Shown in pieces: positions 1 through 64,000 of a DNA stretch of 64,000 bases; within the stretch, counting starts at the first letter, position 1; every line of letters begins with the position of its first letter. Under the pieces are notes generated by a model. It was not told the origin of the DNA. It ran no database searches and saw only the letters and a list, made by a program, of their open reading frames with translations. The translations under genes were made by a program, and so were the position numbers. Source of the DNA: Aurantiacibacter luteus (GTDB taxonomy: Bacteria; Pseudomonadota; Alphaproteobacteria; Sphingomonadales; Sphingomonadaceae); assembly GCF_001010945.1 (NCBI RefSeq), contig NZ_LBHB01000001.1:248001-312000 (forward strand). The letters are read 5' to 3'.

Positions 1-1
1 C

Positions 2-2047
2 ATCGGCGCGCCGTTCGGGCTGACCAACGACGGCATCGAGCAGGGCGTGGGTATCTACATCGACGACGTCTACTACGCCCGCGTCGCCGCATCGACCTTC
101 GACTTCCTCGATGTCGAGCGGATCGAGGTGCTGCGCGGACCGCAGGGCACACTCTATGGCAAGAACACCACGGCGGGCGCCCTCAACATCACCACCCGCC
201 AGCCGACCTTCGATTTCGAAGGCAGCCTGCAACTCTCGTTCGGCAACCTGGGCTACCTGCAGGGCAAGGGCGCGATCTCCGGCCCGCTAAGCGAGAGGGT
301 CGCCGCGCGCCTCGTCGCCTCGGCCACCAGCCGCGACGGGATGCTGACGAACGTGACCACCGGCAACGACGTCAACCAGCTCGACAACTTTGGCGCGCGG
401 GCGCAGGTGTTGTGGGACATCTCCCATGCCGTCTCGCTCACGCTGGCGGGCGACTACAACCGCCAGAACCCCGAATGCTGCGGCCAGACGTTCGTGCGCG
501 TGGCGCCGACCCTGCGCCCGGCCTCACGTCAGTTCGAAGCCTTGGCCGACTATTTCGGCTACGAACCCGCCAGCCGCGATGCGTTCGACCGCCTGATCGA
601 TCACGATACGCCGCTCGCCGCACGGCAGGAATTCGGCGGCGTCTCCGCCCGGCTTAACGCTGAGGTCGGGCCAGGTGACTTCACCAGCGTGACGAGCTGG
701 CGCATCTGGGACTGGCAGCCGTCTAACGATCGTGACTATACCGAGCTGCCGATCACCACCGTGTCCGCCAACCCCTCGCGGCAGGACCAGTGGACGCAGG
801 AGCTGCGTTATTCGGGCCCGGCGTTCGACGACGTCGAGTTTACCGCCGGCCTGTTTCTGTTCCGCCAGCATATCGTCTCGATCGGCTTGCAGGAGCAGGG
901 CAGCGCGGCGAGCTACTGGCTGCTCGGACCCGGTGCGGGCAACAACCCGGCCTTGCTGAACGGTCTGCGGCAGACGACGGATATCGACTATCGCAACGAC
1001 AGCGCGGCGCTGTTCGGCCGCGCTGTATGGCAGGTGACCGACACGCTGCGCATCGAGCCGGGCTTGCGGCTGAACTTCGATGCCAAGCATGCCGACTACG
1101 TCGCCGTCGCTAGCGGCGGTTTGCAGACGAGCGATTCGGTCCTGCGCGCGCGACAGAACGGCGTGTTGCAGAGCCAGTCCTACGTCGCCGACTTCAGCGA
1201 CTGGAACCTTTCCGGCGACCTGACCGTGGCTTGGGAGTCAACGCCGGACTGGCTGCTCTACGCCACCTACGCCCGCTCGTTCAAATCGGGCGGGGTGAAC
1301 CTGTCGGGCCTGCCCAACCGCGCCGACGGCTCGCCCGCTGTGGAACTGGCGACGGTCGCGCCCGAACGGGTCGACCATTTCGAGCTAGGCGCCAAGGCCA
1401 CGCTGTGGGACGGTGGCGCGGATCTGGCGTTGTCGTTGTTCCGCACCGACATCGCCGACTACCAGGCCACGGTGGTCAACGGCGCGATCGGTGTGCTGCG
1501 CGGCTATCTCGCCAATGTCGACGAGGTCCGCACGCAGGGGTTGGAGTTGGAGGCTGCGCTACGTCCGGCGCGCGGCCTGACGTTGAACGGGTCGCTGGCC
1601 TATACCGATGCGACTTACGTGACGTTCACCGACGCGCCGCCGCCGCTCGAACTGTCGGGCGGGGCGATCCAGGTCGTCGACATCTCGGGCGCTCCGCTGC
1701 CCGGCGTGTCGCGCTGGGCGGCCAGCCTCTCCGGCGAATACTTCGTGCCGACTACGCTGCTCGGCGCGCCGGGAGAGGTCTATGCCGCCTTCGATGGCAG
1801 CTGGCGGTCGCGGTTCTCCTCCAGCCCCAGCCCGTCGGAATACATGTGGGTCGATGGCTACGCGCTGGTGAACCTGCGCGCAGGATTTCGCGCCGATGCT
1901 GGGTGGGACGTGTTCGCCTGGGTGCGCAATGCGACTGATGCCGAGTATTTCGACTTTCTCACCGCGCAATCGGGCAGTACCGGGCTGGTGGTCGGCCAGC
2001 CCGGCGATCCGCGCACCTACGGCGTGACCGCCAGCGTGCGCTTCTGA
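2..2047 (+). CDS. TonB-dependent outer-membrane receptor (5' end outside window)
   Basis: This is the 3' part of an outer-membrane active transporter that imports a ligand with TonB/ExbBD energy. The reading frame is open from the first bases, so the start codon, signal peptide and TonB box lie upstream of the window. The first visible residues belong to the plug domain, with the hallmark VERIEVLRGPQGTLYGKN, and the rest is a beta-barrel rich in aromatic and alternating residues. It ends in ASVRF, with the terminal phenylalanine typical of Bam-inserted proteins. About 681 residues are visible. The sequence resembles the large sphingomonad group of receptors with unassigned substrates, so no ligand is claimed. 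It converges on wrbA with 12 bases between the stop codons. Confidence 0.93.
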   Translation: MGAPFGLTNDGIEQGVGIYIDDVYYARVAASTFDFLDVERIEVLRGPQGTLYGKNTTAGALNITTRQPTFDFEGSLQLSFGNLGYLQGKGAISGPLSERVAARLVASATSRDGMLTNVTTGNDVNQLDNFGARAQVLWDISHAVSLTLAGDYNRQNPECCGQTFVRVAPTLRPASRQFEALADYFGYEPASRDAFDRLIDHDTPLAARQEFGGVSARLNAEVGPGDFTSVTSWRIWDWQPSNDRDYTELPITTVSANPSRQDQWTQELRYSGPAFDDVEFTAGLFLFRQHIVSIGLQEQGSAASYWLLGPGAGNNPALLNGLRQTTDIDYRNDSAALFGRAVWQVTDTLRIEPGLRLNFDAKHADYVAVASGGLQTSDSVLRARQNGVLQSQSYVADFSDWNLSGDLTVAWESTPDWLLYATYARSFKSGGVNLSGLPNRADGSPAVELATVAPERVDHFELGAKATLWDGGADLALSLFRTDIADYQATVVNGAIGVLRGYLANVDEVRTQGLELEAALRPARGLTLNGSLAYTDATYVTFTDAPPPLELSGGAIQVVDISGAPLPGVSRWAASLSGEYFVPTTLLGAPGEVYAAFDGSWRSRFSSSPSPSEYMWVDGYALVNLRAGFRADAGWDVFAWVRNATDAEYFDFLTAQSGSTGLVVGQPGDPRTYGVTASVRF

Positions 2048-2059
2048 CTGCCAAAAGGG

Positions 2060-2662
2060 TCAGTCGTGCAGCTTGGAAGCCGTTTCGGCCACCCGCTTGC
2101 CGAGATAGCGAGCGCCGCTTAGCTCGACCTCGCTCGGCTGGCGGCTGCCGTCGCCGCCGGCGATGGTCGAGGCGCCGTAAGGGGTGCCGCCCTTGACTTC
2201 GTCCACCCCGTTCTGCCCGTCGAAACCGTAGTCCAGCCCAACGATGGTGCAGCCCATGTGCAGAAGGTTGGTGATGATGGAAAAGCAGGTCGTCTCCTGC
2301 CCGCCGTGCTGGCTGGCGGTGGAGGTGAACACAGCGCCGACCTTGCCGACCAGCGCGCCCTTCATCCACAAACCGCCGGTCTGGTCCCAGAAGCTCGCCA
2401 TCTGGCTCGCCATGCGGCCGTAACGGGTGGGCGAACCGACGACGATGCCGTCGTATTCGGCCAGCTTGTCCGGCCCCTCGATGCACGAGTGGCCCTCCAT
2501 CGTCTGGAAGCCCGCGGCCTTGGCGACCTCGGCGGGAGCGGTTTCGGGCACGTGGCGGATGTCGGCTTCGTGCCCCGCCTCGCGCACGCCTTCCGCGACG
2601 GCTTCGGCCATCTTGGCGGTGTGGCCGTAGGAGGAGTAATAGAGCACGAGGATGCGGGCCAT
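2060..2662 (-). CDS. wrbA: NAD(P)H:quinone oxidoreductase, WrbA type
   Basis: This FMN-dependent flavodoxin-fold enzyme reduces quinones by two electrons and so limits redox cycling in the cytoplasm. The 200-residue length matches WrbA (about 198). The FMN phosphate loop is YYSSYGHT at residues 8-15, the GSPTRYG loop is at 76-82 and STASQHGG is at 114-121. The ATG at 2662 was chosen because AGGA lies about 9 bases upstream and [11 protein letters not shown] is the normal WrbA N-terminus. A longer in-frame extension has no support. It is divergent from the cyclic-nucleotide/FAD fusion gene, with 133 bases between the two starts. Confidence 0.95.
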
Positions 2663-2795
2663 GGCGGGGTCCTTTCGGGAATGGGGGTGAGCGGCGCGGG
2701 GCGCGGCGGGGTTGCCACCCGGATACGGCTTGCAAAGCGTGATGTTCCCGCCAATCTCCTCGTCGGCACGCCCGCCCTCAGGAGTCTCGCCGCCC

Positions 2796-4427
2796 ATGGA
2801 AACCTTTGCCGCCGAGCTCGAGACGATGCGCCGCGTGCCGCTCTCGGACGCGCACGTCGCGATGATCCGCGCCATCGGCGAGGAGCGGCACTTCGCCGCG
2901 GGCGACACCGTGGTGGAGCTGGGCGATCCAATGGACGAGTTCATCTATGTGCTCGAAGGCGAGATCGAGGTGGTCAATCCGTGGAGCGGCGACCGGCTGC
3001 ACGAAAGCTCGCTCGGCCCGACGCAGTTCATGGGCGAGATCGGCTTTCTTAATCGCGGCAACTACTTCCTCGGCATGCGCGCGGCGCAGGACACCCGCGT
3101 GATCGCCGCCCCGCGTGACGACATGCTCGACCTGATGAGCCGCGTGCCCGAGCTTTCCGACCACGTCATCGGCGTCTTCGCCGCCCGCCGCCGCGCGCAG
3201 TTCGAGGGGCAGAACAGCTTCGTCAAGCTGATCGGGGCGGACCGCGATCCGGCGGTGCAGCGCGTCGAGAGCTTTCTGCGCCGCAATCGCCTGCCCTACG
3301 AGAGCCACGACCTCGACGATCGCGACGACGAGGCGCAGGCCCTGTGCAATCTCACCGGCCACGCGCCTGCGGTCATCGTGGGCAAGGGCGAGTTGATGGA
3401 CGATCCCAGCCCGCGCAAGGTCGCCCGGCGGCTGGGGCTCGACCTGTCGGTCTGCCCCGAGGCGGAGTTCGACGTGCTTATCGTGGGCGGCGGGCCGGGC
3501 GGCGTGGCGGCGGCGGTCTATGCCGGGGCAGAGGGGCTGTGCGCGCTGCTGGTGGAGGACACGGCCGTCGGCGGACAGGCGGGAACGAGCAGCCGGATCG
3601 AGAACTACATGGGCTTTCCCACCGGCATTTCGGGCGCCGACCTCGTCTACCGCGGGGAGATCCAGGCGCTGAAATTCGGCACGCGCTTCGTCATGCCGCG
3701 CCGCGTCGTCTCGCTGGAGCGTCGACCCGATGGCCAGTTCTGCGCCACTCTCGACGGTGAAGGCGATGTCGTCTGCGCCCGCACGGTGGTGGTTGCGACG
3801 GGCGTGCAGTACCGCCGCCTGCCGCTGGACCGACTGGAGGAGCTGGAGGGCGCCGGCGTCTATTACGCGGCGACCGATATGGAGGCGCGCTTCTGCCGCA
3901 ACTCGCAGGCCGTCGTCATCGGCGGCGGAAATTCGGCGGGACAGGCCGCGATGTATCTCAGCCGCACGGCGAGCCACGTCCACGTCGTGGTGCGCGGCGA
4001 CAGCCTCGCGAGTTCGATGAGCGAATACCTCGCCAGCCGCTTGGCCCACGATCCTGCCATCACCGTCCGCTACAACTGCAGCGTGACGGAGCTTCACGGC
4101 GGCAACAAGCTGGAGGCCGTGACCCTGGCGGAGCCGGGCGGCGAGAGCACGATCGACTGCGCGGGCCTGTTCGTGATGATCGGCGCGGCGCCCAACACCG
4201 ACTGGCTGAGCGGCCTCGTGGCGCTGGACGAGCAGGGCTTCGTCGTGACCGGAGAGGGCGTCGGCGGGGAAAGCCAGTACGAGACCTCGCAGCCCGGTAT
4301 CTTTGCCGTGGGCGACGTGCGCTCGGGTTCGGTCAAGCGCGTGGCGAGTGCGGTGGGCGAGGGGAGCGTGGTGATCTCTGCCGCGTGGAACCGCGTGGCG
4401 CAGCAGCTGGAGCGCGAGGACGCCTGA
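2796..4427 (+). CDS. cyclic nucleotide-binding domain fused to thioredoxin-reductase-like FAD oxidoreductase
   Basis: The 543-residue protein has three parts. Residues 1-140 are a Crp/Fnr-type cNMP-binding fold with the phosphate-cassette-like stretch [11 protein letters not shown] at 79-89. Residues 150-215 are a thioredoxin/glutaredoxin-like segment without a CxxC. From 225 follows a thioredoxin-reductase-like two-dinucleotide-binding domain: FAD motif GGGPGG 231-236, VGGQAG 258-263, NAD(P) motif GGGNSAG 377-383 and C-terminal FAD motif GDVRSG 507-512. The dithiol CATC of true TrxB is missing; [14 protein letters not shown] (354-367) occupies that place. It is therefore probably not a thioredoxin reductase but a nucleotide-sensing flavin oxidoreductase of unknown acceptor. 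ATG 2796 has GGAG 11 bases upstream. Confidence 0.88.
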
Positions 4428-4460
4428 CGACCGGGGCGGGAATCACTCGCGGAAAAAGGA

Positions 4461-4535
4461 TGGTGCCCGGGGGCGGATTTGAACCACCGACACGACGATT
4501 TTCAGTCGTCTGCTCTACCCCTGAGCTACCCAGGC
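4461..4535 (-). tRNA. tRNA-Phe (anticodon GAA)
   Basis: The minus strand folds as a complete cloverleaf. The acceptor stem GCCTGGG pairs with CCCGGGC (one T-G wobble), the D-arm is GCTC/GAGC, the anticodon stem GACGA/TCGTC carries the loop CTGAAAA with anticodon GAA, and the T-arm GGTGG/CCGCC carries TTCAAAT. The 3' CCA is encoded in the genome. It follows yacG on the same strand with 86 bases between and may be processed from that transcript. Confidence 0.97.
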
Positions 4536-4621
4536 ACACCACCTTGCGCGGCCCCGCTTGCGGGATGCCGGCGCGCGAATGAAGCGCGCCTATGGCGAAG
4601 CCCCGCCGCCTTGGCAAGACC

Positions 4622-4789
4622 CTAATCCTCGCCGGGCGCGACCTCTTCGGGAGCGGCGGGCGGGCCGGGCACGGCATAGTCCTCGCCGAACCAGCGGGCG
4701 AGATCGACGTCGCGGCAACGGGGCGAGCAGAAGGGCGCGTGGTCGGCTTGGCGCGGCTTCTTGCAGATGGGGCAGGCGTTTCGGCTCAT
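4622..4789 (-). CDS. yacG: DNA gyrase inhibitor / zinc-finger protein YacG
   Basis: This 55-residue protein has a four-cysteine zinc ribbon: CPIC at residues 6-9 and CSPRC at 21-25, followed by RDVDLARWFGEDY, a run conserved in YacG. YacG homologues bind GyrB and inhibit DNA gyrase. The start at 4789 overlaps the stop of the upstream RNase E/G gene as ATGA, so the two are translationally coupled. Its small size and location between an RNase E/G homologue and a tRNA are usual in alphaproteobacteria. Confidence 0.92.
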   Translation of the reverse strand: MSRNACPICKKPRQADHAPFCSPRCRDVDLARWFGEDYAVPGPPAAPEEVAPGED

Positions 4790-5745
4790 GGGCCGACAAT
4801 CTGGGTATGCCAGCCCTCCAAGGCAACCTCGGGCGCGGCGCGCAGTTCGACCGGGCGGGCGGTCTTCAGGTACAGCTGTTCCAGCCAGTCGGCGCGCAAG
4901 GCGGCAATGACGGCAGGGTGCGCCGTGATGAGCGTGATGCCCGGACCGTTCATTGCGGCGGCGTGGTTGACGGCAAGTCGCGCCACGGCACCGACCGGGT
5001 CGTTCTGTACCCGCTCCAGCAGCGAGGGCGCCTCGCGCCGTGCGACGATCTGCACGAAGCCGAACCCGTTCATCGCGGTGCGCTCGTGCGGCCAGCCCGC
5101 GAACGCGTCTTCCAGCGCCGCGTCGACAGCCTTGCGGTCGGCTTTGCTGGCAAGCGTGGGAAAGTCGACGCCGATGGAGCCGGAAAGATCGAGCAGGCGG
5201 ATCGCCTCGGCCAGCGGCTCGACCGCCGCCATCGCCAGCGCGCGCGGCGGCAGGTCGCCGTCGACATCCACCAGCGTCATGGCGGGGGTAGGGCTGAAGA
5301 CGAGTTCGCCGCCCGCGAAGCTATGCCTGCCGCTCCAGGCGGTCCACCAGAACTCGCTCCATTCGGCGCTGTCGAAAGACTGGACGACCTTTGCGCCAAG
5401 CCGCTCGGCGAGCGAGGGCGCGGGGCGGGGCTCGGCGCTGGTGGGACGGACGAGCGCGGGCTTGGCGCGGCCGACTTCGCCGATGGGCGCGCGCACGACC
5501 TCGACGCGCAGGCGCGCGCCTTCGCTGGCATCGCGGGGCAGGCGGTCGACCCAGGCCTTTTCGCCGCTGTCGAACTGGACGCTGCCGCGCGTCGAACCGC
5601 GCTGACGGTGGACGAGCTTCACCTCCGCCACCTGACCCGGCACGAGCTCGCCCGGCCAGTCCACCTTGGCGGCAATCGCGCGGCCGTGGTCCATCAGCAG
5701 GGCGCGGTGCTCACCGATGCCCTGAAAAACCTGCCACTCAGCCAA
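4786..5745 (-). CDS. short RNase E/G family endoribonuclease
   Basis: This 319-residue homologue is much shorter than RNase E, and also shorter than RNase G (about 490). The N-terminus (1-95) looks like the S1/OB part of RNase E/G (DHGRAIAAKVDW, VKLVHRQRGSTRG). The catalytic region keeps two acidic motifs that correspond to the metal-binding aspartates of RNase E: LVDVDGD at 158-164 and IGVDFP at 191-196. No zinc-link CxxC and no degradosome scaffold are present. It overlaps maf upstream by 8 bases and yacG downstream by 4. It probably acts in RNA maturation or decay, perhaps of the neighbouring tRNA; that substrate is inference. Confidence 0.82.
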   Translation of the reverse strand: MAEWQVFQGIGEHRALLMDHGRAIAAKVDWPGELVPGQVAEVKLVHRQRGSTRGSVQFDSGEKAWVDRLPRDASEGARLRVEVVRAPIGEVGRAKPALVRPTSAEPRPAPSLAERLGAKVVQSFDSAEWSEFWWTAWSGRHSFAGGELVFSPTPAMTLVDVDGDLPPRALAMAAVEPLAEAIRLLDLSGSIGVDFPTLASKADRKAVDAALEDAFAGWPHERTAMNGFGFVQIVARREAPSLLERVQNDPVGAVARLAVNHAAAMNGPGITLITAHPAVIAALRADWLEQLYLKTARPVELRAAPEVALEGWHTQIVGP

Positions 5746-6319
5746 GCGCGAACCCCGCCGCCTTCAAGAGCGCGCGCGTTTCGTAGAGCGGCAATCCGAC
5801 CACGCCCGAATGGCTGCCCTGAATCCACGGGATTAGCGCCTCGGCCATGCCCTGGATGGCATAACCGCCCGCCTTGCCGTGCCACTCGCCCCCGGCGATG
5901 TAGGCGTCGATTTCCTGCTCGGACAGGCGTTTGAACTTGAGCTGGGTCTCGCTCAGCCGCTCACGCAGGGAGCCGTCCGGATGCCGCAGCGCGACGGCGG
6001 AAAGCACGCGGTGGCGGCGGCCCGACAACAGCTCGAGGCACTGGCGCGCCGTCGTCTCATCCTCGGCCTTGGGCAGGATGCGGCGCCCGGCAGCGACCAC
6101 GGTATCGCCCGCCAGCACGAAGGTGTCGGCAACCTCGACGGCGAGTGCCTTTTCGCGCGCCATGCGCCTCGCATAGTCGCGCGGCAGTTCGGCCTTGCGC
6201 GGTGTCTCGTCAATGTCGGCGGCAACGACCTTGGCGGGTTCCACGCCTAAGCGAGCCAGCAGTTCGCGGCGGCGCGGGCTGGCCGATGCAAGGACGAGAA
6301 TGGGAGAGGGCGAGCTCAT
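5738..6319 (-). CDS. maf: Maf-family nucleoside triphosphate pyrophosphatase
   Basis: Maf proteins hydrolyse dTTP, UTP and modified nucleotides to monophosphates as a housecleaning step. The 193-residue length is typical. Visible motifs are LASASPRRRELL (residues 9-20), the catalytic/metal stretch LAGDTVV near 70, and the conserved block GGEWHGKAGGYAIQG near 147-161. It overlaps the downstream RNase E/G gene by 8 bases, and infA lies 13 bases upstream, so infA-maf-rng-yacG look like one transcript. Confidence 0.93.
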   Translation of the reverse strand: MSSPSPILVLASASPRRRELLARLGVEPAKVVAADIDETPRKAELPRDYARRMAREKALAVEVADTFVLAGDTVVAAGRRILPKAEDETTARQCLELLSGRRHRVLSAVALRHPDGSLRERLSETQLKFKRLSEQEIDAYIAGGEWHGKAGGYAIQGMAEALIPWIQGSHSGVVGLPLYETRALLKAAGFALG

Positions 6320-6332
6320 GCCCGCGCCCGCA

Positions 6333-6587
6333 TCAGGAGCCGGTGTAGCCTGGCGGTCCGCCGCGGCCCGGCATGAAGCGGTAGGTGATGCGCGCCTTCG
6401 TCAGGTCGTAGGGCGTCAGCTCGCACAGCACCTCGTCGCCCGTCAGCACGCGGATGCGGTTCTTGCGCATCCGGCCCGCGGTGTGACCGAGCACTTCGTG
6501 GCCATTCTCGAGCTCCACCCGGAACATCGCGTTCGGCAGCAGCTCCACTACCTTGCCGCGCATTTCGAGGAGTTCTTCTTTAGCCAT
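6333..6587 (-). CDS. infA: translation initiation factor IF-1
   Basis: IF-1 binds the 30S A site during initiation. The S1/OB-fold sequence starts [17 protein letters not shown] and continues with the conserved [19 protein letters not shown] and [17 protein letters not shown]. The usual length is 72 residues, and this copy has 84 because of a C-terminal tail [11 protein letters not shown]. The ATG at 6587 gives the canonical N-terminus. It heads the infA-maf-RNase E/G-yacG-tRNA-Phe run and is divergent from a TonB-dependent receptor. Confidence 0.97.
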
Positions 6588-6813
6588 GCAGTATCTCTTG
6601 TCCTTCGATGGTCGGATGACGGGTATTGGCGGCGGCCCATAGCCGTGCCGGCGTGAAAATGGAAGAGCGCGGGTGCCAGGCGGCAAAGTGCGCGCAACAA
6701 TGGTTGCAATTGCGACAATTTAATACCGCCACGCCGGTTGCGCCGCGGACGGGCAATCCGCATATGCGCCTCGCGAGGTGGGGACCCACGCCAGTTTTTG
6801 CAAGGGTACGATA

Positions 6814-9699
6814 TTGCGCGTCTTCCTCTCGTCCAGCCTCCTCGCCATTGCCGTTTCCCTCGTTCCGCTGTCGGCGCAGGCGCAGGATGCCGTGCCCGAC
6901 GGGCAGGAACCGCCAGCGCAGGACGGTGGCGCAACGCCGCCGCCTGCCGAAGATGAGGATGTCATCTACGTCTACGGCGCCGCTCTGCGCGGCCGCGTGG
7001 ACGCGGTGCAACCTCCGGTTCTCGAACTCGATGCCGAGGATATTGCCGCCTACGGCGCCGGCTCCATCGCCGAGCTGCTCGAGGCGCTCGGGCCGCAGAT
7101 CAGCAGCGGGCGCGGACGCGGTGGCGGGGGCGGTCCGATCATCCTCGTCAACGGCGTACGCATCTCCAGCTTCCGCGAGCTGCGCAGCTATCCGCCCGAG
7201 GCGATCGAGCGCACCGAGGTCTTCACCGAGGAGGTGGCCCAGCAATACGGCTACTCGCCCGACCAGCGGGTGGTGAACATCGTACTCAAAAGCAACTTCT
7301 CCAGCCGCGAGATCGAATTGGAATACGGCCAGCCCTTTGACGGCGGCTTTTCCACCCAACAGGTTGAGGGCACCTACCTGCGGCTCGCGGGTCAGAGCCG
7401 GCTGAACCTCAACCTCGAATGGCAGAATTCCAGCCCGCTGACCGAGGGGGATCGGGACATTTTGCAGGCGGACAGCCAGGCACCGCGCATCCCGGGCGAT
7501 CCCGATCCGGCCGATTTCCGCACGCTGGTGGCAGACACCGCCAGCCTCGAGGGCACGGTGGCGTGGAACACCACGCTGGGCGCAGGCACCTCGCTCGGCC
7601 TCAACGCCTCTGCCAGCCGCAACGACGGGCTGCGCTTGCAGGGCCTCGATTCCGTTCTGCTGACCGATGGCGCGGGCAACAGCGTGCTGCGCACTTTCAA
7701 CGTGGCCGATCCGCTGGCGGTCGACAGCCGCTCGACCAGCTATTCCGCGGGCGCGTCGCTCAACACCGACATCGGCGACTGGCAGATCACCGCCACTGCC
7801 GACGGCACCTACGGCACCAGCCGCACGCGCACGCAGGCGCGGCTCGACACGCTGGCGCTGGTAAACGCGGCGGCAGCGGGGCAGCTGGCGCTCGACGCCG
7901 ATCTCGGCCAGTTCGCCGATGCCGGTTTCGACGAGGCGGAGAGCGATACTTATCGCATCGAATCGCTCGTCACCGCGCGGACCAACCCCGTGCGTCTGCC
8001 GGCGGGCGACGTATCGCTGACGCTGGACGCAGGCTATACCGGCAACGGCATCGACAGCCGCGACACGCGCAATCCCCTCGTCGTGACGGAGCTCGACCGC
8101 ACGCGCTGGAGCGCGGGGGCCAACGCGTCCATCCCGCTCACCAGCCGCGACGAGGAGTTCCTCGGCGATGTGGGCAACCTGTCGCTGAACCTGCAGGCGG
8201 GCGTCGACCATCTGTCGGACTTCGGCACGCTGACCGACTGGTCCGCCGGCCTGACCTGGGGCGCGACCGACAAGCTGACCTTCACCGCCACCTACGTCGC
8301 GCGCGACAGCGCGCCCAGCCTGACCCAGCTCGGCGGCGCGCGCATCACCACGCCCAACGTGCCGATCTTCGACCTGACGCGCGGGGAGACGGTGCTGGTC
8401 GAGGTGACGAGCGGCGGCAATCCGTTCCTGCCCGCGCAATCGCAGAGCGACTGGAAGTTCGGCGTCAACTGGCAGCTGCCCTTCCTCGAAAATTCCAGCC
8501 TGCAGGTCGAATACTTCGACAATCATTCCGAAGACACGACCGAGAGCTTCCCGCTGCTCACCCCCGCCATTGAGGCGGCCTTTGCGGACCGGGTGACGCG
8601 CGATGCGACCGGGCGGCTGACCGCGCTCGACAGTAGCTTCGTGACCTTTGCCGAGCAGGACGTGCGTCGGCTCCAGGTCGGCCTCAACCTTTCGGGCGAG
8701 ATCGGCGCGGGCCGCGCGGCTGAAGCTGCGGCGCAGGGGCGCGGCGGACCGCCCGCGGCCGCGGCGCCCTCCGCTGCGCCAGCTCCCGCGGCCGGTGCAG
8801 GACAGCGTGGCCCCGGCGGCGGCGCAGGCGGCTTCGATCCCGCGCGCTTCCAGCAGATGCGTGCGCAGTTCTGCGAGGCCGAGCCGGCTGCCCTGCTCGA
8901 ATTGCTGAATGCCACGCTGGCCGCTTCGGCAGCGGGTGAGACACCGCCTAACGGCCCCGACGGCCAGCCGCTCGCCATTCCACCGCAGATGCTCCAGCGT
9001 CTCGCGGGCGAGGACGGGCGCATCGATCCCGAACGTTTCGCGCAAATCCGCGAGCGCGTGTGCAGCGCCGAGGCCGGCCAGTTCGCCGGACGCACCGGCG
9101 GGCAGGGCGGACCTCCGCCGGGTGCGGGCGCAGGCGGACCGGCCCGCGGTGGCGGAGGCGGCCGTGGCGGCCGTGGCGGTGGCGGGTTCGGGCGCTTCGG
9201 CGGCGGACCTCAGGACGGCACGGGGCGCTGGTTTGCGAACCTGCAATATACCTACGAGATCGAGAATACCGTCCTTATCGCCGATGGCCTGCCGCTGCTC
9301 GACCTGCTCGACGGCGACGCGCTCGGCGGATCGAGCCCGCGGCACACGATCAGCCTGCGAGGCGGCGTGTTCAAGGACGGCTTCGGCCTGTTCGCCTTCG
9401 GCAACTACCGCGGCGCCTCGCGCATCGACGGCTCGGGCGCGACGGGCAGCACGGACCTGCGCTTCGACGACTTCGCCACTCTCAGCTTCCGCGCCTTTGC
9501 CGATCTCGGCCAGCGCACCAGTCTCGTGGAGGCCGTGCCCTTCTTCGAGGGGACGCGCATCAGCGTGGGCGTGGACAACGTGTTCGACGCGCGCCAGCGG
9601 GTGACCGACAGCACCGGCGCGGTGCCGCTGCGCTACCAGCCGTTCCTGATTGATCCGGTCGGGCGGCGGTTCGAGATCGAGTTCAGGAAGCTGTTCTGA
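6814..9699 (+). CDS. TonB-dependent receptor with glycine/proline-rich insertion
   Basis: This is an outer-membrane receptor of about 961 residues. TTG at 6814 is favoured because AAGGG lies 7 bases upstream and a clean signal peptide follows (RVFLSSSLLAIAVSLVPLSAQA then QD); a GTG at 6778 is in frame but lacks a ribosome site. A TonB-box-like DVIYVYG precedes the plug (about 60-190), which contains GPIILVNGVRISSF. The C-terminal barrel is interrupted around residues 634-803 by Ala/Gly/Pro-rich sequence. That insertion holds two related helical segments, FDPARFQQMRAQFCEAEPA and IDPERFAQIRERVCSAEAG, each with one cysteine. The protein ends FEIEFRKLF. The substrate is unknown. Confidence 0.88.
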   Translation: MRVFLSSSLLAIAVSLVPLSAQAQDAVPDGQEPPAQDGGATPPPAEDEDVIYVYGAALRGRVDAVQPPVLELDAEDIAAYGAGSIAELLEALGPQISSGRGRGGGGGPIILVNGVRISSFRELRSYPPEAIERTEVFTEEVAQQYGYSPDQRVVNIVLKSNFSSREIELEYGQPFDGGFSTQQVEGTYLRLAGQSRLNLNLEWQNSSPLTEGDRDILQADSQAPRIPGDPDPADFRTLVADTASLEGTVAWNTTLGAGTSLGLNASASRNDGLRLQGLDSVLLTDGAGNSVLRTFNVADPLAVDSRSTSYSAGASLNTDIGDWQITATADGTYGTSRTRTQARLDTLALVNAAAAGQLALDADLGQFADAGFDEAESDTYRIESLVTARTNPVRLPAGDVSLTLDAGYTGNGIDSRDTRNPLVVTELDRTRWSAGANASIPLTSRDEEFLGDVGNLSLNLQAGVDHLSDFGTLTDWSAGLTWGATDKLTFTATYVARDSAPSLTQLGGARITTPNVPIFDLTRGETVLVEVTSGGNPFLPAQSQSDWKFGVNWQLPFLENSSLQVEYFDNHSEDTTESFPLLTPAIEAAFADRVTRDATGRLTALDSSFVTFAEQDVRRLQVGLNLSGEIGAGRAAEAAAQGRGGPPAAAAPSAAPAPAAGAGQRGPGGGAGGFDPARFQQMRAQFCEAEPAALLELLNATLAASAAGETPPNGPDGQPLAIPPQMLQRLAGEDGRIDPERFAQIRERVCSAEAGQFAGRTGGQGGPPPGAGAGGPARGGGGGRGGRGGGGFGRFGGGPQDGTGRWFANLQYTYEIENTVLIADGLPLLDLLDGDALGGSSPRHTISLRGGVFKDGFGLFAFGNYRGASRIDGSGATGSTDLRFDDFATLSFRAFADLGQRTSLVEAVPFFEGTRISVGVDNVFDARQRVTDSTGAVPLRYQPFLIDPVGRRFEIEFRKLF

Positions 9700-9703
9700 T
9701 CGC

Positions 9704-9723
9704 AAGCCCGCCTCCGCGGGCTT
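9704..9723 (+). terminator. rho-independent-like hairpin after the TonB receptor
   Basis: A perfect 8-base stem AAGCCCGC/GCGGGCTT with loop CTCC begins 4 bases after the receptor stop codon. The following sequence is only weakly T-rich (GTCCTCG), so it is a probable but imperfect intrinsic terminator. Confidence 0.6.
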
Positions 9724-9810
9724 GTCCTCGCTAGACGCACTTCGCTGCGCTGCGTGCCCGTTGCGGGCGGGCGGTCGCCATTGCGGGCCTGCGGTCCGTC
9801 ACGTGGTTGG

Positions 9811-10989
9811 CTACAGCGCCATACCGGCAGCATGGCCGCTCGCCCAGGCCCACTGGAAGTTGTAGCCGCCCAGCCAGCCGGTCACATCCACCGCCTCGCC
9901 GATGGCATAGAGGCCGGGCATCTTTCTGGCCTCCATCGTCTGCGAGCTGAGTTCGCCGGTGGCGATGCCGCCCACGGTCACCTCGGCCTTGGCGAAACCC
10001 TCCGTGCCGTTGGGGTGAAAGGTCCAGCCGCGCAGCCGCTCCTCCGCCGCGCGCAGGGCCTTGTCGGGCACATTGCCGAGATCGCCCGCGCAGCCGAGTT
10101 GCTCGGCGAGCACGTCGGCCAGCCGGTCGGGCAGCTCGCCGCGCAGGACGGTCCTTAGATGCTGTCCGGGTGCGCTGCGCTTGAGGTCCAGCAGCCAACC
10201 CGGCTGGAGGTCAGGCAGGAAGCGGATCGTCACCGGTTCCCCCGGACGCCAGTAGCTGGAGGCCTGCAGGATCGCCGGCCCGCTCATGCCGCGGTGGGTG
10301 AAGAGGGCGGCCTCGCGGAAGGTGGCCTTGCCAGCACGCGCCTCTACCTCCGCCGCCACCCCCGCGAGTTCCCGGAACAGCACCTCCTCGCCGCCCAGCG
10401 TCAGCGGAACGAGCGCGGGGCGCGGCTCGACCACCTTGAGGCCGAACTGGCGGGCGAGGGTGTAGGCAAAATCGCTCGCGCCCATCTTCGGGATGCTGGG
10501 CCCGCCGGTGGCGATGACGAGCTGCGGCGCGGTGAAGCGGTCGTGCTGGGTGGCCACGGTGAAAGCCGCGCCGTCATGGGCGACCTCGCTCACCTCCTCG
10601 CGGCACCTGGTGACGACCTCGCCCGGGCCCGCCGCGCATTCGGCCAGCAGCATGTCGACGATCTGTCGCGCACTGCCGTCGCAGAACAGCTGGCCCAGCG
10701 TCTTCTCGTGCCAGGCGATGCCGTGCTTATCGACCAGCGCGATGAAGTCGGCGGATGTGTAACGGGCGAGCGCGCTCTTGGCGAAATGCGGGTTGGCGCT
10801 GAGGTAGTTCGCCGGGCCGGCGCCGAGGTTGGTGAAATTGCACCGCCCGCCGCCGGAGATGAGGATCTTCTTGCCGACTTTCTCGGCCCGCTCGAGCACC
10901 AGAACGCGCCGCCCGCGCTGGCCGGCGATGGCGGCGCAGAACAGGCCCGCGGCCCCTCCGCCGAGGATGATGGCATCGTATTCGCGCAT
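9811..10989 (-). CDS. NAD(P)/FAD-dependent oxidoreductase, BaiN/HI0933 family
   Basis: The 392-residue flavoprotein has an N-terminal FAD-binding Rossmann motif IILGGGAAGLFCA (residues 7-19) and the family signature KKILISGGGRCNFTN near 39-53. The C-terminal GEAVDVTGWLGGYNFQWAWASG is also typical of the HI0933/YhiN/BaiN group. Characterised relatives reduce bile-acid or steroid-like enoyl substrates, but most bacterial members have no known substrate, so none is assigned. It stands alone on the minus strand, converging with the TonB receptor and divergent from uvrC. Confidence 0.9.
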   Translation of the reverse strand: MREYDAIILGGGAAGLFCAAIAGQRGRRVLVLERAEKVGKKILISGGGRCNFTNLGAGPANYLSANPHFAKSALARYTSADFIALVDKHGIAWHEKTLGQLFCDGSARQIVDMLLAECAAGPGEVVTRCREEVSEVAHDGAAFTVATQHDRFTAPQLVIATGGPSIPKMGASDFAYTLARQFGLKVVEPRPALVPLTLGGEEVLFRELAGVAAEVEARAGKATFREAALFTHRGMSGPAILQASSYWRPGEPVTIRFLPDLQPGWLLDLKRSAPGQHLRTVLRGELPDRLADVLAEQLGCAGDLGNVPDKALRAAEERLRGWTFHPNGTEGFAKAEVTVGGIATGELSSQTMEARKMPGLYAIGEAVDVTGWLGGYNFQWAWASGHAAGMAL

Positions 10990-11020
10990 GGTCTTGCGCC
11001 TAGTCGCTGGTGTGGCGATT

Positions 11021-11102
11021 GCCCACCCCCGGCCCCTCCCGCAAGCGGGAGGGGAGCGAGACTTGCCAAGCCGAAGGCGAGGTTAGTCGCAGCGGGGTGG
11101 GC
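11021..11102. repeat. nested intergenic inverted repeat upstream of uvrC
   Basis: Outer arms GCCCACCCC (11021-11029) and GGGGTGGGC (11094-11102) enclose a perfect 10-base hairpin, CCCCTCCCGC-AA-GCGGGAGGGG (11033-11054). The nested palindromes lie in the space between divergent genes and look like an interspersed repeat of the kind common in sphingomonad genomes. Only one copy is visible here. Confidence 0.7.
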
Positions 11103-11154
11103 AAGTCTTTGGCCTCGCTTGGCAACGGCCCGCCCGAATCCTATCTCGTGCGCC

Positions 11155-13113
11155 ATGAGCCGCGCCGAAGCAGGATCCCCGCCCGACCCAAGGGGCAAGG
11201 AACGCTTCAACGAGGAGCGCGCCGCCTACACCGTCAAGGGCGGCGGCGACAAAGGCGCGCAGCCCGATCTCGAGACGGGCGTAAAGGCCATCCGCGAGAC
11301 CGTCCGCACTCTGAAGCCCAAGCCCGGCGTCTACCGCATGCTCGATGCGCGCGGCGACGTGCTCTACGTCGGCAAGGCGCGCAGCCTGAAAGCGCGGGTG
11401 GCGAACTACACGCAGGTCAAGGCGCTCTCCAACCGGCTGAAGCGGATGGTCAGCCAGTGCCGCAGCATGGAGATCGTCACCACCAACTCCGAGGCCGAGG
11501 CGCTGCTGCTGGAAGCGCAGTTCATCAAGCGCTTTCGCCCGCCTTACAACGTGCTGCTGCGCGACGATAAGAGCTTCCCCTTCATCCTCCTGCGCGAAGG
11601 GCACGACTACCCGCGCATCCAGAAGCATCGCGGGGCGCGGCGTGCCAAGGGAAGCTACTACGGCCCATTCGCAAGTGCGGGGTCGGTCAACACCACAATC
11701 AACGCGCTGCAAAAGCTGTTCCTGCTCAGGAGCTGCACCGACAGCTTCTTCGCCCGCCGCGACCGGCCGTGCCTGCTCTATCAGATCAAGCGCTGCTCCG
11801 CCCCCTGCGTCGGCCGCATCGACAAGGCCGGCTACGACGCGCTGATCCGCGAGGCGAAGGACTTCCTCGGCGGCAAGTCGGGTGCGGTGCAGGCGCGGAT
11901 CGAGAGCCAGATGGCCGAGGCCGCCGCAAATCTCGATTTCGAGACCGCTGCCTTGCTGCGCGACCGGCTGCGCGCGGCGACCTTCATCCAGGGCAGCCAG
12001 GCGGTGAATGCCGACGGAGTGGGCGATGCCGACGTCTTCGCGCTCCACGCCAAGGGCGGGCAGATCGCCGTGCAGGGGTTCTTCGTGCGCGGCGGGCAGA
12101 ACTGGGGCCACCGCGCCTTCTTCCCCAAGAACACCGGCGAGCTGGACGAGGCCGAGGTGCTGGCCGACGTGCTGCTGCAATTCTACGAGGAAGTGCCGCC
12201 CCCGCGCCACATCCTCGTCGACCGCGAATTGCCCGAGCAGGAGTTGCTCGAGGAAGCCTTCTGCCAGCTGGCCGAGCGGCGCGTCGTCATTTCCACCCCG
12301 CAGCGCGGCGAGCGGCGTAGGCTGATGGAGCAGGCCAAGCGCAACGCGGTGGAGGCGCTCGACCGGCGGCTGGCGGAGAGCGGCACGCAGGCGAAGATCA
12401 TGCGCGAGATGGCCGACTTCCTCGAACTGGCGGAGGTGCCGCAGCGCATCGAAATCTACGACAACAGCCACATCCAGGGCGACAAGGCACTGGGCGCCAT
12501 GGTGGTCGCGGGGCCCGAGGGCTACATCAAGAACCAGTACCGCAAGTTCAATATCAAGTCCGCGCAGACCAATGACGATTTCGGCATGATGCGCGAGGTG
12601 ATGAGCCGCCGCTTTACCCGGGCCATGAACGAGGACCCGGACCGCGAGAAGGCGGGCGTCTGGCCGGACCTGGTGCTGATCGACGGCGGCAAGGGACAGA
12701 TGTCGAGCGTGCGCGACACGCTGGAGGAGCTTGGCATCGAGGACGTGCCGCTGATCGCCATCGCCAAGGGCCCGCATCACGGGCGCGAGGGGCGCGAGGT
12801 GTTCCACTTCCCCGACGGGCGGGAGAAGACGCTGCCGGTCAACAGCCCCGTGCTGTTCTACCTCCAGCGTCTACGCGACGAGGTCCACCGCTTCGCTATC
12901 GGCGCCCACCGCGCCAAGCGCAGCCGCGCCATCACCGCCTCACCGCTGGACGAGATCCCGGGCATCGGCCCGGCGAGAAAGCGCGCGCTGCTCCTGCATT
13001 TCGGCACCGCAAGCAAGGTCCGCGCCGCCGCGCTCGAGGACCTGAAGCGCGTGCCGGGCGTCAGCGAGAGCGTGGCGCAGAAGGTATACGACTTCTACCA
13101 CGCTGGCGGGTGA
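11155..13113 (+). CDS. uvrC: excinuclease ABC subunit C
   Basis: UvrC makes both incisions around bulky DNA lesions during nucleotide excision repair with UvrA/UvrB. The 652-residue product has a GIY-YIG nuclease domain (GVYRMLD and LYVGKA, about residues 58-76), a central UvrB-interacting UVR segment (about 245-280), the UvrC RNase H-like domain with EIYDNSH and VLIDGGKGQ, and C-terminal helix-hairpin-helix motifs (IPGIGPARKRALL). ATG 11155 begins MSRAEAGSPPDP; longer in-frame extensions run through the intergenic repeat and are rejected. Confidence 0.97.
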   Translation: MSRAEAGSPPDPRGKERFNEERAAYTVKGGGDKGAQPDLETGVKAIRETVRTLKPKPGVYRMLDARGDVLYVGKARSLKARVANYTQVKALSNRLKRMVSQCRSMEIVTTNSEAEALLLEAQFIKRFRPPYNVLLRDDKSFPFILLREGHDYPRIQKHRGARRAKGSYYGPFASAGSVNTTINALQKLFLLRSCTDSFFARRDRPCLLYQIKRCSAPCVGRIDKAGYDALIREAKDFLGGKSGAVQARIESQMAEAAANLDFETAALLRDRLRAATFIQGSQAVNADGVGDADVFALHAKGGQIAVQGFFVRGGQNWGHRAFFPKNTGELDEAEVLADVLLQFYEEVPPPRHILVDRELPEQELLEEAFCQLAERRVVISTPQRGERRRLMEQAKRNAVEALDRRLAESGTQAKIMREMADFLELAEVPQRIEIYDNSHIQGDKALGAMVVAGPEGYIKNQYRKFNIKSAQTNDDFGMMREVMSRRFTRAMNEDPDREKAGVWPDLVLIDGGKGQMSSVRDTLEELGIEDVPLIAIAKGPHHGREGREVFHFPDGREKTLPVNSPVLFYLQRLRDEVHRFAIGAHRAKRSRAITASPLDEIPGIGPARKRALLLHFGTASKVRAAALEDLKRVPGVSESVAQKVYDFYHAGG

Positions 13114-13116
13114 GCC

Positions 13117-13659
13117 TCAGCCGTCGCGAATGAAGCGGAAATCGGTGACGCCCGAGGCCAAACGATGCTCGCCTGCCGCGATCAGCCCCTGCGGCTGACC
13201 CCGCTCGAAAGGGCGCACACCATGCTCGCCCATGACGGGGTGAACGGTCAGGCGCAGCTCGTCGAGCAGGCCCCAGTCAGCGAACTGGGCGATGATCGAG
13301 GGACTGCCTAGAATAAGCGCCTTGCCGCGTTCCGCCAGCTCCGCGGCGCTGTCGGCATTGAGGGCGTCAAGTATCTCGGTGCCTTGCCAGTCGCTCCCAA
13401 TCATGCCGTGCGACACGATCGTGCGCGGGGTTTGGTCGATGGCACGGCCGAGCCGCTGTTCGGCCTCGGACAGCGAGGAGTCGCGCGCCGCGGCGGGCCA
13501 ATGGGCGACGAACAGATCGTAGGTCGTGCGGCCCAGCACCACGCGGTCGTGCGCGTCGATCAGGTCGGCGGCGAAGTGCATGAACTCGTCGTCCGCCACC
13601 ACGGCATCGTGGCGGCAGAAGCCGTCCGGCGTGGTGTTGAGCTGAGCGGTGACGGGCAC
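13117..13659 (-). CDS. RibD C-terminal/dihydrofolate reductase-like protein
   Basis: The 180-residue protein has the DHFR/RibD-C fold hallmarks: an N-terminal TPDGFC strand, DRVVLGRTTYDLF near 38-50, and the nucleotide-loop-like KALILGSPSIIAQF near 112-125. This family covers NADPH-dependent reductases of pterin or pyrimidine type, but the stand-alone bacterial members have no assigned substrate. It lies 3 bases behind the CDGSH gene and is probably the last gene of an EcsC-CDGSH-reductase operon. It converges on uvrC with 3 bases between. Confidence 0.8.
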   Translation of the reverse strand: MPVTAQLNTTPDGFCRHDAVVADDEFMHFAADLIDAHDRVVLGRTTYDLFVAHWPAAARDSSLSEAEQRLGRAIDQTPRTIVSHGMIGSDWQGTEILDALNADSAAELAERGKALILGSPSIIAQFADWGLLDELRLTVHPVMGEHGVRPFERGQPQGLIAAGEHRLASGVTDFRFIRDG

Positions 13660-13662
13660 GGC

Positions 13663-14346
13663 CTATTCCCTGTCTGACCAGCCGATCTTGACGTGGGTGC
13701 CGTCGCAGAAGGGCTTGTTGCCGCTCTGCCCGCAGCGGCACAGGGCCATGCGGTTGCGCCGCTCGTAATCCTTGCCGTGGGCCGAGACGACGCGGATACC
13801 GCCCTCGACGTAGAGCGGGCCGGAGCAGTCTTCCGCCGGGTCCTGCGTGGTCGAGATCCATTGTTCGCGCTTGGCGAGGACGGGCTCGCCGGTTTCGTTG
13901 TCTATCACCACGAGGCGGCCGGAGACGCAGTTCTTCACCTGGTCGAGCAGGATGGCGGCGTGTTCGGGGTCGTCCGACTGCTTTACCTCCTTCCACGCGG
14001 TGTCGTAGGTGTCGCAGAAGCGGGCGAGGGCGCAGAGGTCTTCCTGGTCCATCAGCGTATAGCGCGGCCCATCGATGCGCTTGGCCTGCTCGGCGTAGGG
14101 CGCGCGGTCCGCGACCTCGGTGCCGTCGAAGCCCTGCTTGTGACTGTTGTCGCAGAAGGGCTTGTTGCCGCTCTTGCCGCAGCGGCAGAGGTAATAGGTG
14201 GTCTTGTCCGCGTGGTCGCCGGTCTTCAGCCAGTCCTTGCTCTCGCCCGCCTCGTTGACGGCGATGCTTTGCTCGACGAGCGGCACGCCGCCCTTGACCT
14301 CGTAGGGGCCGTCCTCGGTGACGGTGATGCGGCGTTCGTCGCTCAT
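13663..14346 (-). CDS. CDGSH iron-sulfur domain protein with two CDGSH motifs
   Basis: The 227-residue protein carries two CDGSH-type 2Fe-2S sites. CRCGKSGNKPFCDNSH is at about 54-69, with N where the motif usually has G, and CRCGQSGNKPFCDGTH is at 203-218. Between them lies a Cys-containing segment (DLCALARFCDT, KNCVSGRLVV) resembling the Fer4_19-like region often fused to CDGSH domains. Such proteins are thought to carry electrons or sense redox state in the cytoplasm. The start overlaps the upstream EcsC gene by 4 bases. Confidence 0.88.
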   Translation of the reverse strand: MSDERRITVTEDGPYEVKGGVPLVEQSIAVNEAGESKDWLKTGDHADKTTYYLCRCGKSGNKPFCDNSHKQGFDGTEVADRAPYAEQAKRIDGPRYTLMDQEDLCALARFCDTYDTAWKEVKQSDDPEHAAILLDQVKNCVSGRLVVIDNETGEPVLAKREQWISTTQDPAEDCSGPLYVEGGIRVVSAHGKDYERRNRMALCRCGQSGNKPFCDGTHVKIGWSDRE

Positions 14347-15074
14347 GCTCTGGTACCCTGCGCGCGCAAACGCCGTTCCTGGAAGGCGAAGCGCGCGGCC
14401 TCGCCCACGTCGCCCTGGAAGCTGGCGTTGACCACGCCGCCCACGGCGCTGCCGACGACCGGCACGATCATGCCCGCCCGGCTGCGGAAGCTGGCAAAGG
14501 CGATGGCGCGGCTGACGCGCTCCACCGCCTGGTCGACGGCGGGGACGATGGAATCGTGCGCATTCTCGACCAGCTCGCCGTCCGGCCCGATGGCGGCCTC
14601 CAGCGCGGCGATGCGCTCGCGACGAATGTCGACATCGTCGATGGCGGACAGCTCGAGGATTTGCAGCCGGAACAGCTTTTCCAGCGGTCCGTCGCCCGCG
14701 TAGCCGTAGGCGCGGCCGGTGTCGCGGATCGTGCGCAGCGCAATGGCGATGGTGGCGGGAATGTCGAGGCTCATGGTGACAAGGCCGCCGAAACCCGCCG
14801 CCATGCCGGTGGTGGCGCTGATGCCGCGCGCCGCCTTCGACACCTTCTTCGAGGCGGCGCGGGCGGCGGCAATGTCATGCGGGTGGTGGCTGAACCTGAC
14901 GAGCTGCGGCGCGCCCACGGCGGCGTCCACGCCCTTCAGCACGGCCTCGACGACGCCCTTGGGCACGACTGAGGCGATGGCCTTGCCGAAGGGGTTGGTC
15001 AGCCGCTCGATCCCGCGGCCCAGCCACGAGGGCTTGCTCCGGCGGTAGTCCGCCTGCTGCTTTTCGAAGTCCAT
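14343..15074 (-). CDS. EcsC family protein
   Basis: The 243-residue protein matches the EcsC family: an Ala/Gly-rich central region with helices that may associate with membrane (MAAGFGGLVTMSLDIPATIAIALRTI) and the conserved AYGYAGD near residue 125. The name comes from a gene next to an ABC transporter in Bacillus, but the function of the family is not established. It is translationally coupled to the CDGSH gene. Confidence 0.82.
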   Translation of the reverse strand: MDFEKQQADYRRSKPSWLGRGIERLTNPFGKAIASVVPKGVVEAVLKGVDAAVGAPQLVRFSHHPHDIAAARAASKKVSKAARGISATTGMAAGFGGLVTMSLDIPATIAIALRTIRDTGRAYGYAGDGPLEKLFRLQILELSAIDDVDIRRERIAALEAAIGPDGELVENAHDSIVPAVDQAVERVSRAIAFASFRSRAGMIVPVVGSAVGGVVNASFQGDVGEAARFAFQERRLRAQGTRA

Positions 15075-15108
15075 GCCCTGCCGAACGCGGCGCGCGGGCG
15101 GCTGGTTC

Positions 15109-16668
15109 CTAGTCGGCGACGCGCGTCAGTTGCAGGTCGTGGAAGTCGTAGGAGAAGTCGGTGAGGTCGCTGATCGCCTGCATCCGCATCCCCGTGACCG
15201 TGCCGTTCTCGACCACGAAGTCGACATAGGCATCGGCTTTCAGCGAGCTGTCGGGCCAGAAAGCGGTGAAGCGGTCGCCCGAATAGTGGCCGAGCGTGGT
15301 GTCGAGCACCTCGCTGCGGCCCATGTCGAGGTAGAGCCCGTCGGCGGTGCGGGTGACGACGACGTCGCCGTACCACGGATCGCGGTAGGTGCCGACATAG
15401 GCATCGAGCGGCAGACTGAGCGGTTCGACCGTCTCCGGGCGCGCGGCAACGGCGCCGATGGCTTCGGTCCCGGCAGCTTCCGCGGCTGCAAAGGCAGCGC
15501 CGAACTGGCCGATGTAGTCCTGCGCGCTGTCGCCGACGAGGGCGTTGGCGACGTGGTAGTTGAAGGTGGAGGCCGCGCCGCGATAGTCGTTGGTGGCGGA
15601 GAAGATGGCGATCCCGTGCTCGGGGATCAGCGTGAAGTTGCTCACCACACCCGGCGCGCCGCCGCCGTGGCTGACGTGCAGGTGCCCTTCGAAATCGCGC
15701 AGCGCCCAGCCGAGCGCATACATGCCGAGGTGCGAGGAACCGTTGGTGCGCAGCGCGCCGCCTACGGCCTGCGGGGTGACGCCGGTCCACAATTCGCGCG
15801 CCTGCGCCTCGCTGATGAGGCGGGTGCCGCCGGCCGTCACCGCGCCGTCGAGCCAGAACTTGCCCCATTCCATCATGCCGTCGGCGTTACACCAGATGCC
15901 GCCGGCCGCCGACCAGGTCTCCGAAAAGGCGAGCCGCGGGTCGATGGGCACGCCTGCCTCGGCGCCCGCCGCGCGCTCGTGCCCGGTGACCACGGGGGTG
16001 CCCGACGGGATGCGGTCCTGCTGCGCCGCGCAGTCGTCATCCATGCCGATGGGCTGGAACAGTTCCTGCGTGACGAATGTCGCCCAGTCCTTGCCGGAAA
16101 CGCGCGTCACGATCTCGCCGGCCACCACGTACATGAGGTTGTCGTAGGCGTAGCCGTCGCGAAAGCCGGTGCTGGGGCGCAGGTGCGGCAGCGCGGCGAT
16201 GACGTCGGCGGGGGAGGCGTCGCCGTCCGGCCAGATCAGCAGGTCGCCAGCGCCCAGCGGCAGGCCGGAGCGATGAGTGAGCAGGTCGCGCACGGTGAAG
16301 TGCTCGCTGACCCAAAGGTCCCACATGGCGAATTCGGGAATGTAGGTGCGTACCGGCGCGTCCCATTCCACCTCGCCGCGGTCGACGAGGATGGCGAGCG
16401 AGGCGGTGGTGAAGGCCTTGGAGATGCTGGCGATGGGCCAGAGCATGTCCTCGGTGACGAGCCGGGTCGTGCCTTCCTCGGCGAGACCTGCAACGCCGGT
16501 CCACACCACCTCGCCATCGACCATGACGGCGCCGACCATGCCGGTGCTGTCGTAGGCGGCGACGGTGCGGGCGAGCGCCTCGTCGTAGTCGATCGCCGGA
16601 TCGTCGTGCGCGGCTGCGGGCAGCGGCAGGGCGAGCAGGGCCAGAGGCAGCAGCAAAGCTCTAGACAT
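15109..16668 (-). CDS. exported serine hydrolase, beta-lactamase class C family
   Basis: The 519-residue protein has a signal peptide (MSRALLLPLALLALPLPAAA then HDD). Its penicillin-binding-fold hydrolase domain has the catalytic SISK (81-84), YDN (175-177) and SHGGG (about 330). The roughly 120-residue C-terminal part (YVGTYRDPWYGD, LDMGRSEVLDTTLGH) resembles the DUF3471-type beta-barrel found in esterase/peptidase members. It is likely a periplasmic esterase or D-amino-acid peptidase rather than a resistance enzyme; the substrate cannot be read. The ATG at 16668 overlaps the upstream tesB by 8 bases. Confidence 0.87.
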   Translation of the reverse strand: MSRALLLPLALLALPLPAAAHDDPAIDYDEALARTVAAYDSTGMVGAVMVDGEVVWTGVAGLAEEGTTRLVTEDMLWPIASISKAFTTASLAILVDRGEVEWDAPVRTYIPEFAMWDLWVSEHFTVRDLLTHRSGLPLGAGDLLIWPDGDASPADVIAALPHLRPSTGFRDGYAYDNLMYVVAGEIVTRVSGKDWATFVTQELFQPIGMDDDCAAQQDRIPSGTPVVTGHERAAGAEAGVPIDPRLAFSETWSAAGGIWCNADGMMEWGKFWLDGAVTAGGTRLISEAQARELWTGVTPQAVGGALRTNGSSHLGMYALGWALRDFEGHLHVSHGGGAPGVVSNFTLIPEHGIAIFSATNDYRGAASTFNYHVANALVGDSAQDYIGQFGAAFAAAEAAGTEAIGAVAARPETVEPLSLPLDAYVGTYRDPWYGDVVVTRTADGLYLDMGRSEVLDTTLGHYSGDRFTAFWPDSSLKADAYVDFVVENGTVTGMRMQAISDLTDFSYDFHDLQLTRVAD

Positions 16669-17548
16669 GACGCAACATTCCTTCCTGCGAGACGCTGGCG
16701 ACGAGCCGGCCGTCGCGGGTGAACACCTGTCCGCGCGCAAACCCGCGCGCCGCGCCCGACCACGGGCTTTCGGTGGCGAACAGCAGCCACTCGTCGACGT
16801 GGAAATCCTCGTGAAACCAGATGGCGTGGTCGATGCTGGCGGCTTTCACCTCGCCGCGGTGGATGCTCTTGCCGTGCGGCTGGAGCGCGGTGGCGAGGAT
16901 CTGAAAATCGGAGACGTAGGCCAGCACGCTGCGATGCACGGCGGGAGAAGCGGGCAGCGGGGCGACGGTCTTGAACCAGACGTGCGAGACCGGCGGGCGC
17001 TTTTGCGGGTCGAGCCAGTCGCGCGGCTCGACGCTGCGGAAATCGACCGGGAAGGGACGCAGCAGCAGGTTCTTGATCGGGCTGTCGGGGATGACCTCGG
17101 CCACGCCGCGGCGGATGTCGGCATCGGCAGGCAGGTCCTCGGGCGACGGCACGTCGGGCATGGCAGGGTGCTGGTGGCCCGGGCCCTCCGCGGGCTCCTG
17201 GAAACTGGCGACGAAGTTCAGGATCGGCTTGCCCTGCTGGCTCGCCACCACCCGGCGGTTGGAGAAACTGCGCCCGTCGAGGTCGCGCTTCACCCGGAAT
17301 TCGATGGGCAGGGCATCGCTGCCGGGGCGCAGGAAATAGGCGTGCAGCGAGTGCACCGCGCGCGCCGGATCGACCGTGCGGCTCGCCGCGCCCAGCGCCT
17401 GCGCGATGGCCTGTCCGCCGAACACGCGGCCGGTCCCGTCCTCGCGCCGGCGGCCGACGAACTGGTCGCCGCCCTTGTCCTCCAGTTCGAGGAGGAAGAC
17501 GAGGTCGGCGAGGACGCGTTCGGGGGTCGGTTTGGTGGGAGATTCCAT
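16661..17548 (-). CDS. tesB: acyl-CoA thioesterase II
   Basis: TesB hydrolyses medium- and long-chain acyl-CoA to free fatty acid and CoA. The 295-residue length fits a double hotdog fold: first hotdog at about 10-115 (GRVFGGQAIAQAL, VHSLHAYFLRPG, RSFSNRRVVASQQGK), second at about 180-295 (SDFQILATAL, SIDHAIWFHEDF, YVSDF). The catalytic D of SIDHAIW is present. The ATG at 17548 (MESPTKP) was preferred for the GGGA upstream; an ATG 12 bases further out is also possible. It lies 60 bases downstream of the cupin gene on the same strand. Confidence 0.93.
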   Translation of the reverse strand: MESPTKPTPERVLADLVFLLELEDKGGDQFVGRRREDGTGRVFGGQAIAQALGAASRTVDPARAVHSLHAYFLRPGSDALPIEFRVKRDLDGRSFSNRRVVASQQGKPILNFVASFQEPAEGPGHQHPAMPDVPSPEDLPADADIRRGVAEVIPDSPIKNLLLRPFPVDFRSVEPRDWLDPQKRPPVSHVWFKTVAPLPASPAVHRSVLAYVSDFQILATALQPHGKSIHRGEVKAASIDHAIWFHEDFHVDEWLLFATESPWSGAARGFARGQVFTRDGRLVASVSQEGMLRHV

Positions 17549-17608
17549 CGTTCCCGCCATTGCGCGCCGCGCTGCCCGCGGTCAAGGCAGGCCGTCGGGA
17601 GGAGCCTG

Positions 17609-18493
17609 TCAGCCCTTGCCGGACAGGCGGCGCACCACCCGCATCGCCATCGCCTTGGCCTGGTTGCTCGCGGGCCAGCGTTGTGGCGGCTTCGGCTGCA
17701 GGCCCCAGCGTCGTAGCACCTTGTTGAAGGCGCGCGCGTCCGCCTCGGCGAAGCTCCATTCGCTGCGCCAGGTGATGGACAGCGAAACCGACACCTCCTT
17801 GCCGTTCTGCACGAAATGCGGCGCCATGACGGGGACGTAGATCGCGTCCGTCGGATAGAGCGTGAAGCGGACGCCATGCCGCATGAAGGCCTCGTCCCAC
17901 GTCAGCTCGCGCCCGCCGCCGGTGTGATAGGTCTCGTGCACGGCATCGGGGGCGAAACGCGGGTCGCCGGGCGGGAACACTGTCATCACCTTGTGGCCGC
18001 GCAGTTGCAGCAGGATGTTGTGCTCCGGGTCGAAGTGATAGGGCGTCACCGCGTCGGGGCTGGAGATGAAGATGAAACCCTGCGGGCGTAGGATCTTCCC
18101 GGTGCGCGCCTCGATTATCGGTGCCAGTTCACCTATCAGTTCGTGCAGCAGGCCCTCGAACGGCCGGTTCTGTTCGATGTTTTTGAGCACCGCCCAGCTG
18201 TTGGAGGTGGCGATGTTGCGGATAGTCTCGCCGATGGTCAGGCCGTTGCCTTCGGGCTTGCCGTCGACGCCGATGGGCAGGTCGCCCCGGTTGTATTCGA
18301 CGCTCTCGGGCGGCAGCGCCTCGCCCAGCAGGGCCAGCGCGTCGAGCTCGAGTAGCGGGTGGCCGACGAGGTTGTGCTCGAGCTTGTGCGTCCCTTCCGG
18401 ATAGGAGGAGGAAAAGAAGCTGCGCGAACGCTCCGGAAAGGCGCGTCTGGCCCCGAGGGCTCGGCCGCGAAGGTTCTTGCTCATCGAATTCAT
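17609..18493 (-). CDS. cupin-like (JmjC-type) protein
   Basis: The 294-residue protein contains a cupin/JmjC-like core. PYHFDPEHNILLQLRGHKV gives an HxD Fe(II)-binding pair, and the third histidine is likely in VMAPHFVQNG. Members of the cupin_8 group are 2-oxoglutarate-dependent oxygenases acting on proteins or small molecules, but this subgroup is uncharacterised. The ATG at 18493 overlaps the stop of the upstream GNAT gene as ATGA, so a joint function is likely. ATG 18484 (MSKNLRG) is an alternative start. Residues 1-40 are basic and precede the fold. Confidence 0.75.
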   Translation of the reverse strand: MNSMSKNLRGRALGARRAFPERSRSFFSSSYPEGTHKLEHNLVGHPLLELDALALLGEALPPESVEYNRGDLPIGVDGKPEGNGLTIGETIRNIATSNSWAVLKNIEQNRPFEGLLHELIGELAPIIEARTGKILRPQGFIFISSPDAVTPYHFDPEHNILLQLRGHKVMTVFPPGDPRFAPDAVHETYHTGGGRELTWDEAFMRHGVRFTLYPTDAIYVPVMAPHFVQNGKEVSVSLSITWRSEWSFAEADARAFNKVLRRWGLQPKPPQRWPASNQAKAMAMRVVRRLSGKG

Positions 18494-19674
18494 GCGGAAA
18501 GTCCCGTGGGCGGCCTGCCGGTCTCGCGGCGGGCGATGGCGGCAAAGGCGGCGCGGTGCAGCGGCCCGCCGATGCCGAGCGAGAGGCTGGCGACGGGGCG
18601 GCGCTCGCGCCAGAGGTGGTCGATCATCGGATGGTCCTGTGCCGCGCAGCTGTCGATCCAGCGGACCTCGCGCGGATCGCGCCGGGTCAGCGCCTCGAGC
18701 TGCATTAGCACGCCCGGGGAGAAGCGCGACAGGCTCTCGTCGTAGGCGGTCTTGAACGAAAACGCGCCGGGCAAGGCCACGAAGCTGGCGAGCATGGCGA
18801 TGGGCCTGCCGTCGAGACGCAGCGCCAGCCGGTCCAGTCGCCCCTGCCGCGCGGCGCCGTGCAGCGCCTGCTCGAACAGCGCCGCGGTAGCCGGATCGCA
18901 GCCCAGCGCCGAGCCTTGGCGGCCCTTCCAGCCGGATTTTTCCAGCGCGAGGAAATCGGCAATCCATTCGCCGAGGCCGTCGCTGTCCTGCCGATGCTCG
19001 CTGGTCAGTTCGCCTTCCTCGGCAAGGCGGCGGTGCTGGCGGCGCAGTTCCTTGCGCTTCTTAGTCGAGAGCGAGGCTTCGAGATAGCTTTCCGCGTCAA
19101 GGTTGCCGGACAGCATGGCGCGCTCCTCCAGCCGCACCGTCGCGGCGGCGCGGCCCGTGGCGGCGAGTTCATCGACCAGCGCGTCGTGCAGCGGACCGCG
19201 TGCGGGCACGCAGGCGAGGTGCAGAAACGGCGCCAGCCCCGCGTGGCGGTCGGCCCAGGCGAGCAGTTCGTGCCAGAACAATCGCTCGAACCCGCGGGCC
19301 ACCAGCGGCGCGCCGAGGAAGCAGTTGGCGTGGGCCCACCCGCGCCAGTGGGGAAGGGGGTGGCCGTAGTAGCTCGTCGCGCGCCGCAACGGCAGGAGCC
19401 CTGCCAGCTGGCCGTCGACCTCCAGCGTGAACAGGCGCACCTTGCCGCGCGGATCGAGGGCGTGCAGCGAGGCGAGCAGGTACCAGCTTTCGTAGAAGGG
19501 ATTGGGCTCACTCGCCCAGCGAGCCAGCGCATCCCAGCTTGCGACCATGTCGGGCCGGTCGAGCCGGTGCCAGTCGCGGACCCGGGCGCGCGGTTGCGGC
19601 GCGCTCACCCGAACGCGTCCGGCCGCGGGAATGGCGGTGGCGGATACGGCATCGAATGGCGCGGACTGGCCCAA
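18490..19674 (-). CDS. GNAT acyltransferase, CelD/BioF2-like
   Basis: The 394-residue protein has the double-GNAT arrangement of the CelD/BioF2/FemAB-like family. An N-terminal half covers about 30-170 (NPFYESWYLLASL, GQLAGLLPLRR). A second half covers about 200-350 (STKKRKELRRQHRRLAEEG, FLALEKSGWKG, GRPIAMLASFV, AYDESLSRFSPGVLM). Relatives transfer acyl or aminoacyl groups in cellulose, exopolysaccharide or peptidoglycan-related work; the substrate here is unknown. It is coupled by a 4-base overlap to the JmjC-like cupin gene and appears to be the first gene of a long minus-strand run. Confidence 0.82.
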   Translation of the reverse strand: MGQSAPFDAVSATAIPAAGRVRVSAPQPRARVRDWHRLDRPDMVASWDALARWASEPNPFYESWYLLASLHALDPRGKVRLFTLEVDGQLAGLLPLRRATSYYGHPLPHWRGWAHANCFLGAPLVARGFERLFWHELLAWADRHAGLAPFLHLACVPARGPLHDALVDELAATGRAAATVRLEERAMLSGNLDAESYLEASLSTKKRKELRRQHRRLAEEGELTSEHRQDSDGLGEWIADFLALEKSGWKGRQGSALGCDPATAALFEQALHGAARQGRLDRLALRLDGRPIAMLASFVALPGAFSFKTAYDESLSRFSPGVLMQLEALTRRDPREVRWIDSCAAQDHPMIDHLWRERRPVASLSLGIGGPLHRAAFAAIARRETGRPPTGLSA

Positions 19675-19770
19675 GAAACGCTCTTAACCCCCCGGTTCGC
19701 CGGACCTGTATGCCGGCCTCCTGCGCCTAGGATGTGCGCGGCCAAGAAAGGGTCAAGAAAGGTGGTAAAC

Positions 19771-19804
19771 GAAACCCTGCCCGGATCGCTCCGGACAGGG
19801 TTTC
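19771..19804 (-). terminator. strong hairpin downstream of hppA
   Basis: GAAACCCTG/CAGGGTTTC plus CCGGA/TCCGG form a stem of 14 pairs with one mismatch and loop TCGC, starting 28 bases beyond the hppA stop. On the minus strand it is followed by a modestly T-rich stretch. It probably ends hppA transcription. The rest of 19675-19832 shows no gene. Confidence 0.72.
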
Positions 19805-19832
19805 ATGGTCATCCGACAGGATCGGCGACGGG

Positions 19833-21992
<2,160 letters not shown>

Positions 21993-22025
21993 GTCCCTCT
22001 ATGTCCCTTCCCTGAAATGAAAACG

Positions 22026-22042
22026 ACCCGGTTGCCCCGGGT
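22026..22042 (-). terminator. hairpin with T-run after thiL
   Basis: On the minus strand ACCCGG-N5-CCGGGT is followed by CGTTTTCATTTC, a short stem with a T-rich tail located 57 bases past the thiL stop. It is a plausible intrinsic terminator for the hisG-hisD-nusB-thiL unit. Confidence 0.55.
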
Positions 22043-22098
22043 TCGCCAGCGGCAAGGGCTATTCAATCGGGTCGCGCGACACAAGGGGAAAGGGCGGT

Positions 22099-22965
22099 TT
22101 AGCGGTGGACGTAGCCGAGGCCCTGCGGGTTCGCCACCGCTTCCCCGTCCACGAACAGCGGAGCGAAGCCGCGGGGCTCGACCGCACCGATGAGGGTCGC
22201 GGCAACGGGGCAGGGCGTTTCGGCGGGCAGGGTGAACAGCAGTTCGTAATCGTCGCCCCAGGTGAGGCAATCCATGGACCGTGCTTTCTCGCCAACGGGA
22301 ACGGCCGCGCTGTCGATGGCAAGGCTGACACCGCTCGCCTCCGCCATGCGGAAAGCGTCGAGCAGCAGGCCGTCCGACACGTCCATCATCGCGCTGACGT
22401 GGGGGGCAAGCGTCTCGCCTTCGGGCAGGCGAGCGAGCGGGCGCGTATAGGCGGCGGGATCGCCGGTGCCCGATCGCAGCGCCTCGAACCCCAGCAGCGC
22501 CGCGCCGATGGTGCCGGTGACCCACAGGGCGTCGCCCGGCTGGGCTCCTGCGCGCGAGGGCACGGGCGTGTGTGTTGCCGCGCCGATGGCGGTAAGCCCG
22601 AAGCTGCGCGGCGCGTCGCCCGCCACGGTGTCGCCGCCGAGCAGAGTGACGCCGTAATGGCTCAGCACCTCGTCGAGCCCTGCGAGAAAGCGCGCATCGT
22701 CGCCGCCCAGCATGTGGCCAAGCAGCACGCCCAGCGGCCGCGCGCCCTTGGCCGCGAGGTCGGAGAGGTTGGTGGCGACGAGTTTCCAGGCGACGTCGGC
22801 CATGTCCTGCGAGGGCAGGTAATGGCGGCCTTCGACCAGCACGTCGTGTGTCAGGACGAGGATTTCGGAGCCTATGTCCAGAACCGCGGCATCGTCTTTG
22901 AGGCCGCGCGCCCCGGGGTGCAGCGGCAAGGCGCGCAGGGCGGCGATGAAGTCGGTTTCATTCAT
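22099..22965 (-). CDS. thiL: thiamine-monophosphate kinase
   Basis: ThiL phosphorylates thiamine monophosphate to the active cofactor thiamine diphosphate. The 288-residue PurM-like protein shows GLKDDAAVL (21-29), the substrate/metal loop VATNLSDLAAKGARP, LLGGDTVAG and MMDVSDGLLLDAF, all standard for ThiL. It is the last gene after hisG-hisD-nusB, separated from nusB by a REP-like repeat that fills most of the gap. Confidence 0.95.
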   Translation of the reverse strand: MNETDFIAALRALPLHPGARGLKDDAAVLDIGSEILVLTHDVLVEGRHYLPSQDMADVAWKLVATNLSDLAAKGARPLGVLLGHMLGGDDARFLAGLDEVLSHYGVTLLGGDTVAGDAPRSFGLTAIGAATHTPVPSRAGAQPGDALWVTGTIGAALLGFEALRSGTGDPAAYTRPLARLPEGETLAPHVSAMMDVSDGLLLDAFRMAEASGVSLAIDSAAVPVGEKARSMDCLTWGDDYELLFTLPAETPCPVAATLIGAVEPRGFAPLFVDGEAVANPQGLGYVHR

Positions 22966-22983
22966 GCGCCCGGAAACCCAAAA

Positions 22984-23074
22984 CCGCTCATCCTGAGCTT
23001 GTCGAAGGATCGTCTTTGCTTCCGCGACGAGAGCGAAAAGAAGGGCAACCCTTCGACAAGCTCAGGGTGAGCGG
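22984..23074. repeat. REP-like inverted repeat, copy 1
   Basis: Two 25-base arms face each other, the left at 22984-23008 and the right at 23050-23074, each carrying the core CTTCGACAAGCTCAGG or its complement and ending CCGCTC/GAGCGG. The arms differ at one position. The 41-base spacer is unrelated to that of the other copies at 30658-30741 and 47073-47162. This core is a known dispersed palindrome in alphaproteobacterial genomes. Confidence 0.85.
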
Positions 23075-23099
23075 GATTGGTGCAGCCCGCCCGGACCAT

Positions 23100-23564
23100 T
23101 CAGCCCCGCACGTCCTTCGCCACGGCATCGAGCACGCCGTTGACGAACTTCGCCTCGCGCTCGTCGAAGAAGGCGTGGGCGACGTCGACGTATTCGCTGA
23201 TGGCGGTGCCCACCGGCACGTCGGCGCGGGCGATCAGCTCGTAGGCGCCCGCGCGCAGGATCTGCAGCATGGTCTTGTCGAGCCGGGCGAGTGTCCAGCC
23301 CTGCGCCAGCTTGGCCGTCAGCAGGCCGTCGATCTCCTCCTGCCGCGCGATTACGCCCGAAACGACATCGTCAAAGAAATCTACCTCGGCCTCGGCATAC
23401 TGCTCGTCCTCGATTTCCTGCCCCAGGCGGTGCTGATGGAACTCGTCGAGCAGGCGGGCGAGGGCGGTCTTCTCCATCTGCCGCTGGTAGAGCGCCTGCA
23501 CCGCGGCGAGGCGCGCGGCTGAGCGGGCCTTGCTGCGCTGCGGGTTGTTCGGCGACGCGCTCAC
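23100..23564 (-). CDS. nusB: transcription antitermination factor NusB
   Basis: NusB binds NusE (S10) and boxA RNA for rRNA antitermination. The 154-residue all-helical protein starts at GTG 23564, which overlaps the hisD stop as GTGA. Conserved stretches are RSAARLAAVQALYQ near the N-terminus, LDKTMLQILRAGAYEL in the middle and AISEYVDVAHAFFDEREAKFVNGVLD near the C-terminus. Its position between his genes and thiL is usual for Sphingomonadales. Confidence 0.94.
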   Translation of the reverse strand: MSASPNNPQRSKARSAARLAAVQALYQRQMEKTALARLLDEFHQHRLGQEIEDEQYAEAEVDFFDDVVSGVIARQEEIDGLLTAKLAQGWTLARLDKTMLQILRAGAYELIARADVPVGTAISEYVDVAHAFFDEREAKFVNGVLDAVAKDVRG

Positions 23565-24853
23565 AGCCGCACCTGCACGCTGGCGGCGTGGGCGGGCAGG
23601 CCCTCGATCTCGGCGAGCGCCACGGCGGCGGGGCCGATGGCCTTCAGCGCCTCGGCATCGAGCGAAATGAAACTGGTGCGCTTCATGAAATCGAGCACCG
23701 ACAATCCGCTGGCAAAGCGCGCGCGCCGCCCCGTGGGCAGCACGTGGTTGGGCCCGGCGACGTAATCGCCCACGGCCTCGGGCGTGTGCCGCCCGAGGAA
23801 GACGCTGCCAGCGTGTCTGATCTTCGCAAAGTAACTCTCCGGGTCGTCCACTGCGAGTTCCACGTGCTCGGCGGCGAGGCGGTTGGCGAGCGGCGGGGCC
23901 TGCTCGGCGAGGTCGTCGACGATCACGATCACGCCGTGCTTCTCCCAGCTCTCGTGCGCGGTGCGGCGCGTGGCGATGCGCGCGCCGAGCAGGTCGATGG
24001 CATCCTCCACCTCGCTCGCGAACCCGGCATCGTCGGTGATGAGGATGGACTGGCTGGCCGGGTCGTGCTCGGCCTGGCTTAGCAGATCGGCGGCGATCCA
24101 GTCCGGATCGGTCTTGTTGTCGGAGATGACGAGAATCTCGCTCGGCCCCGCCACCATGTCGATGCCGACCACGCCGTAAAGCTGGCGCTTGGCTTCCGCG
24201 ACCCAGGCGTTGCCCGGCCCGACGATGACGTCCACCGGCTTGATCCGCTTGGTGCCGTAGGCGAGGGCGCCGATGGCCTGCGCCCCTCCGACACGCCAGA
24301 TCTCGTCCACGCCGACGAGGTGCGCGGCGGCGAGCACGAGCGCGTTCATCTCGCCCTTCGGCGTCGGAGTCACGACGGCGAGCCGCTCCACGCCCGCGAC
24401 CTTGGCCGGGATGGCATTCATCAGCAGCGTCGAGGGATAGGACGCGCGGCCGCCGGGCACGTAAAGCCCCGCCGCCTCCACCGCCGACCAGCGCGCGCCG
24501 AGGCGCACATTGTCGCCGTCGCGGTAATCGCGGTCCGCAGGCAGCTGTTCGGCGTGGTAGGCGCGGATACGCTCGGCCGCCATTTCCAGCGCGGCCTTTA
24601 CCGGCTTGTCGAGGAAATCGTAGGCGGCCTTGCACTGGTCCTTGCCGATGCGCCAGCTCGTCAGGTCGGCGGTCAGCGGGTGCTTGTCGAAACGCATCGT
24701 ATAGTCGCGCAGGGCATCGTCGCCCGACTGGCGGACCTTTTGCAGGATGTCGGCAACGTCGCGCGATACGCCCGCGTCGCTCTCGCGCCGGTCGTTGACG
24801 ATGCGGGCGAACTGCGCCTCGAAATTGGCGTCGGTGATGGTGAGGCGGCGCAT
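23561..24853 (-). CDS. hisD: histidinol dehydrogenase
   Basis: HisD oxidises L-histidinol to histidine in two NAD+ steps, the last reactions of histidine synthesis. The 430-residue length is normal. Visible family blocks are VGGAQAIGALAYGT, GPSEILVISDN, the zinc-site stretch LLSQAEHDPASQ (Q and H ligands) and GPNHVLPTGRRARFASGL. It starts directly after the hisG stop codon with no gap and overlaps nusB by 4 bases. Confidence 0.97.
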   Translation of the reverse strand: MRRLTITDANFEAQFARIVNDRRESDAGVSRDVADILQKVRQSGDDALRDYTMRFDKHPLTADLTSWRIGKDQCKAAYDFLDKPVKAALEMAAERIRAYHAEQLPADRDYRDGDNVRLGARWSAVEAAGLYVPGGRASYPSTLLMNAIPAKVAGVERLAVVTPTPKGEMNALVLAAAHLVGVDEIWRVGGAQAIGALAYGTKRIKPVDVIVGPGNAWVAEAKRQLYGVVGIDMVAGPSEILVISDNKTDPDWIAADLLSQAEHDPASQSILITDDAGFASEVEDAIDLLGARIATRRTAHESWEKHGVIVIVDDLAEQAPPLANRLAAEHVELAVDDPESYFAKIRHAGSVFLGRHTPEAVGDYVAGPNHVLPTGRRARFASGLSVLDFMKRTSFISLDAEALKAIGPAAVALAEIEGLPAHAASVQVRL

Positions 24854-25534
24854 CTACGCGGCCTTTCGATCGGTGGCGGCCCGGAAACGCTCGACCAGCG
24901 CGGCAACACGCGGATCGGTCTTCAGCGCCGCGCGGTTGACGATGAGGCGGCTGGTGACCTGCATGATGACGTCCTTTTCGACGAGGCCGTTCGATTTCAG
25001 CGTCTGCCCGGTGGAGACCAGATCGACGATCCGGCCCGCGAGGCCGCTGGAAGGGGCGAGCTCCATCGCGCCGTTCAGCTTGATGCACTCGGCCTGGATG
25101 CCCTGCCGCTCGAAATGACGGCTGGTGATGCGCGGGTACTTGGTGGCGACGCGCAGGTGGCTGGCGTTGCCATAGCGGTAGTCCACCGGCTCCACCGGCT
25201 CGGCGACCGAGAGGCGGCAGGCGCCGATGCCGAGGTCGACGGGGGCGTAGAGCTCGGAATAGTCGAACTCCTCGATCACGTCGCTGCCCACGATCCCCGC
25301 CTGCGCCGCGCCGAAGGCCACGAAGGTCGCAACGTCGAAGGCGCGCACGCGGAAGATCCGCATGGTGCCGCTCTGGTCGGCGAAGCTCAGCGAGCGGTCG
25401 GCCTTGTCATGGAAGGCCGCTTCCGGCACCAGCCCGGCACGCTCCATCAGGGGCACCGCCTCGTCGAGGATGCGGCCCTTGGGCACCGCGAAGATCAGCG
25501 GGCCGTGGCTGTCACTGGGGGAGGTGTCGGTCAT
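24854..25534 (-). CDS. hisG: ATP phosphoribosyltransferase, short form
   Basis: HisG joins ATP and PRPP in the first, committed step of histidine synthesis. The 226-residue product is the short form, which lacks the C-terminal regulatory domain and in known systems needs the HisZ subunit; no hisZ is in this window. Motifs are FAVPKGRI near the N-terminus, [12 protein letters not shown] and the PRPP loop [18 protein letters not shown] 25534 (MTDTSPSD) was chosen; upstream in-frame sequence overlaps the divergent gene. It heads hisG-hisD-nusB-thiL. Confidence 0.95.
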
Positions 25535-25577
25535 CGGGGGCGCGATGTAGGCAGGAACGGCTGAAAGGGCAATGCGG

Positions 25578-26645
25578 ATGGCGGACCAGACCGGCGTGAC
25601 GGGCATCACGAGCGTGGCCGAGGCGATCGAGTGGCAGGCTTCGCACTGCGAGCGGGCCGGCGCGCCGAACACCGCGCGCCTCGTCCGCGGCCTGCTGGCG
25701 GCGCTGGAAACCGATACCGCCACCGGGCGGCGCATGGCGAACTGGCAGGGCCTCAGCCTCGAGGATGCCATGCCGCTGCGCGTGGCGGGCGGGTTCCACT
25801 GGCTGTTCCTGACCGGCGAGGAGCCGCGGCTGGGCGAGATTTACGCCGGGCTGATGAGCGACCAAGGTCTGGTCGATGCGCTGGTGGCCGATACCGCCGA
25901 GCGGTTCGACCACATGCTGCTGCCCTGGCTCGACCACCCGCCGCAGACCAACGAGGCGGGCCGCTCGGCCAGCGTCATGGCGGCGCTCTTGTGGCTGTCG
26001 CAGCGGCTCGGCCCGCGGTTCGAGCTGAACGAGATCGGCGCGAGTGCGGGTATCAACACCATGCTGCCGCGCTTCCGCTTCGACCTCGGCAGGGTGGAGG
26101 TCGGCCCCAGCCTGTCGAGCATCCGCATCGCGCCCGAATGGCGTGGCCCGCCGCCGCCCGCGGGCGAGGTCGAGGTGACAGCCATCCGCGGCTGCGACCT
26201 CGCTCCCATAAACCTGGCCGACGAGGCGCAGGCGATGAAATTGAAGGCCTACATCTGGCCCGACGCGACCGAGCGTGCGGCGCGCATGGATGCCGCCATC
26301 GCGATGGCCGGGCGCATGCCGCCCGAAGTGGCGCGGCAGGACGCTGGCGAGTTCGTGGCGAATATGCTCGCCGCGCCGCAGGAGGCCGGGGTGACGCGGG
26401 TGCTGTTCCACACGGTGATGTGGCAATATCTTCCCACGGCGACGCGCGATGCGATCACGGCGGCGATGGAGGAGGCGGGGGCAGCGGCGACGGCCGAACA
26501 CCCGCTTGCGTGGATCGCGGTCGAGACCAACCGCGAGACGTTCCGGCACGAATGCAAGGTGCGCTACTGGCCGGGCGGCGAGGAGGCGGTGCAGCTTGCC
26601 GAGGCGCATCCGCACGGGGCGTGGGTGGAGTGGATGGCGAGTTAG
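25578..26645 (+). CDS. DUF2332 family protein
   Basis: The 355-residue protein matches the DUF2332 family of unknown function. It has RNEx-like conserved segments such as [33 protein letters not shown] and the C-terminal [20 protein letters not shown]. The GASAG pattern resembles a nucleotide- or SAM-binding loop, but no activity is known. ATG 25578 lies 8 bases after AAAGGG; ATG 25572 is the other choice. It is divergent from hisG with 43 bases between and converges on the alpha/beta hydrolase gene. Confidence 0.78.
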
Positions 26646-26719
26646 GTCAGCCCGGACCTGTTCCGGGCCAAGGCTTTCTAGACGAAGGCAGCACTGGCCC
26701 GGAATAAATCCGGGCTGAC
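26646..26719. repeat. intergenic inverted repeat between convergent genes
   Basis: Arms at 26646-26670 and 26695-26719 are inverted copies beginning GTCAGCCCGGA and ending TCCGGGCTGAC, with three central mismatches. The repeat fills the space between two convergent stop codons, so it can act as a two-way terminator. Its core, TGGCCCGGAATAAATCCGGG, is a distinct family from the REP-like element. Confidence 0.75.
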
Positions 26720-26721
26720 AA

Positions 26722-27609
26722 CTACTTCCCTTCTAGAAACCCGTCCATCGCCGCGTTCACCGTCTCGGGCGCTTCCCACGGCACGAAGTGGCCAGCGTCC
26801 GGCACTTCGGCCAGCGTGAGGTTTGCGACCTTTTCGCCCAGCGCGAGATTGGCGGGCAGCAGGGCCTTGTCGTCCATGCCCCAGATCACCAGCGTCGGGA
26901 TGGTCAGCACCGGTAAAGCCAGCGGCTCCGGCTCCGCGTAGGGCGCGTCCATGGGCGGCACCACTATGCTGCTGCCGCGATACCAGCTGAGCATGGCAAA
27001 GGCGCGGTCCGGATCGGCCCACTGCGCCAGCATCCGCGCGCTTTCCGCCGGGTCATTCACCGTGCGGCCTTCCCACTTGATGATCTTGAGCAGCAGCGCG
27101 CCGAGGCCATGCTCGCGCACAAGCGCATCGTTGGCGGGGTCGCGGAAGGCGGTTATGTACTGGCTCGCCGCGCGCTGGGCGGGGTCGATGTGGAGCAGGC
27201 GCTGGAAGACGGCGGGATGCGGCGCATTTGCGATGATGGCGCGCTCGACCCGGCCGTCGGCCTGTCCGAACATGGCGACCGCCCAGGCGATCGCGCCGCC
27301 CCAGTCGTGACCAACGATGGTGAAGCGTTCGATACCGAGCGCCTCGGCCAGGGCGAAGACGTCGCCTACCAGCGTCGTCGGCGTGTAGTTCTGTGCGCCT
27401 TCGGGCCGCGAGCTGTCGCCGTAGCCGCGCTGGTCGGGCGCTATGCAGCGATAGCGATCCGACAGGTGCGCGACCTGGTGACGCCAGGTGCGGTGGTTCT
27501 CCGGAAAGCCGTGCAGGAACACCACCGCCGGCGCATCGCGCGGGCCCGTGTCCCACACGTCGAGCTCGATCCCCGTCGACAGGGCGACGCGGGTGAGCTC
27601 GCTCTCCAC
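26722..27609 (-). CDS. alpha/beta hydrolase, epoxide hydrolase-like
   Basis: The 295-residue cytoplasmic hydrolase has the oxyanion motif HGFPENHRTW, the nucleophile elbow GHDWGG (aspartate nucleophile, as in soluble epoxide hydrolases and haloalkane dehalogenases), an acid-region VIWGMDDKALLP and the catalytic histidine in DAGHFVPWE. The aspartate nucleophile with HGxP favours epoxide hydrolase. GTG 27609 is chosen because GAAGG precedes it by 9 bases; GTG 27618 is also in frame. It is the last gene of the bolA-GST-pirin-FKBP run. Confidence 0.85.
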   Translation of the reverse strand: MESELTRVALSTGIELDVWDTGPRDAPAVVFLHGFPENHRTWRHQVAHLSDRYRCIAPDQRGYGDSSRPEGAQNYTPTTLVGDVFALAEALGIERFTIVGHDWGGAIAWAVAMFGQADGRVERAIIANAPHPAVFQRLLHIDPAQRAASQYITAFRDPANDALVREHGLGALLLKIIKWEGRTVNDPAESARMLAQWADPDRAFAMLSWYRGSSIVVPPMDAPYAEPEPLALPVLTIPTLVIWGMDDKALLPANLALGEKVANLTLAEVPDAGHFVPWEAPETVNAAMDGFLEGK

Positions 27610-27610
27610 C

Positions 27611-28096
27611 TCAGACACCCTTCGAGGGGATCGCGAGCAGCTCGATGGTGAACAGCAGCGTCGCGCCGCCGGGGATCGGTCCCCGGCCCTCGAGGCCGTA
27701 GGCATATTCGGCGGGAATGGCGATTTCCGCCGTGTCGCCCACGCCCATGTAGGGGATGGCGACCTGCCAGCCGCGCACCAGCCGGCCGAGCGGGAAGGTG
27801 GCTGGCTCGCCGCGCTCCACCGAGCTGTCAAACACCTCGCCGTCGATGAAGCTGCCGGTGTAGTGGATGGTGATCTCGTCCGCGACGGTGGGCGCGGGGC
27901 CGGTGCCGTCGCCCGCGGTGCGGCGGAATTTCACCCCGCCTTCGAGCGTCGACCAGCCGTCGGCCTCGGTGCGGGAGTGCAGGGCGGCCTGCTGTTCGTT
28001 ATGCCAGGAGATGGTTCGGGGTTCCTCGGGCTGGGCGCTCTGCGCGAGCGCGGGGGTGGCAAGGGCAAGGGCGGCTATGGCGATGGGGTGCTTCAT
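27611..28096 (-). CDS. FKBP-type peptidyl-prolyl cis-trans isomerase, exported
   Basis: The 161-residue protein has a signal peptide (MKHPIAIAALALATPALA then QSA) and one FKBP domain. Family blocks are VADEITIHYTGSFIDGEVFDSS, RLVRGWQVAIPYMGVGDTAEI, IPAEYAYG and GGATLLFTIELL. It should assist folding in the periplasm. It sits 27 bases behind pirin, with the hydrolase gene starting immediately downstream. Confidence 0.92.
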   Translation of the reverse strand: MKHPIAIAALALATPALAQSAQPEEPRTISWHNEQQAALHSRTEADGWSTLEGGVKFRRTAGDGTGPAPTVADEITIHYTGSFIDGEVFDSSVERGEPATFPLGRLVRGWQVAIPYMGVGDTAEIAIPAEYAYGLEGRGPIPGGATLLFTIELLAIPSKGV

Positions 28097-28123
28097 GGCG
28101 CGGGGAATAGCGCGGGATTTCGC

Positions 28124-29023
28124 TCAGGGATAGCTCACCGTCTTGGGCTGGCCATCGGGTATCGGAATGAACTCCTCACTGTCGCCCGGAACGACGGGAA
28201 AGCGTCCCTCGCGCCAGTCGGCCTTGGCTTGCTCGATCCGCTCGCGGTCGGACGAAACGAAGTTCCACCAGACGTGGCGCTTGGTCGAGAATGCCTCGCC
28301 GCCCAGCAGCATGGCGCGTGCGCCTTCGCGGCTCGACAGTATCATCGCCTTGCCGGGCTTCAGCGCGTTGAGAGTGTAGAGGTCCAGCGCCTCGCCATCC
28401 AGGCTCGCCTCGCCGCCGACCAGCATGACGGCGCGCTCGTCGGCCTCGGCGTCGATGGGGATCGCGCCGCCCGCGTCGAGCGCGATCTCGGCGTAGATGG
28501 TCGCGGCGTGGCAGGTGGTGGCGGCGCGGCTGCCCCATAGCTCGCCCATGATGACCGTGGCGCTGGCGCCGTCGCCCTCGATGCGCGGGAGGTCGCTGAC
28601 GGCCTCGAAGGCAGGGTCGATCTCCTCGCGTCCGTCGGGCAGCGCCAGCCAGGTCTGCATGCCGTAGAGCCGCGCGCCCTTGTCGCGCTCGTCGGCAGGG
28701 CTGCGCTCCGAATGGACGATGCCGCGCCCGGCGGTCATCAGGTTGACCGTGCCGGGCCGGATCGTGCTGAAGGTGCCGAGGCTGTCGCGGTGCTCGATCG
28801 CGCCCGCATGCTCGCCGCCGAGCAGCCAGGTGACGGTGGCGAGGTTGATGTGCGGGTGCGGGCGCACGTCCATGCCCGCGCCCACGTCCAGCTCCGCCGG
28901 GCCGAACTGGTCGACGAAGACGAAGGGCCCGACCATGCGGCAGGACGCCTGCGGCACCGCGCGGCGCACGGTGAACTGGTCGAGGTCGTGGCTGACGGGG
29001 GTGACAGTCTGCATAATGCTCAT
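28124..29023 (-). CDS. pirin family protein
   Basis: The 299-residue bicupin has the pirin signature in the N-terminal cupin: RPHPHINLATVTWLL, followed by EHRDSLG and TAGRGIVHSE, supplying the three His and one Glu of the iron site. Some bacterial pirins have quercetinase activity and others modulate enzymes; the role here is unknown. ATG 29023 overlaps the upstream GST stop by 4 bases. ATG 29014 (MQTVTP) is an alternative start. Confidence 0.92.
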   Translation of the reverse strand: MSIMQTVTPVSHDLDQFTVRRAVPQASCRMVGPFVFVDQFGPAELDVGAGMDVRPHPHINLATVTWLLGGEHAGAIEHRDSLGTFSTIRPGTVNLMTAGRGIVHSERSPADERDKGARLYGMQTWLALPDGREEIDPAFEAVSDLPRIEGDGASATVIMGELWGSRAATTCHAATIYAEIALDAGGAIPIDAEADERAVMLVGGEASLDGEALDLYTLNALKPGKAMILSSREGARAMLLGGEAFSTKRHVWWNFVSSDRERIEQAKADWREGRFPVVPGDSEEFIPIPDGQPKTVSYP

Positions 29024-29727
29024 TGCTCGTCGAGCTCCTCGTAATAGCGGAAGATGCCGTTCTCGTTGAACTCCAGCCGCCGCTCGCTGGCGAGGTAATC
29101 GACCAGCCCCTCGATCTCCGGCACCGCGCCCTGAAGCCCCTCCAGGTTGGCCCAGGTGCCCTGCATCCCCTTCATGTAGTTGGGGAACATGTAGTCGAGC
29201 CCCTCCATGATCTGGAACAGGCTGGTGTCGACGTGGGTCGGTTGCTGGCCGAGGCTGAAGGGCCCGCCGTGCGCGGCCAGCGCGTTGTCGAAGTGGATGA
29301 GGTACTTGGGGATGCGTTGCTCCCGGAAATGCTGAGCGCGCTCCCACGCGGCCTCCATCTGGTCGGCGTAGTAGAGCTCCGATGCGATGGGATGGTGAAC
29401 GGAGTGGACCTCCTCCACGAAGTCGCTGATGTCGAGCTGGAGCTGGATCAATTGCAGGTCGATCTCGGGCTCGCCCGAACCCAGCCCCTCCTTGTCGGAA
29501 AGGTAGGCGAGGATGTGCGCGGTCTGGCCGATCACAACGTCTTCGTCGACGATGTAGGGCGGGGCGAAGGGGCGGATGCCTTCGAGCGAATGCATATGCT
29601 CGACCAGCGCCTCGGTCCCGCGCTCGCGCGCCATGTCCTCGTAATCGATGCCGAAGCCCTCGCAGAACAGGCGCACGAATTCGCCGCGACCGGGGATCTC
29701 GGGCCAGTACCAGAGTTCGATGCTCAT
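29020..29727 (-). CDS. glutathione S-transferase family protein
   Basis: The 235-residue protein has a GST N-terminal thioredoxin fold starting IELWYWPEIPGRGEFVRLF, closer to the eukaryote-like sigma/alpha type than to the Cys-type bacterial enzymes. VIGQTAHILAYLSDK marks the glutathione-binding region (with Q-T in place of the usual E-S). A helical C-terminal domain covers about 90-235. It is coupled by 4-base overlaps to bolA upstream and pirin downstream. Confidence 0.87.
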   Translation of the reverse strand: MSIELWYWPEIPGRGEFVRLFCEGFGIDYEDMARERGTEALVEHMHSLEGIRPFAPPYIVDEDVVIGQTAHILAYLSDKEGLGSGEPEIDLQLIQLQLDISDFVEEVHSVHHPIASELYYADQMEAAWERAQHFREQRIPKYLIHFDNALAAHGGPFSLGQQPTHVDTSLFQIMEGLDYMFPNYMKGMQGTWANLEGLQGAVPEIEGLVDYLASERRLEFNENGIFRYYEELDEQ

Positions 29728-30017
29728 GCGGCTTTTCCCCCGTTCGACTCACCGGGCGCCGTGCATTTCATCGCGAGCGCATGGACCCGATCCCCCGGAA
29801 TGTCGCCCAGCGCGCCCAGCACCATGCGCTGGCGGGCGAGGCGGTTCTTGCCCGCAAACTGCGGCGTCTCGACCACCACGGTGAAGTGCGATTCGCCGCT
29901 GCCGTCGTCGCCCGCGTGGCCGTGGTGATGGGCGCTGTCGTTGATGACCTCCAGCCGCGATGGCGAGAGCGCCTCGCGCAGCAGGGTTTCGATTTCGGTG
30001 GCGAGGGGGCCTGACAT
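29724..30017 (-). CDS. BolA family protein
   Basis: The 97-residue protein has the BolA fold: LLREALSPSRLEVINDSAHH, then SHFTVVVETPQFAGKNRLARQRMVLGAL and VHALAMKCTAP. BolA proteins bind monothiol glutaredoxin with an iron-sulfur cluster and influence iron and morphology regulation. ATG 30017 (MSGPLATEI) is the start, and an upstream in-frame ATG is rejected because it enters the divergent J-domain gene promoter. It is divergent from the J-domain gene with 37 bases between. Confidence 0.9.
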   Translation of the reverse strand: MSGPLATEIETLLREALSPSRLEVINDSAHHHGHAGDDGSGESHFTVVVETPQFAGKNRLARQRMVLGALGDIPGDRVHALAMKCTAPGESNGGKAA

Positions 30018-30054
30018 GCGGGGGTTTCCTAATCGATGATCGTTCCCCATCCTA

Positions 30055-30651
30055 ATGGGGATGCGTCAGTCGAAGTTCCATGGCCGGTACGAGAGCGAGG
30101 GCCGCGCGTGCGAGCATCCCGCCTGCGAGGAACCGGGCGAATTCCGTGCGCCCGGCGGCCGGCGCAGCAGCTTCGACGGGCCGGGCGAGTATCGCTGGAT
30201 GTGTCTGGAACACGTGCGCGAATTCAACGCCGGCTACGACTGGTTCGAAGGCATGAGCGCGGACGAGATCTATGCCGCACAGGCTCCGGGCGCGGGCTGG
30301 CGGACGGACAGCCCGGCCTTCAATCCCACCGCGGGCGTCGACGGAATGCCGCGCTGGGCGGACTTCGCCGATCCGCTCGACGCCATCGGCGAGCGTGCCC
30401 ACGCCATGCGCCGCCGCGCGGCGGGGGTGAAGCAGGAGGCTTTTGCCCGGTTCACGCCGATGGAGCGCGAGGCGCTGACGCTGATGGGCCTCGGTCCCGA
30501 TGCCGACCGTGCCGGGGTGCGCCGTCGCTATTCCGACCTGGTGCGGCGCTACCACCCCGACCGCAACGGCGGCGATCGCAGCCACGAGGCGAAACTGCAG
30601 CGCGTGGTGGAGGCCTATCAGCTGCTGCGGCGGGCAGAGGCGCTGGCCTAA
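30055..30651 (+). CDS. J-domain protein
   Basis: The 198-residue protein carries a C-terminal J domain (about 135-198) with the HPD motif in RRYHPDRNGGD, which stimulates DnaK. The N-terminal part has a conserved Cys/His cluster (ACEHPACEEPGEF and MCLEHVREFNAGYDWFEG). This architecture is the J protein typically found between bolA and cobS in alphaproteobacteria. Start could be ATG 30055 or ATG 30061; neither has a clear ribosome site. In this genome, cobS lies 6.6 kb downstream. Confidence 0.88.
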   Translation: MGMRQSKFHGRYESEGRACEHPACEEPGEFRAPGGRRSSFDGPGEYRWMCLEHVREFNAGYDWFEGMSADEIYAAQAPGAGWRTDSPAFNPTAGVDGMPRWADFADPLDAIGERAHAMRRRAAGVKQEAFARFTPMEREALTLMGLGPDADRAGVRRRYSDLVRRYHPDRNGGDRSHEAKLQRVVEAYQLLRRAEALA

Positions 30652-30657
30652 AACACA

Positions 30658-30741
30658 CCGCTCGTCCTGAGCTTGTCGAAGGACTGATTTTCTTCCAGGC
30701 TGGAACAAAGGACGACCCTTCGACAAGCTCAGGGTGAGCGG
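30658..30741. repeat. REP-like inverted repeat, copy 2
   Basis: The left arm is at 30658-30682 and the right arm at 30717-30741, again with the core CTTCGACAAGCTCAGG and outer GAGCGG. The left arm starts 6 bases after the J-domain gene stop. The right arm overlaps the end of the MpaB-like gene, whose TGA stop (30729-30731) lies inside it. It can act as a two-way terminator between convergent genes. Confidence 0.85.
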
Positions 30742-31607
30742 TTTTCCTTATTTCGGTTCTGCCGGAACGCCCACCTCAGCGTACTGCCCATCGCCCGCGT
30801 CACCACCCGGCTCGGCACCATCCTCAGTCCCGGCGCCTCCAGCCCCAGCATCGTGCGCGCGAAGGGCGGGACGAGTGCGATGGCGGCATCGGCGAGAAAC
30901 GGCTGCACCCCGGTCATCGCGCCCTCGACCTTGCCCGAGACGACCAGCGCGGCGACCTCGCGCGCCTCCGGCGTCGCTCGCAGATCGGCGCGCAGTTCGC
31001 GGAACACGGCCTGCGCCTCCGCCTTGCTTTCGGGAACCGGGTCGCAGCCCAGCTTTCGCGCTATGACGGCGAACTGGCGGAAATACTCGTCCTGCTCGGC
31101 CAGCGGCATGTCGGGCCGGACGTGGACGAGATAGGCCTCGAGAAACATCGTCGCCTCGGCCACGTGCACCCAGGCCAGCGTGCGCGGATCGAGCGCGGAG
31201 TAGGGCGTGCCGTCCGGCAGCGTACCATGCACGCGTGCGTGGATGGCGTTGACCTTGGCGATGGCCGCCTCCGCCTCGTCGCGGTGGCCGTAGGTGGTGA
31301 CCGCGATGAACTTGGCCGTGGCGCGCAGGCGGCCGTGCATGTCGGCGCGAAAATCGCTGAAGTCGAGCACGCCTTGCAGCGCGTGGGGGTGCAGCATCTG
31401 CAACAGGAGCGAGGCCATTCCGCCGACCAGCATCCCGACGATATCGGCGTGGACCATGCGGATGGGCGTGTCGCGGGCGAAAAGAGCTTCGTCCGAGATG
31501 ACGACCGGCGCCTCGCCCTTCGAGGCATCGTTGAAGGTGGCGCGCACGGTCTTGACCAAGCGCGCGCGCAGCAGTTCGAGCGGGTCGGGGAAGGGCGGTG
31601 CGGCCAT
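30729..31607 (-). CDS. oxygenase MpaB family protein (DUF2236)
   Basis: The 292-residue protein matches the DUF2236/MpaB-like family: VHADIVGMLVGGMASLLLQMLHPHALQGVLDFSDF and GRLRATAKFIAVTTYGHRDEA include the HPHA and TYG blocks, and a later WVHVAEATMFLEAYLVH supplies further histidines. Fungal MpaB is a b-type oxygenase; latex-clearing protein Lcp shares the fold and binds haem. The substrate is unknown. The last residues ENRSP and the stop are encoded by the REP-like repeat. It is the final gene of the nine-gene HxlR-linked operon, 32 bases behind the GST. Confidence 0.82.
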   Translation of the reverse strand: MAAPPFPDPLELLRARLVKTVRATFNDASKGEAPVVISDEALFARDTPIRMVHADIVGMLVGGMASLLLQMLHPHALQGVLDFSDFRADMHGRLRATAKFIAVTTYGHRDEAEAAIAKVNAIHARVHGTLPDGTPYSALDPRTLAWVHVAEATMFLEAYLVHVRPDMPLAEQDEYFRQFAVIARKLGCDPVPESKAEAQAVFRELRADLRATPEAREVAALVVSGKVEGAMTGVQPFLADAAIALVPPFARTMLGLEAPGLRMVPSRVVTRAMGSTLRWAFRQNRNKENRSP

Positions 31608-31639
31608 CGGGGCCTTGTGCCGCAGGTGGCGCGCGAAAG

Positions 31640-32257
31640 CTATGCGTCCTCTTGGCCGCCCAAGGCTCCCATGGTTTTCTGATAGGCTTCGCGACCTTCC
31701 ATCCGCTCGGCATAGGCCTTGAAGCTGTCGCGCTTGGGCAGCGTCCCGAAGAAGAGACCCCAGCCAACCTGGCTGCCGACGTAAACGTCCGCCATGGTGA
31801 ACCGGTCGCCGCAGACGTAGTCGTGGCGTTGCAGGTGCTTATCGAGCGCATCTGCCGCGCGTTCGAGCGTGCCAAAGCCGACGGTCGCCTCCTGCCGCGC
31901 GTCCTGCGGCGTCCAGCCCATGCTGGTGTTGGTGATCGCCGCCTCCAGCGGCCCGGCGGTGAAGAACAGCCAGCGGAAGTAGTTCGCCCGCTCCTCCGGG
32001 CTGGGCAGCAGCGCAGGTGCTTCGAACTCGGCGAGATAATGGCAGATCGCCGCCGCCTCGGTCACCACGTGGTCGTGGCCCCTGTGATGGTGGATGATCG
32101 TGGGGACCTTGCCCATGCTGTTGGCGTCGTACAGCGCGCCGGGCTTGGCTTCCCAGTCGACCTGAACCAGTTCGGGCTCGACGCCGACCTCGGCAAAGGC
32201 CCACTGGGCGATGACCGCGCGGCTCATCGGATCGAAGAACAGGGTGTAGTCGCTCAT
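31640..32257 (-). CDS. glutathione S-transferase family protein
   Basis: The 205-residue protein has a GST N-terminal fold (MSDYTLFFDPMSRAVIAQWAF) with the cis-proline region GKVPTIIHHH and the glutathione-binding end VVTEAAAICHYLAEF. The all-helical C-terminal domain follows, with FTMADVYVGSQVGW as its N-capping box region. Serine at residue 12 of DPMSRA is the likely thiol-activating residue. It lies 19 bases behind the DUF899 gene inside the operon. Confidence 0.88.
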   Translation of the reverse strand: MSDYTLFFDPMSRAVIAQWAFAEVGVEPELVQVDWEAKPGALYDANSMGKVPTIIHHHRGHDHVVTEAAAICHYLAEFEAPALLPSPEERANYFRWLFFTAGPLEAAITNTSMGWTPQDARQEATVGFGTLERAADALDKHLQRHDYVCGDRFTMADVYVGSQVGWGLFFGTLPKRDSFKAYAERMEGREAYQKTMGALGGQEDA

Positions 32258-32276
32258 GGCTCGGCTCTCCGGCAGG

Positions 32277-32984
32277 TCAGTATTCGAGCTTGGGATACCA
32301 GTCTGTCCCGCGCCCCTCGGGCGTCATGTCGAGGATATTCCACAGAGGCGCGATGTCGACAGGGCCGCGCGGGTCCTGCCCGGGGTCAGCGGCCTCGGCG
32401 GGCATCTCGGCGGCGTAGAAATAGCGGACCTTGTCGCCGTCCTTTCGGAAGACCGTGAAAGCCGGGTATTCCCAGCCCGTTTCCGGATCGAGCCCGCCGT
32501 GGTCGAGCGCGTAGTCGTCGCCGACGGTCTGCACGAAGTCGAGATCCTTCCAGCCGCGTTCCTCGGCAAAGGCCTTCTGCCGCTCCACCGTGCTGCGGCC
32601 GAGCACCTTGAAGGCGGCACGCTGCTTCATGTCGGCGGCATTGCCGTTCGCGCCGCCGAGAAAGTTCGTGCACATCGGACAGGGCCGTTCGCGGTCGGGG
32701 CCGTACATCCAGAAATAGGTGACGAGGGTATCGTGATCGCCGAACAGGTCGGCGAGACCCACTTCCTCGCCGTTGGCATCCTTGAAGTGGTAGTCCTTCT
32801 CCACCACTGGCCCCTCAGGCAGTGCCTGTCGCTGCTCGGCGAGGCGGGTGAGATGACGGCGCACTTCGATCTCCTCGGCCAGCAGCGCCTTGCGCGCCTG
32901 CGTGTAGGCCTCGCTCTCGCCGGGCAGCTTGCGCGAGCGCAGTTCGGCGAGTTCGGTGGCGGGCTTCAGTGCGGATTCGGCCAT
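32277..32984 (-). CDS. DUF899 family thioredoxin-like protein
   Basis: The 235-residue protein matches DUF899, a thioredoxin-fold family of unknown function. It has VEKDYHFKDANGEEVGLADLFGDH near 60-85, then LVTYFWMYGPDRERPCPMCTNFLGG containing the CPMC pair, and the C-terminal VDIAPLWNILDMTPEGRG. The CPMC resembles a redox dithiol. ATG 32984 has AAGGGA 8 bases upstream. It lies 10 bases behind the DHFR-like gene in the operon. Confidence 0.85.
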   Translation of the reverse strand: MAESALKPATELAELRSRKLPGESEAYTQARKALLAEEIEVRRHLTRLAEQRQALPEGPVVEKDYHFKDANGEEVGLADLFGDHDTLVTYFWMYGPDRERPCPMCTNFLGGANGNAADMKQRAAFKVLGRSTVERQKAFAEERGWKDLDFVQTVGDDYALDHGGLDPETGWEYPAFTVFRKDGDKVRYFYAAEMPAEAADPGQDPRGPVDIAPLWNILDMTPEGRGTDWYPKLEY

Positions 32985-32994
32985 CGAGTTTCCC

Positions 32995-33720
32995 TTACCA
33001 GCTACCGTTTGCAATGGCTTCCACGCGGGCGCGTTCCCGCGCGCTATTGCTCTGTGGGCCGGCCCAGCCCTGCTCGACGAGACCGGCGGGAGCGTAGGTG
33101 GCGATGACGATGCCAGTCGGCGTAACCTTGTGATCGACGACCTTAAGCCCGCGCGCCGGGGTGCCATCGCCGAACGCTCGCTTGCCCTGGCCGAGTACGA
33201 CCGGGAAGGTCATCACGGTCACCTCGTCCAGCAGCCCCTCGGCGAGGAGCTGCGGATAGAGCGTGCTGCTGCCCTGGATCAGCAGGTCCGGCCCGTCGCC
33301 CTCCTTGATCGCGCGCAGGGCATCCATGCTGTCGACGCGGTGGCTGTTCGACCACGAAAGGTCGGGCTGGCCGCGCGTCATCACGAACTTGTCGGCGCGG
33401 GTGAAGGCCTCGCCCATCTCGATGGCGGCAACCTCGCCCTCGTCCTTGCCGGTCTTGTCGAAGACCTCGCCGATGCCAGTCGCCTCGCCGCCGACGTAGG
33501 GCCAGTAGGCGGCAAAGATATCGTATGCGCGTCGGCCCAGCAGCAGCGCGTAGTCGGTGCCGAAGAAACGGTCGATGGCCTCGCCCACGCCCTCGTCGAA
33601 GAATTGCGGCAGCCAGCCGCCGTGCTCGAAGCCGCCGGTCGGGTCCTCGCTCGGCCCGCCGGGGGCCTGCATGACGCCGTCGAGCGAGGTAAACAGGGAA
33701 CCCCTGATCCTGCGCGCCAT
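32995..33720 (-). CDS. dihydrofolate reductase family protein (RibD C-terminal-like)
   Basis: The 241-residue protein has a DHFR/RibD-C fold. MARRIRGSLFTSLDGVMQAPGGP is the usual N-terminus of YwjB/YyaP-type proteins, followed by DYALLLGRRAYDIFAAYWP and LLIQGSSTLYPQLLAEGLLDEV (the nucleotide-binding end). Such proteins are presumed NADPH-dependent reductases with unknown substrates. It is unlike the other copy at 13117-13659 beyond the fold. It starts 2 bases after the VOC gene stop. Confidence 0.88.
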   Translation of the reverse strand: MARRIRGSLFTSLDGVMQAPGGPSEDPTGGFEHGGWLPQFFDEGVGEAIDRFFGTDYALLLGRRAYDIFAAYWPYVGGEATGIGEVFDKTGKDEGEVAAIEMGEAFTRADKFVMTRGQPDLSWSNSHRVDSMDALRAIKEGDGPDLLIQGSSTLYPQLLAEGLLDEVTVMTFPVVLGQGKRAFGDGTPARGLKVVDHKVTPTGIVIATYAPAGLVEQGWAGPQSNSARERARVEAIANGSW

Positions 33721-33722
33721 CG

Positions 33723-34202
33723 TCAGCTTCCTTTCCGCGCCGCGTCGATCGTTGCGACGTCGATCTTTCGCATCGGCATCATCGCCTGGAATGCGCGCGC
33801 GGCCTCGTCGCCGCCGGCTTCCAGCGCTTCGAGCAGGGTGCGCGGGGTGATCTGCCAGTTGAAGCCCCACTTGTCCTTGCACCAGCCGCAGGCGCTTTCC
33901 TGCCCGCCGCCCTCGACGATGGCGTTCCAGTAGCGGTCGGTCTCGGCCTGGTCCTCGGTAACGACCATGAAGCTGACGCTCTCGTTGGGCTTGAAATCCG
34001 GCCCGCCGTTGAGGCCTTGAAAAGGCCGTCCGAGCACGGTGAAGTCGACCGTCAGCGCATCGCCCGCCTTGCCGCCGGGAAAGTCCGTGGGTGCCCCCAT
34101 GACGCGGCCCTTGCGGCTGTCCGGAAATGTGGCGGCGTAGAAGTCGGCGGCTTCCTCCGCCGTGCCGTCGAACCACAGGACGGTGATCATCTCGTTTGTC
34201 AT
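33723..34202 (-). CDS. VOC superfamily protein, PhnB-like
   Basis: The 159-residue protein matches the PhnB/3-demethylubiquinone-methyltransferase-like glyoxalase fold: ITVLWFDGTAEEAADFYAATFPDS, VDFTVLGRPFQGLNGGPDFKPNESVSFMV and DKWGFNWQITPRTLLE. The family is often mislabelled as a ubiquinone methyltransferase; no methyltransferase motif is visible. It overlaps the upstream two-domain VOC gene by 4 bases. Confidence 0.88.
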   Translation of the reverse strand: MTNEMITVLWFDGTAEEAADFYAATFPDSRKGRVMGAPTDFPGGKAGDALTVDFTVLGRPFQGLNGGPDFKPNESVSFMVVTEDQAETDRYWNAIVEGGGQESACGWCKDKWGFNWQITPRTLLEALEAGGDEAARAFQAMMPMRKIDVATIDAARKGS

Positions 34203-35020
34203 GCCGGCTGCTCCTCGCGCGGGCCGACGAGGCCGACGCTGGCCCCCTGCGGATCGCGGATGTGGACGGAATAGTCGCCGCCGGGGACGGACTGGGGCTC
34301 GCCGAACAGCTCGCCGCCACCGTCCTTCACCGCCGCCACGGCGCGGTCGATGTCGTCGACCCCGATATAGAATGCCATGCGCGGACCGGGGCCGTCGGTC
34401 AGGGCGGGAGCCATGCCGCCGAATGCGCGATCGCTGCGGGTGAGGAAGCGGTATTCGCGCCCGTCGCCCATCGGCATCCCGCCTTCCGTGCGCCAGCCGA
34501 ACAGGTCGGCGTAGAGGGCTGCGGCTGCATCGCTGTCCTCGCCGGTCCAGACATCGTGCCAGCGCATGTGCTGCGCTCTATCGGGATCGTGGACGTCGCT
34601 CTTGGCATTCGAATCGCCTTCGGGCGGCACCGGGTCCATCACGTAGAAGGTCGCGCCCCAGGGGTCCGCGACCATGGCCATGCGCCCCACGCCGGGCATA
34701 TCCATCGGCGGCATGTGGACCGTGCCGCCCGCATCGGTGACGGTCTTGGCCGCGCCATCGACATCGGGATGACAGATGTAGCCGATCCAGCCGGGCCGCG
34801 CGCCGCCCGCCTGCATGGCCTCGGTGAGCGTCAGCACGCCGCCCGCGTTGCCGCCGTCGGAGCGGCCGATCATGCGGTATTCGCTACCGTTCGGCATGGC
34901 CTGTCCGTCGGACTGGACGTCCCAGCCCACCACCGCGTCGTAGAACGCCTTCGCGCCGCCCGGATCGGGGGTCATCAGCTCGTACCAGATGAAGGCACCG
35001 CGATCGGTTTCGTCGGCCAT
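34199..35020 (-). CDS. VOC superfamily protein with two glyoxalase-like domains
   Basis: The 273-residue protein holds two VOC units, residues about 8-130 (FIWYELMTPDPGGAKAFYDAVVGWDV to DPWGATFYVMDP) and about 148-268 (HDVWTGEDSDAAAALYADLFGWRT to DPQGASVGLVGP). The repeated WxExMTxDxxxAxxFY pattern is that of the CFP30B-like family. It may bind or inactivate a small electrophile, but no activity is proven. Its start overlaps the DUF1428 stop by one base (TGATG). Confidence 0.88.
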   Translation of the reverse strand: MADETDRGAFIWYELMTPDPGGAKAFYDAVVGWDVQSDGQAMPNGSEYRMIGRSDGGNAGGVLTLTEAMQAGGARPGWIGYICHPDVDGAAKTVTDAGGTVHMPPMDMPGVGRMAMVADPWGATFYVMDPVPPEGDSNAKSDVHDPDRAQHMRWHDVWTGEDSDAAAALYADLFGWRTEGGMPMGDGREYRFLTRSDRAFGGMAPALTDGPGPRMAFYIGVDDIDRAVAAVKDGGGELFGEPQSVPGGDYSVHIRDPQGASVGLVGPREEQPA

Positions 35021-35379
35021 CAGTCGTTCCTTCCCATGGTGAAGACCGGCGCGAAGCCGCCCCAGATCATGCGCTTGCCGTCGAACGGCATGTCGCCGAG
35101 CTGCTCCCAGAACGGATCTTCCATCATCTTGGCGTGCGCCGCGTCGCAGGTCGCCTTGTCGGGCCAGACCATCCAGGAGAAGACGATCTTCTCGCCCGGC
35201 TCGGCCTTGGTCGCCATGCGGAAGTCGGTGTGCTTGCCGTCGGTCACGTCCTCTTCCCAGGTCTCGACGATCTCGGTGACGCCGTATTCGGCGAACTTGT
35301 CCGCCGCGGACCGGGCCATGGCGACGTAGGCGTCCTTCTTGTCCTCGGGAACGGCGATGAGAAATCCCTGTACGTACAT
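35020..35379 (-). CDS. DUF1428 family protein
   Basis: The 119-residue protein belongs to DUF1428 (YbaA type), with a ferredoxin-like dimeric alpha-beta barrel fold. MYVQGFLIAVPEDKKDAYVAMARSAADKFAEYG, then KIVFSWMVWPDKATCDAAHAKMMEDP and the closing FDGKRMIWGGFAPVF are typical. The function is unknown. ATG 35379 has a strong AGGAGAG ribosome site. It lies 4 bases after the GST gene. Confidence 0.92.
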   Translation of the reverse strand: MYVQGFLIAVPEDKKDAYVAMARSAADKFAEYGVTEIVETWEEDVTDGKHTDFRMATKAEPGEKIVFSWMVWPDKATCDAAHAKMMEDPFWEQLGDMPFDGKRMIWGGFAPVFTMGRND

Positions 35380-35383
35380 GGCT

Positions 35384-36049
35384 TTACTCTCCTCTGATCT
35401 GGTCGGGAGTTGGGGCGAAATCGGCGCACTGGGCGTCCAGCGCGCGCTGGTAGGCGGGGCGGGCATAGGCGCGGTCACGGTAGTCGACGAGAGCGGGGAA
35501 TTCGTCGATCAGGCCCTCGTCCTCGGTCTTGAAAGCCGTGGTAATCAGGATGTCGGCGATGGAGAATTCGCCCGCCAGCCAGTCCTTGCCGCCCAGAGCG
35601 TCGGCGAGACGCTGATAGCGCTTGCGGGCAAGCGGCTTGCTCGCCTCGCTGGCGGCCTGCGACCAGTCCTCTCCGGCATGGAACACACGCATCATGGTAG
35701 GGCGGAAGATCTGCGGCTCCACGCTGTTCAGCGCGGCGAAGCACCAGGCGATAGCGGTCCAGCGGCCCTGCGGATCGGCGGGCAGCAGCTTGCCGTGCTT
35801 CTCCGCGAGATAGAGAAGGATCGCGCCGCTCTCGAACAGCTCGACCTCGTCGTCCCGGTAGGCCGGGACCTGGTCGAACGGCTGCCAGCTGACGTAGTCT
35901 TCCCCTCGCGGTGTGGACGCATCGAGTAGCTTCGTGTCGTAGGCGAGGCCCAGTTCCTCGAAGGCCCAGCGCACCCGCAAGTCGCGCACGCGGCCCTTGG
36001 CGAAGTCCGGCACCCAGCCGAAGGCGCTGATGAGGGGGCGCTCGCTCAT
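35384..36049 (-). CDS. glutathione S-transferase family protein
   Basis: The 221-residue protein has an N-terminal GST fold with RVRDLRVRWAFEELGLAYDTKLLD, the cis-Pro loop FDQVPAYRDDEVELFESGAILLYLAEKHG (ES glutathione-binding pair), and a helical C-terminal domain (WLAGEFSIADILITTAF). It is the second gene of the operon, overlapping the leading VOC gene by 4 bases. Confidence 0.9.
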   Translation of the reverse strand: MSERPLISAFGWVPDFAKGRVRDLRVRWAFEELGLAYDTKLLDASTPRGEDYVSWQPFDQVPAYRDDEVELFESGAILLYLAEKHGKLLPADPQGRWTAIAWCFAALNSVEPQIFRPTMMRVFHAGEDWSQAASEASKPLARKRYQRLADALGGKDWLAGEFSIADILITTAFKTEDEGLIDEFPALVDYRDRAYARPAYQRALDAQCADFAPTPDQIRGE

Positions 36050-36501
36050 GGCGTTGCACCTTGTTGCTGGCGCTGCTGGTCCTGCTGGGCGAGGTCTTCG
36101 GGCACCTGGCTCAAATCCATCCAGTTCGGCTCCCAGATGTGGCCGTCCGGGTCCTCGAAGTCGCGGCCGTACATGAAGCCGTGGTCCTGCAGCGGATTGC
36201 AGTCCGCCACGCCGCCGTGCTGCCCGGCAAGCTCGGTGATGCGGTCGACCTCCTCCCGGCTGTCCAAGCTAATCGCCAGCATCAGCTGCGCGCTCTTCTT
36301 GGCATCCGGAATCTCCTTCGCGGTGAAAGTTTTCCAGAAATCATGCGTCAGCAGCATGACGTAGATTTCGTCCGACCACATCATCGCCGCGGCCTGATCG
36401 TTGGTGAACTGCGGATTGTTGGTGAAGCCCAGCGCCTCGTAGAACGCCATCGAGCGTTTGAGGTCGGCCACCGGCAGGTTCACGAAAATCATCTTTGCCA
36501 T
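36046..36501 (-). CDS. VOC superfamily (glyoxalase-like) protein, operon leader
   Basis: The 151-residue protein has one VOC domain: KMIFVNLPVADLKRSMAFYEALGFTNNPQF and HGFMYGRDFEDPDGHIWEPNWMD, with the metal-type His and Glu near the C-terminus (HIWEP). The C-terminal tail is glutamine-rich (LAQQDQQRQQQ). ATG 36501 has GGAGAG 5 bases upstream; an in-frame ATG at 36564 lies in the operator and is rejected. It is the first gene of the nine-gene operon divergent from the HxlR-type regulator. Confidence 0.9.
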   Translation of the reverse strand: MAKMIFVNLPVADLKRSMAFYEALGFTNNPQFTNDQAAAMMWSDEIYVMLLTHDFWKTFTAKEIPDAKKSAQLMLAISLDSREEVDRITELAGQHGGVADCNPLQDHGFMYGRDFEDPDGHIWEPNWMDLSQVPEDLAQQDQQRQQQGATP

Positions 36502-36529
36502 CGCATCTCTCCTGTCGCCGACTCGGTAC

Positions 36530-36558
36530 TTGCAAATCATGCGGGTAGAGGTTACAAA
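36530..36558 (+). promoter_or_regulatory. candidate promoter of the HxlR-type regulator (possibly leaderless)
   Basis: TTGCAA (36530-36535) and TACAAA (36553-36558) are separated by exactly 17 bases. The predicted start of transcription falls at 36564-36567, at the ATG (36567), and no ribosome site precedes that ATG. The mRNA may therefore be leaderless. Consensus matches are moderate (4 of 6 in each box). Confidence 0.45.
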
Positions 36559-36564
36559 AAGCAA
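36536..36564 (-). promoter_or_regulatory. candidate promoter of the nine-gene operon
   Basis: On the minus strand TTGCTT (36564-36559) and CATGAT (36541-36536) are separated by 17 bases. Transcription would begin near 36529, giving a leader of about 28 bases that contains GGAGAG (36512-36507) before the ATG at 36501. It overlaps the divergent regulator promoter and the dyad at 36550-36566. Confidence 0.45.
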
Positions 36565-36587
36565 CCATGAAGTTACGAGAAGAAACC
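36550..36587. promoter_or_regulatory. two direct copies of a dyad, probable HxlR-family operators
   Basis: GGTTACAAAAAGCAACC (36550-36566) is a 6-5-6 dyad with one mismatch. AGTTACGAGAAGAAACC (36571-36587) repeats the same pattern inside codons 2-7 of the regulator. The two are 21 bases apart, two DNA turns, so they face the same side. HxlR-type repressors are known to bind this kind of GTTAC-N5-GTAAC dyad. The first copy covers both divergent promoters, which suggests autoregulation and control of the operon. Confidence 0.6.
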
Positions 36588-37238
36588 AGCGCGCACGGCA
36601 AGTGGTATGACGACGCCTGCGGCACGGCCTTCGCCATGGAATTGGTGGGCGAGCGCTGGTCGCTGCTGATCGTCAGGGAGCTTATGTTCGGGCCGCTCAG
36701 GTTTTCCGACCTTCGCGCCGGACTGCCCGCCATTTCGGCCAAGGTGTTGACCGAGCGGCTTGCCGGGCTGGAGGGCGCGGGCATTGTCGCCCGTCGCAAG
36801 CTGGCGCCACCCGCCGCGGTGCAGGTTTACGAGCTGACCAAGTGGGGCCGGGCGGCGGACGCGGCGATAATGGAGCTCGGCCGCTGGGCTGCGCTCTCCT
36901 CTCGCCACGATCCGACGCTGCCGCTCTCGCCCGCCTCGCTGATGATGTCGTTTCGCACGATGATCGACCGTGAAGCCGCCGCAGGCCTCGACGCCGATCT
37001 CGCCTTCGTCGTCGCCGGGCAGAGCTTTCGCGCGGGCGTGAAGGGCGGTGCGCTCGCGATCGTGCGCGGGCCTGCCGATGGGGCGCAGGCTGTGATGCGC
37101 GCGCCCGCCGCCATGCCCATCGCCGCCCACGTCTACGGCGACGTTCCGCTCGGTGAATTGCCGGTGGAGGTGGAGGGCGATGCGGCGCTGATGGCGCGCT
37201 TCGTCGCCTGTGTATGGTTGCCCGAAAAGATGGCCTGA
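36567..37238 (+). CDS. HxlR-family winged-helix transcriptional regulator with C-terminal extension
   Basis: The 223-residue protein has an HxlR winged-helix domain in residues about 12-105: CGTAFAMELVGERWSLLIVRELMFGPLRFSDLRAGLPAISAKVLTERLAGLEGAGIVAR. A second domain, residues about 115-220, is Ala/Val-rich and resembles the SCP2-like ligand-binding extension found in some HxlR proteins (LAFVVAGQSFRAGV, AIVRGPADGAQAVM). It lacks the N-terminal sensing cysteine pair of HypR-type members; C18 is present in CGTAF. It is divergent from the nine-gene operon and probably controls it. The ligand is unknown. Confidence 0.87.
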   Translation: MKLREETSAHGKWYDDACGTAFAMELVGERWSLLIVRELMFGPLRFSDLRAGLPAISAKVLTERLAGLEGAGIVARRKLAPPAAVQVYELTKWGRAADAAIMELGRWAALSSRHDPTLPLSPASLMMSFRTMIDREAAAGLDADLAFVVAGQSFRAGVKGGALAIVRGPADGAQAVMRAPAAMPIAAHVYGDVPLGELPVEVEGDAALMARFVACVWLPEKMA

Positions 37239-37290
37239 GGCCTTATCCCGTGTTGCAGCGCGGGGAGGCCGCGTCTAGGCACCGCCCGCG

Positions 37291-38274
37291 ATGGACCAGT
37301 TCGAAAACAGAATAGCCTACGAAGATTTCGCCCTTGCCGAGCCGACCAGGGAGGTCAGCGTGCGCGAGGTGTTCGGGATCGACACCGATCTTGTCGTGCG
37401 CGGCTTCGAGCACGGCGACGAACGCGTGCCCGATACCGACCCCAACTACGTATTCGACCCGGATACGACGCTCGCGATCCTCGCCGGCTTCGAGCACGAT
37501 CGGCGCGTGATGGTGCAGGGCTATCACGGCACCGGCAAGTCGACCCATATCGAGCAGGTCGCCGCGCGCCTCAACTGGCCTACGGTTCGCATCAACCTCG
37601 ACGCGCACATCAGCCGCATCGACCTGATTGGGCGCGATGCCATCGTGTTGCGCGACGGGTTGCAGGTGACCGAGTTCCGCGAAGGCCTGCTGCCCTGGGC
37701 GCTGCAGCACCCGGTGGCGCTGGTGTTCGACGAGTACGACGCCGGGCGGCCGGACGTGATGTTCGTGATCCAGCGCGTGCTGGAGCAGGCGGGCAAGCTG
37801 ACCCTGCTCGACCAGAACCGCGTGATCCGCCCGAATCCGCACTTCCGCCTGTTCGCCACGGCCAACACCGTGGGCCTGGGCGATACGAGCGGGCTCTACC
37901 ACGGCACGCAGGCGATCAACCAGGGGCAGATGGACCGCTGGAACATCGTCGTCGGCCTCAACTACCTCCCCGCAGAGACCGAGCGCGAGATCGTCGGCGC
38001 CAAGACCACTCTCGATGCCAAGCTGGTGGCCGACATGATCCGCGTCGCCGACCTTTCGCGCCAGGGCTTCATGAACGGCGACATCTCCACCGTGATGAGC
38101 CCGCGCACGGTCATCACCTGGGCGCAGAACACCGAGATCTTCGGCGACCCGGGCTTCGCTTTCCGCCTCAGCTTCCTCAACAAGTGCGACGAGGCGGAGC
38201 GCACGCTGGTGGCCGAATACTACCAGCGCGTGTTCGGCGTAGACCTCCCCGAAAGCGTCGTTTCCAAGGCCTGA
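37291..38274 (+). CDS. cobS: cobaltochelatase subunit CobS
   Basis: CobS is the AAA+ ATPase subunit of the aerobic CobNST cobaltochelatase that inserts cobalt into hydrogenobyrinic acid diamide. The 327-residue protein has Walker [10 protein letters not shown] (about 84-92), Walker [10 protein letters not shown] and [16 protein letters not shown] sensor 1 ([15 protein letters not shown]). CobT normally follows; here the next gene is an M28 peptidase, so cobT must lie elsewhere. The related bolA and J-domain genes lie 6.6 kb upstream. Confidence 0.95.
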
Positions 38275-38331
38275 TTGCGCGGGCCTGCGGGCGCGTCGCA
38301 TTTTTGCAATTAGGCGGCTGCGGGCGGCCTT

Positions 38332-38361
38332 AATTCCCCCACACCACTTGTAGGGGGAATT
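38332..38361 (+). promoter_or_regulatory. stem-loop that buries the ribosome site of the first M28 peptidase
   Basis: AATTCCCCC (38332-38340) pairs perfectly with GGGGGAATT (38353-38361) across a 12-base loop. The right arm is the only purine-rich ribosome site (AGGGGG, 38352-38357, 9 bases before ATG 38367). In RNA the stem would occlude ribosome binding, which suggests translational control. No T-run follows, so it is unlikely to be a simple terminator, although it could also limit read-through from cobS. Confidence 0.5.
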
Positions 38362-38366
38362 GTGTC

Positions 38367-39971
38367 ATGATTCGCTTTGCTTGCCTGCTGCTCTCCACTT
38401 CTCTGCCGCTCGCCCTCGCTGCACCTGCCGCCGCGCAGGTGGACGTCGATACCGCCATGCTGGAGCGCGACGTCACCATCCTCTCCGCCGACGACATGGA
38501 GGGCCGCGAGGCCGGCACGCGCGGGCACGAGCGCGCGGCGGGCTATGTTGCCGGGCGCATGGCTGCCATGGGGCTGGAGCCCGCAGGCGATGACGGCACC
38601 TATTTCCAAAGGGTGCCGCTGCTGAGCTACCGGTTGGCCGAGACCGGCAATTCGCTCGCCATCGAGGGGATGGACCCGCTGATCTTTGCGCAGGACTACG
38701 TCTCGAGCGGCGGACCTCGCTATCAGACCGCCAATTTCACCGCGCCGCTGGTGTTCGTGGGTTACGGGCTGGATATGCCGGGGCGCAACGATTTCGAGGG
38801 CGTGGACCTCAACGGCGCCATTGCGGTGCGCGTGGGCGGCCTGCCCGACGGCATAAATCCCGAGGAAGCGGCCTACCTCAACTACACCGCCGGCAAGCGC
38901 GTTTCCGATCGCGGGGCGGTGGGCATGCTCATGCTGGCCACGCCGGAAATGACGGCGAGGTATCCGTGGGAGATGGCCACCCGAGGTTACGCGGCGGAGC
39001 GCGTCATGACCTGGGTCGAGGCGGACGGCACGGGCCGCACGCAGAGCCCCAACTTCCGCGTCGGCGGGATGCTCTCGGAGGATGCCGCGCGTCGCCTGTT
39101 CGCCGGGCAGGACTTCGATTTCGACGATATCGCCGCCGCCGAGGCCACGCCCGAGGGCAGGATGCCCAGCTTCGCGCTCGGCCGCACGGCCACGGTCGAG
39201 GTCGCCAGCACCTACGAGCGGATCGATTCGCCCAACGTCGTCGGCATGATTCGCGGCAGCGACCCCGCGCTGGCAGGCGAATACGTGGTGCTCACCGCGC
39301 ACCTCGACCACGTCGGCATCATCCCAACCGAGGAGGAGGGCGACGACGAGATCTACAACGGCGCGCTCGACAATGCCGTGGGCGTCGCATCGCTGCTGGA
39401 GGTTGCGCGCCTGCTCGCCGCCGATCCGCCGCGCCGTTCGGTGCTGGTGATCGCCGTCACCGCCGAGGAGAAGGGGCTGATCGGGTCGAGCTACAATGCG
39501 ACCCATCCCACCGTCCCGCGCGATGCGATCGTGGCCAACGTCAACCTCGACATGCCCATCGCCACCTACGATTTCACCGACGTCGTCGCGCGCGGGGCCG
39601 AGCATTCGACGCTGAACGCGGCCATCGACGCGGCCGCGCGGGAATACGGTCTCACCCTCAGCCCGGACCCCACGCCGGAGCAGGGTTTTTTCGCCCGATC
39701 CGACCAGTTCAGCTACGTGAGGGAAGGGGTGCCCGCCGTGGCCGTCTCTCCCGGTTTCGCCGATGGCGGCATGGAGGCGCAGATGGCGGTCTTCGAAGCG
39801 CACTATCACCAGGCGAGCGACCAGGTCGGTCTCGTCAGCTTCCCCGCGATCGGCAAGTTCGCCGGGGTCAACTACCTCATCGCCCGCAACGTGGCGACCA
39901 TGGCGGAGCGGCCCGCGTGGAACCCGGGCGATTTCTTCGGCGAAACTTACGCCGCGCGCACACCGAATTAG
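38367..39971 (+). CDS. exported M28 family zinc aminopeptidase-like protein (first copy)
   Basis: The 534-residue protein has a signal peptide (MIRFACLLLSTSLPLALAAPAAA then QVD). Residues about 120-290 resemble a PA-domain-like insertion. The M28 catalytic domain (about 290-510) has the metal ligands of the family: TAHLDHVG (His), YNGALDNAVG (Asp), TAEEKGLIGS (Glu-Glu), NLDMP (Asp) and the late HYHQASD (His). It should cleave N-terminal residues from peptides in the periplasm. It is 37% or more alike by eye to the next gene, and the two form a tandem pair. Confidence 0.92.
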   Translation: MIRFACLLLSTSLPLALAAPAAAQVDVDTAMLERDVTILSADDMEGREAGTRGHERAAGYVAGRMAAMGLEPAGDDGTYFQRVPLLSYRLAETGNSLAIEGMDPLIFAQDYVSSGGPRYQTANFTAPLVFVGYGLDMPGRNDFEGVDLNGAIAVRVGGLPDGINPEEAAYLNYTAGKRVSDRGAVGMLMLATPEMTARYPWEMATRGYAAERVMTWVEADGTGRTQSPNFRVGGMLSEDAARRLFAGQDFDFDDIAAAEATPEGRMPSFALGRTATVEVASTYERIDSPNVVGMIRGSDPALAGEYVVLTAHLDHVGIIPTEEEGDDEIYNGALDNAVGVASLLEVARLLAADPPRRSVLVIAVTAEEKGLIGSSYNATHPTVPRDAIVANVNLDMPIATYDFTDVVARGAEHSTLNAAIDAAAREYGLTLSPDPTPEQGFFARSDQFSYVREGVPAVAVSPGFADGGMEAQMAVFEAHYHQASDQVGLVSFPAIGKFAGVNYLIARNVATMAERPAWNPGDFFGETYAARTPN

Positions 39972-40008
39972 GCTGGCGTTCACGCGCGGCGGGTTTACAT
40001 TCGTCGCC

Positions 40009-41649
40009 ATGAAACAACGCCTTGTCGCGGCGACGCTCGCCATCGCCGTTCTCGTATCGCCCGCGGTCTCGGCCGCCGGGGAAACCGACCGCGCTACGCT
40101 GGAGCATGACGTGCGCGTACTGGCGGACGATGCGATGGAAGGGCGCGCGGCGGGGACTCCTGGCTACCAGCGGGCGGTCGACTACGTGTCGCGGCGCATG
40201 GCCGATATCGGGCTGCAGCAGGGCGGCGACCGTGACGACACGGACCGCGACTGGGTGCAGGATTTCTCGCTCGTGCGCTACGGCCCCGCGCGCGACACGC
40301 GCATGGCGATTGTCGGTGCCGACGGCGGGCGGGGCGAGAAGCTCGATTACGGCCTGGATTTCGTCGGCGGCGGGCTGGCGGGCGCGGGCGAGGGGCGGGC
40401 CGAGGCGGAGATCGTCTTCGTCGGCTATGGGCTCGACCTGCCGGCGCTCGGATACGACGACCTCGACGGCGTCGACCTGACCGGCAAGATCGCGCTGTGG
40501 GTACCGAGCGACCTCGAGGCGAGCGACCCGCTGCTTGCCGCGCACCTGCTGCAGACTGGCGGCGACCGCTTCGCCGCGCGTGGAGCGGTAGGTTCGATCA
40601 TGCTATGGACCCCCGCGCTCAGCGAGCGCTTCGGGTGGATGCAGGCGCGCAATTTCCTCGCCGGGTCGAGCGGGACGACCTGGCTGGCACCCGACGGCAC
40701 GCCCTACGATCCGGGCGCGGGCATGCAGTTCCAGCTGGTCGCTTCGCCCCAACTCTCGCGCCGCCTGCTCGAAGGCCAGCCGCTCGATCTGGACGCGCTT
40801 GCCGCCGCGCAATTCGCCGGCACGAGTGCGCTGCCCGCCTTCGATACCGGGCTGAAGGCGCGCGTGGATTACGCGGTCGAGGTAGAGCACCGGCTCGACA
40901 CCGGCAACGTGGTGGGGATGTTGCCCGGCACCGATCCCGCGCTCGCCGACCAGTACGTGGTGATGACCGCGCACCTCGACCATGTCGGCGTTCGGGCCGG
41001 CAACGGGCGCGAGGGCGACCTGCTTTTTAACGGCGCGATGGACAATGCCGTGGGCGTCGCCATGTTGCTGGAGACGGCGCGGCTGATGGCCGCCAATCCG
41101 CCGCGCCGCCCGATGCTGTTCGTGGCGCTGGGGGCGGAGGAACTGGGCCTGCTCGGCAGTTCCTACCACGCCGCCCATCCGGACCTCGAAGGCGGGACGG
41201 TCGCGGTCAACGTCAACGTCGACATGCCCATCCTCACCTGGCCGTTCAGCGACCTGGTGGCCTTCGGGGCGGACCGGTCGAACATCTACGGCACCGTGGC
41301 CGCGGCGGCGGCCGGGCACGGGCTGAAGCTGGTGCCCGATCCCAACCCGGACGAGGGGTTCTTTTTCCGCTCCGACCAGTATTCCTACGTCCAGCGCGGC
41401 GTTCCCGCGGTCTATCTCGACGTCGGCTTCGGCAACGGCGGCGACGTGGCGCAACAGGCCTTTCTTTCCGCGAACTATCACCAACCTTCGGACGAGGTAT
41501 CGGGCGTCGATTTCGACCAGCTCCAGCGCTTCGCCGACGTTGCCTACGACGTGACGCGCGGGGTGGCGGACATGGATGCGCGACCGGCGTGGAATGCGGG
41601 CGACGTGTTCGGACCGCTGTTCGGTGGCCCGATCGCGGACGCACCCTGA
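40009..41649 (+). CDS. exported M28 family zinc aminopeptidase-like protein (second copy)
   Basis: The 546-residue protein has a signal peptide (MKQRLVAATLAIAVLVSPAVSAAG) and the same layout as its neighbour. All M28 ligands are present: TAHLDHVG, FNGAMDNAVG, GAEELGLLGS, NVDMP and NYHQPSD. It begins 37 bases after the first copy, probably on the same transcript. The pair looks like an ancient tandem duplication, with conserved N-terminal motif LxDDxMEGRxAGT in both. The ribosome site is weak (GGCGGG). Confidence 0.92.
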   Translation: MKQRLVAATLAIAVLVSPAVSAAGETDRATLEHDVRVLADDAMEGRAAGTPGYQRAVDYVSRRMADIGLQQGGDRDDTDRDWVQDFSLVRYGPARDTRMAIVGADGGRGEKLDYGLDFVGGGLAGAGEGRAEAEIVFVGYGLDLPALGYDDLDGVDLTGKIALWVPSDLEASDPLLAAHLLQTGGDRFAARGAVGSIMLWTPALSERFGWMQARNFLAGSSGTTWLAPDGTPYDPGAGMQFQLVASPQLSRRLLEGQPLDLDALAAAQFAGTSALPAFDTGLKARVDYAVEVEHRLDTGNVVGMLPGTDPALADQYVVMTAHLDHVGVRAGNGREGDLLFNGAMDNAVGVAMLLETARLMAANPPRRPMLFVALGAEELGLLGSSYHAAHPDLEGGTVAVNVNVDMPILTWPFSDLVAFGADRSNIYGTVAAAAAGHGLKLVPDPNPDEGFFFRSDQYSYVQRGVPAVYLDVGFGNGGDVAQQAFLSANYHQPSDEVSGVDFDQLQRFADVAYDVTRGVADMDARPAWNAGDVFGPLFGGPIADAP

Positions 41650-41826
41650 CTTCGCGGCCGCCAGTGCCGGCCCTGCCGGTTCTGGCACGGGGCTCTATCA
41701 CCTGATATTCAGGCAGGGCCGGGCATGGCGCGGCGGGTTCGCAATCGAGGACAGGGCGACGAGGTCGATGGTCCAATTTCACTCGCAATCACTGTATTGC
41801 TGCGCTAACACAGCAGGGTGAAGGTT

Positions 41827-44139
41827 ATGTGGCCCTTTTCCACTTCGGCGCGGCGCGACGATCGCGGTGACCCGGCGGAACGCTGGGCGGAGCGCTGGGC
41901 CGAGCGCGACCTGGCGCTGGAAAATGCGCCGTGGGATCCGCTTGCCGATCCCGACGACGACGATTTCGCCTTTGCCGGTGACCGCCATTACACGAGCCAT
42001 CGCCAAGCGCCGGGCGTGGTCCAGCCGGGCGGCTGGGAGCCGGTCGACCGCTACCGGCGCGGATGGCGCCGCTTCGTGCCGCAACGCGCCCGCAATCGCA
42101 GCCGCCTGTGGTGGGCCAGCCGGTGGATCGCCGCCTGCCTGCTCGTCTTCATCCTGCTCGTCGCCTGGCTGGCGGTGACCGCGCCGCTCAACAAGTCGCT
42201 GCAACCCATCGTGCCGCCGCAGATCACGCTTCTGGCCGCGGACGGCACGCCGATCGCGCGCAACGGCGCCGTGGTGGACGAGCCGGTCCGCGTGGCCGAC
42301 CTGCCCCCGCACGTGATCGAGCCCTTTCTCGCCATAGAGGACCGGCGTTTCTACAGCCACTGGGGCATCGATCCGCGCGGGCTGGCGCGCGCGGCCTTCA
42401 GGGGCGTGGGCGGCGGCTCGACCATCACCCAGCAGCTCGCCAAGTTCACCTTTCTCACGCCCGAACAGACGCTGACCCGCAAGGCGCGCGAGGCGCTGAT
42501 CGCGCTGTGGCTGGAGGCCTGGCTGACCAAGGACGAGATCCTCGAGCGCTACCTATCCAACGCCTATTTCGGCGACAACATGTACGGCCTGCGCGCCGCC
42601 AGCATGCACTACTTCTACCGCAAGCCCGAAAACCTGCGGCCGGAGCAGGCGGCGATGCTGGCGGGCCTGCTGCAGGCGCCCAGTCGCCTCGCGCCGACGC
42701 AGAACCCGGAGCTCGCCGCGCGCCGCTATGGCCTGGTCAAGAACGCCATGGTCGCGGCGGGCTACATCACCCAGGCGGAGGCCGATGCGATGCGTGTGCC
42801 CGCGACCGACGTGCGCGAGCGCGACGCGCTGCCGACGGGCACCTATTTCGCCGACTGGGCGCTGCCCGAGGCGCGCAAGCTGAGCGAGGTCGGCTATTCC
42901 CGCCAGACCATCACCACGACGCTCGATTCCCGCCTGCAGAACCTCGCGCGCCGCGCGGTCGAGCGCGCGCCGCTCGGATCCGCGCAGGTGGCGCTGGTGG
43001 CGATGCGGCCCAACGGCGAGGTCGTCGCCATGATCGGCGGCAAGGATTACGGGCAAAGCGCCTTCAACCGCGCCACGCAGGCCCGTCGCCAGCCGGGCTC
43101 CACCTTCAAGCTGTTCGTCTACCTCGCCGCCCTCAGGAACGGCTGGAGCCCGGACGATCGCATCTCCAACCGCGAGTTCACTTCCGGCAGCTACCGCCCG
43201 AGCAATCACAACGGTCGCTATTCCGACAGCCTGACCCTGCGCGAGGCTTTCGCCCAGTCCTCCAACGTCGCCGCCGTGCGGCTGTTGCAGCAGGTGGGCA
43301 GCGCGGCGGTGATCGAGACCGCGCGCGACCTCGGCGTGACATCACCCTTGCCCGAGGGCGATCCGAGCATGGCGCTGGGCACCTCGTCCATGACGCTGCT
43401 GGAGCTGACCAGCGCCTATGCCGGCATTGCCGCCAACGCCTTTCCTGTCGAGCCGCGCGCCTTTCCGGTGGCGGAGCCGGGCTGGCTCGAATGGCTGACT
43501 GACGGGCAATCCCGTCTCGGCTCGCGCGATCTGGGCGAGATGGAACTGCTGCTGCGCGAGGCCATCAACACCGGCACTGGGCGCGCCGCGACGCTTTCCA
43601 TCGCCAACTACGGCAAGACCGGCACCACGCAGGACAACCGTGACGCGCTGTTCGTCGGCTACGCGGGCGAGGGGCCGGACCGGCTGGTGGTGGGGGTGTG
43701 GATCGGCAACGACGACAACTCCCCCTTGCGCGGCATAACCGGCGGCGGCCTGCCCGCGCGCATCTGGGCGGACTTCATGCGCGGCGCGCTGGGTGCACGG
43801 GCCGCCCCGCAGCCCACGCCCTCTCCCGATCCGCGCGGCCCGGTGGAGCCGCTCGACGTGCCGGCGGTGGAGGACATTCCATTGGGCGACGGTCGCCGCA
43901 TCGTCATCCGCAACGGCGAGGCCGTGCTGGTCGAAACGATCGACGGTGTCGAGGTCGAGGTGGGCGTCGGCGGCGAGAATGGCCTGCGAGTGGATGTGGA
44001 CCAGGAAGCTGCCCGGGCCCGCGCCATCGAACGCGCCCGGCAGGAACGCGAGGCGGCGCGCGAACGCCTGCTGGAGGAACGGGCGCGCTACGAGGAGTAT
44101 CTCGACCAACAGGCCGAGATCGTCGAGGGGCAGCAGTAG
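41827..44139 (+). CDS. class A penicillin-binding protein (PBP1 type)
   Basis: The 770-residue bifunctional enzyme polymerises and cross-links peptidoglycan. It has a charged cytoplasmic tail (1-90) with many Asp/Trp/Arg, one membrane segment at about 97-117, a GT51 glycosyltransferase domain (catalytic E171 in EDRRFYSHWGID, and GGSTITQQLAK), and a transpeptidase domain with GSTFK (about S426), SSN and KTGTT (about 597). A Glu/Arg-rich C-terminal extension (about 690-770) is predicted coiled coil. ATG 41827 has AGGG 8 bases upstream; GTG 41818 is less likely. Confidence 0.95.
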   Translation: MWPFSTSARRDDRGDPAERWAERWAERDLALENAPWDPLADPDDDDFAFAGDRHYTSHRQAPGVVQPGGWEPVDRYRRGWRRFVPQRARNRSRLWWASRWIAACLLVFILLVAWLAVTAPLNKSLQPIVPPQITLLAADGTPIARNGAVVDEPVRVADLPPHVIEPFLAIEDRRFYSHWGIDPRGLARAAFRGVGGGSTITQQLAKFTFLTPEQTLTRKAREALIALWLEAWLTKDEILERYLSNAYFGDNMYGLRAASMHYFYRKPENLRPEQAAMLAGLLQAPSRLAPTQNPELAARRYGLVKNAMVAAGYITQAEADAMRVPATDVRERDALPTGTYFADWALPEARKLSEVGYSRQTITTTLDSRLQNLARRAVERAPLGSAQVALVAMRPNGEVVAMIGGKDYGQSAFNRATQARRQPGSTFKLFVYLAALRNGWSPDDRISNREFTSGSYRPSNHNGRYSDSLTLREAFAQSSNVAAVRLLQQVGSAAVIETARDLGVTSPLPEGDPSMALGTSSMTLLELTSAYAGIAANAFPVEPRAFPVAEPGWLEWLTDGQSRLGSRDLGEMELLLREAINTGTGRAATLSIANYGKTGTTQDNRDALFVGYAGEGPDRLVVGVWIGNDDNSPLRGITGGGLPARIWADFMRGALGARAAPQPTPSPDPRGPVEPLDVPAVEDIPLGDGRRIVIRNGEAVLVETIDGVEVEVGVGGENGLRVDVDQEAARARAIERARQEREAARERLLEERARYEEYLDQQAEIVEGQQ

Positions 44140-44151
44140 CCGCGCCCGTGT

Positions 44152-45258
44152 TTACGGCGTGACGAGGTATTTCTCGCCCGTCGCCATCTGCGCATAGCCG
44201 GTCATGGCCTCCTGCGTCAGCATCTCCTCCAGCCCGACGCGGGTCTTGTAGCTGCTGGCAAAGGTGGTCTTCAGGCCATCGAGCACGCGCTTCCGCATCC
44301 CCATCACCGTCGGCAGGCCGGCATTGGCGAGGAAGGGCGTGAGCAGCCAGCCCGAGACCGTCCAGCCGAAGCCGTAGGTCGGCGTCAGCGTAGTGGGCGA
44401 AGGGTCGAGCCGGCCGTAGATGTACATCTTCTTCGGCTGATCGGAGCCGTAGCGGCTGAACTCGGTCATGCGCGCGGCGGCCACGCGCTCCATGGCGCGC
44501 AGGATCGTGTCGGTGGTGCGCCCGCCGCCGATGGGGTCGAAGCCGAGGAAAGCGCCGGTCGCGCCGATCGCCTCGGCCAGTGCCGCCTCATATCCCTCGG
44601 CCGAGCTGTCGACGACGTGCGCCGCGCCCTGGTCCTTCAGCAGCCGCACCTGCTCCTCGCGCCGCACGAGGTTGACGAGGCCCATGCCGTCCTCCTGGCA
44701 GATGCGGTTGAGCATCTGGCCGAGGTTGCTGGCGGCGGCGGCGTGGACGATGGCATCATGCCCTTCGCGCTTCGCCGTCTCGACGAAGCCCAGCGCGGTC
44801 ATCGGGTTGACGAAGCTGCCCGCGCCGTCCTCCGCCGAATGGTCGCCCAGCGGCAGGCACATGGCGGCGTCGGCATAGGCATAGTCGGCATAGGCCGCAC
44901 CCGGAACGCAGGCGACGCGCTGACCCATCAGCGCCTGCGCCATGTCCCCTTCGCCCGCCGCGACGACGGTGCCTGCGCCCTCGTTGCCCAGCTTCTGCCC
45001 CTTGCCGTGGCGCGCGGCCTGACCGGCGGCGAACGCGGGGTGGACCTGCATGGTGACTTTGCCCGGCTCGAACTGCGCGGTGGTGAGATCGGCCGCCGCC
45101 GTCATCAGCGCGAGGTCGGACGGGTTGATCGGCGCCGCCTCCATCCGCACGAGCACCTGGTTGCCGGTGGGGGCGGGAAAGTCTCGCTCGCGCACCTCGA
45201 GCACCTGCGTGCCGTCGGCGGTGAGGGTGGACGTGAGCTGGCGGCCGGTATGGGTCAT
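44152..45258 (-). CDS. zinc-binding-dehydrogenase (MDR) superfamily oxidoreductase
   Basis: The 368-residue protein has a GroES-like N-terminal domain ([33 protein letters not shown]) and a Rossmann-fold nucleotide domain ([35 protein letters not shown]). The Cys/His zinc ligands of alcohol dehydrogenases are absent, which points to a quinone-reductase or enoyl-reductase type. The start overlaps truA by 4 bases. It converges on the penicillin-binding-protein gene. Confidence 0.85.
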
Positions 45259-46019
45259 GCGGTTCTCTCCTGTTTGTCGTCCTCATAGCGCGCGGCGACG
45301 AAATACAAACCCTCGGGCGGCGCATTGAGGCCCAGGGCGGCCCGGTCGCGCGCGGCGAGGGCGTGAGCGACCTGTTCCTCGCGCCACTGCCCCTGACCCA
45401 CAAGCGCGAGGCAGCCCACCATCGAGCGCACCTGGTGATGCAGGAAGCTGCGCGCCGCGGCCCGGACGATCACCGCATCGCCTTCGCGCGAGACGGTCAG
45501 GGCATCCAGCGTCTTTACCGGGCTCGCCGACTGGCAATGCACGCTGCGAAAGGTGGTGAAGTCGTGGTGGCCGACCAGCGCCTGCGCGGCGCGGTGCATG
45601 GCGTCGGCATCCAGCGGGCGGGCGATGTGCCAGGCGCGGCCCTTCTCCAGCGTCAGCGGCGCGCGGCGGTTGCGGATGCGGTACTCGTAGGCGCGGCCCG
45701 TGCAGGAGAAGCGGGCGTGCCAGTCTTCCGGTTTTTCCTCGCAGGCGATGACGGCGACGGGGGCGGGGCGCAGCTTCGCGTTCAGCGCCTCCATCAGCCG
45801 GAAGGGCTCGAACGGCTTGGCGATGTCGAGGTGGCTGCGCATGGCGAGCGCGTGGACGCCCGAGTCCGTCCGCCCGGCGCTGTGCAGCACGGCATTCTCC
45901 CCGGTGACGGCACGGGCCGCTTCCTCGATGGCCTGCTGCACGCTCGGGCCATTGTCCTGCCGTTGCAGGCCGAAGAAGGGGCCGCCGTCGAATTCGATGG
46001 TGAGGGCGAAGCGGGTCAC
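45255..46019 (-). CDS. truA: tRNA pseudouridine(38-40) synthase
   Basis: TruA modifies U38-U40 in the anticodon arm of tRNAs. The 254-residue protein has catalytic D52 in [14 protein letters not shown], the N-terminal [17 protein letters not shown], and C-terminal [19 protein letters not shown], all standard. It follows fmt with an inverted repeat in between. Confidence 0.96.
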
Positions 46020-46031
46020 TCTCCCGCACCT

Positions 46032-46134
46032 TCGTCATTGCGAGGAGCCGAAGGCGACGCGGCAATCCATCTCCGGCCGTTGCACATGTTGAGCCCGCAG
46101 GTGATGGATTGCTTCGCTGCGCTCGCAATGACGA
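46032..46134. repeat. intergenic inverted repeat between fmt and truA
   Basis: TCGTCATTGCGAGGAGCCGA... (46032-46071) and its complement ending TGCGCTCGCAATGACGA (46103-46134) face each other over a 31-base spacer. The left arm has extra bases in its middle (AGCCGAAGGCGACGC against GCTTCGCTGCG). The TCATTGCGAG...GCAATCCAT core is a widespread family of dispersed palindromes in alphaproteobacteria. Only this copy is in the window. Confidence 0.75.
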
Positions 46135-46143
46135 GGGAGTAAA

Positions 46144-47049
46144 TCACCGCACGATTGTCCCCGGCTTCACCGCAAACCCGCGCAGGAAATCCTCCGCCGC
46201 CATCGCCGGTTTGCCCGCGCGTTGCAGCACCAGCGGGCGCAGGGCCGCGTTGCCGCAGGCGATGGTGAACTCCTCGTCGAGCACCGTGCCGGCAAGGCCG
46301 TTGTGGCCTATCACTCGCGCACGCAGCACCTTGATCCGCTCGCCGTCGAGCGTGAACCAGCTGCCGGGGAAGGGCGAAAAGGCGCGCACCTCGCGCTCCA
46401 GCTGTTCGGCGGGCTTTTCGAAATCGAGCCGCGCCTCGGACTTGTCGATCTTGGGCGCGTGGGTGGAGCCGAGGTTGTCCTGCGCTTCCGGGCGCAGCAG
46501 GTCCAGCTGCTCCAGCGTTTCGACCATCAGCCTTGCGCCGAGTTCGCCCAGCTCGTCGTGCAGTTCGCCAGCGGTCTTGTCCTCGATGGGCGTGCGCGCG
46601 CGCATGAGCATGGGGCCGGTGTCGAGCCCGGCCTCCATCTGCATGATGGTTACGCCGGTGACGGTATCGCCCGCCAGGATTGAGCGCTGGATCGGCGCCG
46701 CGCCGCGCCAGCGCGGCAGCAGGCTGGCGTGGACGTTGAGGCAGCCGCGTGCGGGCGCATCCAGCACCGCCTGCGGCAGCAGCAGGCCGTAGGCGGCGAC
46801 CACCGCCACGTCCGCCTCCAGCGCGGCGAAGCGGGCCTGCTCGTCGAGGTCCTTCAGCGTGACGGGATGGCGCACCTCGATGCCCACCGCCCCGGCGCGC
46901 AGGTGCACGGGGCTGGCCCGGTCCTGCTTGCCCCGGCCCGCCGGGCGCGGCGGCTGGGTATAGGCACAGACGACCGCGTGCCCCGCCTCCACCAGCGCAT
47001 CCAGCACCGGCACGGCGAAATCGGGCGTTCCCATGAAGACAATTCGCAT
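46144..47049 (-). CDS. fmt: methionyl-tRNA formyltransferase
   Basis: Fmt formylates initiator Met-tRNA using 10-formyltetrahydrofolate. The 301-residue protein has the catalytic set N105, H107 and D143 in [24 protein letters not shown] and [11 protein letters not shown], and the C-terminal OB domain ([25 protein letters not shown]). ATG 47049 ([11 protein letters not shown]) is the canonical start. It works with def, which lies across a divergent gap with recR, and its cofactor is supplied by Fhs, encoded at 49597-51258. Confidence 0.96.
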
Positions 47050-47072
47050 ACGACCGCCCGTGCCCGCCAACC

Positions 47073-47162
47073 CCGCTCACCCTGAGCTTGTCGAAGGGTC
47101 GTCCTTCCTTACATCGGGCGGTAGAAGAAAAAGCGATGCTTCGACAAGCTCAGCATGAGCGG
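47073..47162. repeat. REP-like inverted repeat, copy 3
   Basis: Arms at 47073-47097 and 47138-47162 carry the same core CTTCGACAAGCTCAG and outer GAGCGG as the other two copies. Here the repeat sits between divergent fmt and recR, where it must overlap or separate their promoters. Confidence 0.85.
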
Positions 47163-47176
47163 ATATTGGGATTGGT

Positions 47177-47773
47177 ATGGCCTCCAGCGAAATCGAAACT
47201 CTCAGCCAGGCGCTCGCCCGCCTTCCCGGCCTCGGCCCGCGCAGCGCGCGCCGGGCGGTGCTGTGGCTGGTGAAGCACCGCGAGACCGCGCTCGACCAGG
47301 TGCTGGATGCGCTGGGCGCGGTGCGCGACAAGCTGGTGGAATGCGAGATCTGCGGCAATGTCGATACGCAGAACCCGTGCAGCGTCTGCGCCGACCCGCG
47401 CCGCGACACCAAGGCGATCTGCGTGGTGGAGGACGTGGCCGACCTCTGGGCGCTCGACCGGGCGCGGCTGTTCACCGGCAAGTATCACGTGCTGGGCGGC
47501 AAGCTGTCCGCGCTCGACGGCGTGCGGCCGGAAGACCTCGCCATCGATTCGCTGCTCGGCCGGGTCGAGGCGGGCGGGGTGGACGAGGTTGTCCTCGCCA
47601 TGAACGCCACGCTCGAGGGGCAGACGACAGCACATTACATCGCCGAGCGGCTGGAGCAATTTCCCGTCCGCATCACCCAGCTTGCGCACGGTCTGCCGGT
47701 GGGCGGCGAGCTCGACTATCTCGACGAGGGCACCTTGGCCCAGGCCCTTCGCGCACGGCGACCGCTGGGCTGA
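47177..47773 (+). CDS. recR: recombination mediator RecR
   Basis: RecR loads RecA onto gapped DNA together with RecO and RecF. The 198-residue protein has a helix-hairpin-helix ([12 protein letters not shown]), a zinc finger with C56, C59, C68 and C71, and a Toprim domain with [13 protein letters not shown] and [21 protein letters not shown]. It is 47 bases before def and likely shares a transcript with it. Confidence 0.95.
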
Positions 47774-47820
47774 ACAACCGGCAATTGCAGGTTCACCGCG
47801 GCCTGCCTATATGCGCGCCC

Positions 47821-48387
47821 ATGGCCATACGCGAAATCCTCGAAGCGCCGGATCCCCGGCTGAAGACCATTTCCAAGCCCGTCGAGACCTTCGATGGCAG
47901 CTTGCAGACCCTCGTCGACGACATGTTCGAGACGATGTACGCCGCCCACGGCATCGGCCTCGCGGCGATCCAAGTGGGCGAGCCGCTGCGCCTGCTCGTC
48001 ATCGACCTGCAGGAAGAGGACCCGGACGCAGAGCCCGTGCCCTGCGACCATGATGGCCACCATCACACGCACCAGCCGATCATCAACGATCCGCGCGTGT
48101 TCGTGAACCCGGAGATCCTCGATCCCTCGGGCGAGTTGAAGAGCTACCAGGAAGGCTGCCTCTCGGTGCCCGACATCTACGCCGACGTCGAGCGCCCGGC
48201 CCAGTGCCGCGTGCGCTGGCAGGACCTCGAGGGCAACACCCACGAGGAAGAGATGAGCGGAATGCTGGCGGTGTGCATCCAGCACGAGATGGATCACCTG
48301 AACGGCATCCTGTTCATCGATCACCTCAGCCGCCTCAAGCGCTCCATGGCGCTCAAGAAGCTCGCCAAGGCACGGCAGGCCGCCTGA
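47821..48387 (+). CDS. def: peptide deformylase with a histidine-rich insertion
   Basis: PDF removes the N-formyl group from new proteins using Fe2+ or another metal. The 188-residue protein has all three motifs: GIGLAAIQ (44-51), EGCLS (111-115, Cys ligand) and HEMDH (155-159, two His ligands and Glu). Between motifs 1 and 2 an insertion at about 66-88 contains CDHDGHHHTH, which is absent from the shorter E. coli form (169 residues). It follows recR. Confidence 0.95.
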   Translation: MAIREILEAPDPRLKTISKPVETFDGSLQTLVDDMFETMYAAHGIGLAAIQVGEPLRLLVIDLQEEDPDAEPVPCDHDGHHHTHQPIINDPRVFVNPEILDPSGELKSYQEGCLSVPDIYADVERPAQCRVRWQDLEGNTHEEEMSGMLAVCIQHEMDHLNGILFIDHLSRLKRSMALKKLAKARQAA

Positions 48388-48398
48388 CTCAATAGCGA

Positions 48399-48428
48399 CC
48401 GCCGCGTTCCCCTGCGGAAGCGCGGCGG
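48399..48428. terminator. hairpin between convergent def and copper-storage gene
   Basis: CCGCCGCGTTCC pairs with GGAAGCGCGGCGG with one bulged G and loop CCTGC. It sits in the 48 bases between two convergent stop codons and can end transcription from both sides. No T-run is seen on either strand. Confidence 0.6.
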
Positions 48429-48435
48429 CGTGATC

Positions 48436-48834
48436 TCAGGCGGCTTCGGCCAGCGTGCCGAGCGCCTTGCGGCAATCGTCCATGCACTCCTGGCACATGC
48501 GCGCGCAGCGGCGGCAGTGATCGTTGTCGTGCTGGCTGCATTCCGCGTGGCAGATCTCGCAGGCGGTGATGCAGGCTTGGAGCAGCGCCCTGATGACCGG
48601 CACGTTGCTCGCCGTGCGGCGAGCGGCGACGCGGCTGACGGCCTGACAGATGTCCGAGCAGTCGAGGCACTTGCGGATGCACTCGCTCATGTCCATCGGC
48701 TCGGCGCTGCAGGCGTCCGCGCAGGAATTGCAGATGGCGGCGCAATACATCGCGTGCTTCACCGCCTCGGCCAGCGCCTCGTTGTAGTCGGACCCGACCT
48801 GCGGGTGGTCCTTGATCATTTCCTTGATCGACAT
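48436..48834 (-). CDS. four-helix-bundle copper-storage (Csp-type) protein
   Basis: The 132-residue protein has 17 cysteines in the repeated CxxxC/CxxC spacing of Csp/DUF326 four-helix bundles (CAAICNSCADAC, CIRKCLDCSDIC, CITACEICHAEC, CRRCARMCQECMDDC). Such proteins bind many Cu(I) ions inside the bundle. No signal peptide is seen, so it is probably the cytosolic Csp3-like type. The ribosome site AAGGAG lies 12 bases before ATG 48834. It is divergent from a DUF1622 membrane protein. Confidence 0.9.
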   Translation of the reverse strand: MSIKEMIKDHPQVGSDYNEALAEAVKHAMYCAAICNSCADACSAEPMDMSECIRKCLDCSDICQAVSRVAARRTASNVPVIRALLQACITACEICHAECSQHDNDHCRRCARMCQECMDDCRKALGTLAEAA

Positions 48835-48900
48835 GGGGTTCGGTCTCCTTCCCCCCTCTAGCGCGCGAGGCGGCCCAAGCGTTCCGAGGAACTGGCAAAC

Positions 48901-49320
48901 GTGCTCGCGGATTGGGGGGCCATGCTTTCCGACGCCTTCATGCTCGAAATCGCGGTCACCGTCGCCAAGCTGTTCGAGCTCGTCGGGATGGGCGTGATCG
49001 TCATCGGCACCGTCTTCGCCATCGGCAAGCTGGCGCTGTCGGTCACGGGCGTAACCCGCACCGAGGAGGTGGCAGGCGACCGTGACCTGGTCAGCGCCTT
49101 CCGCAAGACGCTGGGCCGCTCCATCCTCACCGGGCTGGAACTGCTGGTCGCCGCCGACATCATCCGCACCGTCGCGGTGGAGCCGACGATGGAGAGCGTG
49201 CTGGTCCTCGGCCTCATCGTCATCATCCGCACCTTTCTCAGCTTCAGCTTGGAGGTGGAGATCGAGGGCCACTGGCCGTGGCAAAAGGTCAGGGCGCCTG
49301 CGAAGGACGGCGAAGACTAG
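48901..49320 (+). CDS. DUF1622 family membrane protein
   Basis: The 139-residue protein has about three membrane segments (MLEIAVTVAKLFELVGMGVIVIGTVFAI, SILTGLELLVAADIIRTVAV, VLVLGLIVIIRTFLSFSLEVEIEG), matching DUF1622. The function is unknown. The GTG at 48901 gives the longest form; ATG 48922 (MLSDAFMLEIA) is an alternative. It lies 66 bases from the divergent copper-storage gene and overlaps the next, convergent gene by 4 bases. Confidence 0.83.
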   Translation: MLADWGAMLSDAFMLEIAVTVAKLFELVGMGVIVIGTVFAIGKLALSVTGVTRTEEVAGDRDLVSAFRKTLGRSILTGLELLVAADIIRTVAVEPTMESVLVLGLIVIIRTFLSFSLEVEIEGHWPWQKVRAPAKDGED

Positions 49321-49556
49321 CGCAGCTTGGGGCCGGAGCCGGTCCACTTGGCCACGACCTCCACCGTCGGCTTGCCCTTGACACCTGCCGCCAGCGGCGC
49401 GTGGTGGATGGCGAGGACAGTAGCGTAGTGCTCGGTGCCGTCACGCTCCACCATCAGCCGGTCGCCGGGCGAGGGCAGGGCGAGGAACTGGTGTTGGCCC
49501 CAGTCCTCCGAGGTGGCGGCCTTGCCGCGCACGAGTGTCACCTTGCCCTCGATCAT
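49317..49556 (-). CDS. small conserved hypothetical protein
   Basis: The 79-residue protein starts MIEGKVTLVRGKAATSED. It contains strand-rich sequence (DRLMVERDGTEHYATVLAIHHAP, PTVEVVAKWTGSG) that suggests a small beta-barrel. I do not recognise a family. It is flanked by the DUF1622 gene, which it overlaps tail to tail by 4 bases, and by fhs upstream on the opposite side (40 bases past the fhs stop). Confidence 0.6.
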   Translation of the reverse strand: MIEGKVTLVRGKAATSEDWGQHQFLALPSPGDRLMVERDGTEHYATVLAIHHAPLAAGVKGKPTVEVVAKWTGSGPKLR

Positions 49557-49596
49557 GCGGACAAGTCTGGCAGGCGCACGCGGCAGGTCAAGGGGT

Positions 49597-51258
49597 CTAG
49601 AACAGCCCCTCGATCTGGCCGTTCTCGTCGAGGTAGATGTTCTCCGCGCTCGGCACCTTGGGCAGGCCCGGCATGGTCATGATGCCGCCGCACACGGCCA
49701 CCACGAAGCCTGCCCCGGCACTAAGGCGCACCTCGTTCACCTCCACCTCGTGGCCCGTGGGCGCGCCGAGGCGGCCGGGATCGGTGGTGAAGGAATATTG
49801 CGTCTTCGCCATGCAGACGGGGAACTTGCCGTAGCCCATCTGCTCCCACTGCTCGAGCTGCTTGACCAGCGGCGCGGCGATGTGGACCTCGTCGGCGCGG
49901 TAGATTTCGCGGCCCACCGTGCGGATCTTGTCGGCGAGCGACATGTCGTCCGGATAGAGCTGGTTGAACTCCGGCGCCCCGGCATCGGCCTTGGCGGCGA
50001 CGATGCGCGCCAGCTCCTCGGCCCCGGCGCTGCCGTCGGCCCAGTGCTTACAAATGACGGCATCGGTGCCGAACTCGGCGGCCATCTCCTGAATCACCGC
50101 GATCTCCTCGTCGGTGTCGAGATGGAAGTGGTTGATGGCGACCGTGGGCGTCACGCCGAATTTCTTGAGATTCTCGATGTGCCGCTTGAGGTTCACGGCA
50201 CCCGCGCGCACCGCATCGGCATTGGGCGTGCCGAGATCGTTCTTGGCCACGCCGCCATTCATCTTGAGCGCGCGCACGGTGGCGACGATCACGATGGCAT
50301 CGGGCTTGAGCCCCGCGAGGCGGCACTTGATGTCCATGAACTTTTCCGCGCCCAAGTCCGCGCCGAAGCCGGCCTCGGTCACGGTGTAGTCGGCCATCTT
50401 CATCGCCGTGTTGGTCGCGATCACGGAGTTGCAGCCGTGGGCGATGTTGGCGAAGGGGCCGCCGTGCAGGAAGGCCGGGTTGTTCTCCAGCGTCTGCACC
50501 AGGTTGGGCAGGATCGCGTCCTTCAGCAGCACGGTCATGGCGCTGTCGGCCTTGATGTCGCGGCAATAGACGGGCTCGCGCTTGCGGTTGTAGCCGATGA
50601 TGATGTCGCCCAGCCGCTTTTGCAGGTCGGCGAGGTCGCTGGCGAGGCACAGGATGGCCATGATCTCCGAGGCGACGGTGATGTCGAAGCCGCTCTCGCG
50701 CGGGAAGCCGTTGGCAACACCGCCCAGCGGGCCGACGATCTGCCGCAAAGCGCGGTCGTTCATGTCGAGCACGCGCTTCCACACGACGCGGCGGATGTCG
50801 ATGTCGTTGGGATTGCCCCAGTAGATCTGGTTGTCGATCATCGCCGCGAGCAGGTTGTGCGCGCTGGTGATGGCGTGGAAATCGCCGGTGAAATGGAGGT
50901 TGATCTCGTCCATTGGCATCACCTGCGACTTGCCGCCGCCCGCGCCGCCGCCCTTCATGCCGAAGCACGGGCCGAGGCTGGGTTCGCGCAGGCACAGCAT
51001 GGTCTTCTTGCCGATGCGGTGGAGCGCGTCGGAGAGGCCGACCGAGGTCGTCGTCTTGCCTTCGCCTGCCGGGGTCGGGTTGATCGCGGTGACGAGGATC
51101 AGCTTGCCCGCCGGACGATCCGGCAGGTGCGAGGTATCGACCTTGGCCTTGTACTTGCCGTACGGGATCAGCGCCTCGTCCGGCACGCCGGCATTCTTCG
51201 CCACATCGGTAATGGGGATGAGCGTTGCCTGGCGGGCGATCTCGATGTCGGTGGGCAT
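49597..51258 (-). CDS. fhs: formate-tetrahydrofolate ligase
   Basis: Fhs makes 10-formyl-THF from formate, THF and ATP in one-carbon metabolism. The 553-residue protein has the ATP-binding loop [15 protein letters not shown] (about 62-76), the [19 protein letters not shown] signature (about 92-110) and [10 protein letters not shown] near the middle. It supplies formyl groups to Fmt and to purine synthesis. The gene stands alone on the minus strand, with a 184-base upstream region shared with rmuC. Confidence 0.96.
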
Positions 51259-51297
51259 GGGCGAATCCTCTCTGGCTGCTGGTGCATCTTTTCACGA

Positions 51298-51313
51298 TTG
51301 CGAAAATTCGCAA
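51298..51313. promoter_or_regulatory. palindrome in an AT-richer patch upstream of fhs
   Basis: TTGCGAAAATTCGCAA is a perfect 7-2-7 dyad located 40 bases before the fhs ATG in the rmuC-fhs intergenic space, which is locally more AT-rich than its surroundings. It is a candidate operator; no regulator is identified. Confidence 0.4.
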
Positions 51314-51442
51314 ATCCGAATTAGTATCACCACTAGAGCGTCGTGTGTCCTGCCTCAAGGCCAATTAGCGAGACTTGGGGATGGCTCCCTCCTCGTGGTT
51401 GCGGGACGGCTAGACGCGGACTAGGTTCGCTTTTCGTTCCAA

Positions 51443-52825
51443 ATGCGGGAGTTGTCGGTGGAACCGATCGTAGTCATCGCAATCGTCGTCGGCGTCCTGC
51501 TCGCGCTGGGCCTGGGCTACTGGCTCGGTGGGCGGCCTGCGGCCGACTTGCTGGCGGAGCGCGGCGTCTTGCAGGACCGCGCCGCGACGCTGGAAACGGA
51601 CTTCAAGCGTGCCGTGGCGGAGTTGGGCACGGCGCAGGTCGAGCTGGCGACCCTGCGCGCCAATGCCGAGAACTTCGACAAGCAGATCGCTTCCCTGAAG
51701 GAGGCGCGAGAGGAACTGGTAACGCAGTTCCGCGCCACCGGGTCGGAAGTGCTGGGCAAGGCGCAGGAGGACTTCCTCAGGGCCGCGGGCGAGCGGTTCG
51801 GCCATGCCGAGCGGGCGAGCGAGGAAAAGCTGAAGGCGCTGCTCGAGCCGGTCGACAAGCGCCTGAAGAGTTACGAGGAGCAGGTCGGTGCGCTGGAAAA
51901 GCAGCGCGTCGACGCCTTCGGCAAGCTCCACGGCGTGATCGAGAACCTGCGGCGGGGGCAGGAGGAGGTGCGCCGCGAGGCGCAGCGGCTCGGCAATTCG
52001 CTGACTAACGCTCCCAAAGCGCGCGGGCGCTGGGGCGAGCGGGCATTGCAGAACGTGCTCGAACAGTGCGGCCTGTCGCAGCACACCGATTTCATCATGG
52101 AGCACTCGGTCGAGACCGAAGGCGGGCGGCTGCGGCCCGATGCCATCGTCCACGTGCCGGGACAGAAGAAGCTGGTGATCGACGCCAAGGTCTCATTGAA
52201 CGCCTACCAGGCCGCCTACGAGGCGGAGGACGACGACGTGCGGCGCGACCAGTTGAAGGCCCACGCCCGATCCATGCGCAACCACGTGCAGACGCTGGGC
52301 GCCAAGAGCTACCAGAGCCAGTTCGAGGAAGCGCCCGACTATGTCGTGATGTTCGTGCCCGGCGAACACTTCGTCGCCGCCGCGCTCGAAGCCGATCCCG
52401 AGCTGTGGGACTTCGCCTTCCACAACGGCGTGCTGCTGGCGACGCCCACGAACCTCGTCGCCATCGCCCGAACCGTGGCGCAGGTCTGGCGGCAGGATCA
52501 GCTCGCGTCCGAAGCTCGAGAAATCGGCCGTATGGGCGTTGAATTGCATGATCGACTGGCGACGGCTGCCCAGCATCTCAAGCGTATGGGCGGCGGGCTG
52601 GAGTCGGCGGTCAAGAATTACAACAGTTTTGTTGGCAGCTTCGAGCGCAACGTGCTGACGTCTGGCCGCCGCATGGCCGACAAGGGGCTGGAGATCGGCA
52701 AGGAAATCGACGAGGTGCCGCTGGTGGAAGGCGCACCGCGCTATGGCATGGACGATGCGCCGGAACCGGATTCGACAGCGCTCATTGAAGCGGGAAGCGA
52801 CACGGAGGAGGAAGCCGCCCGATGA
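51443..52825 (+). CDS. rmuC: DNA recombination protein RmuC
   Basis: RmuC limits rearrangements at inverted repeats in E. coli. The 460-residue protein has an N-terminal membrane anchor (8-26, VVIAIVVGVLLALGLGYWL), a long coiled coil (about 35-190) and the RmuC nuclease-like domain (about 190-380) with RGRWGERALQNVLE, LRPDAIVHVPGQKKLVIDAKVSLNAY and HFVAAALEADPELWDFAF. The DAK of IDAKVSL is like the active site of PD-(D/E)xK nucleases. It overlaps the lipoprotein gene downstream by 4 bases. Confidence 0.94.
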   Translation: MRELSVEPIVVIAIVVGVLLALGLGYWLGGRPAADLLAERGVLQDRAATLETDFKRAVAELGTAQVELATLRANAENFDKQIASLKEAREELVTQFRATGSEVLGKAQEDFLRAAGERFGHAERASEEKLKALLEPVDKRLKSYEEQVGALEKQRVDAFGKLHGVIENLRRGQEEVRREAQRLGNSLTNAPKARGRWGERALQNVLEQCGLSQHTDFIMEHSVETEGGRLRPDAIVHVPGQKKLVIDAKVSLNAYQAAYEAEDDDVRRDQLKAHARSMRNHVQTLGAKSYQSQFEEAPDYVVMFVPGEHFVAAALEADPELWDFAFHNGVLLATPTNLVAIARTVAQVWRQDQLASEAREIGRMGVELHDRLATAAQHLKRMGGGLESAVKNYNSFVGSFERNVLTSGRRMADKGLEIGKEIDEVPLVEGAPRYGMDDAPEPDSTALIEAGSDTEEEAAR

Positions 52826-53544
52826 AACGCCTGCTGACGGGCCTGGCTGCCCTTTCCCTGCTGGCGGCCTGCGACCGCAGCGACCCGCCGGTCGAGAAGA
52901 TCGAGCGCGCCGCCGAGGAACTGGTGACCGAGGCCGATCCCGCACCTGCCGCGACAGAGCCGCAGGGCCCCTTCGCCCCGCGCGACGAATGCTCCAGCCA
53001 GCCGGGCGCATCGGCCTTCCTCGCCGAATTGCGCGCAGCGGTTGAAGCGCGCGATGCCGATGCGCTGGCGGCGCTCTCGGCGGAGGACATCCAGCTCGAT
53101 TTTGGCGGCGGCGCGGGCCGCGCCCTGCTGGCCGAGCGCTTGGGCGATCCGCAATACGACCTGTGGGGCGAGCTTGAGGAAGTGCTCGCCATGGGCTGCG
53201 CCTCCGACGGGGCAGTGCTCTCTATGCCGTGGTACTGGACGCAGCCCTACAAGGTCGATGCCTTCGAGGGCGCCATCGTCACCGGCGAGAACGTCGCCGT
53301 CCACGCCGCGCCCGACGGCGCATCGCCGCGCGTGGGCGTGCTGTCGTGGAACGAGGTGACGCGGACGGGCGCCTACAATCCCGAGGCCGAGTGGGCGGCG
53401 ATCCGCTGGGACGATCCCGAAGCGGACGAGGACAGGACCGGCTTCATTCGCCAGTCCGAACTGCGCTCCATCGTCGATTACCGTATCGAGGCGGCGCGCC
53501 GGAACGACCGCTGGCGGCTGACCAGCTTCATCGCCGGGGACTGA
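52822..53544 (+). CDS. putative lipoprotein of unknown function
   Basis: The 240-residue protein has a lipobox MKRLLTGLAALSLLAAC with the modified Cys at 17, then a low-complexity Ala/Pro/Glu stretch (about 25-50). The remaining part looks like a helical domain (about 60-130, ARDADALAALSAEDIQL) followed by an SH3-like C-terminal region (about 145-235, NVAVHAAPDGASPRVGVLSWNEV). SH3-like lipoproteins often bind peptidoglycan; that is inference. It is coupled to rmuC by a 4-base overlap. Confidence 0.72.
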   Translation: MKRLLTGLAALSLLAACDRSDPPVEKIERAAEELVTEADPAPAATEPQGPFAPRDECSSQPGASAFLAELRAAVEARDADALAALSAEDIQLDFGGGAGRALLAERLGDPQYDLWGELEEVLAMGCASDGAVLSMPWYWTQPYKVDAFEGAIVTGENVAVHAAPDGASPRVGVLSWNEVTRTGAYNPEAEWAAIRWDDPEADEDRTGFIRQSELRSIVDYRIEAARRNDRWRLTSFIAGD

Positions 53545-53551
53545 TCGTCCG

Positions 53552-53998
53552 CTAGTCCGCGCGCCGGCGCAATAGGCCGACCAGCAGCAGGGCCCAGCCC
53601 TTGATCGTCAGCGCGCCCGAGCCGACCACGATGATCGAGACCGCCAGTTCTTCGGACGCGCTGGCCGAGAAGCCCCGTCCCGCTATCGGCAGCATCCTGC
53701 TCGCGCCGGTCACGGCGGCGAGGGTGAGGCCCAGCCACAGGCCGACCATTCCGCCAACCAGGCTCCAGCGTGTCGCTCGGAGCAAATGGCGATGCAGGCT
53801 GACCGCCCGCCACACGCCGCCCGCCACCATCAACGCGGTCCCGCTCTGCGCGGCCGTCAGGTGAGCGGAGAGCGCCATGCGCGGGTTGGCGAATTCCTGC
53901 ACGACTGCACCCTGGACCAAGCCGACGAGAAACAGCGCGGCACCGGCGACGAGCAGCGCCTTGTCCATTCCGTGGGGCGGCAGCGCGCTCTCAGCCAT
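53552..53998 (-). CDS. small membrane protein, hydroxylaminobenzene-mutase-like
   Basis: The 148-residue protein has four membrane segments. LFLVGLVQGAVVQEFANPRMALSAHLTAAQSGTALM and GASRMLPIAG resemble the HabA/HabB hydroxylaminobenzene mutase family and related proteins annotated as isomerases. Only family membership is claimed; most homologues have no known substrate. It starts inside the end of the upstream methyltransferase gene (8-base overlap) and converges on the lipoprotein gene. Confidence 0.55.
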   Translation of the reverse strand: MAESALPPHGMDKALLVAGAALFLVGLVQGAVVQEFANPRMALSAHLTAAQSGTALMVAGGVWRAVSLHRHLLRATRWSLVGGMVGLWLGLTLAAVTGASRMLPIAGRGFSASASEELAVSIIVVGSGALTIKGWALLLVGLLRRRAD

Positions 53999-54818
53999 CG
54001 AGGCTCGCCAGCACCTCGTAGCCCAGCACGGCCGCGGCGACCGCGGCGTTTAGGCTGTCGGCGCGCCCCTTCATCGGCATTGTCACGCGCAGGTCGCAGG
54101 CCGCCTCGTAATTCTCGGGCAGGCCGCGCGATTCGTTGCCGACCATGACGAAGCACGGGGCCGCGTAGGGCGCGCCGCGATAGGGCACGGCTTCGCGCAA
54201 GGATGCCGCCACCAGCTGGCCCCGTTCTTCATCGGGCCCGCCGCGCAACCACGGCAGGAACTCGTCCCACGATGCGCGCGCTATGCCCTGCGTGAACACC
54301 GCGCCCATGCTGGCGCGCACCGCCTCGACCGAGAAGGGATCGGCGCAGTCGTCGATCAGGATCAGCCCACCCGCGCCGATGGCGTCGCCCGTGCGCAGCA
54401 TGGTGCCGAGGTTGCCCGGATCGCGCAGGGCCTGAGCCACCAGCCAGATTGGCGCCGCAGTGCGATCCAGCGCGGCGAGCGAGGTGTCGAACTCGGCGAA
54501 CACGCCCGCCACGGCCTGCGGATTGTCCTTGCCGGTGATCTTGGAAAGGATGTCGGGGGTGGTTTCCACCACCTCGCCGCCCGCATGCTCGACCGCCGAC
54601 ACCAGCGCCCCCAGCAGCGGGTGCGGATCGCGTGTGCTCGCCATCACCAGCATCTCCGGCACGCGCCCGCTCTCCAGCGCGTCGGTCAGCAGCCGCAGGC
54701 CCTCGGCCAGGAACTTGCCCTCGCGCTTGCGATGCTTCTTGTCGCGCAGGCTTTTCAGGAACTTTACGGTGGGGTTGGAGAAGCCGGTGATTTCCCGCCG
54801 GGCGGTAGGCAAGGTCAC
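53991..54818 (-). CDS. SpoU-type RNA 2'-O-methyltransferase (TrmH/RlmB family)
   Basis: The 275-residue protein has an N-terminal L30e-like substrate-binding domain (1-105, FLKSLRDKKHRKREGKFLAEGLRLL) and a SPOUT domain (about 115-275) with all three motifs: ALRDPGNLGTMLRTGDA, CFVMVGNESRGL and MPMKGRADSLNAAVAAAVLGYE. It probably methylates a ribose in rRNA; the exact site cannot be read. GTG 54818 overlaps the HPr stop as GTGA, so a longer version is rejected. Confidence 0.88.
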   Translation of the reverse strand: MTLPTARREITGFSNPTVKFLKSLRDKKHRKREGKFLAEGLRLLTDALESGRVPEMLVMASTRDPHPLLGALVSAVEHAGGEVVETTPDILSKITGKDNPQAVAGVFAEFDTSLAALDRTAAPIWLVAQALRDPGNLGTMLRTGDAIGAGGLILIDDCADPFSVEAVRASMGAVFTQGIARASWDEFLPWLRGGPDEERGQLVAASLREAVPYRGAPYAAPCFVMVGNESRGLPENYEAACDLRVTMPMKGRADSLNAAVAAAVLGYEVLASLDG

Positions 54819-55090
54819 TCTTCGCCGAAGCCGGTCTCCACCAGCTCCACCAGTTCGGCCAGCCGCGCCTCCTGCGCCTCGCCCTCGCACGACAGGGTCA
54901 CGGTGTCGCCCTTGGCCGCGCCCAGCATCATCAGCCCGAGGATGGAGCCGCCACCGGCACAGGTGCCGTCCTTGGTCACGGTGACGCGGCAGCCGTCCAT
55001 CTCGGCGACGGTGCCCACGAATTTCGCGCTGGCCCGGGCGTGGAGCCCGCGCTTGTTGACGATCGTCACGTCCTTGCTCACCGCCCCCAT
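54815..55090 (-). CDS. HPr, phosphocarrier of the regulatory PTS
   Basis: HPr receives phosphate from EI and passes it to EIIA. The 91-residue protein has the active His17 in RGLHARAS and the HprK target Ser49 in GGSILGLMML, so it can be regulated by serine phosphorylation. No EIIB/EIIC transport subunit is visible, consistent with a regulatory role. It follows the EIIA gene by 16 bases and is coupled to the methyltransferase downstream. Confidence 0.94.
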   Translation of the reverse strand: MGAVSKDVTIVNKRGLHARASAKFVGTVAEMDGCRVTVTKDGTCAGGGSILGLMMLGAAKGDTVTLSCEGEAQEARLAELVELVETGFGEE

Positions 55091-55106
55091 GGCTTTCCCC
55101 CGAACG

Positions 55107-55511
55107 TCAGGCCGTCTGCCCGAGGAATTCGGACGCGACGGTGATGTAGTTGCGCCCCGCCTCGCGCGCAGCCTGCGCGGCGCGGTCGAGCGTCATGTCC
55201 TTGCGCGCGCCGGCAAGGCGGATCAGCATCGGCAGGTTGATGCCGGCGATCACCTCGGTACGGCCCGGCTGCAGCAGCGAGATCGCGAGGTTGGAAGGCG
55301 TGCCACCGAAAAGGTCGGTCAGCATGATCGCGCCGCGGCCGCCGTCGACCTTGGCGATGGCATCGGCGATGTCCTTGCGGCGGCGCTCCATGTCGTCGTT
55401 GGGGCCGATGCAGATGGTGGCGATGGCGGCCTGGGGGCCGACCACGTGCTCCATCGCGGCGACGAATTCCTCGGCCAGGCGACCGTGGGTGACGAGGATC
55501 AGTCCGATCAT
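55107..55511 (-). CDS. PTS EIIA component, mannose type (regulatory)
   Basis: The 134-residue EIIA of the mannose family carries phosphate on His9 in LVTHGRLAEEF. The dimer core includes AIMLTDLFGGTPSNLA and ITVASEFLG. In alphaproteobacteria it belongs to an incomplete PTS that senses metabolic state rather than importing sugar. It lies 55 bases behind rapZ. Confidence 0.93.
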   Translation of the reverse strand: MIGLILVTHGRLAEEFVAAMEHVVGPQAAIATICIGPNDDMERRRKDIADAIAKVDGGRGAIMLTDLFGGTPSNLAISLLQPGRTEVIAGINLPMLIRLAGARKDMTLDRAAQAAREAGRNYITVASEFLGQTA

Positions 55512-55566
55512 GTGCGAAGTGAACTCTTGATGCGCCCTTTGGATGGACCGGAATGCGGGTTTCTCG

Positions 55567-56472
55567 TCACGGATGCTGCGTGCCTTCGACCAGTTCCGCC
55601 GCGCGCGATCCCAGATTGCGGTGCAGGACCGTGGGCGAAAAGCCGCCTTCGCGCAAGGCCTTCGCCATCTTCTCGGCGGTATAGACGCTGCGATGCCTGC
55701 CGCCGGTACAGCCGAACGCGATGTTGACGTAGGTCTTGCCCTGCTCGGCGTAGCGCGGGAGCAGTTCGAGCAGCAGGGCGCGGATCTTGTCGAAGCTGCT
55801 GGCGAAGACGGCGCTGCGCTCGATGAAGTCGCCCACGGCCTCGTCGAGCCCGGTCTGCTCCTTCAAGCCCGGCTCCCAGTGCGGGTTGTCGAGGAAACGC
55901 ATGTCGAAAACCAGGTCGGCACCCGGCGGCGTGCCGCGGGAAAAGCCGAAGCTGGAGACGGTGACCGTCATCTCCTTCGGCGCGTCCTGGGCGAACTGGT
56001 CGCGGATGGTCTGCTTAAGGTCGTTGACGCTGAAATCGGTGGTGTCGATCAGCACGTCGGCCCAGCGCCTGAGCGGGCTCAGCAGCTCGCGCTCGGCGGC
56101 GATGCCGCTCGATACGGGCAGGTCCTGCGCCAGGAAATGCCGCCGTCGGGTCTCGTTGAAGCGGCGCTCCAGCTCGTGCCCGGCGCAGTCGAGGAACAGC
56201 GTGGTGACCGACAGATTGCGATCGTCGGACCAGCGGCGGACCTGCTCGATCACCTCGCCCGGCAGGAAGCCGCGGGTGCGGCAGTCGAAGCCGATGGCGA
56301 GCGAATAGCCATCGTCCTGGTTCACCATCCGGTCGAGCAGGCGGACGGGGAAGTTGTCGATGGCTTCCCAGCCCAGGTCCTCCAGCTCGCGCAGCGCCGT
56401 GCTCTTGCCCGCGCCGAGCATGCCGGTGACCAGCAGCAGGCGCTGGCGGGTATCGGGTCGATCCTCTCCCAT
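55567..56472 (-). CDS. rapZ: RNase adapter protein RapZ
   Basis: RapZ homologues bind nucleotides and, in enteric bacteria, target the GlmZ sRNA for RNase E. The 301-residue protein has Walker A GMLGAGKST (17-25), the conserved NPHWEPGLKEQTGLD and the C-terminal IAFGCTGGRHRSVYTAEKMA. The enteric role need not hold here. ATG 56472 (MGEDRPDT) fits the family length. It lies 46 bases behind hprK. Confidence 0.94.
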   Translation of the reverse strand: MGEDRPDTRQRLLLVTGMLGAGKSTALRELEDLGWEAIDNFPVRLLDRMVNQDDGYSLAIGFDCRTRGFLPGEVIEQVRRWSDDRNLSVTTLFLDCAGHELERRFNETRRRHFLAQDLPVSSGIAAERELLSPLRRWADVLIDTTDFSVNDLKQTIRDQFAQDAPKEMTVTVSSFGFSRGTPPGADLVFDMRFLDNPHWEPGLKEQTGLDEAVGDFIERSAVFASSFDKIRALLLELLPRYAEQGKTYVNIAFGCTGGRHRSVYTAEKMAKALREGGFSPTVLHRNLGSRAAELVEGTQHP

Positions 56473-56518
56473 CGCCGGCGGGTCTGCGCGCTTCGCTAAC
56501 AAAAGTGAAGAGCCCGCA

Positions 56519-56950
56519 TCAGCCCAGCCCGTGGATTTCGAGCGCGGCCTCGGCCCGCAGCGCCAGGACCGGGCTGTCGGGATAGAGCGCGACCTGCGGC
56601 ACGGCCTGGCCCAGCAGCATGGCCTGCCCGGCACCCAGCGGCAGGCGTTCGGCATCGGGGGTAAGCGCGATGACGATGGCGACGGGGGCGCTGGTCACCG
56701 GCACCTCGAGCAGGCCGACGTTGCGGATCTCGATGAGGCCAGCGGTATGCTCGGGCGGGTGCGCGATCACGCGGCCGTCGACGAGTTCGAGCGCGACCCC
56801 ATCATCGCCCACAAGCTCGCCGCCGCGATCGAGGAGGGCAAGCGCGAGGCTGGACTTGCCGCTGCCCGGCTCGCCGGTGATCAGCACGCCGCGCCCGCGC
56901 ATCGCCACGCAGCTGACGTTCGCCATCGGGGTTCTCTCCTCGTCGCTCAT
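56519..56950 (-). CDS. hprK: HPr kinase/phosphorylase, short alphaproteobacterial form
   Basis: HprK phosphorylates HPr on serine using ATP. The 143-residue protein is only the catalytic core: Walker A GEPGSGKSS (26-34) and GDD (48-50), with the C-terminal ALYPDSPVLALRAEAALEIHGLG. It lacks the N-terminal domain of Firmicutes HprK (about 310 residues), as expected for this lineage. ATG 56950 overlaps the chvG stop as ATGA. Confidence 0.93.
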   Translation of the reverse strand: MSDEERTPMANVSCVAMRGRGVLITGEPGSGKSSLALALLDRGGELVGDDGVALELVDGRVIAHPPEHTAGLIEIRNVGLLEVPVTSAPVAIVIALTPDAERLPLGAGQAMLLGQAVPQVALYPDSPVLALRAEAALEIHGLG

Positions 56951-58506
56951 GCCGCGGGCAGGTCCAGCACCAGGCACGCACCGCCCAGATCGCAGGCCGC
57001 ATCGTCGGCGACGAACAGCGCGCCCTCGTGCGCCTCGGCGATGGTGCGGCCGATGGCGAGGCCGAGGCCGGAGTGGTTGCCGAAATCCTCGCCCTCCGGC
57101 CGGTGCGAGTGGAAGCGGCGGAAGACCTTTTCGCGCTCGTCGGGCGGGATGCCGGGCCCCTCGTCGTTGACGCTCGCCTGTACGCGCCCGTCGACGCGGA
57201 CGATGTCGACCACGATGCGTCCGCCCTCGGGCGAAAAGGATACGGCGTTGTCGAGCAGGTTCTCGGCCACCCGTTCCAGCCGGATCGGCACACCCATGAC
57301 CGCGGCAGGGCCGGCCCCGCGCACGACCTCGATGCGGCAGCCGCGCGTTTCTCCGCGGCTTTCCTTGCGCGCGACGACGTTGGAAAACAGGTCGGCAAGG
57401 TCGACGCGCTCGAAGGTGGCGCGGCTCAGCTCGGCGTCGATGCGGCTGGCCTCGGAGATTTCGCTCACCAGCCGGTCGATCCGGCGCACGTCGTGGGCGG
57501 CGACGTCAACCAGCTGCGCGCGAAGGTCCGGATCGGTGACCTTGGCCAGCGATTCGGTCGCGCTGCGCAGGGACGCGAGCGGGTTCTTGATCTCGTGCGC
57601 CACATCGGCGGCAAAGGTCTCGACCGCGTCGATGCGGTGTCGCAAGGTCGCCGTCATGTCGGAAACCGCGCGCGCCAGCAGGCCGATCTCGTCGCCGCGC
57701 GTGTCCATGCGCGGCACCTCGACCTCGCGCTCACGCCCCTGCCGCACGCGCTGGGTGGCGCTGACCAGCCGCCGCAGCGGCTCGATGATCGTGCTGGCGA
57801 GATAGAGCGAGAGGATGGTCGAGACGAGCAGCGCGAGCAGGATGATCGTCATCAGGCTGGACCGCGCCGCGCGCACGGCAGCGGTGATGTCGGCGGCGTT
57901 GCGCGTCGTCAGCAGGCTGGCGCCGTTCACGCCCACGGGCGCGGCGGCGTTGATGACCGGGGTGCCGTCGGGCGCGCGGCGCAGCTCGATCTGGCTGAGG
58001 CCCTGCTGGCGTACGCGCGCCAGTTCCGGCCACAGGTCGGCCTCGGTGCCGGCCGGTTCCTCGTAGGGCGGGGGGGAGGGCGCGCCGACGACGGCGTTCA
58101 CTGCGCTGTCGGTCCAGCGGGCGACGTCCTCGATGAAGGGTTCGGCCACCGGATCGTCGAACACGAAGCTGGGCTGGTCGAGCACGAAGCTGTCGGCGGC
58201 CAGGGCGCCGGTCGCATCGTACATCCTGAGGCGCATCCGCTGTTCCTTGCCGATCTGCACCAGCAGCGCGTTCTGCCGCTCCGGCGTCGCGCCCGCCAGC
58301 GCCTCGGCAGTGATCTGCGCCTCGATCCGCGCCAGCTTGAAGCGCTCGTCGAGCAGCTGGCGGCGGTAGGAATCGAGGAAGAACAGGCTGCCCGCCAGCA
58401 CCAGCAGCGGGATCAGGTTGACCGCCAGGATCCGCTTCGTGAGCGAGGTTCCGATGGGAAAGGCCAGCCGTTCGAGGCGACTGGCGCTCGCCGCCTCCTC
58501 AGCCAT
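56947..58506 (-). CDS. chvG: sensor histidine kinase ChvG (ExoS type)
   Basis: ChvG senses acidity or envelope stress and phosphorylates ChvI. The 519-residue protein has two membrane segments (about 26-46 and 215-240) around a periplasmic sensor domain, a HAMP-type linker, the H-box [16 protein letters not shown] (His near 302) and an ATP-binding domain with [14 protein letters not shown] and [14 protein letters not shown]. It overlaps chvI upstream by 8 bases and hprK downstream by 4. Confidence 0.93.
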
Positions 58507-59266
58507 CGGAGAAGCTGTAGCCGGCGCCGTAGAGCGTTTCGATGGCGCCGAACTCCGGGTCGACCGAGCGGAACTTGCGGCGCAGGCGCTTGATGTGCGA
58601 ATCGACGGTGCGATCGTCCACGAACACGTCGTCGGGGTAGGCCGCGTCCATCAGCTGGTTGCGGCTCTTGATCACGCCGGGGCGTTGGGCAAGCGCCTCG
58701 AGCAGCAGGAATTCTGTCACCGTGAGGCTGACGGGCTGGCCGTCCCAGGTCACCTTGTGCCGCGCCGGGTCCATCGCGAGCCGCCCGCGATTGAGCGCGG
58801 CGCTGGCCGAGCCGGGCTGGGGCGGGGCGGCGTCCTCGTTCGCCTCCAGCGGCGCGGCGCGGCGCAGGATCGCGCGGATGCGGGCGAGCAGCAGGCGCTG
58901 GCTGAACGGCTTGGCGATGTAATCGTCCGCCCCCATCGCCAGGCCCACTTCCTCGTCCGCCTCCTGGTCCTTGCTGGTGAGGAAAATGACCGGCAGATCA
59001 GAGGTTTCCCGCAGCTTGCGTAGCAGCTCCAGCCCGTCCATGCGCGGCATCTTGATGTCGAACACGGCGAGGTCGGGCGGGTTCTGCCGCAGCGCGGCGA
59101 GCGCCGCCTCGCCGTCGGAATAGACGCGCGTGGCATAGCCTTCGGCCTGCAGCGCGATGGAGAGGGTGGTCAGGATGTTGCGGTCGTCGTCGACCAGCGC
59201 GATGACCCGCTGGCTGTCGCCCGCCGGCGAATCGCCGGTGGCGGAAATGTCGCTGTCCCCTGTCAT
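58499..59266 (-). CDS. chvI: response regulator ChvI, OmpR family
   Basis: The 255-residue protein has a receiver domain with phospho-acceptor D70 in [14 protein letters not shown] and a C-terminal winged-helix DNA-binding domain ([41 protein letters not shown]). It is longer than usual at the N-terminus by an about 18-residue acidic tail ([16 protein letters not shown]). ATG 59266 is preferred over an upstream ATG. It heads chvI-chvG-hprK-rapZ-EIIA-HPr. Confidence 0.94.
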
Positions 59267-59420
59267 CGTATCTGCCGTCGCCGCCTTTCGTGTTGCCACG
59301 GCCCTAACTTTTCGCAGGCGCATGGGCAACTTTGCCGTGCCACCTGCCGCATAAAAGCGGCTGCCGGGCGATGTGAACGATCACAATGGCTTGAAGGGTC
59401 GCCGCCTGCCCTTGTGCCGT

Positions 59421-59449
59421 TTGACGCAGGCGAAACAGCCTCCTATGCG
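59421..59449 (+). promoter_or_regulatory. candidate pckA promoter
   Basis: TTGACG (59421-59426) and TATGCG (59444-59449) are separated by 17 bases, a good alphaproteobacterial sigma-70 promoter (5 of 6 in the first box). The start of transcription would lie near 59456, giving a leader of about 60 bases that contains the AAAGGG/CCCTTT hairpin at 59458-59481. The rest of the 250-base gap 59267-59516 holds the chvI promoter side, with no clear boxes. Confidence 0.5.
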
Positions 59450-59516
59450 CGGGCCGGAAAGGGCGCTGAGGAGAGCCCCTTTCTCCGACATTTCAAGATC
59501 TATGAGGAGCATGATC

Positions 59517-61127
59517 TTGCCGCACGATCTTTCCGTCTCGCTGTCCGCGCAGGGCTTCGAGACCGCCGCCACCATTCACCCCAACCTCGGCACCGCCGCT
59601 CTGGTGGAGGAAGCCGTCCAGCGCGGCGAGGGCCGCCTGACGAAGGACGGCGCGCTGCTGGTGGACACCGGCAAGTTCACCGGCCGCAGCGTGAAGGACA
59701 AGTTCGTGGTGCGCGACGCCACGACCGAGGACACCATCAACTGGGGCGCGATCAACCAGCCGATGACGCCCGAGCACTGGCAGGTGCTGAAGGCCGACTT
59801 CCTCGCCGAGCTGAAAGGCAAGGACGAGCTGTTCGTTGCCGACCTGTTCGGCGGCAGCCAGCCCGAATACCGCGTCAACGTTCGCGTGGTGAACCAGCTC
59901 GCCTGGCACAACCTGTTCATCCGCACCCTGCTCGTCCGTCCGACGGCCGAGGAGCTGGACAGCTTCGAGCCCGAATACACGATCATCAACCTGCCCAGCT
60001 TCAAGGCCGACCCCGAGCGGCACGGCTGCCGCAGCGACACGGTGATCGCGGTCAACCTGACCGAGAAGCTGATCCTGATCGGCAACACCGAATACTCCGG
60101 CGAGATGAAGAAGGGCGTGTTCGGCCTGCTCAACTACCTGTTGCCGGCGGAAGGCGTGATGCCGATGCACTGCTCGGCGAACATCGGGCCGGACGGCAAG
60201 AGCGCGATCTTCTTCGGCCTCTCGGGCACCGGCAAGACGACGCTCTCCGCCGACGCCAGCCGCACGCTGATCGGCGACGATGAGCACGGCTGGTCGGACC
60301 AGGCGATCTTCAACTTCGAAGGCGGCTGCTACGCCAAGATGATCAACCTCTCGGCCGAGGGCGAGCCGGAGATCTACGCGACGACCAGGATGTTCGGCAC
60401 GATCCTCGAGAACGTGACGATGGACGAGGATACGCGCGAGCTCGACTTCACCGACGACAGCAAGACCGAGAACACCCGCGGCGCCTATCCCATCGAGTTC
60501 ATCCCGAACACCAGCGAGAAGAACCTCGGCCCGCCGCCGTCGAACGTGATCTTCCTCACCGCCGATGCCTTCGGCGTGCTGCCCCCGATCGCGCGGCTGA
60601 CGCCCGACCAGGCGATGTATCACTTCCTCTCGGGCTACACCGCCAAGGTGGCGGGCACCGAGATCGGCGTGACCGAGCCGACCGCCACGTTCAGCACCTG
60701 CTTCGGCGCTGCCTTCATGCCGCGCCATCCCAGCGTCTACGGCAATCTGCTCAAGAAGCGCATCGCCGAGGGCGGGGCGACCTGCTGGCTGGTGAACACT
60801 GGCTGGACGGGCGGCAAGTACGGCGTGGGCAAGCGGATGCCGATCAAGGCGACCCGCGCGCTGCTCAACGCCGCGCTCGACGGCGATCTCGACGGCGTCG
60901 AGTTCCGCAAGGATCCGAACTTCGGCTTCGACGTGCCCGTCAGCGTTCCGGCGCTGGAAGCGCAGGGCATCGACCAGACTATCCTCGACCCGCGCAGCAC
61001 CTGGACGGACAAGGACGAATACGATGCCACCGCGCACAAGCTGGTGGAACTGTTCGTCGAGAACTTCCGCCAGTTTGCCGAGCACGTCGACGAAGGCGTG
61101 CGCCAGGCCGCTCCGCAGGCTGCCTGA
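59517..61127 (+). CDS. pckA: phosphoenolpyruvate carboxykinase (ATP)
   Basis: PckA makes phosphoenolpyruvate from oxaloacetate and ATP, the entry to gluconeogenesis. The 536-residue protein has the oxaloacetate-binding HCSANIG, Walker [10 protein letters not shown] (about 234-242) and the conserved [13 protein letters not shown] near the end. TTG 59517 is chosen because AGGAG (59505-59509) is 7 bases upstream; ATG 59511 and ATG 59502 are in frame but too close to or before that site. It is divergent from chvI, as in rhizobia, where ChvI influences pckA. Confidence 0.96.
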
Positions 61128-61159
61128 CGCGCAGGCGAAATTCCCGGTTGGAGAGGAGA

Positions 61160-61188
61160 GCCCCGCCCGGTTTCGGCCGGAGCGGGGC
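61160..61188 (+). terminator. hairpin after pckA
   Basis: GCCCCGC-CCGG pairs with CCGG-A-GCGGGGC (one bulged A) around loop TTTCGG. It begins 33 bases past the pckA stop. No T-run follows, so termination efficiency is uncertain. Confidence 0.55.
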
Positions 61189-61247
61189 CTATTCCCGGGT
61201 CTTGTGCGTTGGAAAGGCTGACCCATCCAGCAACCGGAGATTTCGCC

Positions 61248-61778
61248 ATGAGCCTTGCCCAAGCCCTGCAGCAATCGGGTGCCATCGACGCGATGGCGCG
61301 TGAACTCGGCGTCGACCAGAATACCGCGCGCATGGGCGCGAACGCGCTGCTGCCGGCCATTGTCGCGGGCATGGGGCGCAGCTCCGCGGGCGGCATGGGC
61401 GGCGGGGCGGCCGATCCGCTCGGCGGGCTCGGCTCGATCCTCGGCGGCGCGCTGGGCGGCGGCATGGGCGGCGGCCTGCTCGAGGCGGTGCTCGGCGGCA
61501 GCCCGACGCCGGTCAATCAGGGCAACGACATCCTCGGCGAGATTTTCGGCAACAAGGACGTCAGCCGATCGGTGACGAGCGAAGCCGCGCAGAGCACGGG
61601 CATCAGCCAGGACCTCCTGAAGCGGATGCTGCCCATCCTCGCCATGGCGGCGCTCGGCTATCTTGCCCAGCGCGGACGCGCAGGCACCGCCGGCGGCGGC
61701 GGCGCGGCGGCTCCCGCCGGGCCCGACCTCGGCGGCATTCTCGGCTCCATCGTCGGCGGGCTTGCCGGGCGGCGCTGA
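61248..61778 (+). CDS. DUF937/YidB family protein
   Basis: The 176-residue protein matches DUF937: a helical N-terminus (MSLAQALQQSGAIDAMARELG), a Gly/Ala/Met-rich middle (about 45-90) and the conserved SEAAQSTGISQDLLKRMLPILAMAALGYLA. The C-terminus again is glycine-rich. The function is unknown. ATG 61248 has GGAG 9 bases upstream. It stands alone after the pckA terminator. Confidence 0.82.
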   Translation: MSLAQALQQSGAIDAMARELGVDQNTARMGANALLPAIVAGMGRSSAGGMGGGAADPLGGLGSILGGALGGGMGGGLLEAVLGGSPTPVNQGNDILGEIFGNKDVSRSVTSEAAQSTGISQDLLKRMLPILAMAALGYLAQRGRAGTAGGGGAAAPAGPDLGGILGSIVGGLAGRR

Positions 61779-61827
61779 CCTGCCGCTTCATTGACGGGCA
61801 AGGTGGCGCGGCGCACAAGCACGCACG

Positions 61828-62655
61828 ATGAAACTCGCCGCCTTCCTCGCGCCTTTCGCCTTGCTGGCTGCGCCCGTCGCCTGCCTCGCGCAGCACGCCG
61901 CGCCGCCTGCCGCTGCCGAGGCCGAAGCGCCGCCCGTCGTGGTGGTCGACCCCATCGTGGTCGCCACCTATCCGCACGATAGCGAGGCTTTCACCCAAGG
62001 CCTGCTGTGGCACGATGGCGCTCTGTACGAGAGCACTGGGCGCGAAGGCCAGTCGCAGGTGCGGCGGGTGACGCTGGACACCGGGGCGGTGGAGGCGAGC
62101 AGCGCCTTGCCCGCCGAGCAATTCGGCGAAGGCATGACGCTGTGGGGCGATACGCTCGTCAGCCTGACGTGGCTGGACAAGGTCGTCCACCGCTGGGACC
62201 TCGCCACCCTCGCGCCGCTCGGCACGCAGGACTTTCCCTTCGAGGGTTGGGGCCTGACCGGGGACGGCACGCACCTCATCGCCTCGGACGGCTCGTCCAC
62301 GCTGCGCTTCCTCGATCCAGAGACGCTCGAGGTTGCGCGCGAGTTGGAGGTTACGCTGAACGGGCGCGCGGTCGACCAGCTGAACGAGCTCGAGTACGTG
62401 GACGGGCTGATCGTCGCCAACGTGTGGCACACCGGCTTCCTGCTGTTCATCGATCCCGCCAGCGGCGCGGTGCGCCAGCTGGCCGACCTGCGCCCGCTGG
62501 TCGAGGCCAACCTCGGCGACGATCCCGATGCGGTGCTGAACGGGGTGGCCTGGGATGCCGAGGGCGGGCGGCTGTTCGTCACCGGCAAGCTGTGGCCGCG
62601 GCTCTACGAGATCCAGCTTGAGGAGCGCGAGGGCGCGGAGGTCGTCGCCCGCTGA
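61828..62655 (+). CDS. glutaminyl-peptide cyclotransferase, exported
   Basis: The 275-residue protein has a signal peptide (MKLAAFLAPFALLAAPVACLA) and the beta-propeller glutaminyl cyclase sequence: YPHDSEAFTQGLLW, LYESTGREGQSQV, GEGMTLWGDTLVSLTWL, LNELEYVDGLIVANVW and LNGVAWDAEGGRLFVTGKLWP. It converts N-terminal glutamine of exported peptides to pyroglutamate. It lies 49 bases after the DUF937 gene. Confidence 0.93.
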   Translation: MKLAAFLAPFALLAAPVACLAQHAAPPAAAEAEAPPVVVVDPIVVATYPHDSEAFTQGLLWHDGALYESTGREGQSQVRRVTLDTGAVEASSALPAEQFGEGMTLWGDTLVSLTWLDKVVHRWDLATLAPLGTQDFPFEGWGLTGDGTHLIASDGSSTLRFLDPETLEVARELEVTLNGRAVDQLNELEYVDGLIVANVWHTGFLLFIDPASGAVRQLADLRPLVEANLGDDPDAVLNGVAWDAEGGRLFVTGKLWPRLYEIQLEEREGAEVVAR

Positions 62656-62695
62656 GGGCAACCCGATCGCAACCCTTGTTTGCTAGGGCGGGGCC

Positions 62696-63457
62696 ATGTC
62701 CGCCGAAGCAACCTTTCGTGCCGTCGCCAGCGAGCTCGGGATAGACCCCGACGACAAGTGGGTGGGCGGCTACGTCGATTACGAATGGGAACACCTGCGT
62801 CCGGTCCTCGCGGCCTACGGCATCGCGCCGCAGGGGCGCGAGGTGCTGGAGTTCGGGTGCAATTTCGGCGCATCGGGTATCGTCATGGCGCGGCTTGGCG
62901 CGCGGGTGACGGGGGTGGACGTGGAGGCGAGCAACGTGCGCCTCGCCAATGCCAACATCGCGCTTCACGGCGTGGAGGAGCGGGCGAAGGCGCTGCACGT
63001 GCCCGACACGCGCACCATGCCCTTCGCCGACGCGGCGTTCGACCTCGTGGTCGCTAATAGCGTGCTCGAATACGTGGCGCCAAGCCAGCTCGACGCGGTG
63101 ATGGCTGAAATCCACCGCGTGACGAAGCCCGGCGGCCAGCTGCTGGTGCTCGGCACCGCCAGCAGGCTCGCCCCGCGCGAGGTGCATTCGCGGCGCTGGC
63201 TGGTGAATTACCTGCCGCGCGCTTTCGATCGCATGGCCGGGAAAGAGTGGCAGCGCGGCCTCTCGCCAGTGGCCCTGTCGCGCGCACTGAGGGGCCGGTT
63301 CACGGTCGACGCGCCCGGGAGCTGGCTTACCGCCCGTCGCGCCGTGCACGGCCGTGTCTCGCTGCCCATGCGGCTGGTAGCCGGGGCGGGGCGGATCAGC
63401 GGACTCGCGCCTGGTTGGCTATCTCCCAATATCGAGCTGCTGTTGCGCCGCTGCTAG
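62696..63457 (+). CDS. class I SAM-dependent methyltransferase
   Basis: The 253-residue protein has a Rossmann methyltransferase fold with motif I VLEFGCNFGASG (49-60), the acidic loop VTGVDVEASN and the motif IV-like FDLVVANSVLEYV, and EIHRVTKPGGQLLVLG. The substrate is not recognisable. Its 3' end overlaps the convergent gene by 62 bases. The ribosome site is weak (GGGGC). Confidence 0.87.
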   Translation: MSAEATFRAVASELGIDPDDKWVGGYVDYEWEHLRPVLAAYGIAPQGREVLEFGCNFGASGIVMARLGARVTGVDVEASNVRLANANIALHGVEERAKALHVPDTRTMPFADAAFDLVVANSVLEYVAPSQLDAVMAEIHRVTKPGGQLLVLGTASRLAPREVHSRRWLVNYLPRAFDRMAGKEWQRGLSPVALSRALRGRFTVDAPGSWLTARRAVHGRVSLPMRLVAGAGRISGLAPGWLSPNIELLLRRC

Positions 63458-64000
63458 GGTTCTTCTCGTCCTGCTCGGCATGGGGAACGCTTTCGCGGCC
63501 GTAGAGGAGGTTGCCGACGACCTGCTCGATCATGCGTTCGCCGTTGAGCAGCACCGCGCCCGGCAGCACCGGCGCATCGACCTGGCGGCGGGCGACCTGT
63601 GGCGGGTGGCTGACGTAGGTCGCGGTCTCCACGCCCTCCATCGCCGCGATGGCCTCGCACACGCGGGCGAAGCGTTCCTGGACGATGCGGTTGATGCGCT
63701 CGCGCTTGCGACAGAGCAGTTCGAAACTGTGCGAGACGAGGGTGAAGTCGGCGATGGCGTTGCCCCGCGCATGGCGCAGTGCGGCCACGATCTCGCGGTA
63801 GGAGAGGGCGGTGATCTGCGCGTGGCGCAGGCCGCCGAAGGCATCGCCGATGCAGCCCGCGGGCACCTCGATCACGCCGTGCCGCTCAAGCGGGCGGCGA
63901 TGTTCGGACCCGAGTCCGATCTCGCAATCGCCGCTACCCACCAGAGCCGGCGCGTGGCTGCTGTCATAGGTGACGCCCGCATCCGCCAGCGCGTGGAGCG
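63396..64000 (-). CDS. polysaccharide deacetylase-like protein (5' end outside window)
   Basis: The reading frame is open to the window edge, so the start lies beyond 64000. The visible 201 residues begin LHALADAGVTYDSSHAPALVG and continue HGVIEVPAGCIGDAFGGLRHAQITALSYREIVAALRHARGN and FTLVSHSFELLCRK, which resemble the C-terminal half of NodB/WalW-type polysaccharide deacetylases. The catalytic HxxD part would lie upstream and cannot be checked. The last 20 residues overlap the methyltransferase gene on the other strand by 62 bases. Confidence 0.6.
   Translation of the reverse strand, partial: LHALADAGVTYDSSHAPALVGSGDCEIGLGSEHRRPLERHGVIEVPAGCIGDAFGGLRHAQITALSYREIVAALRHARGNAIADFTLVSHSFELLCRKRERINRIVQERFARVCEAIAAMEGVETATYVSHPPQVARRQVDAPVLPGAVLLNGERMIEQVVGNLLYGRESVPHAEQDEKNPSSGATAARYWEIANQARVR

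Follow-up and report, generated by a model that had tools for sequence, protein, structure and literature searches.

What does a set of nine densely packed genes of the detoxification type do behind a single divergent regulator? Such a set lies in a 64-kb window of Aurantiacibacter luteus (the window being the whole stretch of DNA that was analysed, in whose positions all coordinates are given), and the initial annotation had read it as one pathway acting on one reactive small molecule. The set does not amount to a single fixed pathway. Judged from sequence comparison, related bacteria keep the HxlR repressor and its DNA boxes, and several of the controlled genes are swapped; the reading modestly favoured here is that of a detoxification operon that is inducible, keeps its regulator and exchanges its cargo.

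Gene content and packing

All ten genes were found where they had been annotated, with matching families; Pfam assignments were above the curated cut-off for all ten, and gene starts were set by eye. The regulator (223 aa; 36567..37238, plus strand; PF01638, 70.7 bits against a cut-off of 20.8) is of an HxlR-SCP2 type. Genes in relatives were scored as matches to HMMs from the window proteins and island clusters, so that distant replacements are missed, and of paralogues the best-scoring copy alone was used. An HxlR homologue was present in 43 of 89 genomes of the own family, at 45 places, and each cargo gene is given below with the number of these places at which it occurs.

Reading away from the regulator, the minus strand encodes a VOC-fold protein (36046..36501; PF00903; PDB relative 4gym; 26/45), glutathione S-transferase A (35384..36049; GST_N/GST_C; PDB relatives 3lq7 and 2ycd; 20/45), DUF1428 (35020..35379; YbaA-like, PDB 2okq YbaA; PF07237, 133.5 bits; 42/45, the cargo gene varying least in presence), a two-domain VOC protein (34199..35020; PF00903 in two stretches; 3oxh, Rv0577; 32/45) and a PhnB-like VOC protein (33723..34202; PF06983, Pfam name 3-dmu-9_3-mt, 149.6 bits; 1u69; 33/45), the last three being the core. 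The accessory genes that follow are a RibD_C/DHFR-family reductase (32995..33720; PF01872; 8jsv; 14/45), DUF899 (32277..32984; 2/45) and glutathione S-transferase B (31640..32257; Pfam GST; 16/45), the last also found at the cobS site without HxlR. An MPAB/Lcp catalytic-domain protein (MpaB; 30729..31607; MPAB_Lcp_cat, 199 bits; 2/45) is the last gene. The description of the set as thiol- and electrophile-type families is supported by these assignments.

The nine genes, from 36501 to 30729, follow one another closely: three junctions overlap, by 4, 1 and 4 bp, and at the other five the gap is 4, 2, 10, 19 or 32 bp. At their end a long hairpin (30655..30745; −55.6 kcal/mol, z −9.6) reaches 17 nt into the 3' end of the MPAB gene and precedes the convergent dnaJ-domain gene (30055..30651, plus strand); its core repeat occurs 34 times in the genome, and it is likely a two-way terminator built from this genome-wide repeat. 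A single transcript from the HxlR-side promoter to MpaB is a prediction from packing and hairpin.

Predicted operator boxes

The 65-bp intergenic region between the HxlR and VOC genes (36502..36566) yielded no match to a consensus sigma-70 promoter; we infer that both divergent promoters must lie here. Two predicted operator boxes of 15 bp on the plus strand, spaced 21 bp apart (two helical turns), are placed around and over the HxlR start codon: GTTACAAAAAGCAAC (36551..36565) immediately 5' of the start and GTTACGAGAAGAAAC (36572..36586) within the first codons. In the own family at least one GTTACnAAAAGnAAC box stands at the HxlR start in 42 of the 45 places and both in 27, with none found in 3; shuffled patterns gave a mean of 0.18 loci. 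The conserved boxes thus bear out the earlier suggestion, as a sequence-based prediction, that the regulator has its own operator. At the cobS site, boxes with at most one mismatch were found in 0/7 TetR loci, 0/40 other-island loci and 2/45 empty loci, and HxlR loci had at least one box in 39/42 at up to two mismatches, a looser threshold than for the non-HxlR loci. Genome-wide, the pattern with at most one mismatch occurred at 3 places (the third being C18:73522) against 4 for the reversed control, and so gives no sign of a wider regulon.

Conservation and cargo turnover

All 45 HxlR places are divergent from these gene families, and 43 from the core; the gene arrangement is thus conserved in the family beyond chance. 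Its usual location is the site between dnaJ on the left and cobS (37291..38274, plus strand) on the right. This insertion site had been overlooked in the initial annotation, as had the SCP2-like regulator domain. Cargo was present at the site in 65 of 86 own-family genomes, in 47 different contents (5 loci with a plus-strand SnoaL gene alone are left out; with them, 70 and 48); 9 of the 86 loci had no dnaJ/bolA edge, and all matches upstream of cobS were counted there, and some of the stretches stop at contig ends. In other families no cargo was found at the 37 cobS loci read, among 58 with cobS. HxlR operons without adjoining cobS (15/45) carry the same families, and parts of the set were found beside the regulator both on plasmids and in one further family of this class.

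It had been asked whether homologues are scattered without the regulator, and the answer divides: every HxlR homologue sits on such an operon, but 34 of the 65 islands at the cobS site are without HxlR, 7 having one TetR, 2 another TetR and 25 no recognised regulator (19 of these 25 hold three genes or fewer). Some cargo would therefore work without HxlR, its boxes or its inducer. In the 7 islands where TetR replaces HxlR an own palindrome was found each time (7/7), so that two unrelated regulators, each with its own operator, head the same core.

When correlations were computed on equal sets of loci, the VOC, DUF1428, two-domain VOC, PhnB and RibD_C genes tracked species history less well than HxlR. 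GST A, AHSA1, a third GST, GST B and MpaB tracked cobS roughly as closely as HxlR did, or more closely; not all cargo is therefore exchanged more than the regulator. DUF899 copies form three clades at different positions, the window copy belonging with those of Silicimonas and Rhizobium. In other places MpaB as a rule lies outside the HxlR operon, between HxlR and cobS, or in islands that lack HxlR, and in the window's genus it is found at the dnaJ end; it is probably an older occupant of the site, lying in this genus at the operon end. A GFA-type cluster, of which one member was confirmed by Pfam, occurs in 3 related islands.

Predicted structures of regulator and cargo

The AF2 model of the regulator (pLDDT 88) gave fold matches to a YodB-like winged helix (about residues 15–115, with Cys18) and to an SCP2-like C-terminal domain (about 102–221), a type of domain for hydrophobic ligands. 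The window protein had no Pfam match to SCP2 or Alkyl_sulf_C at 0.01, and among 57 aligned rows Alkyl_sulf_C was matched in 23 and SCP2 in 10. A predicted SCP2-like fold does not by itself prove ligand binding. Cys18 was invariant in 57/57 rows of the HxlR alignment and in 42/42 island copies with a residue at that position (43 rows); since an N-terminal Cys is common across the HxlR family, its conservation is no proof of redox sensing.

Winged helix and N-terminal Cys are shared with the quinone- and disulfide-stress regulators of the HxlR (DUF24) type, YodB, QsrR and HypR; YodB, whose structure was also solved quinone-bound, is the best match in both structure and sequence. What sets the window regulator apart from these is the SCP2-like domain, the pair of boxes at 21-bp spacing across its start, and the cargo described above. 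The HxlR-type PDB chains that were matched have 107–168 residues, so that with its full length and second predicted domain the window protein departs from a single-domain HxlR/DUF24 protein. The C-terminal half resembles in predicted fold the SCP2 and alkylsulfatase C-terminal domains of Pisa1, SdsA1 and UbiJ, but here it is fused to a DNA-binding domain.

DUF899 is predicted to have a thioredoxin-like peroxiredoxin fold (its sequence had no PDB match at 0.001) and differs from the peroxiredoxins Bcp, AhpE and Tpx by a CPMC motif and a long N-terminal helix. The motif (C102, C105) was present as annotated, and both Cys were invariant in 22/22 aligned rows. No His column conserved at 93% or above was found in the VOC (28 rows), two-domain VOC (47) or PhnB (50) alignments; single Glu columns were present in the latter two. 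Judged by conservation, the His/Glu ligands of metal-dependent glyoxalase I are thus not recovered in these families, and methylglyoxal/glyoxalase I chemistry is disfavoured.

Proposed mechanism and alternatives

In the favoured reading, an HxlR dimer on each box would repress both directions. We infer that the trigger is a hydrophobic electrophile; this thiol-reactive compound may be a quinone, or an aldehyde or peroxide with a long chain or an aromatic ring, and would be held in the SCP2-like pocket and/or react with Cys18, so that HxlR is released and the operon expressed. The core would bind or convert the compound without the classical glyoxalase metal ligands, and the accessory GSTs, RibD_C reductase and DUF899 thiol protein (in relatives also AHSA1, GFA and DoxX) may conjugate, reduce or repair, and would come and go with the compounds to which a given strain is exposed. 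As a tentative extension, we suggest that the regulator could be a two-input switch, in which the SCP2-like domain captures the hydrophobic electrophile and hands it to its own Cys18, so that induction would need both greasiness and reactivity, and that the dnaJ–cobS site could be an adaptive array, comparable to a defence island but directed at chemicals: when strains encounter new toxic compounds, enzymes would be exchanged there, as would even the regulator (HxlR or TetR with their own operators).

Inducible resistance to natural-product antibiotics, in which VOC proteins sequester and GST, RibD_C and AHSA1 modify a toxic secondary metabolite that the SCP2-like domain senses, is possible but doubtful. 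Ble-like N-terminal Pfam matches on two VOC proteins, the VOC families without conserved His (which would suit binding more than catalysis by a metal) and the TetR islands point that way, but Pfam gave no exporter among the nine genes, the thiol-redox families DUF899, GST and GFA fit electrophile stress equally, and no drug is known.

That nine enzymes act in series on one quinone or aldehyde, as first annotated, is improbable. The tight packing, the single divergent regulator with its conserved operator and the recurrence of DUF1428, PhnB and two-domain VOC in HxlR operons stand in its favour; the 47 contents of 65 islands, the rarity of DUF899 and MpaB in these operons, the three clades of DUF899 and the five cargo families less tied to species history tell against it.

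Very improbable is a permissive insertion site that gathers unrelated genes, where co-occurrence would reflect the site and not function. The 25 islands without recognised regulator, mostly small, would fit, but the same families are carried away from cobS, parts of the set accompany the regulator on plasmids and in a further family, and two regulators with own operators head one core.

A formaldehyde response as in Bacillus subtilis HxlR, with which the window regulator shares family and N-terminal Cys and with which the GFA-type cluster would agree, is scarcely credible because the Bacillus protein, according to PMC7835342, requires Cys11 and Lys13, whereas the window protein, which also has the extra domain, reads C18-G19-T20 and Lys at that position was found in 0/42 island copies with the stretch.

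Relevance and published work

Sphingomonadaceae are widely used for pollutant breakdown. With the proposed inducible operon, the poorly understood DUF1428, PhnB-like VOC, two-domain VOC and DUF899 proteins are placed under one regulator, one operator and a common candidate trigger, and a chromosomal site of detoxification-gene exchange is mapped in Sphingomonadaceae in the wide sense. The combination of a thiol-switch DNA-binding domain with a lipid-type pocket would, if true, be a useful design for biosensors.

In the open-licence literature, no paper was found for HxlR with glyoxalase and GST in Sphingomon-, for four or more of HxlR, Sphingomonadaceae, VOC family, GST, operon and DUF1428 combined, or for DUF899 together with DUF1428; PDB codes of relatives gave no match, and HxlR joined with SCP2 or sterol carrier was not found among the matches listed. 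DUF899 and DUF1428 are each sparsely covered there. HxlR with sterol gave matches that are mycobacterial by title, and HxlR with quinone, repressor, cysteine and glyoxalase gave a match on Staphylococcus.

Operon layout and regulator neighbourhoods

The nine minus-strand genes (VOC, GST A, DUF1428, two-domain VOC, PhnB-like VOC (PhnB), RibD_C, DUF899, GST B and MpaB; 36501 to 30729) overlap or lie at most 32 bp apart, and the gene of the HxlR-family regulator with a predicted SCP2-like second domain (36567-37238) is divergent from them; coordinates and families were correct for all ten genes in the initial annotation. The window corresponds to G000:C1:248001-312000 of an assembly totalling 2.89 Mb. 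HxlR homologues (E 1e-35 or better) were found in 43 of 89 own-family (Sphingomonadaceae) genomes, nearly all of different genera, at 45 places, of which 30 adjoined cobS and 15 lay elsewhere. All 45 were read, and cargo of one or more families lies divergent to HxlR in 45/45, of a core family (DUF1428, PhnB or two-domain VOC) in 43/45 and of two or more in 39/45. DUF1428 was present at 42 places, PhnB at 33 and two-domain VOC at 32, followed by the first VOC (26), GST A (20), GST B (16), RibD_C (14), DUF899 (2) and MpaB (2); further island families were AHSA1 (18), a third GST (16), DoxX (5) and GFA (1). Homologues were also found on plasmids (24 records), three of which were read: HxlR lies beside VOC and two-domain VOC in Salipiger, VOC and two DUF1428 genes in Aureimonas, and two-domain VOC, PhnB and RibD_C in Methylobacterium. 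Judged by these neighbourhoods, the regulator defines the operon. The locus is real, conserved and more interesting than first reported, but it is better seen as detoxification cargo, in part exchangeable, under a regulator than as a nine-step pathway. From the two domains of HxlR and the cargo chemistry, we infer a hydrophobic electrophile as inducer.

Two genomes carry two HxlR-SCP2 copies each (L065 and L208 in G126; L223 and L224 in G125); L224 has no box, and AHSA1 is its only neighbour. The sole other HxlR-family match in the window's own genome lies at G000:C11:136711-136974 (L229), in a 158-aa open frame.

Predicted operator boxes

Intergenic DNA from 15 relatives and the window revealed two boxes, AGTTACnAAAAGCAACT ahead of the start codon (box 1, 36551-36565 in the window) and AAGTTACAAAAAGAAACT over it (box 2, 36572-36586). 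Allowing up to two mismatches, 42/45 HxlR places carried one box or more and 27/45 carried both, then always with a spacing of 21 bp; the reversed pattern gave 0 matches, and 300 shuffled patterns gave a mean of 0.18 and a maximum of 8, never with two boxes. Both boxes were found on the Salipiger plasmid and one each, at 2 mismatches, on those of Aureimonas and Methylobacterium. Since box 2 lies inside HxlR's own first codons, the regulator is likely to autoregulate. When box 1 was combined with the regulator's first nine bases and used to scan 241 genomes of the class, 5 matched: the window's own, another of the own family in which the match lies away from cobS, and three that belong to a single other genus. 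The four besides the window's all have HxlR and DUF1428. There was no sign of a wider regulon in the own genome, as matches were limited to the two boxes and one further one-mismatch place versus four for the reversed control.

The dnaJ-bolA/cobS insertion site

In relatives the operon frequently lies between dnaJ-bolA and cobS. cobS was sought in 147 Sphingomonadales genomes (144 matches), and its upstream stretch was read in all 86 own-family genomes and in 37 of the 58 cobS-bearing genomes of other families. Of the 86 own-family sites, 64 held one or more of the nine families, versus 0/37 others. Counting AHSA1, third GST, GFA and DoxX as well, and excluding five sites whose sole island gene is a plus-strand SnoaL, 65/86 own-family sites held cargo, in 47 distinct contents; the left edge was not found in 9/86 loci. 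Sixteen sites held nothing; in 14 of them no more than 1 kb separates cobS from dnaJ or bolA. Given these empty sites and 0/37 other-family sites with cargo, the site looks empty across the wider order, and cargo characterises the own family. The SnoaL-like gene stands alone between dnaJ and cobS at L106, L110, L111, L115 and L121.

For each gene, the distances among its copies were compared with those of cobS by correlation (rho). Over all loci, rho was 0.44 for HxlR (42 loci), 0.38 for dnaJ and 0.41 for bolA (86 loci each), 0.14 for VOC, 0.27-0.36 for GST A, DUF1428, MpaB, third GST, AHSA1 and GST B, and hardly any for two-domain VOC (0.08), PhnB (0.09) and RibD_C (0.12), for which 15/300, 30/300 and 46/300 permutations, respectively, were at least as high. 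When HxlR and one cargo or flank gene were compared over the same loci, HxlR was above two-domain VOC (0.54 vs 0.13, 36 loci), PhnB (0.41 vs 0.10, 37), DUF1428 (0.46 vs 0.22, 41), VOC (0.49 vs 0.18, 23), RibD_C (0.68 vs 0.28, 14) and, slightly, GST A (0.57 vs 0.47, 21), but not above AHSA1 (0.27 vs 0.39), third GST (0.37 vs 0.39), GST B (-0.02 vs 0.22), MpaB (0.25 vs 0.50) or the flanks (0.44 vs 0.54 for dnaJ and 0.62 for bolA). By these differences the exchanged cargo appears to consist of the VOC, DUF1428 and RibD_C genes, and the GSTs, AHSA1 and MpaB appear more like residents.

Islands with another or no regulator

Seven islands without HxlR start with a TetR gene (L074, L079, L083, L089, L093, L135, L179). 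The near-perfect palindrome CATACCnACCGGTnGGTATG lies at the TetR start in 7/7 (at most 1 mismatch); with as many as 3 mismatches allowed, and up to 9 kb from cobS, it is absent from the remaining 116 scanned loci; the HxlR box (at most 1 mismatch) was found in 0/7. All three core families are at the site in 5/7 TetR and 22/31 HxlR islands; two unrelated regulators heading the same core argue that it has a single job. Against a strict regulator-core rule stand 25 islands without a recognised regulator, 19 with at most three genes and one with seven. One member of the TetR-led group has an LmrA/YxaF-like C-terminal match below cut-off. A second, different TetR is present in L125, L138 and L068, in the last together with HxlR.

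DUF899, MpaB and the operon end

In the DUF899 tree, the window copy shares a clade with copies from Silicimonas and Rhizobium (98/97). A second clade unites the copies that head HxlR operons in Sphingomonas (100/98), and a third the distal copies of two loci (100/100). The window copy is 81% identical to that of Silicimonas and shares 58-62% identity with the operon copies of Sphingomonas. The three clades suggest separate recruitment. MpaB is present in 35/86 sites. HxlR is absent from 21 of these islands; where it is present, MpaB lies towards cobS from it in 12 and towards the operon in 2, and both of the latter belong to the window's genus. Three further loci of that genus also have MpaB at the dnaJ end. 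MpaB is not a usual member of the HxlR operon; it may be read with it in the window's locus.

A 91-nt hairpin stretch (30655-30745) covers the last 17 nt of MpaB, ahead of the convergent dnaJ, with a folding energy of -55.6 kcal/mol, where shuffled versions average -24.1 (z -9.6). Its palindromic core CCTTCGACAAGCTCAGG has 34 copies genome-wide versus 0 for the reversed control, and is therefore a general repeat; in eight instances two copies face each other at a distance of some 50-65 bp, resembling a REP-type terminator element. Here it likely acts as a two-way terminator. After bolA, outside the island, a further GST (29020-29727) and a pirin-like gene (28124-28966), both named by eye from sequence, are conserved in many relatives.
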